DNA from: a virus
Reading direction: 5' to 3' (one strand)
IMG/VR virus record: IMGVR_UViG_3300025671_000579
Span: 1 to 22,733 of that record
DNA length: 22,733 nucleotides
Shown here: one piece after another, positions 1 through 22,733 of the stretch
Numbering within the stretch: the stretch's first letter is position 1
Layout: each line of letters opens with the position of its first letter
Notes under the pieces: model-generated
Told to the model about the DNA's origin: nothing
What the model saw: the letters and a program-made list of their open reading frames with translations, nothing else
Databases searched by the model: none
Made by a program: the position numbers and the translations under genes

Positions 1-2
1 TC

Positions 3-902
3 TATTACCGACCTGCTTTGACAATTACGCACATCACAAATACAGGACTTGTTACAGTTTCATCAGGAGCAGGCCAATTGTTCGCAGGTTTGGGAGTGTA
101 TTTGTATAATGTATCAGACGCTCTCTATGAGGGAGGGTTCTATCCAAATACAGATTTTTGGGTCAATGAAAGAGTGTTCATTATTTCAAGCGTTCACTCC
201 GGAACAGAGTTTCAGTTGGAAGGAGATTTTAATGGAGACCCAGTATCAAGCGCAGACTGTGCGGTTGGAGTGATGGTTGACAAGTTCGATATTACTCATG
301 TGAATGTAATGTCTGTTGGAGATGCTTCAGAAGGAGACGAGGTTCTGTTTTATGATACTGACGGAAGCACAACGATTGACGGAGAACCAACAAATGGTTC
401 GTCAGCTTTGATTGATCAAATAAAATCGAACAGATGCATCACTTTAAAGAGAAGACCAACATACACGTATGACCTGGAGTATATTTATCCAGTTATAAGT
501 TCTCCATCATCAATAACAACTGGGAATGTTCGTATTCTAAACGCATCAGACAATAAAGAGGCTGCTCCAAGAGTGGGAATTGTAACAGTCTCAACGGATG
601 CTTCAAATGCGATTACTCTTTATGGAGAGTCAACAGAGACTCAAGTCTCAGAGGTTGCTTATGATAATATAACATGGGATGTACTTGTGGCTGCATACTG
701 GACCACATTGCAACAGATCATTGAGTCTCCTCAAATGGTTAAGGCATTGGTAAGGCTTAAAGCGTCAGATATTCAATCAATAGACTTCACCAGACCAAAA
801 TACTTGAGTCAATTCGGTTGCTTGTTCTATCTCTCCTACATTGACCAATTCAAAACAAACCAAGTGGATTCGACAGATGTTGAACTCGTTAAATTACCGT
901 AA
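3..902 (+). CDS. Tail-associated structural protein, 5' end outside window
   Basis: The frame is open to the left edge of the window (codons before the first TTG read YYRPA), so this is the C-terminal ~300 residues of a longer gene rather than a protein starting at base 18. It is rich in beta-prone Val/Thr/Ser segments. It ends with a motif of the form FTRPKYLSQFG...LFYLSYIDQF that I associate with large Bacteroidetes phage tail or baseplate proteins encoded next to the tape measure. It has no membrane segment or enzyme motif. Its stop overlaps the tape measure start (TAATGG), so the two are translationally coupled. The tail role comes mainly from position and this recognised ending; the exact role (tip, hub or distal tail) is not resolved. 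Confidence 0.6.
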   Translation, partial: YYRPALTITHITNTGLVTVSSGAGQLFAGLGVYLYNVSDALYEGGFYPNTDFWVNERVFIISSVHSGTEFQLEGDFNGDPVSSADCAVGVMVDKFDITHVNVMSVGDASEGDEVLFYDTDGSTTIDGEPTNGSSALIDQIKSNRCITLKRRPTYTYDLEYIYPVISSPSSITTGNVRILNASDNKEAAPRVGIVTVSTDASNAITLYGESTETQVSEVAYDNITWDVLVAAYWTTLQQIIESPQMVKALVRLKASDIQSIDFTRPKYLSQFGCLFYLSYIDQFKTNQVDSTDVELVKLP

Positions 903-3514
903 TGGCTGAGAAAACAATTGTAGTTGATATTGACATCAAAGCGGAGGATATTCGTTCTGCTTCTGCCGCTATGGCAGAGGCTCAGAAACAGTCAGCAGCC
1001 TATACTCAAGCACTCAACGACCTAAAGACCCAACAGAAGGAGGCTAACGCACTTTACAAGATTGGAGCGATCAGCGCAGACGAAAACGCAAAGAGGCAGT
1101 CAGCGTTGAAAATTCAAATGACAGAAGTCTCCAAGTCTTTGAGAGATTCAAACAAGGAGTACGCAAACAACAAGACAGTAGTTGAGGCTGCGAAAGGTTC
1201 AAACGAACAACTCAGAGCAAGGCTTTCTCTTCTCACAAAGGAATACAACAGTCTATCCAAAGAGCAGAGGGAGAACTCGAAAGAGGGTAAACAGATGGGA
1301 GCAACCATCAAGACCATTACTGACAAACTGAAAGCCAATGAGAAAGCGGTTGGAGATAACAGGCGAAATGTAGGTAACTACGAGGAGGCGTTGAAAGGTG
1401 TTGCAGGGCAGATCAATGTAATGGGAGTCAATCTTGGAGGACTTGCAACACAACTCAAGACGTATAAAGATGGAGTTGTTGCATCAGCAGCAGCAACCAA
1501 AGCATCAGCAACGGCAACAGGAGGATTCTCTGGAGCATTACAGATATTAAAGGTTGCACTAATATCAACGGGAATCGGAGCGTTTGTTGTTGCACTTGGC
1601 GCGTTGGTTTCATTCTTCACTCAGACCAAGCGAGGCTCTGAGCAATTATCTCAGGCACTTTCTGCAATCGGAGCAACCGTTTCTGTTCTTACTGACAGAA
1701 TGAGCCAACTCGGAGAGGCATTGACAAAGGTATTCTCAGGAGATTTCGCAGGAGCAGCAGAAACAGCAAAAGGCGCGTTCTCAGGCATCACGGAGGAGAT
1801 AGTCAAGGAAAGCCAAGCGGCAGCAACTTTGGAGAAACGTATGCAGAAGTTGAGAGATGCAGAGCGTGAGTTGTTGGTTGAGGTTTCCAAAAGGAAAGCA
1901 GAGGTTGCAGAGTTGCAGTTGATCGCAGAAGATGAAACGAACAGCTACGCAATGAGAGCAGAGGCAATCAAGAAAGCCAATGCAATCCAGGAGGAGAATA
2001 TGAAAGCAGAGCTTGAACTTCAGAAAGAGCGAGTTGCCATAATTGCGGCACAAATGGAATTGAGTGAGAACTTAGAAGAGGACGAGCAGAGACTAGCAGA
2101 GGAAAGAGCCAAACTTGGAGAGATAGAAGCGGCCAACATCAAGAAGTTAAGGACTCTAAAAGCAAAGGAGAACAGCATCCGGAAACAGGAACACGCTGAG
2201 TATGTTAAGCAGGAGAACGAAAAGCGAAAACTGACAGAGGAAGAGGCAAAAGAGGAGCAGAAAGCATCGGAGGCACGAGCAAAGATTCGGGAAGATTTCA
2301 GACGGGAACAACTTACAGACATTCAGAAGAGGAAGGAGGACGCGTTCAATAAGGCTAATGAGTTAAGAGCAGCAGGAGAGACAGAGAAGTCTATTCAAAC
2401 ATACCTATCTCAAGAGTTGAAAGAGATTCACAGAGATGAGCAGGATGCAATTCTCAACGATAGGCTAAAGACGCTCGAAGATTACGCAACAGAGGCAAAA
2501 CTAAAGGCTCAAATATCCATACAGGATGAGCAAGTAAGAGCTGCAACTATCCTCCAGATTGAGCGTGATCTAGCAGAGGCAAAGCAGCAGGAATTGGATT
2601 TGCAGATAATGCAATATCAAGCATCAACGGAGGCTCTTGGTGTTGTTGATGAGGAGAGAAGAGCGCAACTCGTACAAGATAAACTAGAGGTTGATGCGCA
2701 GATAGTAGAACTCGACAATAAAAAGACTGAACTTCTGGAGCAGAATGCGGTCAAACTTGCAGATACGAGAAAGTCTCAAGAGAGAGAAGCACTCGGAGCA
2801 GCACAGGGAGGTCTTGGTGTGATCAGCAATATTGTTGATGGGCTGAAACAACAGGCAGAGGACAATATCAGCGCAATTGAAGCACAAGCGAAAGCAGCAG
2901 GAAAGACAGACGCTGAGATAAATGCAATGACAAAGAGAGCCAAAAAAGAGGCTCACGAGTTACAGGTTGCAGCAGCAATTGTTCAAACTTTACAGGCGGC
3001 TATTTCCGCATATTCTTCAGCGGCAGCCACACCAGTTATAGGTCAGTTTCTTGGACCTATTGCAGCAGCAGCAGCTTTGGCTTTTGGTTTTGCGAATGTC
3101 TCCAAAATGAAGCAAGAGAAATTCGCTGATGGTGGAGTTGCACAAGGACCATCACACGCTCAAGGAGGTATTCCGTTCACGGTTGCAGGACATGGAGGCT
3201 ATGAGATGGAAGGAAATGAGATCATTCTAACCAAAGGAGTATATCAAGACCCACATCTCAGACAGCAAGCATCTATTCTCAATCAATTAGGAGGAGGCAA
3301 AGCACTTGTTCCAGGAGCGTACATGGCAAGCGGTGGAATTGCATCTCCAACATTTGCAGCAAGGTCAGCAAGCAGCAATCAGAACGCAGTATTGGAGTCT
3401 CAGATAGCACAACTAGGAGACAGAATTGCAGAAATGCAGCCAGTTGTCAGAGTTTCAGACATTAATAGAATCAATCAACAAACAGTAAGAGTTCAACAAT
3501 CAGCAGATCTTTAA
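902..3514 (+). CDS. Tail tape measure protein
   Basis: 870 residues, the longest gene here. Residues ~10-150 are heptad-rich coiled coil, followed by the motif RRNVGNYEEAL (~154-164), which I recognise from Bacteroidetes phage tape measures. A strongly hydrophobic segment sits at ~214-239 (ALQILKVALISTGIGAFVVA), then a long Glu/Lys/Gln-rich coiled coil to ~690. A second Ala-rich hydrophobic stretch lies at ~695-725. The C terminus is Gly-rich (GGVAQGPSHAQGGIPF), a common tape-measure ending. The protein sets tail length and is thought to enter the host envelope during DNA ejection. At about 0.15 nm per residue the predicted tail is ~130 nm (inference). It starts at the ATG overlapping the upstream stop and ends two bases before the next ATG. 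Confidence 0.9.
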   Translation: MAEKTIVVDIDIKAEDIRSASAAMAEAQKQSAAYTQALNDLKTQQKEANALYKIGAISADENAKRQSALKIQMTEVSKSLRDSNKEYANNKTVVEAAKGSNEQLRARLSLLTKEYNSLSKEQRENSKEGKQMGATIKTITDKLKANEKAVGDNRRNVGNYEEALKGVAGQINVMGVNLGGLATQLKTYKDGVVASAAATKASATATGGFSGALQILKVALISTGIGAFVVALGALVSFFTQTKRGSEQLSQALSAIGATVSVLTDRMSQLGEALTKVFSGDFAGAAETAKGAFSGITEEIVKESQAAATLEKRMQKLRDAERELLVEVSKRKAEVAELQLIAEDETNSYAMRAEAIKKANAIQEENMKAELELQKERVAIIAAQMELSENLEEDEQRLAEERAKLGEIEAANIKKLRTLKAKENSIRKQEHAEYVKQENEKRKLTEEEAKEEQKASEARAKIREDFRREQLTDIQKRKEDAFNKANELRAAGETEKSIQTYLSQELKEIHRDEQDAILNDRLKTLEDYATEAKLKAQISIQDEQVRAATILQIERDLAEAKQQELDLQIMQYQASTEALGVVDEERRAQLVQDKLEVDAQIVELDNKKTELLEQNAVKLADTRKSQEREALGAAQGGLGVISNIVDGLKQQAEDNISAIEAQAKAAGKTDAEINAMTKRAKKEAHELQVAAAIVQTLQAAISAYSSAAATPVIGQFLGPIAAAAALAFGFANVSKMKQEKFADGGVAQGPSHAQGGIPFTVAGHGGYEMEGNEIILTKGVYQDPHLRQQASILNQLGGGKALVPGAYMASGGIASPTFAARSASSNQNAVLESQIAQLGDRIAEMQPVVRVSDINRINQQTVRVQQSADL

Positions 3515-3516
3515 TC

Positions 3517-3885
3517 ATGGCAGCAACAACACTTTATCAAGGAATGGCAGAGCGCGTTACCGTAACTCATAAGGACGTAAACGGAGCAGCAATTCCTCAC
3601 GCATCAATTGCAGACGTTCGTTACATTCTGAGAGCAGAAAACGGAGACTCTTTGAAGCGTTACAGAAAGACAGCTCCATCTGATTGGACAGCATTGACAG
3701 AGGAAGCGGCAGCAGGTGCATACACTTTAGAGATCGAGGAGAAGGATTCAAAGGAATTTCCATCCGGAAAGTGTTATCTTGAATGGTTCATCAAGATCAT
3801 TGATGCCGATTTCGTTGATGATTACAAACCAATGGGAGTATATCACTTGTTTAATATTGAAGAAACCAATTACGCGGAGGAATAA
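3517..3885 (+). CDS. Small baseplate/tail-tip-like protein
   Basis: 122 residues with no signal peptide or membrane segment. The pattern of strands (RVTVTHKDVNGAAI, ADVRYILRAENGD, AYTLEIEEKDSKEF, CYLEWFIKI) looks like a single beta-sandwich resembling the N-terminal domains of BppU-type upper baseplate proteins, which bridge the tail tip and receptor-binding fibres. That resemblance is by eye only. It lies between the tape measure and the lectin-domain fibre, and its stop overlaps the fibre start (TAATGG), so it probably assembles with the fibre. It could instead be a fibre chaperone. Confidence 0.55.
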   Translation: MAATTLYQGMAERVTVTHKDVNGAAIPHASIADVRYILRAENGDSLKRYRKTAPSDWTALTEEAAAGAYTLEIEEKDSKEFPSGKCYLEWFIKIIDADFVDDYKPMGVYHLFNIEETNYAEE

Positions 3886-5462
3886 TGGCAGCGATAGACG
3901 TACAATTGACATCAAGACCAACGGTTGAAATCACTCATCCTTTGGTTGTTCTGGGGACTTGTGATGATGCTACGTTAAACGTAAACGGGGTTGATTTTGA
4001 TACTATTCCAAGCGGTGACACCTATCCGTTATTGGTAAAATTAGACGGTGTTGAAACGGGCACTTTCGATGTGCCAAATAAAACTGTAAACATTACGAGT
4101 GTGCCTTGCGCTGACGCAACGGTTCAATTGAACGGGGTTGACATGACTGATATTCCGTCAGGCGATACTGATAACATTCTTGTTCTTCAGAGTAGTGGAA
4201 TGACTGAAGTTGGCTCAAAGCAAGGAGTTCATTGGAGGATTGCAGACGCAACAGTAGAAAACTCAGACTCAAGCTACTCAACAACAGTTGAGGCAGAGGG
4301 TTCTTTGATTGTGCCTGACACGGCAATCAGCGCGAATGGAGACTTAGTAATTAACCAACCGTCAACGATTGCAAAGGATATTACCGTTAGATATGACACT
4401 CAAGGGACGGTTGCAACTACCATTTCTGGCGGTGAGATTGTTGTTCCTGACGTTGCCGTACTACCATCATTATCTATTGGCGTTTTCTCCGATGCGGGAT
4501 ATACTACGCCAGTTACGGGCGGTGCATTTGGAGACACGGTTTACATCAAACTTTACGAAAGCAATATAGTACCAACGGGTTTCACAATCTCATTTGATGG
4601 AGACAGCGAAAAGGTCATCAACCAAGCAGGAGGAACATACACTTGGGTAATTGACGTTAAAGGAACGGTAACTATTAACGCAAGTGCAAGAGATGGTTCT
4701 GATGGTGTTGCAAATGCTACTCCTTTCACGTTCACAACTACAAATGCTGCCTATGTTGGCGGTAAAGCTCTATCTTTAGATGGTGTTTCTGATACAGCAG
4801 ATGGTTACGTTGATTGTGCCGGCATTATGCAGACCTACGGGCTATCATTTATGATAAAAAAGCCATCTGGTCTATCTGCATCTTACAAAGGTGTTATCGG
4901 CTTCGGTTCTTGTTTGTCAGGCTCATCAATTCAAAGGCAGTACAATGCCATAGTTGTTGCCCACTGGGTTCACTCCACCAATTTTGCGGTAAGTTTTAAC
5001 GGTCAGGTCTACAACACATCCATTGCTATGAATTTAGACCAATACCAACACTTCAGATTTGAAGTTGGAGCAACGCATCTGCGTGTATATAAGGATGGTG
5101 TAGAAGTTTATTCGACTGCTAGAACAACGGCACTCCCAGTAGTGTCCAAGGAAATAACCGTGGGCGCAAGTAGGGTTACCAACAACAATCTCAGCCAAAT
5201 GGATATTCGAGACATATTTGTGGATGATGGCACACTATCCGCAGCAGAATCGCTTGCGCTTTCCAATGCTTCGCACGCAGGTACAGACCCAACAGCAGCA
5301 GCCCCAAGCAAGTTTGTAGATGGATGGGATTTCGGAAGATTGGCAACGGGCGTACCTAGCACCAACAACTCATCGCCAACCATAGCAATCGGTATGTTAA
5401 CAGACAGTCCGTTGGTAATGGCTACAACATTCACAGCACCTAACGGAATAGTTGAATTATGA
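3885..5462 (+). CDS. Tail fibre / receptor-binding protein with lectin-like domain
   Basis: 525 residues. The N-terminal ~110 residues contain two copies of a ~27-residue unit (about 26-52 and 75-101), each with NGVDxxxIPSGDT followed by a hydrophobic strand. The middle (~120-290) is Thr/Gly/Val-rich, like fibre shaft or Ig-like repeats. Residues ~293-450 (GGKALSLDGVSDTADGYVDC, then LRVYKDGVEVYS and ITVGASRV) match the laminin-G/concanavalin-A-like jelly roll used to bind glycans. This suggests a surface-polysaccharide-binding adhesin at the tail tip. No depolymerase catalytic motif was seen. Its stop overlaps the next start (ATGA). Confidence 0.75.
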   Translation: MAAIDVQLTSRPTVEITHPLVVLGTCDDATLNVNGVDFDTIPSGDTYPLLVKLDGVETGTFDVPNKTVNITSVPCADATVQLNGVDMTDIPSGDTDNILVLQSSGMTEVGSKQGVHWRIADATVENSDSSYSTTVEAEGSLIVPDTAISANGDLVINQPSTIAKDITVRYDTQGTVATTISGGEIVVPDVAVLPSLSIGVFSDAGYTTPVTGGAFGDTVYIKLYESNIVPTGFTISFDGDSEKVINQAGGTYTWVIDVKGTVTINASARDGSDGVANATPFTFTTTNAAYVGGKALSLDGVSDTADGYVDCAGIMQTYGLSFMIKKPSGLSASYKGVIGFGSCLSGSSIQRQYNAIVVAHWVHSTNFAVSFNGQVYNTSIAMNLDQYQHFRFEVGATHLRVYKDGVEVYSTARTTALPVVSKEITVGASRVTNNNLSQMDIRDIFVDDGTLSAAESLALSNASHAGTDPTAAAPSKFVDGWDFGRLATGVPSTNNSSPTIAIGMLTDSPLVMATTFTAPNGIVEL

Positions 5463-5878
5463 ACATCTACGGACTTATCATAGGGCAAAGCCATCAACCA
5501 GAAGGAGTGCTATTCTATCAGCAACTCACGCATTATGCCATTTGCAAAGCACCGAATGGTGTGCCAGATAATTGGGAAAGCTTCCAAACTGGAGAGCATC
5601 TTCAGTTACGCATGGAGGAAATCGAGGCAATGAATACTCCACAATCTAGGGAGGCAATCATTGACACGCTAACAAGTGCGGCAGAGGCTTCCGGTTTAAG
5701 TGTTCCTTTTGAATCATTCTTTTACGACAACAGGAAGGTTGTAATTGATTGGATTTTGAACGGTGGAGATTCATTGACAAAGGTCTTTGAAGAATCAACG
5801 GAGAAATGGATGGATATGAGAGCAAGCGAAGAAAGCCCAACTCCTAGAGAATACGCTTTGAAACTGCTATCAGTTTAA
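5459..5878 (+). CDS. Hypothetical protein, end of tail operon
   Basis: 139 residues, soluble and acidic, no recognised domain. It begins with a hydrophobic strand (NIYGLIIGQSHQPEGVLFYQ) and continues with helical segments. The ATGA overlap with the fibre stop ties it to the tail operon, so it may be a fibre assembly factor or minor tail protein, a guess from position. Its TAA overlaps the stop of the opposing ribbon-helix-helix gene, leaving no room for a separate terminator between the converging genes. Confidence 0.6.
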   Translation: MNIYGLIIGQSHQPEGVLFYQQLTHYAICKAPNGVPDNWESFQTGEHLQLRMEEIEAMNTPQSREAIIDTLTSAAEASGLSVPFESFFYDNRKVVIDWILNGGDSLTKVFEESTEKWMDMRASEESPTPREYALKLLSV

Positions 5879-6036
5879 CTCCTCCTGGTATATTCTCTGA
5901 TTGCGCGTCTGATGACCTCTGATTTGTCATCTCCGTTCTCCTTGAGTTTTTTGTCGAAATCCTTCTTGATATCTGGGTCAATTCTGCTCGATACTTGAGG
6001 CCAGTTTCTGACTCGAATCTGTTTCTTTTCGCTCAT
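5875..6036 (-). CDS. Ribbon-helix-helix (Arc/CopG-like) repressor
   Basis: A 53-residue protein starting MSEKKQIRVRNWPQ and ending EVIRRAIREYTRRS. The layout is typical of the Arc/MetJ/CopG fold: a short basic strand (residues ~6-18), helix A (DIKKDFDKKLKENG), a turn with DDKSE, and helix B (VIRRAIREYTRR). Such proteins bind operator DNA as dimers through the strand. It is the only minus-strand gene within the structural block. Its -7 box TATATTTG lies at 6066-6073, and an inverted repeat that could be its operator overlaps that box. It probably autoregulates and may control the divergent head operon. The C-terminal RRS is very basic. The fold is confident, the target is inferred. Confidence 0.8.
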   Translation of the reverse strand: MSEKKQIRVRNWPQVSSRIDPDIKKDFDKKLKENGDDKSEVIRRAIREYTRRS

Positions 6037-6065
6037 TTGTGATAGCACAAAGGGTTAAGCATTTA

Positions 6066-6073
6066 CAAATATA
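6066..6073 (-). promoter_or_regulatory. -7 box TATATTTG of the regulator gene
   Basis: On the minus strand this reads TATATTTG, an exact match to the Bacteroidetes -7 consensus TAnnTTTG. It would start transcription about 23 bases upstream of the regulator ATG. No convincing -33 TTTG was found at the expected distance. Confidence 0.5.
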
Positions 6074-6086
6074 CCTTTTTCCATAA

Positions 6087-6094
6087 TAGCTTTG
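6087..6094 (+). promoter_or_regulatory. -7 box TAGCTTTG of the head operon
   Basis: An exact TAnnTTTG match just before the protease-scaffold gene. Transcription would begin near 6100, essentially on the GTG start codon at 6099, so the mRNA would be leaderless or nearly so. The -33 element is not obvious. Confidence 0.45.
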
Positions 6095-6098
6095 TAAC

Positions 6099-7337
6099 GT
6101 GGAAGCACCAAAACTTGTTATTGATAGAGACATTGCTCAGTATGACATCTATGCTGAGATGTTCGGAGATCCTCAACCAGTATTCTCCGCAAACTCTGTA
6201 ACTGAATTTCTTGACGCGAACAAAGAGGCAACCTCAATTGAGATCGACATCATGTCTGATGGAGGTTCAACTTCTGAGGCTCGTATCATTTACGACCTTC
6301 TCAAGAATTGCGGTAAAACCGTAATCACTAGAGGATACAAGGTCAACTCTTCTGCTGTGATGATCTTCCTTGCAGGCGATGAAAGGTTGATTGCAGAAAA
6401 TGCTGATTTCCTTATTCATCCGGTATGGATCGATGCAATGGGATTGCCTTGGATGCTTACTGGAGAAGATCTGCAAGACTTCGCAAATGAGATCAAGGCA
6501 GAGGAAACCAAGTTACTAGACCTTTATGTTTCAGTAATTGGAGAGGATAAGAGAGCAGAGGTTACGGAGTTGATGAAAGCATCAACCAACCTATCAAATG
6601 ACAAGGCAATTGAACTCGGATTTGCAACTGGGAAACTTGGAGCAAAGGCTGAGACATCAACCGAAAACAAACGAGCAGTATCATTCAACAACAAAATGGC
6701 TGCATTGGTAATGAAAAATAAATCAAGTCTAAATCAAAAAGAAATGAGCTTACTCACAGAAACGCTTAACAAGATCAACGACACGTTGGCAAAATTCAAG
6801 AACTCGGAAGAGGTAGAAACCGAGAACAACGAGACCGAAACACTCAACGCATCTGTTGAACTGTCAGAAGGTGGTTCAGTTTACTTCGATGGAGAACTAG
6901 CAGAAGGTGTTGCCGTATTCGTTGACGAGACAATGGAAACTCCTGCTCCAGATGGAGATCATTTGCTTGCAGACGGTAGAGTTCTTACTGTTTCTGAGGG
7001 AATGGTTTCATCTATCGCTCCTGCATCTGCTGAAGAGCCAATGCCAGAGGACAAAGAGGAAACAGAAACTGAAAACTCTGAAGTTGAAGAACTGAAGAAC
7101 ACGGTTTCAACGCTTACTGAGACTGTAAATGCTCAGAGCGAAAGCATCAACAAAATTGCGGAGACATTAAAGAACATGACTCCTGCATTTTCGGCACTTC
7201 AAAACCTAGTTCCAGGAGATACGGGGGCGGAATCAAATCCAAAGAACAAAAAGGTAAAATCAAAAGAGGTTACTGCGGCAGAGTATGCCAAGATGACCAA
7301 CCTTGAGAAGAAGCGTTACAATCAAAGTAGACTGTAA
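6099..7337 (+). CDS. ClpP-like head maturation protease fused to scaffold domain
   Basis: 412 residues. Residues ~5-185 are a ClpP (S14) fold: IDIMSDGGSTSEAR (~49-62), GYKVNSSAVMIFLAGD with likely nucleophile Ser84, and ADFLIHP with catalytic His107. The usual third residue (Asp) is not clear; the corresponding stretch reads STNLSNDKA. From ~216 on the chain is a scaffold-like tail with predicted coiled coil, a small beta unit (SVYFDGELAEGVAVFVDE then LLADGRVLTVSEG), and acidic linkers to the C terminus. The protease would digest the scaffold and trim the capsid protein during head maturation. The start must be GTG because a stop lies four codons upstream in frame and later Met codons would cut into the first strand. 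Met216 could allow a separate scaffold product. Confidence 0.85.
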   Translation: MEAPKLVIDRDIAQYDIYAEMFGDPQPVFSANSVTEFLDANKEATSIEIDIMSDGGSTSEARIIYDLLKNCGKTVITRGYKVNSSAVMIFLAGDERLIAENADFLIHPVWIDAMGLPWMLTGEDLQDFANEIKAEETKLLDLYVSVIGEDKRAEVTELMKASTNLSNDKAIELGFATGKLGAKAETSTENKRAVSFNNKMAALVMKNKSSLNQKEMSLLTETLNKINDTLAKFKNSEEVETENNETETLNASVELSEGGSVYFDGELAEGVAVFVDETMETPAPDGDHLLADGRVLTVSEGMVSSIAPASAEEPMPEDKEETETENSEVEELKNTVSTLTETVNAQSESINKIAETLKNMTPAFSALQNLVPGDTGAESNPKNKKVKSKEVTAAEYAKMTNLEKKRYNQSRL

Positions 7338-7339
7338 TC

Positions 7340-7528
7340 ATGGCAAAAAAGAAAGCAGTTGCATCAAAATCAGTAGTGAATCCTTTTGATAAAGGAGTAA
7401 GCTACGCTGACTTTTTGAAAGCATTACCGGAAGGAGTTGATTCTTCGGAATACTTGAAAGGAGTCTGCTCAGAAGAGCAAATCGAATGGTTAAAAACAGA
7501 ACTCAAACACTTTAAAAACAAGAAATAA
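7340..7528 (+). CDS. Small basic protein between protease and capsid genes
   Basis: 62 residues with a Lys-rich N terminus (AKKKAVASK) and C terminus (KHFKNKK), and a helical centre (SYADFLKALPEGVDSSEYLKG, SEEQIEWLKTELKHF). It lies two bases after the protease-scaffold gene and its stop overlaps the capsid start (TAATGG). Position suggests a head-assembly factor, but no family was recognised. Confidence 0.6.
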   Translation: MAKKKAVASKSVVNPFDKGVSYADFLKALPEGVDSSEYLKGVCSEEQIEWLKTELKHFKNKK

Positions 7529-8577
7529 TGGCTGTAAATTTTACAGGTAGTACTACCAACCAAACTGAACTAGCTGCAATTCAAGAGGAATTGTATGCGG
7601 AATCTTTCACAATTCAGAACAACCTCATTGATGTTCAAGAGGGACACAAGTCAGGTGCTGACGTTTACGAATCAAGCGTTGACGTAACTGCAACTGCTGC
7701 AACAACAGCGGGTGTTACTGCAACGGGAGATGTTGATCTGAACGTCAACAAAACTGCTGTTTCTCTAGTGTCTTATCAATACGAGGATGTGATTGATGAG
7801 AATGCATTGAAAGGAACACGCTTTGAGCGATCAATGGAAGCAGGAGCTTTCAACATCGTTTCAGACGAGTTCGACAGAAAGGTATTGATTCAAGTTGCAC
7901 CTGCAATCGGTGAGGACGTTGAGAATATGATCTGGGACGGTGCGACAACTGCTCAAAAGGCGTTGATTGCAGGTCTGACTCCAGGTGCTGCTCAAGGTTC
8001 AATCTCAGCAGGAGCGCAGACTCTAGCTGCTGCAATGCCTACGAACTTGGTGAACTCACTTCCTGCAACAATCCTTTACAATGCTTCACAAGCGAAAGCA
8101 ACTCCAGGAGCAGGATTGGGAGATTACATCAAAGTTCCATCAATCGCAACTGTAACATCAGCAACAATCGCTGCTGAGTACGGAAAGATGTACGCAATAG
8201 CTCCATCAAAAGCGGTTAACTACAACCGAAACGGTGAGACTTGCGAAATCTTCGCACCATTGGGAGACCGTCAGTTGATCAAGCAAGCCAACAACGCAGT
8301 TGGAGCAGCTCAGCAATTGAACTTCTTGGTAGAAGGCTCTGGAGCAAACGAGGTGATCAGCTACAACGGACACAAAATCAACTTTGTGCCATTGGTAGGA
8401 TTCAGAATCTTCGCGATTCCTTCCTACTTGAAAGTGCTGATGGACCTTGCTTCTGATGTATCAACTTTGAACATTGGCCAAATGGCTAACGGAGCGCGTC
8501 AGCGTTACATCAAGAACATTCAGACCATGACTACTTGGGTTGTTGGTCAGAAGTACATCACTCTTTACGGAGGATAA
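7528..8577 (+). CDS. Major capsid protein
   Basis: 349 residues, directly downstream of the protease-scaffold genes as expected for an HK97-fold capsid protein. It is rich in Ala, Thr and Val, with an N-terminal helical segment (TELAAIQEELYAESF), a mid-region resembling an E-loop/spine (VSLVSYQYEDVIDENALKGT) and a long Ala-rich A-domain region. There is no signal peptide or membrane segment. The fold is not provable by eye; the assignment rests on length, composition and position. A strong hairpin follows at 8591-8614 before the next gene, plausible for a gene expressed at high level. Confidence 0.75.
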   Translation: MAVNFTGSTTNQTELAAIQEELYAESFTIQNNLIDVQEGHKSGADVYESSVDVTATAATTAGVTATGDVDLNVNKTAVSLVSYQYEDVIDENALKGTRFERSMEAGAFNIVSDEFDRKVLIQVAPAIGEDVENMIWDGATTAQKALIAGLTPGAAQGSISAGAQTLAAAMPTNLVNSLPATILYNASQAKATPGAGLGDYIKVPSIATVTSATIAAEYGKMYAIAPSKAVNYNRNGETCEIFAPLGDRQLIKQANNAVGAAQQLNFLVEGSGANEVISYNGHKINFVPLVGFRIFAIPSYLKVLMDLASDVSTLNIGQMANGARQRYIKNIQTMTTWVVGQKYITLYGG

Positions 8578-8590
8578 GAATTGAATTTAT

Positions 8591-8614
8591 GGAGGAGGGT
8601 TTCGGCTCTCCTCC
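8591..8614 (+). terminator. Hairpin after the capsid gene (partial terminator or mRNA stabiliser)
   Basis: The stem GGAGGAGGG pairs with CTCTCCTCC around a TTTCGG loop: nine pairs including one G-T. It is followed by only three T residues, so a leaky terminator or a 3' stabiliser that lowers expression of downstream genes relative to capsid fits better than full termination. Confidence 0.6.
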
Positions 8615-8638
8615 TTTACTCTTAAAAGAAAAGAAAAC

Positions 8639-9217
8639 ATGGCAGGTTGCTCAAATTCATTAACAGCATTAGATCCATCTTGTGCTGCTCTCAAGCAGAA
8701 AGGCGGTTTCGACAAACGCTTCTACGTTGGAAACATCGCAGACCTTGACTCCGTAACGTACGGAACAGATCAAGAGGTTACAGCGTTTACATTCTCTGGT
8801 ACAACAGGATTCAAGAAGATCATTGGAAAGCGTCTGAAGCATGGTGCAGAGACATCTCTTGAGGCAGGAGATAATGTCAACATGAGAACTCAGAATTTCA
8901 ACGCGGTTCTATTCGCTCAATCAGCAGCAGAACGCGCATCTGTTGAGGCTCTTTGGGATGCAGAGGATATTTTCGTAGTTGCTGAGTCAAATGCAGGAAC
9001 TATTGAGGTTTACGGTATCAACAAAGGCGCGAACTCACAGTTTGATTCTTACGGATTGAAAGCGAGTGCAGGGACTTGGAATACAGGTGTTGCGTTGAAC
9101 GATGACACAAGCATTCCGACAACCTTCTCCGGAGACTTTGACAATGGTCCGTTGATATATGATGAAGGCTCAACACTTGCAGTAAACATTGCTGCTCTTG
9201 ACGCACAAGTTGTATAA
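8639..9217 (+). CDS. Putative tail tube / structural protein
   Basis: 192 residues, all-beta in appearance with alternating Thr/Val/Gly strands (VTAFTFSGTTGFKK, IFVVAESNAGTIEVYGINKG, SFDSYGLKASAGTWNTG-like region). It begins with a Cys-containing head (AGCSNSLTALDPSCAALKQKG) that I have seen at the start of a Bacteroidetes phage structural family. Size and fold fit a major tail tube or head decoration protein. It lies between the capsid hairpin and the portal module, 60 bases from the capsid gene. The function is uncertain; a structural role is likely. Confidence 0.55.
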   Translation: MAGCSNSLTALDPSCAALKQKGGFDKRFYVGNIADLDSVTYGTDQEVTAFTFSGTTGFKKIIGKRLKHGAETSLEAGDNVNMRTQNFNAVLFAQSAAERASVEALWDAEDIFVVAESNAGTIEVYGINKGANSQFDSYGLKASAGTWNTGVALNDDTSIPTTFSGDFDNGPLIYDEGSTLAVNIAALDAQVV

Positions 9218-9647
9218 TGAACAGAGGGAGGTTATCGCTAACGCGGTAAAACATCCGTTCATTGATAGAAGAACAGATAAGAACCTCCTTGTGCGATTGC
9301 ATAGGGAGGTTTTTTCTTCTGAAATATGCCTAACTTGCGAACACGAACAGATACGAGCTTACATTGAACTGTACAGATTGATAAATCCAAAAGAGAAAAG
9401 CATGAATCCTCCAAGTAAAAAATACAAATTCAATCCATCACGTAAGAGCGAGAGAATCTCCGTGAAAGGTTACAGAGGAGTAATTACTGCCGAGAATTTG
9501 ACTGATGACATGGCTGAGATGCTAATGGAAAAAGGCGTTTTCGGTGATCTCATTGTCAAGGTTGAAGGTTCAGAGGTTAAGCCAAAATCAAAAGCAAAGG
9601 CGAAAAAGAAAAAGAACGATTCAACTCCATCCTCTGAGTCTATCTGA
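9210..9647 (+). CDS. Small protein with CxxC motif and Lys-rich tail
   Basis: If started at the TTG overlapping the upstream stop, this is 145 residues: an N-terminal helical part ending in CLTCEHEQIRAYIELYRL (a CxxC that could bind metal), then a beta-rich part (RISVKGYRGVITAENLTDDMAEMLMEKG) and a Lys/Ser tail. An alternative start is the ATG at 9402, which gives 81 residues and leaves 9217-9400 non-coding. The longer form is favoured because HREVF...CLTC looks like real protein sequence. However, that stretch also contains a terminator-like hairpin at 9282-9316. It sits directly upstream of the portal gene with overlapping stop/start (TGATGAG). Confidence 0.55.
   Translation: MYNEQREVIANAVKHPFIDRRTDKNLLVRLHREVFSSEICLTCEHEQIRAYIELYRLINPKEKSMNPPSKKYKFNPSRKSERISVKGYRGVITAENLTDDMAEMLMEKGVFGDLIVKVEGSEVKPKSKAKAKKKKNDSTPSSESI
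9282..9316 (+). terminator. Terminator-like hairpin with T-tract
   Basis: AACCTCC (9282-9288) pairs with GGAGGTT (9305-9311), followed by TTTTC. The loop contains a small inner stem (TGC/GCA). A second copy of GGGAGGTT at 9226-9233 could pair with the same AACCTCC instead, giving two mutually exclusive structures. If the long reading frame is translated, the hairpin lies inside it. Confidence 0.45.
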
Positions 9648-10882
9648 TGAGCAAGCCAATTCAGCCGGTAAAGAAACAGACGAGGGTCGGCTCGTTATCG
9701 AGCAAGATTGCACCTACATTCAATCGGGTTGCAAAGATCACTCATAACAAGAGCGCGAAGCGTTATGACTATGGCGTTGGAAACCTTCTGCCAAATGAAC
9801 TACTCAAAGCAATCGAGGCAAGCGTAACTGCTTCCAGTTGTAGGAACAGAAAGCACGAGTTCATTGAGGGTAAAGGTGTAAAGGATAGAGCAATTGCATC
9901 ATTGAAACTCAATCCGAAACAAACATCTGACGACCTTGTTGCGGAGTTGTCTGACATTGTAGGAGTGTTTGACGGTGTTGCTTTGAATGTCAAGTTCAAC
10001 TCAATGGGAGAGCCTTACTACATTTATACTCTGCCGTTTGAATCTACTCGGAAAACTGATGATGGTCAGTTCTACATCAACGAGAAGTTGCAAGATGGAT
10101 CTGATGTAAAGAAAGACAGAATTTACTTTGATGAGTTCGACAGATACGAACTACCATCGAGCAGACTTGCAAGGATACGATGCCAGATTGAGGAGTATGG
10201 ATACCAAACGGGAGATGTTATCTACCTGTTCGCAAAGAAAGCAGGTCAGTCTGAATATCCGATACCAGGAGCATGGTCTGGAATGGAAGAGATTGAGGCA
10301 GATGCAGCACTTGGTAAGCTCGATTGGAGGAACGTCAAGAAAGGATTCCGACCAGATGCCATACTGACAACCATCGGAGAGATTGATGACGAGGATGAGG
10401 ATGAGGCAGGACGTACTGAGCAATGGTACTTTGACCAGAACATCAAGCAATTTACTGGAGAGGATGCTGCACCAATTATGCATATCAATGTAAACTCAGC
10501 AGATCAACGTCCACAATTGGACACGTTCTCACAAGAGAAACTGTTGAACGCAACTACGGAGGCAGCCGATAGAATCGGAAAGCGCGTTTGTCGTTCGATG
10601 GATGTTCCTCATGTATTGATTCCTGGATTCGCACAGCAAGGACAACTCGGCAACACACAGGAGATGTTGACAGCACTCAAACTCTTTGGGAATAGTGTTG
10701 GCAGAAAGCAGAGAATTGTTTCAAGAGCATTGGAGCAAGTGTTTCCACAATTTGATTGGTCAATTGAGCCTCTTGTTATCATTGAAGAGTTACCGGAATG
10801 GCTGCTTGGAGTTCTTACAGATGACGAGAAGCGTCAACTTGGAGGTTATGAGCCTAAACAAACAGAAGAGGTTGCAGCATGA
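9647..10882 (+). CDS. Portal protein
   Basis: 411 residues. The N-terminal part (to ~160) mixes short helices and strands (GVGNLLPNELLKAIEASVTASSCR, FDGVALNVKFNSMGEPYYIYTLPFES as two segments). Then comes an acidic loop (GEIDDEDEDEAG), and a helical C-terminal region with a stem/crown pattern (LLNATTEAADRIGKRVCRSM, EMLTALKLFGNSVGRKQRIV). The C terminus ends PEWLLGVLTDDEKRQLGGYEP, a motif I associate with Bacteroidetes phage portals. The portal is the dodecameric ring at one vertex through which DNA is packaged. In most siphoviruses it precedes the protease and capsid; here it follows them. The next gene overlaps its stop (ATGATTG). Confidence 0.75.
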   Translation: MSKPIQPVKKQTRVGSLSSKIAPTFNRVAKITHNKSAKRYDYGVGNLLPNELLKAIEASVTASSCRNRKHEFIEGKGVKDRAIASLKLNPKQTSDDLVAELSDIVGVFDGVALNVKFNSMGEPYYIYTLPFESTRKTDDGQFYINEKLQDGSDVKKDRIYFDEFDRYELPSSRLARIRCQIEEYGYQTGDVIYLFAKKAGQSEYPIPGAWSGMEEIEADAALGKLDWRNVKKGFRPDAILTTIGEIDDEDEDEAGRTEQWYFDQNIKQFTGEDAAPIMHINVNSADQRPQLDTFSQEKLLNATTEAADRIGKRVCRSMDVPHVLIPGFAQQGQLGNTQEMLTALKLFGNSVGRKQRIVSRALEQVFPQFDWSIEPLVIIEELPEWLLGVLTDDEKRQLGGYEPKQTEEVAA

Positions 10883-11574
10883 TTGACAAGAACTACATAA
10901 TTGAAAAGACTGACCTTCCAATGAGCGTTAACGTCATTGAGAAGAAGGTTCAGCAGTTTGTTCCAGATGCAATTGAGAAGCTGATTGAGATACTTCCTGC
11001 TGCATTATACGCTGCATTGCAAACATTGAGCGTTGAGAATGTAAAGGATTGGAGCAAAACCAACAGCTACTCAGCAGATGACAAGGTTGTCTATGTAGAG
11101 AATGGACTTCTGAAGATGTGGAAGTCATTGACTACCAATAGCAACTCTGCTCCATCAACGGCCAACGATACCGATTGGTCAGAGTTGAAGCTCGGAACAT
11201 TCTTGGTTTCATTTGTGCAGCCTTATTTAGCACATCATGTATTCTATGCTTACGCGGTCAATGGAGGCGTTAACGTATCACATCAAGGATTGCAGCAGAT
11301 CAGCAACGAAACGGCTCAAGCGTTAACGGGGAACAATCTCCAAGCCTATCTCAACTATTGGAGAGACAGAAGAGAGAGCAAGAGGCAGCGAATGTTCAAC
11401 TATTTGGACGATCAAAAAAATACGCTTGATTCTGTAACGTATGAATCAGTTGATCCATCACGCAGAAAACACCGTTTCCAGATAAGAGCAATCGGAATTA
11501 CAAAAAGACAAACCGACACGGACTACATCAGCGATTATGACAAAGATATGTACCGTTTCAAAGACAGATTATAA
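10879..11574 (+). CDS. Head-tail connector-like protein with inserted carbohydrate-binding-like motif
   Basis: 231 residues. The flanking parts are helical and resemble small connector (gp6/DUF6712-like) proteins next to the portal: VIEKKVQQFVPDAIEKLIE at the N terminus and a helical segment around NETAQALTGNNLQAYLNYW. Residues ~56-102 form a separate unit: a leading Trp (W58), SYSADDKVVYVENG, a Thr/Ser/Asn stretch and TDWSEL (W100). This resembles a CBM5/12-type fold (W...Y...D.V.Y...W). The gene overlaps the portal stop by four bases. The connector role comes from position and helical parts; the insert is by eye only. Confidence 0.5.
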   Translation: MIDKNYIIEKTDLPMSVNVIEKKVQQFVPDAIEKLIEILPAALYAALQTLSVENVKDWSKTNSYSADDKVVYVENGLLKMWKSLTTNSNSAPSTANDTDWSELKLGTFLVSFVQPYLAHHVFYAYAVNGGVNVSHQGLQQISNETAQALTGNNLQAYLNYWRDRRESKRQRMFNYLDDQKNTLDSVTYESVDPSRRKHRFQIRAIGITKRQTDTDYISDYDKDMYRFKDRL

Positions 11575-11577
11575 CAA

Positions 11578-11892
11578 ATGAGCGTATTAATTACACGAAC
11601 AGCGATCAAGTCCTATTTCAACTCTGGAGATGTTCCAACAGAGTCTCAATTTTCTGCCTTTATTGATGCGTTTCCAATGGTTTATAATGAGACAGTCACA
11701 CTTGCAATTGACACAGACTTAACTATTACACATGGAACAGGAGAGAACGCTCGAATTGTTCAAGTAGTGGATTCTGACGGTAAATCAATAGGCGTTAATT
11801 GGAGGAGAGATCCATCAGACCCAACAAACAAAGTAATAATCAACTCAGGGAAAGCATATACAGACGCTGAAGTTTCAATATTGACAAAATGA
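11578..11892 (+). CDS. Small fibre-like structural protein
   Basis: 104 residues. The N terminus ITRTAIKSYFNSGDVPTESQFSAFI contains the motif FxxGxxPTExQFxxxID that I have seen at the start of Bacteroidetes phage tail and fibre proteins. The rest is beta-rich with repeats of hydrophobic-Asp/Gly strands (VQVVDSDGKSIGVNW, KVIINSGKAY). No signal peptide. Its stop overlaps the next start (ATGAG), so it is probably made with the following secreted fibre-like protein. Function is inferred from composition and context. Confidence 0.5.
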   Translation: MSVLITRTAIKSYFNSGDVPTESQFSAFIDAFPMVYNETVTLAIDTDLTITHGTGENARIVQVVDSDGKSIGVNWRRDPSDPTNKVIINSGKAYTDAEVSILTK

Positions 11893-12515
11893 GAAAACTG
11901 ATTTCAATTTTAATGGTCCTTTTGTCGTTCGGTGCAATGGCACAGGATGGACACATCATCTACAATGAACACTCCAACTACAAGATGTATGGGAGAGATG
12001 TTCTTGTTCGTTCAGATGCAACCAATCTCGACACGTTAACGAGCGTTTATGATGGTTCGATTGCCTTTGATACTACTAAAAGACATTTTGTTGGTTATGA
12101 TGGAGAGAGTTTCAAGAGTCTTGCATTTGGACAAGTCAGGGACACAGTCATCAGCCTTTCATCTGCCGAGATACTTGCGTTAAGTGGAACTCCTAAAACG
12201 GTTGTTCCTGCTCCTGGAAGCGGAAAGATGTTGCAGGTTTTAAACGCATCAGTAAAATATACTTATGTTTCGACAGCGTATGTTTCGGGACATACGCTTA
12301 GAGTTGGAACATCGGTATCACAAGATTTCTTCTCATGCAAGGTTTTAGACGCAACTACAAGCACAATAAGAGGATTCGTTCAGAATACTCATGCTGTTGC
12401 AGGATACGCAGGTAGTGTTGAGAATACACCAATTAAAGTTGATTCCAATACTACGGCAACAACAGGAGATGGTACTGCTCAGCTGTGGGTTAGATACCAA
12501 GTTATAGAGTTCTAA
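11889..12515 (+). CDS. Secreted fibre-like protein with signal peptide
   Basis: 208 residues. Residues 1-18 (MRKLISILMVLLSFGAMA) are a textbook Sec signal peptide with AMA before Gln19, giving a likely cleavage site. The mature part has a beta-rich domain with PKTVVPAPGSGKMLQVL followed by alternating Thr/Val/Gly strands, similar to a fibre or trimeric beta domain. A phage virion protein would not normally be exported, so this may instead be a host-modifying (moron-like) outer-surface protein. It sits just upstream of the lysis genes. It overlaps the previous gene by four bases and ends one base before the holin-like start. Confidence 0.6.
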   Translation: MRKLISILMVLLSFGAMAQDGHIIYNEHSNYKMYGRDVLVRSDATNLDTLTSVYDGSIAFDTTKRHFVGYDGESFKSLAFGQVRDTVISLSSAEILALSGTPKTVVPAPGSGKMLQVLNASVKYTYVSTAYVSGHTLRVGTSVSQDFFSCKVLDATTSTIRGFVQNTHAVAGYAGSVENTPIKVDSNTTATTGDGTAQLWVRYQVIEF

Positions 12516-12776
12516 ATGCAACTCCTTCACGACATAGCCAAAGACAAGAACCTCTTGAGGCTTGTTTTCGCTTTATTCTGGAGCGTTATTGCAGCAGGTT
12601 ACATCTACGGAATCACCTTCATTGACATTCCAGAGAACAGCCTGAGACACGCGGACACGGTTCTCGGATTTGTTCTTGGAACTATTGTGGCAACTATCAT
12701 TGCATACTATTTCGGCAGCTCACAAGGCTCGTCAGATAAAAATGACATAATTAATCAAAGTCAAAACAGGTTGTGA
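12516..12776 (+). CDS. Holin-like membrane protein
   Basis: 86 residues with two hydrophobic segments (~14-36, LRLVFALFWSVIAAGYIYGIT; ~47-67, DTVLGFVLGTIVATIIAYYF) and a hydrophilic tail starting FGSSQGSSDKN. An ending of FGSS.GS..K is common among phage holins. It would make lesions in the cytoplasmic membrane that let the lysin reach the wall. It lies two genes upstream of the M15 lysin. Membrane topology is confident; holin function is by context. Confidence 0.7.
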   Translation: MQLLHDIAKDKNLLRLVFALFWSVIAAGYIYGITFIDIPENSLRHADTVLGFVLGTIVATIIAYYFGSSQGSSDKNDIINQSQNRL

Positions 12777-12778
12777 GA

Positions 12779-13111
12779 ATGGATGTTTCAGACGTAATGG
12801 TTGAACTCGGAAAGGTTCTCGGAGGAGGTGTTGGAGGGACATTCATTGGATTCTGGACACAGAAACAAGCCGCAAAATCAGAAGCCGTGAAAGAATTACA
12901 AATGCTTAAGGTTGAGTATAAAGAGTTCGCAGAATTTACCAAGAGCGAACTTCTATTGAGCAGACAGGAGCGCGTGGAATGTCAGAAAGAAAATGCTGAT
13001 TTGAAAGGAGAGGTCAATCAACTGAACTTGAAAGTAAATGAGTTGACAATGGCTATACACAACGCTATTGGAACACCTTCAGAAAAGCGCAAAGGGCTAA
13101 ACAGTAATTAA
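12779..13111 (+). CDS. Coiled-coil membrane-associated lysis-region protein
   Basis: 110 residues from this ATG; a GTG at 12773 overlapping the previous stop would add two. The N-terminal part is Gly-rich and moderately hydrophobic (VLGGGVGGTFIGFWT), followed by a long charged coiled coil (~25-95) of the form EVKELQMLKVEYKEF...QLNLKVNELTM. This layout (short membrane-proximal segment plus long coiled coil) is seen in spanin-like or holin-accessory proteins. It sits between the holin-like gene and the lysin. No lipobox or clear second hydrophobic segment is visible. Confidence 0.45.
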   Translation: MDVSDVMVELGKVLGGGVGGTFIGFWTQKQAAKSEAVKELQMLKVEYKEFAEFTKSELLLSRQERVECQKENADLKGEVNQLNLKVNELTMAIHNAIGTPSEKRKGLNSN

Positions 13112-13117
13112 CCTTGT

Positions 13118-13591
13118 ATGAAACTCAATCCAAGATTCAGCATCCAGGAGTATGTGCCGAAATCAGTCTATGAGAAGTACGGAGATAAATCCGTCAGGTT
13201 CATTTCAGCGGCATTGATCAAGGCAGATTATCAGCTACTTAAAGACCTTGAAAAGCATTATGGAAGGGAAATAACCTGCTCCATTAATACATGGGCATTT
13301 GGAGGAGACAGAAATTACTCAGGATTGAGAGTTGAAGGAGAACCATATTACAGACCTCTGAGCCTACATTCAAGCGGTTCTGCATCTGACAAGATTTTCA
13401 ATTTCAAGGATACCGGAGCAAGAGTTGACAACAGGAAGATCTATGAGTTCATCATTGCAAATGATGTCAAGTACTATGATCTAGGCATCAGAAGAATGGA
13501 GGACATCAGAGATGCTTCAAGTTGGATTCATTGGGATACGTGTTGGACTCCGAATGCGTACACCAAGATGATTCAAATCGTTAGAGCATGA
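13118..13591 (+). CDS. Endolysin: peptidase M15 (L-Ala-D-Glu / VanY type)
   Basis: 157 residues. It carries the M15 zinc site: SLHSSGSASD (H84, D91) matches SxHxxGxAxD, and WIHWD (H138) supplies the third zinc ligand. The general fold of these enzymes is about this size, and the protein has no signal peptide, so it needs a holin. It would cleave peptide stems of peptidoglycan. The upstream holin-like and coiled-coil genes and the downstream spanin-like gene complete a lysis module. The next gene overlaps its stop (ATGA). The active-site motif gives strong support; the exact bond cleaved is not determinable here. Confidence 0.88.
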   Translation: MKLNPRFSIQEYVPKSVYEKYGDKSVRFISAALIKADYQLLKDLEKHYGREITCSINTWAFGGDRNYSGLRVEGEPYYRPLSLHSSGSASDKIFNFKDTGARVDNRKIYEFIIANDVKYYDLGIRRMEDIRDASSWIHWDTCWTPNAYTKMIQIVRA

Positions 13592-14247
13592 AAATTGATG
13601 CAAAGTTGATATTGATCATGGCCTTGATTGGTCTCGTGGTCTCGTTGATACTCTTCAGAGGTTGCGGTAATTTTAACCATTCCTCTGGAGATATTGACGT
13701 CTATCACGTTTATGATTCAATTGAAAGAGTGATCAAATCTGAGTTGCCTCCTCCTGACACGATAATCGAAATAAACGAAAAGGAAGTCATCAAATGGCTA
13801 CCATCTGCAAGAGTTGTTGATACCATCTACATCAAAGGAGAGACAAGATTCATCTACAATGACGCACCAATAGACACAGCAGCGATTCTCACGCATTATC
13901 TCACTCAGGCGGTAACATATACCGACACGATAAGAGATAGCTCGTTACAGGCAGTTATTTCGGATGTGATATTCAGAAATCAGATCAAAGAGAGGTCGTT
14001 CAATTATAAGATTCTGAGACCGATTGAAACCAAGTTCATTGATAACCGAGATAGATTCCAGTTGATCGCTTCATTCCAAGCAGGAGGAGGTATCAGTTAT
14101 GCAAACACTCCTCAATCAATCTATGCAGGAGCAGATCTTGGATTGAAATTCAAATCCGGAACATACGTTTCCGTTGGATACATGGCAGGAACAAGTCATT
14201 TTGTAACGATCAGAGCAGGTCAGGTCATTCGATTACGCAAGAGATAA
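13588..14247 (+). CDS. Membrane-anchored spanin-like / DUF6808-like protein
   Basis: 219 residues. The N terminus has a single membrane anchor (~8-24, LILIMALIGLVVSLILF) with Arg-Gly-Cys just after it; the Cys is in a weak context for a lipobox. The periplasmic part has a Tyr/Asp/Thr-rich linker and a middle YTDTIRDSSLQAVISDVIF stretch that I associate with a Bacteroidetes phage family next to lysins. A beta-rich C-terminal region (SGTYVSVGYMAGTSHFVTIR) follows. This arrangement fits a protein spanning the periplasm to help outer-membrane disruption (spanin-like). Its stop abuts the opposing gene's stop with no gap. Confidence 0.55.
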   Translation: MKIDAKLILIMALIGLVVSLILFRGCGNFNHSSGDIDVYHVYDSIERVIKSELPPPDTIIEINEKEVIKWLPSARVVDTIYIKGETRFIYNDAPIDTAAILTHYLTQAVTYTDTIRDSSLQAVISDVIFRNQIKERSFNYKILRPIETKFIDNRDRFQLIASFQAGGGISYANTPQSIYAGADLGLKFKSGTYVSVGYMAGTSHFVTIRAGQVIRLRKR

Positions 14248-14475
14248 TCACATCACGAATTTCGGCAGCTCATCAACCTGGACGGATAGATTCTTCTGGT
14301 CCATCTCGAATGACTCATTCAGCAGGTCAATCATCGAACTACCATCAACGGCAGATAGTATTCTCAGAAGGAGAACGCGGTTCGTTTGATTGACAGCATG
14401 ATTGATCAGAGCTTTCTCAACGAGCGTTCTGTCTCTATCAACTCCAAATAAACCAGATTCGAGTACGCTATCCAT
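14248..14475 (-). CDS. Small minus-strand hypothetical protein
   Basis: 75 residues from the ATG at 14475; the upstream extension to 14529 lacks support because that region holds AT-rich regulatory sequence. The chain is helical (DRTLVEKALINHAVNQTNRVLLLRIL) and ends DELPKFVM. It is convergent with the spanin-like gene and divergent from the early operon, a position often held by a small regulator or orphan gene. No domain recognised. Confidence 0.5.
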   Translation of the reverse strand: MDSVLESGLFGVDRDRTLVEKALINHAVNQTNRVLLLRILSAVDGSSMIDLLNESFEMDQKNLSVQVDELPKFVM

Positions 14476-14538
14476 TCTGTAAAGATAGCCAACTGAAAAT
14501 AATTGTTTCGATATTCGTAATCGTAACAAATTAATATA

Positions 14539-14546
14539 TATATTTG
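14539..14546 (+). promoter_or_regulatory. -7 box TATATTTG of the early operon
   Basis: An exact TAnnTTTG match 22 bases before the first early gene, in an AT-rich gap between divergent genes. A TTCG at 14514-14517 is the best -33 candidate at 21 bases spacing but is weak. Confidence 0.55.
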
Positions 14547-14568
14547 CCCAACAAAATCATTTAAGGAC

Positions 14569-14808
14569 ATGGAATACAACCAAGAAACGATCAACAGAAT
14601 CAGAGAATTGATGCCGTTATCAATGCGGAAAAAAGTTCATCAGAACATTAACAAGGGAGTCAGCGAAAAGGCACAGATACCATACTCAACCGTTTGCGAT
14701 GTTCTCCAGACTTATCGTGAAGGAGGTCGGCCAAGATACCGGAACAGACGCTTGAAAGTATATGATGAATGCGTCAGGTTGCTCCAGGAGAAAGGAATCA
14801 CAGTTTAA
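14569..14808 (+). CDS. Small putative helix-turn-helix protein, first early gene
   Basis: 79 residues. NKGVSEKAQIPYSTVCDVLQTYREG (two short segments: VSEKAQIPYSTV and CDVLQTYREG) has the spacing of a helix-turn-helix, resembling small phage Cro/LacI-like DNA-binding proteins. A basic region follows (RPRYRNRRLK). It lies 23 bases downstream of a clear -7 box, so it is probably the first gene of the early transcript and may regulate it. The fold is suggested, not shown. Confidence 0.55.
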   Translation: MEYNQETINRIRELMPLSMRKKVHQNINKGVSEKAQIPYSTVCDVLQTYREGGRPRYRNRRLKVYDECVRLLQEKGITV

Positions 14809-14880
14809 AAAAGAAAGGGAGCGCGATGAAGCAACTCCCAAACTAACCATGAAACGAATAGACATCACAAAAGTAAGCAA

Positions 14881-15042
14881 ATGAAATCACTCAGAAAAAA
14901 GGTCATGGACGTTATCAATAGTTGCACCAATATCGAACAGATGAAAGGTGCATATAATTACATGGCACTTGCAGGACTTGACAATGACCCAATAATGGAG
15001 GAGTTGTTCGAGTTAAAGTTGAATATCATCGGAAACATTTAA
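14881..15042 (+). CDS. Small hypothetical early protein
   Basis: 53 residues: a basic N-terminal helix (KSLRKKVMDVINSCTN), a central helix (QMKGAYNYMALAGLDND) and an acidic helix (PIMEELFELKLNII). Methionine-rich, no domain recognised. The ATG overlaps a tiny 11-codon ORF stop (ATGA). Its stop lies inside a 36-base direct repeat that precedes the next gene. Confidence 0.55.
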   Translation: MKSLRKKVMDVINSCTNIEQMKGAYNYMALAGLDNDPIMEELFELKLNIIGNI

Positions 15043-15072
15043 TCAGTAATCAATAATCAAAATCAATAGACA
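15037..15072 (+). repeat. 36-base direct repeat, copy 1 (leader of the next gene)
   Basis: This copy spans the end of the 53-residue gene and ends just before the ATG at 15074; an identical 36-base copy lies at 15407-15442 before RecT. A shorter part (AAAATCAATAGACA) recurs at 19742-19755 before a third early gene. Possibly a shared translation-initiation leader. Confidence 0.7.
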
Positions 15073-15073
15073 A

Positions 15074-15412
15074 ATGAACAGAGAAGAAATTCTAAAAAAA
15101 ACCATGCTTCAAATGCCGCGAGTATTCACTTCAAACCAGTTCAATACGGTAGCTATTAAGAACGGCTTCCCAAAAGAGATACTGAAGAAGAAAGGACTCG
15201 CAAAGTTCATTGAGCAGTATGCAAGCAATGGTAGTTTTCAATCAAAAACATGGGTTAAGTTTACGGAGGAAAAGACCGTTATGAATGAAGCCCAACAATC
15301 AAATTCAGAAGACAAGCGTGAGCTATCCGATAGACTACAAGAAGCAATAGAACTATTGAAGGGGAACGGCTACAAAATACTTAAGGTTCATTCTGAATGG
15401 GTAGAAATTTAA
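15074..15412 (+). CDS. Hypothetical early protein
   Basis: 112 residues, two helical parts separated by a polar linker. The N-terminal part (SNQFNTVAIKNGFPKEILKK) resembles a small winged-helix-like unit, a weak guess. The C-terminal part (LSDRLQEAIELLKGNGYKIL) is a helix followed by short strands. It lies directly upstream of recT; the last bases fall inside the 36-base repeat. Possibly an early recombination or regulatory factor, from position only. Confidence 0.45.
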   Translation: MNREEILKKTMLQMPRVFTSNQFNTVAIKNGFPKEILKKKGLAKFIEQYASNGSFQSKTWVKFTEEKTVMNEAQQSNSEDKRELSDRLQEAIELLKGNGYKILKVHSEWVEI

Positions 15413-15442
15413 TCAGTAATCAATAATCAAAATCAATAGACA
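15407..15442 (+). repeat. 36-base direct repeat, copy 2 (leader of recT)
   Basis: Identical over 36 bases to 15037-15072 and ending at the first base of the recT ATG. Each copy precedes a separate early gene at the same distance, one to two bases from its ATG, which argues for shared expression control rather than chance. Confidence 0.7.
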
Positions 15443-16302
15443 TGAGTACGCAATTAACAGTAAATCAGTATTTCAACTCAGAATCTGTTCAACAGAAGTT
15501 TGAGAAAATGCTCGGACAGAAGTCAGCAGGATTCATCTCCTCTGTACTTCAGACGGTAAACAACAACAATCTACTTGCAAAGGCAGATCCTGCAACAATT
15601 CTAAACGCTGCTGCAACTGCTGCATCATTAGACCTTCCGATCAATCAAAGTCTCGGACGAGCATGGATTGTACCATTCAAAGGTCAGGCACAGTTTCAAA
15701 TAGGATACAAGGGATTCGTTGAACTGGCTCAGAGGTCAGGACGTTACAAATCAATCAATGCGATTGAAGTATATGAGAATCAATACAACGGATTCAATGC
15801 GTTAACAGAACAAATTGATGCAGACTTCTCGGTTGATGGAACAGGAAAGGTTGTCGGATACGCTGCTCACTTTGAGTTGCTGAACGGATTTACAAAGACG
15901 GTATTCTGGAGCAGAGAAAAGGTTGAGCAACACGCTAAAAGATTCTCAAAGAGTTTCGCAAATGGACCGTGGAAAACAGACTTCGATGCAATGGCCAAAA
16001 AGACGGTTCTCAAATACACTTTGAGTAACTGGGGAATCCTCTCCATCGAGATGCAAACGGCTCACTTGGCAGATCAAGCGGTCATTCCGGAAGATGGAAA
16101 ATATCAATATGCTGATAACGTGATTGATATTGAGGCAAACAACGCGGAGGAGGAAACTGCAAGAGTTGTGAAATTTCTTGAAAAAGTGAAATCAATTGAC
16201 GATCTTGATATGCTTGAGGATTCGTTATCTGGAGAAGAAATCACAGAGGATGCTCAACAAGCGATAGACGAAAAAAGAGAATCACTAACTGTTAAAGCGT
16301 AA
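15442..16302 (+). CDS. recT: RecT-like ssDNA annealing protein
   Basis: 286 residues of the RecT/Bet family. The N-terminal half matches the family well: AAATAASLDLPINQSLGRAW, PFKGQAQFQIGYKGFVELA and SGRYKSINAIEVYENQ. The C terminus is acidic and probably disordered. It anneals complementary strands at double-strand ends in phage recombination. It lies four bases from the YqaJ-like exonuclease, forming the usual RecT-exonuclease pair that generates and anneals 3' tails. Confidence 0.9.
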   Translation: MSTQLTVNQYFNSESVQQKFEKMLGQKSAGFISSVLQTVNNNNLLAKADPATILNAAATAASLDLPINQSLGRAWIVPFKGQAQFQIGYKGFVELAQRSGRYKSINAIEVYENQYNGFNALTEQIDADFSVDGTGKVVGYAAHFELLNGFTKTVFWSREKVEQHAKRFSKSFANGPWKTDFDAMAKKTVLKYTLSNWGILSIEMQTAHLADQAVIPEDGKYQYADNVIDIEANNAEEETARVVKFLEKVKSIDDLDMLEDSLSGEEITEDAQQAIDEKRESLTVKA

Positions 16303-16306
16303 GACC

Positions 16307-17140
16307 ATGAAAACTAGAACAGACTTCACCGATTACAAATTTCGCTGCTCATCATTGGGCAAGTTGATGACAGGCGTTAAGCCTAATCTCACAGACAAGC
16401 AATCAGAACTCCTTGAGACTTTGATTGCTAAACAACGAGGAGGCAACATCACCGACAAGCAGATCATCACTCTCGGACAACTAATTGAGAAACGTGATCA
16501 GCGTCCAACTTTATCAGCAACAACCAAGAACTACCTTGAGCAACTTCACAAGGAGGAGGTATTTGGTAAGCGCGAAGAACTCCGATCAAAGTATCTGGAC
16601 AAAGGGATTCAAGTTGAGGAGCAATCAATCACGCTATACTCTGAATTGACTGACACGCTTTTCATCAAGAACAAGGATCGAAAGTCAAACGCTTTCATAA
16701 CTGGAGAACCTGATAACACTCAAGGCAAAATTCGAGACATCAAATCTTCTTGGAGCTTGTCAACATTTCCTATGCATGATGACCGATTGACGAACATGGA
16801 CTATTGGTGGCAGTTGCAAGGATACATGGAGCTGTTTGACCTTGAAGATTCAGAGTTGATCTATTGCCTTGTTGATACTCCAGAGGAATTGATCAATGAT
16901 GAGATGAGGAGAACAGGTTGGAAGTCAGGATTCACGGCAGACATTCCGGATGATCTTGAGGCAGAGATCAGAAGTAACATGACGTTCTCAGACATTCCTG
17001 CTGCATTGAGAGTGAAAGTCTTTCCTGTTCAAAGAGACAGACTTGCAATGCGACAACTTGAGGAGCAGGTCATCAGATGCAGAGCCTACATGAACAATTT
17101 GTCTGTTAAGTTAGGCGGGTATATCCAGGAGGAGGCATGA
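16307..17140 (+). CDS. YqaJ-like phage exonuclease (PD-D/ExK fold)
   Basis: 277 residues. Visible nuclease motifs: DKGIQVEEQSITLYSE (~98-113), ITGEPDNTQGKIRDIKSSW (~131-149) with D136 and DIK (144-146) as the PD-D/ExK core, and WWQLQGYMEL (~167-176) as the Q-containing motif. These are characteristic of YqaJ/lambda-exonuclease-type enzymes, which resect double-strand ends to give the 3' strand RecT anneals. It follows recT directly. The cassette island begins right after its stop. Confidence 0.85.
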   Translation: MKTRTDFTDYKFRCSSLGKLMTGVKPNLTDKQSELLETLIAKQRGGNITDKQIITLGQLIEKRDQRPTLSATTKNYLEQLHKEEVFGKREELRSKYLDKGIQVEEQSITLYSELTDTLFIKNKDRKSNAFITGEPDNTQGKIRDIKSSWSLSTFPMHDDRLTNMDYWWQLQGYMELFDLEDSELIYCLVDTPEELINDEMRRTGWKSGFTADIPDDLEAEIRSNMTFSDIPAALRVKVFPVQRDRLAMRQLEEQVIRCRAYMNNLSVKLGGYIQEEA

Positions 17141-17165
17141 TTGCCCGACCCGTAGGGTTATTGGC

Positions 17166-17293
17166 GGTCAACGGTTACAGATATGAAAAATAGGGCTTTG
17201 ACACCATCGACATTTCACCCGAAAACGGAAACAGCAGACCGTGATAATACTGCGCGACCCAAGTTCGCCCGTTTTTTATATCTGATGTTGTGT
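17166..17293 (+). other. attC-like recombination site 1 (hairpin)
   Basis: The stem CAGATATGAAAAA (17178-17190) pairs with TTTTTTATATCTG (17272-17284) at 12 of 13 positions, continued by GGGC/GCCC inside. The stem is preceded by GGTCAAC (17166-17172, 6/7 match to the attC RYYYAAC box) plus a five-base spacer. It is followed by an AT dinucleotide and GTTGTGT (17287-17293, 6/7 match to GTTRRRY). This order of outer box, spacer, inner stem and outer box is that of an attC site. Its GGTCAAC box has no matching partner upstream, so the cassette it belonged to may be lost. Confidence 0.5.
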
Positions 17294-17301
17294 AATGTTT
17301 T
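17287..17301 (+). repeat. Cassette left arm, pairs with 17802-17816
   Basis: GTTGTGTAATGTTTT matches the reverse complement of 17802-17816 at 14 of 15 positions. The two arms enclose both small genes at 17323-17789. In a circular cassette they would pair as the outer stem of attC-like site 2. Confidence 0.7.
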
Positions 17302-17322
17302 TTATTTTCTAAATATATAATC

Positions 17323-17475
17323 ATGAAAAATCACAATTTCTGGCATTACTTGTCAGACGGAAAAATGCACCATTTTCAATTAGTTAGTGAAAATGGAGAG
17401 TTGAAGTACTACGTTGACGGAAAATTGGTTCAGTCAATTTCTGACACAAATAATTCAAAGGCTAAAAAGTCTTGA
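17323..17475 (+). CDS. Small cassette-borne hypothetical protein
   Basis: 50 residues starting MKNHNFWHYLSDGKMHHFQL, then alternating short strands (ELKYYVDGKLVQSI) and a Lys/Ser tail. His/Trp-rich and polar. It lies inside the inverted repeat, on the same strand as the attC-like site. It overlaps the opposite-strand gene at its 3' end by 46 bases. No family recognised. The codon use is more AT-rich than neighbouring phage genes. Confidence 0.45.
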   Translation: MKNHNFWHYLSDGKMHHFQLVSENGELKYYVDGKLVQSISDTNNSKAKKS

Positions 17476-17789
17476 CCTTGAATATTTTCAGTGTCAATTT
17501 TCATCAATTTGACTTCAATTTCCTTGTCGTCATTTTTGATTGTTTTAACGTTGTTCGACTTAAAGTCAAGAGATATTTGCTTAGTGTCAGAAGTATGTTG
17601 GATAAACGTAAGCTGTCTAATCTCCACACGTTCATTACCGTCTTTTTCTTTATAGTCGGCAACGCTAGGATTTACAAGGATTGTCACAGCATCTTTACTA
17701 TATGGAACGTGAACTTGAAACGTAAGTCCACATGCACTGTCAATTGGAGGCTGAAAGGGTGATTGCACTAATCTTAATAATTTGCTCAT
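17430..17789 (-). CDS. Cassette-borne hypothetical protein, minus strand
   Basis: 119 residues, predicted all-beta: repeating strands (TFQVHVPYSKDAVTILVNPS, VEIRQLTFIQHTS, KQISLDFKSNN, KEIEVKLMKIDTE) and an acidic C terminus (ELFVSEID). No signal peptide, membrane segment or enzyme motif. Its ATG lies near the right arm of the cassette inverted repeat and it runs against the surrounding early genes. With the converging 50-residue gene it could form an antitoxin/toxin-like or anti-defence pair, which is speculation from the layout. Confidence 0.55.
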   Translation of the reverse strand: MSKLLRLVQSPFQPPIDSACGLTFQVHVPYSKDAVTILVNPSVADYKEKDGNERVEIRQLTFIQHTSDTKQISLDFKSNNVKTIKNDDKEIEVKLMKIDTENIQGQDFLAFELFVSEID

Positions 17790-17801
17790 GTGTCGTTTTT
17801 T

Positions 17802-17816
17802 AAAATATTACACAAC
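17802..17816 (+). repeat. Cassette right arm, pairs with 17287-17301
   Basis: AAAATATTACACAAC, whose last seven bases (ACACAAC) match the attC RYYYAAC box at 6 of 7. A six-base spacer separates it from the inner stem at 17823. Confidence 0.7.
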
Positions 17817-17900
17817 GACCCGATCGTATGACGCGAGCAATGACGAAGGAATTGCGGGGAGTCATCCGACTTTGGGCTTGCGTTATACGATATGTTAACG
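17810..17900 (+). other. attC-like recombination site 2 (hairpin)
   Basis: The inner stem pairs 17823-17838 (ATCGTATGACGCGAGC) with 17876-17891 (GCTTGCGTTATACGAT) over 16 positions, the two non-Watson-Crick positions being G-T. A second small stem ATGAC/GTCAT lies inside (17840-17844, 17861-17865). Outer boxes are ACACAAC (17810-17816) and GTTAACG (17894-17900). Spacers are gacccg on the left and AT on the right, the same AT as in site 1. If the preceding cassette circularised, GTTGTGT from its left end would replace GTTAACG and pair exactly with ACACAAC. Confidence 0.6.
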
Positions 17901-17913
17901 AATGTGTTGCAAG
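17894..17913 (+). repeat. Left arm of a second gene-flanking inverted repeat
   Basis: This 20-base arm, from GTTAACG to TTGCAAG, matches the reverse complement of 18208-18227 at 18 of 20 positions. The two arms flank the 79-residue gene. Confidence 0.75.
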
Positions 17914-17945
17914 AACTTAAACTGAGATAACTAAATAACCACAAG

Positions 17946-18185
17946 ATGAAAGAGAAAATTATCGAGATTCTTAAAAGTGAAGAAGAACCTATGGGTCAAC
18001 TACTATTTATGGAAAACTACGGAAAGGTTGCCGATAAGGTAATCTCGTTATTTTCTCAGCCCAATGGAGGAGATCGGGTCGTTAACGAAAATGAGCCTCA
18101 AAAAAAGGTTTGTAGAAATTGTGGTATTGACAAAGCTACTGTGATTGGACTATGTAATGACTGCTATGGATGTGGTGCGCCTTGA
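17946..18185 (+). CDS. Small zinc-ribbon-like protein in second cassette
   Basis: 79 residues. The N-terminal part is helical (KEKIIEILKSEEEPMGQLLF, NYGKVADKVISLFSQ); the C-terminal part has CRNCGIDKATVIGLCNDCYGCG, with Cys pairs that could bind one zinc. Such small helix-plus-zinc proteins are common in Bacteroidetes phages, usually with no known role. It lies inside an 18/20 inverted repeat and 45 bases after attC-like site 2, so it may have been acquired as a cassette. Confidence 0.55.
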   Translation: MKEKIIEILKSEEEPMGQLLFMENYGKVADKVISLFSQPNGGDRVVNENEPQKKVCRNCGIDKATVIGLCNDCYGCGAP

Positions 18186-18207
18186 CACAAACCGATTGAG
18201 GCGGTTG

Positions 18208-18227
18208 CTTGCAACATTTTCGTTAAC
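18208..18227 (+). repeat. Right arm of the second gene-flanking inverted repeat
   Basis: From CTTGCAAC to CGTTAAC, complementary to 17894-17913 at 18 of 20 positions. No long hairpin follows; the next GTTAAC is at 18249-18254 after 21 bases. A complete attC-like site is therefore not seen here, and this may be a degenerate one. Confidence 0.75.
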
Positions 18228-18267
18228 TACCGCATAAAAACAACAACTGTTAACTAACTGAAAGCCA

Positions 18268-19068
18268 ATGAAAACTACAACTAAAATTCGGAAGCAACTA
18301 GATTTGTTCCGAACGTATTTGACAGCTAAGCACTACTCAAAAAGAACTATTGAGCAGTATTCATCAATACTGAAAATGTTCTTGTCTGATTTCAATGAAT
18401 ACCCAAGAGACATTACAGCAAATCAAATTACAGAATGGATAGCATCAAAGGGCAATGCCTCAACTATGGGGCAGTATCGCGGAGCTTTGAAGAACTACTA
18501 TGATCACGTTGTCGGACAATCAAACAAGTTCAAGAAAATTCCATATCCGAAGAAAGAGAATCGCGTTCCTCAAATAATGTCTCAAGAAGTAGTCATTGAG
18601 AGAATCAACTCAATTGATAATTTGAAGCATAGAATGGTCGTGTCAGTTCTGTACGGTGCAGGAATCCGGTTATCTGAATTACTTGATTTAAGAATAACCG
18701 ATATTGACGGAGACCGAAACACGTTATTCATCCGACACGGTAAAGGAGGAAAGGACAGGGTTGTTCCAGTGTCATCTAAACTGATTCAAGACCTTAGAAT
18801 ATACTTCAAACAGTACCGTCCAACATCATACCTTTTTGAAGGTCAATTCGGTGGAATTTATTCGTCTACGAGCGTTCAGAACATCTGTCGAAAGTACATG
18901 AAATGCAATCCTCATCTATTAAGGCATTGCAATCTCACTCATTTGGTTGAGTCTGGTGTTGATATTAGTGAAGTGAGCAAAAGAGCAGGACACGCCAAGT
19001 TGGAGACCACTATGGTTTACAATCACATAGCAACCACATTCAACCCTATTACACTTCTAGCGGCTTGA
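18268..19068 (+). CDS. Tyrosine recombinase (XerC/D-like integrase)
   Basis: 266 residues. The N-terminal SAM-like core-binding domain (~10-90) precedes a catalytic domain with the full set: R134 (YGAGIRLSELLDLR), K159 (HGKGGKDRVVP), H216-x-x-R219 (NPHLLRHCNLTHLVESG), H242 (AGHAKLET) and the nucleophile Y251 (MVYNH). It is compact and shows no obvious extra helix of the kind integron IntI enzymes carry, so it is XerC/D-like rather than IntI. It lies 40 bases after the cassette island and overlaps RusA. It could be the phage integrase, or act on the attC-like sites upstream; the sequence cannot decide. Confidence 0.88.
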   Translation: MKTTTKIRKQLDLFRTYLTAKHYSKRTIEQYSSILKMFLSDFNEYPRDITANQITEWIASKGNASTMGQYRGALKNYYDHVVGQSNKFKKIPYPKKENRVPQIMSQEVVIERINSIDNLKHRMVVSVLYGAGIRLSELLDLRITDIDGDRNTLFIRHGKGGKDRVVPVSSKLIQDLRIYFKQYRPTSYLFEGQFGGIYSSTSVQNICRKYMKCNPHLLRHCNLTHLVESGVDISEVSKRAGHAKLETTMVYNHIATTFNPITLLAA

Positions 19069-19391
19069 CCAGGATAAACATAAAGCCATTAAGCGTAAAT
19101 GAGTGCTGGCAAGGTCGCAGGTTTCGAACTGATAAGTATAGAGCCTATCAAAAAGAAGTATCGTTAAAACTGAAACCGATGAAAGTAGGGAGTGGCAAAT
19201 TGTCACTATCTCTTCGTTTCGGGTTATCAAGTAAAAATGCCGACATAGACAACCCAATCAAAAGTTTTTTGGATTGTTTACAGGCCAAATACGGCTTCAA
19301 CGACAAGCAGATCTACCGATTGACAGTTGAAAAAGAGGATGTTCCGAAAGGCTCTGAGTACATCGAGTTCACTTTTTCGGAGTTAATTTGA
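19065..19391 (+). CDS. rusA: RusA-like Holliday junction resolvase
   Basis: 108 residues with the RusA layout: NADIDNPIKSFLDCLQAKYGFNDKQIY gives the conserved acidic residues D60, D62, D70 and D80 needed for metal-dependent cleavage. It starts with TTG overlapping the integrase stop, supported because the N-terminal motif NIKPLSVNECWQGRRF begins right there. It resolves Holliday junctions produced by RecT-type recombination and replication. Confidence 0.82.
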   Translation: MTRINIKPLSVNECWQGRRFRTDKYRAYQKEVSLKLKPMKVGSGKLSLSLRFGLSSKNADIDNPIKSFLDCLQAKYGFNDKQIYRLTVEKEDVPKGSEYIEFTFSELI

Positions 19392-19489
19392 ACTCAAACA
19401 GAAAAATAATTACACTTTTTCTATATGTATTTGTAATTGGTACGAATTAATTTGTAAATTCGCTTATCGCTTAACAAAAACAAAAAGCC
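19392..19489 (+). promoter_or_regulatory. AT-rich gap with candidate promoter and palindrome
   Basis: The gap before the next gene contains TTAATTTG at 19447-19454 (7/8 of the -7 consensus). A 6-base inverted repeat CGAATT/AATTCG at 19443-19448 and 19457-19462 overlaps it, so it may be a regulated promoter. No -33 element is convincing. Confidence 0.3.
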
Positions 19490-19729
19490 ATGATAGCAGA
19501 TTTCACATCACTTCCAAAGACAAGACAAGAGAGAGACCGTTCTAATTTCGTTACTGTTCCATCAGTAGATAACTTAGACGGTCAGAGATGGATCTTCAGC
19601 CAAGAAGAGGGAGAAGAATACTTGAAAGAGTTCCGTGAGAAGTACGGAACAATTGAGAACTACAATAAAGCAGCCAAGAGATACTGCGATTTAAAGGCTG
19701 AATGGTGCAAGGCAAACACTTCTGAGTAA
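19490..19729 (+). CDS. Hypothetical early protein
   Basis: 79 residues, soluble, acidic, mostly helical (QRWIFSQEEGEEYLKEFREK, NYNKAAKRYCDLKAEWCK). Starts MIADFTSLPKTRQERDR. No domain recognised. It is the first of a run of small early genes that follow an AT-rich gap. Confidence 0.5.
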   Translation: MIADFTSLPKTRQERDRSNFVTVPSVDNLDGQRWIFSQEEGEEYLKEFREKYGTIENYNKAAKRYCDLKAEWCKANTSE

Positions 19730-19741
19730 TCATTAACCATA

Positions 19742-19755
19742 AAAATCAATAGACA
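19742..19755 (+). repeat. Short copy of the early-gene leader repeat
   Basis: AAAATCAATAGACA, identical to the last part of the 36-base repeats at 15037 and 15407, again ending at the ATG of an early gene. Confidence 0.6.
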
Positions 19756-19979
19756 TGAAAACAGTACAGGTGAAATTCAGAAACACGATTTTCGACATAA
19801 CTCACGATGATGGGATTATTGACAAAATCGATTATAACGGACAAGAGGTTCAAGGATTGATGTTCGACATGGGATTTCTGGGAGACATGACAATCGCTCT
19901 CCTTGAAACCATTGCATCCGATGAGATGGATGCTGCACAATACGCGGTTGAATTGCAAAGAGAATCAGAAACAGTTTAA
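19755..19979 (+). CDS. Hypothetical early protein
   Basis: 74 residues with short strands at the start (TVQVKFRNTIFDITHDDGII) and a helical C-terminal half (DMTIALLETIASDEMDAAQY). Acidic. Preceded by the short leader repeat. No family recognised. Confidence 0.5.
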   Translation: MKTVQVKFRNTIFDITHDDGIIDKIDYNGQEVQGLMFDMGFLGDMTIALLETIASDEMDAAQYAVELQRESETV

Positions 19980-19989
19980 ATCTAGGACC

Positions 19990-20178
19990 ATGAAATCAAA
20001 AGATATCGAAATGATAGAATGTCCAGAGTGCAACGGAGAAGGCACTTGGTATAATGACACATCACGACAATGTACCACATACAGAGGAGACTGCTGCGGA
20101 GGTTGCGGTTATGATGTGGATTGCGAAACTTGCAACGGAACGGGCGAAATTGAAAAAGAGGAAGAAGATGAAGTATAA
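19990..20178 (+). CDS. Small zinc-binding protein with two CxxCxGxG motifs
   Basis: 62 residues from the ATG at 19990, preceded by AGGACC; longer readings start inside the previous gene. CPECNGEG and CETCNGTG match the DnaJ-type CxxCxGxG zinc motif, separated by a loop with CCGGCG. The C terminus is very acidic. Such single zinc-ribbon proteins occur in phages of this group, with a role unknown to me. The next gene overlaps its 3' end by 11 bases. Confidence 0.6.
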   Translation: MKSKDIEMIECPECNGEGTWYNDTSRQCTTYRGDCCGGCGYDVDCETCNGTGEIEKEEEDEV

Positions 20179-20347
20179 TATCACATCACAGGAAGTTCTA
20201 GATGCGTTAGCATTACAGAAGCATCCGATAGAGCTTGACGAGTCTGGAAATGACAAGAACAACCTACTGAGGCAAGTATTCATCAATGGTTACCTGTTAG
20301 GAATGAAGGCAATTATTGAAGCAAACCAACAAAATCAAAAGCGATGA
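20168..20347 (+). CDS. Small hypothetical early protein
   Basis: 59 residues starting MKYNITSQEVLDALALQKHP and ending in a helix (NGYLLGMKAIIEANQQNQKR). It overlaps the previous gene by 11 bases and the next by four (ATGA), typical of a tightly packed operon. No domain recognised. Confidence 0.5.
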   Translation: MKYNITSQEVLDALALQKHPIELDESGNDKNNLLRQVFINGYLLGMKAIIEANQQNQKR

Positions 20348-20568
20348 AATCAAAGAAGAATCCAATCGAAACAGTATCAGAGTGCTGCGGATCTTATCCC
20401 GTACTTGACAGCGAAGATCAAGGAATCTGCTCGGAGTGCTACGAACATTGCGACTATGTATGTGCGGAGTGCGACAACTCCGGATATTATGAGACAAACA
20501 TTGACGGTGCAGATGTCGAATGTATCTGCCAGAACTGCAACTCTGATCAACAAAAACCATATAACTGA
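20344..20568 (+). CDS. Small cysteine-rich (zinc-binding) protein
   Basis: 74 residues with ten or so Cys in paired spacings: ECCGS, CSECYEHCDYVCAEC, then CICQNC. These would bind two or more zinc ions, giving a compact ribbon. It starts MKSKKNPIETV. It is the second Cys-rich small protein within 600 bases, which together with the one at 17946 suggests zinc-ribbon accessories of the early region. Confidence 0.5.
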   Translation: MKSKKNPIETVSECCGSYPVLDSEDQGICSECYEHCDYVCAECDNSGYYETNIDGADVECICQNCNSDQQKPYN

Positions 20569-20574
20569 GAAACC

Positions 20575-20892
20575 ATGAAACAGACATCAATATCATTCCA
20601 CAACACAACGAACCTTGAGAGTTCAGAACTTGAAACGGCTAATTCCAAGGCACTAACTCAGGACGAGGAAGTACTTCATCTGTTCAAAGTGTTTGACAAG
20701 CTCACGTTAACTCCAGAGCGTATTCACAAGCATTTGCAGGATACTCATCCAAACAAATACAGAAATGTTCCTCTCACATCAATCAGAAGAGCGTTCTCGA
20801 ATCTGAAGAAACAAGGCTTGATTGAAAAGACCAACATAATGGTTCGCGGCAATTTCGGAATGAGTGTTCACTCTTGGAAGTTGTGCAAATGA
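20575..20892 (+). CDS. Winged-helix-like early protein
   Basis: 105 residues. After a polar N terminus, residues ~32-100 read as a winged helix: a helix with FKVFDKLTLTPERIHKHL, a recognition-helix-like segment VPLTSIRRAFSNLKKQG, and a wing with LIEKTNIMVRGNFGMSVHSW. This pattern is found in small transcription or replication regulators of phages. It ends ATGA overlapping the first methylase-like start. Confidence 0.6.
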   Translation: MKQTSISFHNTTNLESSELETANSKALTQDEEVLHLFKVFDKLTLTPERIHKHLQDTHPNKYRNVPLTSIRRAFSNLKKQGLIEKTNIMVRGNFGMSVHSWKLCK

Positions 20893-20990
20893 AACACGGC
20901 TCATTGTTTAGCGGTATTGGTGGAAGATACGACAAGAAAAGACGAGAATTAACAGGTAAAAAAACAGTAAATGTTAAACGCAAAAAATAA
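20889..20990 (+). pseudogene. Orphan methylase N terminus fused to a basic tail
   Basis: A 33-residue ORF. The first 12 residues (MKHGSLFSGIGG) are the conserved start and AdoMet-binding motif I of a C5 cytosine methylase. It then continues as RYDKKRRELTGKKTVNVKRKK instead of the expected FDLAAEW. It overlaps the previous stop (ATGA), the natural place for the methylase gene. It looks like the remnant of a methylase gene joined by recombination to the end of another gene. Synonymous differences from the second start at 21013 show the two are different alleles. Confidence 0.55.
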
Positions 20991-21012
20991 GTTTTCCAGA
21001 GATGAGGGAGTC

Positions 21013-22148
21013 ATGACGCATGGCTCTTTATTCTCTGGAATTTAGTTGGTGGCTTTGATCTAGCTGCCGAATGGATGGGATGGGAGAATGTATTCCATTG
21101 CGAAATGAACGAGTTCGGACGAAAAGTCCTAAATTACTACTGGCCAAAATCAATATCACATGAAAACATCATCACAACAGATTTCAATATTTACAGAGGA
21201 CGAATCGACATCCTCTCCGGTGGGTTTCCGTGTCAACCTTACTCAAACGCAGGTCAGCGACTTGGAAAAGAAGATGACAGACACCTCTGGCCTGAGATGC
21301 TTAGAGCAATACAAGAAATTCAACCGACATGGGTTGTGGGAGAGAATGTTCTCGGACTTGTTAATTGGTCGGATGGGTTGGTTTTCGAGGAAGTGCAGGC
21401 TGACTTGGAGGCTGCGGGGTACGAAGTACAACCGTATGTACTTCCTGCTGCAAGTGTCAACGCTCCCCACAGAAGAGATCGAGTCTGGTTTGTTGCCTAC
21501 CGTAACGACACAAGAACCATTAAATCAATGCGAACTAACGGAAACGGGGAGGAGAAAAACGAAGGACGGAAAGAGCAGCCATTCACTAAATCTAGGAAGA
21601 GTAGTGGGGATGGGACTGTTAAAAACACCGACAGCGATGGACGGAGAAGTGAGTTCGGGAAAAAAGAATCCAATAAGCGGGAACTCGGGAACATTAGCGC
21701 AGGAGTTGATGTCAGGTTACGAGCCAACGATGATGAAACTAGGACTACTCCCAACACCGATGGCGCAGAGCAGAGCAACAGACGAAGAGAAGACGTTGAA
21801 ACGGAAGGAGAAGTACGGAGGAATGAAAAGAGCAATGTACTTGGAGAATTATCTGGCAATGGGGATGCTTCCGACACCATCAGCAGGCAACGAGAAATCG
21901 GGAGGAACATTGACGGAGTGGGGAGGTTCGGGAAACAAGATGAGACAAATCGATGGAATGAATTTCCAACTCAATCCCCGATTTGTAGCGGAGATGATGG
22001 GATTTCCTCCAGATTGGACGGAATTACCTTTCCAAAATGGAGAAGAGAAAGCATCAAAGCCTACGGAAACGCAATAGTTCCTCAAGTTGTTTATGAGATA
22101 TTCCAATCAATCCAGGAGTACGAAAATCTGACCAATAAAAACCTTTGA
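21013..22148 (+). pseudogene. dcm: C5 cytosine DNA methylase, motif I disrupted by a frameshift
   Basis: From the ATG at 21013 the reading MTHGSLFSGI stops at a TAG. After five extra bases (TAGTT at 21043-21047) the frame resumes as GGFDLAAEWMGWENVFHCE to the stop at 22148. From the first Met after the break (21075) the protein is 357 residues. It keeps motif IV GGFPCQPYS (Cys53), motif VI ENV (90-92), motif VIII RRDRVW (133-138) and motif X GNAIVPQVV (~331 on). Motif I (FSGIGG), which binds AdoMet, is lost, so activity is unlikely unless the break is a sequencing error or is bypassed. The middle (~145-300) is low-complexity hydrophilic sequence where a target-recognition domain is expected. 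Confidence 0.8.
21160..22077 (+). CDS. LPTP-repeat protein overlapping the methylase gene in another frame
   Basis: 305 residues in the +1 frame relative to the methylase, with a clean ATG start. It has repeated LPTP-type motifs: LLPTV (111-115), LLKTPTA (153-159), LLPTPMA (196-202) and MLPTPSA (236-242). It ends LNPRFVAEMMGFPPDWT (271-287). From memory, this LPTP/MMGFP family is common in Bacteroidetes phages, repeatedly overlapping dcm genes, and sometimes labelled methylase-like. Unlike the methylase frame, which is low-complexity over 21500-21960, this frame keeps its structure there, arguing that it is the selected frame in that part. Function unknown. Confidence 0.75.
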   Translation: MKTSSQQISIFTEDESTSSPVGFRVNLTQTQVSDLEKKMTDTSGLRCLEQYKKFNRHGLWERMFSDLLIGRMGWFSRKCRLTWRLRGTKYNRMYFLLQVSTLPTEEIESGLLPTVTTQEPLNQCELTETGRRKTKDGKSSHSLNLGRVVGMGLLKTPTAMDGEVSSGKKNPISGNSGTLAQELMSGYEPTMMKLGLLPTPMAQSRATDEEKTLKRKEKYGGMKRAMYLENYLAMGMLPTPSAGNEKSGGTLTEWGGSGNKMRQIDGMNFQLNPRFVAEMMGFPPDWTELPFQNGEEKASKPTETQ

Positions 22149-22172
22149 AATACCGAATAAAGGTTATATTTG
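22144..22172 (+). promoter_or_regulatory. Promoter for the replication gene (TTTG -33 and TATATTTG -7)
   Basis: TTTG at 22144-22147 and TATATTTG at 22165-22172 with 17 bases between. Both match the Bacteroidetes -33/-7 consensus, making this the best promoter in the window. Transcription would start near 22179. Confidence 0.65.
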
Positions 22173-22212
22173 TGATGCTCTGATGACAAGGGGCTTGTAA
22201 AAAATTAAGGCA

Positions 22213-22332
22213 ATGAAACTCATTCAATCATTCACAAGAGGAAGTAACGACTTCGGTTTAGCCTTAGACCATCGTTCTGCGTTGTCCGCGCAGCCTCTTG
22301 CGATATTGATCAGAAAATATGAATGGATATGA
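22213..22332 (+). CDS. Short leader ORF before the replication gene
   Basis: 39 codons starting MKLIQSFTRGSNDFGLALDH, with a stop overlapping the replication gene frame. It lies just after a good promoter and could be a small leader that couples translation. No protein family is recognised; it may not be expressed. Confidence 0.25.
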   Translation: MKLIQSFTRGSNDFGLALDHRSALSAQPLAILIRKYEWI

Positions 22333-22733
22333 ACTTTCGCGGTTTTGGTTTGACTGGTGCTTTGAGAACCCAGAAAAGATAAAACCAAACCATACGGCAC
22401 TATACTTCTTTTGCGTAGAGCATTGTAATCGTTTAGGATGGAAGCATAAGTTTGGTCTGCCAACTACAATGGCTAAAGAGGCTATCGGAATAAGGTCTTA
22501 CAACACATACATTCAGACGCTTAATGATTTAGTTGATTGGGGATTTATTTCTATGGTTGAAAGGTCAAAAAATCAATACTCCTCAAACATCATCGCCCTA
22601 TCAAATTTTGATAAAGCACTTGATAAAGCACTTGATAAAGCATTGATAAAGCACACGACAAAGCAAAGCGAAAGCACACGACAAAGCATTGATAGTATAG
22701 ATAAACCATTAACCAAAGAACCATTAACCATTA
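22319..22733 (+). CDS. Replication protein N-terminal part, runs off window
   Basis: Open to the right edge (138 codons seen). It starts MNGYELSRFWFDWCFENPEK and continues with PNHTALYFFCVEHCNRLGW and PTTMAKEAIGIRSYNTYIQ, a winged-helix-type DNA-binding domain I recognise in Bacteroidetes phage replication initiators. The last ~40 codons contain FDKALDKALDKALIKHTTKQ, encoded by tandem 12-base units, then KPLTKEPLT. The start is chosen because the conserved N terminus begins there; the previous ORF overlaps it by 14 bases. No helicase-loader motif is reached. Confidence 0.7.
   Translation, partial: MNGYELSRFWFDWCFENPEKIKPNHTALYFFCVEHCNRLGWKHKFGLPTTMAKEAIGIRSYNTYIQTLNDLVDWGFISMVERSKNQYSSNIIALSNFDKALDKALDKALIKHTTKQSESTRQSIDSIDKPLTKEPLTI
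22608..22688 (+). repeat. Tandem TTGATAAAGCA-type units inside the replication gene
   Basis: Units of about 12 bases (cttgataaagca and variants such as acacgacaaagca) recur from 22608 to 22688. Repeats inside an initiator gene are a known form of phage replication origin (lambda O-type iterons), so this may be the origin. Just after it, AACCATTAACCA occurs twice near the window end. Confidence 0.55.

Follow-up and report, generated by a model that had tools for sequence, protein, structure and literature searches.

The window, that is, the whole stretch of DNA analysed here, is a 22.7-kb viral record that encodes tail, head and early genes. Positions 17166–18227 consist of two gene cassettes, two attC-like hairpin sites and a hairpin-free attI-like site. 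On one side they are flanked by an exonuclease gene, with a RecT gene just upstream of it, and on the other by the gene for a XerA-like tyrosine recombinase, the stop codon of which is overlapped by the start of a RusA gene (Table 1). The initial annotation had recognized only a single integron-like cassette in this region; there are two, together with the attI-like site and the recombinase.

Table 1. Positions of the array, its cassettes and the neighbouring genes in the window
Feature	Position	Strand	Basis
RecT	15442–16302		Pfam
Phage exonuclease gene, array flank (context)	16307–17140	+	PHROG 5715 exonuclease
Block absent from L004, L005 and L007	17129–19387		blastn boundaries 17128–17132 and 19387–19388
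attC-like site 1	17166–17293	+	Repeat search, chain detector, R1 model at the same coordinates
Cassette 1	17288–17894		G^TT of site 1 to G^TT of site 2; R''/R' complementarity, chain score
Cassette 1 short ORF, 50 aa	17323–17475	+	Weak Laminin_G_3 similarity, below cut-off
Cassette 1 main ORF, 119 aa	17430–17789	-	ORF list
attC-like site 2	17810–17900	+	Repeat search, DNA fold, chain detector; weak R1 match
Cassette 2	17895–18227		Complementary ends; chain to attI-like half-site
Cassette 2 ORF, 79 aa	17946–18185	+	Zinc-ribbon-like CxxC pairs; same direction as phage genes
attI-like simple site	18208–18241 (end approximate)		Comparison of recombinase-proximal array ends, chromosomes and phages
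Tyrosine recombinase, XerA-like, 266 aa	18268–19068	+	Family profiles, tree, alignment
RusA-type Holliday junction resolvase	19065–19391	+	Pfam PF05866

Hairpin sites and cassettes in the window

Both hairpin sites read, in order, an R'' box (..AAC), 5 or 6 nt, the two arms of an inner stem, AT and an R' box (GTT..). Site 2 comprises the R'' box ACACAAC (17810–17816), the spacer GACCCG, an inner stem (17823–17838/17876–17891), AT and the R' box GTTAACG (17894–17900). Its stem is 16 nt long and is bordered by the 6-nt spacer on one side and by AT on the other, exactly as the initial annotation had described; it is 88% complementary and contains two G·T wobbles 5 bp apart. Site 1 is built in the same way (...GTCAAC-GGTTA-CAGATATGAAAAA...TTTTTTATATCTG-AT-GTTGTGT), with the R'' box at 17166–17172, the spacer GGTTA, the inner stem at 17178–17190/17272–17284 and the R' box GTTGTGT at 17287–17293; the repeat search and the chain detector both recovered this upstream counterpart, with its AT before GTT, as had been proposed.

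Across cassette 1, GTTGTGTAATGTTTT (17287–17301) and AAAATATTACACAAC (17802–17816) are complementary at 14 of 15 positions, and the complementary ends claimed for the 17287–17816 segment are therefore real. Across cassette 2, GTTAACGAATGTGTTGCAAG (at 17894) and CTTGCAACATTTTCGTTAAC (18208–18227) are complementary at 18 of 20. Folding was applied to the hairpin that had been postulated for the circularized segment: with the segment ends joined, site 2 forms a DNA hairpin of −23.9 kcal/mol (z −5.8), which none of 200 shuffled sequences equalled. The chain detector asks for two inner stems and for complementary R'' and R' boxes at opposite ends of the cassette. Its score for the two-site chain is 41.5, against a maximum of 30 among 2000 first-order shuffles of the 3.5-kb region, in agreement with the earlier view that two such sites exceed chance.

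The features of a single-strand hairpin attC, namely an unpaired spacer, an inner stem and a variable loop, are present, based on the fold of site 2 and on the alignment of site 1 with the covariance model R1 described below. The integron criterion of tandem cassettes with complementary R''/R' ends and an AAC/GTT core is met; that of a GTTRRRY box is not, the R' boxes being GTTGTGT and GTTAACG.

The 119-aa protein of cassette 1 has one homolog in a bacterial genome (E 1.3e-14, 36% identity), which lies outside any array. In that genome (L317, 375–2231) the homolog precedes a gene whose product resembles, by eye, TIR plus TPR repeats, and this neighbour hints at a defence-related role for the cassette-1 protein. 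No match to the 79-aa ORF of cassette 2 was obtained in PHROG or Pfam, searches of phage records and further viral contigs did not turn up the cassette proteins, and an Rfam search found nothing. When the cassette region was searched as DNA against 395 Bacteroidota genomes, all matches were short and due to chance; one of these (L238) nevertheless pointed to an array. The region also contains a perfect 12-nt inverted repeat (17814–17825/18072–18083; AACGACCCGATC/GATCGGGTCGTT) of unexplained role, and GTTAACGAAAATG at 18081, after this repeat, is a possible second R box for cassette 2.

The recombinase and the attI-like end

All six catalytic residues of tyrosine recombinases (R-K-H-R-H-Y) are present in the window protein as R134, K159, H216, R219, H242 and Y251. 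NF040815 (XerA) is the best-matching NCBI family for this protein and for the array recombinases of phages and chromosomes, all of which have the same domain content. The window recombinase differs from XerA as defined by NF040815 in scoring 177.9 bits, under the curated cut-off of 220; the chromosomal array enzymes score 196–241 bits. It is distant from the other array enzymes (40% at best), and seven residues are deleted ahead of its HxxR motif. The established role of XerA is chromosome dimer resolution at dif; the words 'integron integrase' form part of the NF040815 family name. The PHROG call for the window protein is integrase, and its relative in Polaribacter phage Leef_1 is annotated likewise.

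The IntI-specific insertion of about 40 residues, present in eight of eight IntI, is absent from the window, phage and chromosomal array recombinases. Against the IntI model TIGR02249 the window protein scores 144 bits, in two pieces and under the cut-off of 265, and an IntI clade with support of 100/100 excludes the array recombinases from it in the tree. IntI is defined by its specific additional domain (PMC9668308, PMC2426708). Because the recombinase here lacks this domain, the system is not a classical integron.

The attI-like site consists of the R box CGTTAAC (18221–18227), TACCG and CATAAAAAC, without a hairpin, and the array ends 41 nt from the start of the recombinase gene. At the recombinase-proximal end of other arrays, chromosomal and phage-borne, 5–6 nt and a TATATAC-like sequence come after the last R box, again with no hairpin, and in most loci this end lies 34–115 nt from the recombinase gene. 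The attI criterion has comparative support in about ten loci, and the window sequence, AAC-TACCG-CATAAAAAC, matches the consensus only loosely. The conserved half-site pattern, used as a viral probe, matched three contigs, one of them (L244) by chance.

Related arrays in phages and Flavobacteriaceae

L002 and L003 are near-identical relatives of the window phage. In L004, with flanks 96–98% identical to the window, and in L005 and L007 (about 80%), the exonuclease gene is followed by a gene of ~300 nt and then by the equivalent of window position 19387 onward, the 2.26-kb block being missing. The ~300-nt gene is nuclease-like by eye, with no match in a Pfam search. In L006 (74% in RecT), four sites of the same type lie between the exonuclease gene and a small nuclease-like gene. 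The initial annotation had suggested a comparison of related phages with and without the insert. The insert is indeed lacking in L004, L005 and L007, but, judged from these alignments, the slot is variable and exchange among close relatives involves the whole 2.26-kb block, RusA included, and does not take place at cassette boundaries; no second phage with different cassettes at the same junctions was found. L005 also has three R1 sites on its minus strand (7–741), elsewhere in the genome, to the left of where window 13585 has its homolog.

Relatives of the window recombinase are found in L139, which has five sites, in Polaribacter phage Leef_1, and in a prophage-like locus of Polaribacter sp. 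MSW5 (L089). In Leef_1, at least four sites lie immediately upstream of the integrase, and the record contains one further integrase-like stretch, a weaker one. In the window and in all three of these relatives an array of this type lies upstream of the recombinase, which directly adjoins the attI-like end. At least eight R1-type sites exist in Polaribacter phage P12002L; a XerA-like recombinase was not found in the records of P12002L and L006, both of which carry sites.

The covariance model R1 was built from 32 chromosomal (bacterial) sites only, and the R' box of its site family is GTTR plus variable bases. The attC-type covariance check proposed in the initial annotation succeeded for site 1, which R1 found at its exact coordinates with 32.1 bits (E 7.5e-5 in 195 kb), but not for site 2; with 8.5 bits (E 0.18 in 2.5 kb) this was the region's second-best match and is not significant alone.

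A profile of the array recombinases matched 188 of 299 Flavobacteriaceae-group genomes at a strict cut-off. Thirteen of the best 20 recombinase loci had chained arrays of 2–12 sites and four more had model matches (17 of 20); among 20 control regions taken from these genomes, none had a chain by the detector and two had model sites. At 20 further recombinase loci, R1 gave 101 matches in 18, with none in 20 further controls. The pooled figures are sites at 35 of 40 recombinase loci versus two of 40 control regions. In whole-genome searches, R1 sites were found in 262 of the 299 genomes; some arrays are far from any recombinase, and not every site-bearing genome has a XerA match at the strict cut-off. 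On one chromosome (G412 contig 1, 2226080–2786953) the R1 sites extend across 560 kb, which hints at very large or multiple arrays; site counts per genome are lower bounds where they reach 11.

IntI as the driver of these sites was considered and rejected: R1 sites were present in none of 20 IntI loci, and IntI above the cut-off was absent from all 299 Flavobacteriaceae-group genomes, the same search giving 105 of 395 in a phylum-wide sample.

Crossovers are visible in two chromosomal arrays. In L280, the cassettes after the sites 13118–13251 and 18685–18816 are identical from (C)GTT on, and the 120 nt preceding (C)GTT are only 32% identical, identity changing from 32% to 100% exactly there. 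In L340, a duplicated block is identical up to CCGTT and then divergent. Crossovers at the GTT core, as read from such duplications, are the expected trace of integron recombination; they were seen in chromosomes and not in phage.

The orientation of the main ORFs differs between the two settings: in chromosomal arrays they point away from the recombinase (68 versus 4), whereas in phage arrays they point toward it, along the phage genes (13 versus 1). The Fisher test (p 4e-11) is optimistic, because the arrays are related and share cassettes. The window has one ORF of each kind, that of cassette 1 (119 aa, minus) on the strand usual in bacterial arrays, and that of cassette 2 (79 aa) on the plus strand. 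The idea that phage cassette ORFs always run through R' with GTT in frame was discarded, since it fails in L006.

Nature of the array

The system shares with sedentary chromosomal and mobile integrons its tandem cassettes, the complementary R'' and R' boxes with an AAC/GTT core, attC hairpins that have a spacer and a variable loop, and crossovers at G^TT; beside the recombinase it has an attI-like simple site, of which the match in the window is loose. It differs from them in that the array recombinase falls outside the IntI cluster and is without the additional domain of IntI (I2 region), in an R' box of GTTR plus three variable bases in place of GTTRRRY, and in unequal spacers (5–6 and 2–3 nt). 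This anatomy, the occurrence of the site family beside related recombinases, the GTT-precise crossovers in chromosomes and the lack of an IntI domain are observations. The anatomy is integron-like but the recombinase fails the IntI test, and, as far as sequences alone can tell, the system is a variant with a XerA-like recombinase. We consider it probable that the segment is a phage-borne integron-like unit, in which a XerA-type recombinase and the attI-like site next to it serve an array of two cassettes and two attC-type hairpins; the integron-like reading in the initial annotation gains support from the R1 match to site 1, from the other arrays in related phages and from the bacterial GTT-core crossovers. 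By analogy with integrons, cassettes would probably be exchanged at the G^TT core, and a folded single-stranded attC (or a circularized cassette) would recombine with attI or with a second attC. We infer, without having observed recombination, that these sites are the targets of the recombinase, that the enzyme works in the phage and that its substrate is single-stranded.

The phage setting, for which the initial annotation knew of no parallel, has precedents: Qi et al. 2023 (PMC9892861) reported phage attC arrays, in the form of integrons and CALINs, and according to that study one attC of P12002L is recombined by IntI1 in E. coli; its identity with the R1 sites recognized here is not established. 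The window array resembles the arrays of that study in having attC-type cassettes on a phage, the P12002L sites being of R1 type, and differs from P12002L in possessing a XerA-like recombinase and an attI-like site, no such recombinase having been found in P12002L.

Three other explanations have to be weighed. The array may be a CALIN, composed of host-array cassettes; any movement of these would then depend on a host enzyme, and the phage recombinase would serve phage integration or be decaying. The sites of P12002L, L005 and L006, where no XerA-like recombinase was found (L005 was outside that search), agree with this, as do the divergence and 7-residue deletion of the window recombinase and the second integrase-like stretch in Leef_1; the position of the recombinase next to the attI-like end in the window, Leef_1, L139 and L089, the sites at 35 of 40 sampled chromosomal recombinase loci and the intact catalytic residues do not, and we hold a CALIN to be possible but rather unlikely. 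Still less probable is an ordinary phage integrase, with the half-site as attP and the hairpins as accessory sites or transcription terminators. It would suit the annotation in Leef_1, the PHROG call and the location in the phage early region, but not hairpins chained by R''/R' complementarity over whole gene lengths in arrays of 2–12 sites, nor the absence of the gene from the closest phage relatives, nor the same arrangement in the chromosomes of many genomes, mostly outside obvious prophages. Unrelated inverted or MITE-like repeats lying side by side by chance can hardly be entertained, even in an AT-rich region where short two-copy repeats are common, given that none of 2000 shuffles reached the chain score, that the independent model R1 finds site 1, that gene-bearing segments of differing content share the same end logic, and that the breakpoints are at GTT.

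Beyond the integron-like unit in the window, we lean, by a narrow preference, toward a second kind of integron in Flavobacteriaceae and their phages, in which XerA-like recombinases that never gained the single-strand-binding domain of IntI recombine folded attC-like hairpins, and a mobile phage copy captures host cassettes and supplies them to a recombination operon of the phage. The open-access papers searched do not describe the Flavobacteriaceae system (subscription papers and preprints were outside the scope), and the one complete integron that IntegronFinder 2 reported for Bacteroidetes is that of Salinibacter ruber (PMC9024848). If this reading is true, nearly nine in ten of the sampled Flavobacteriaceae-group genomes carry cassette arrays, and IntI-keyed integron software would not report them as complete integrons. 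The I2 helix of IntI is tied to single-strand recombination, and integron integrases are thought to have shifted from double- to single-strand recombination by gaining it (PMC7790495). A natural, abundant attC-like hairpin system without the I2 region makes the role of I2 in single-strand recombination directly testable. Cassettes of the same type travel on phages, and one plasmid array holds erm(F).

Similar arrays with shorter-stemmed sites exist upstream of XerA-like recombinases without the IntI insertion in two bacteria of the Peregrinibacteriota lineage (L105 and L102). In two Acinetobacter tet(X3) plasmids (L086 and L382), a truncated XerA-like recombinase (tpnF) is directly upstream of tet(X3), which is placed like a first cassette; inspection by eye revealed no distal R box to match. 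In the Flagellimonas marinaquae plasmid NZ_CP092416.1 (L085, 1886–4000), erm(F) and a dihydrofolate-reductase-family gene are enclosed, cassette-like, by R boxes that chain with 9.5 and 10.5 of 12 pairs, in a region that adjoins a XerA-like recombinase and contains one R1 site (1892–2022).
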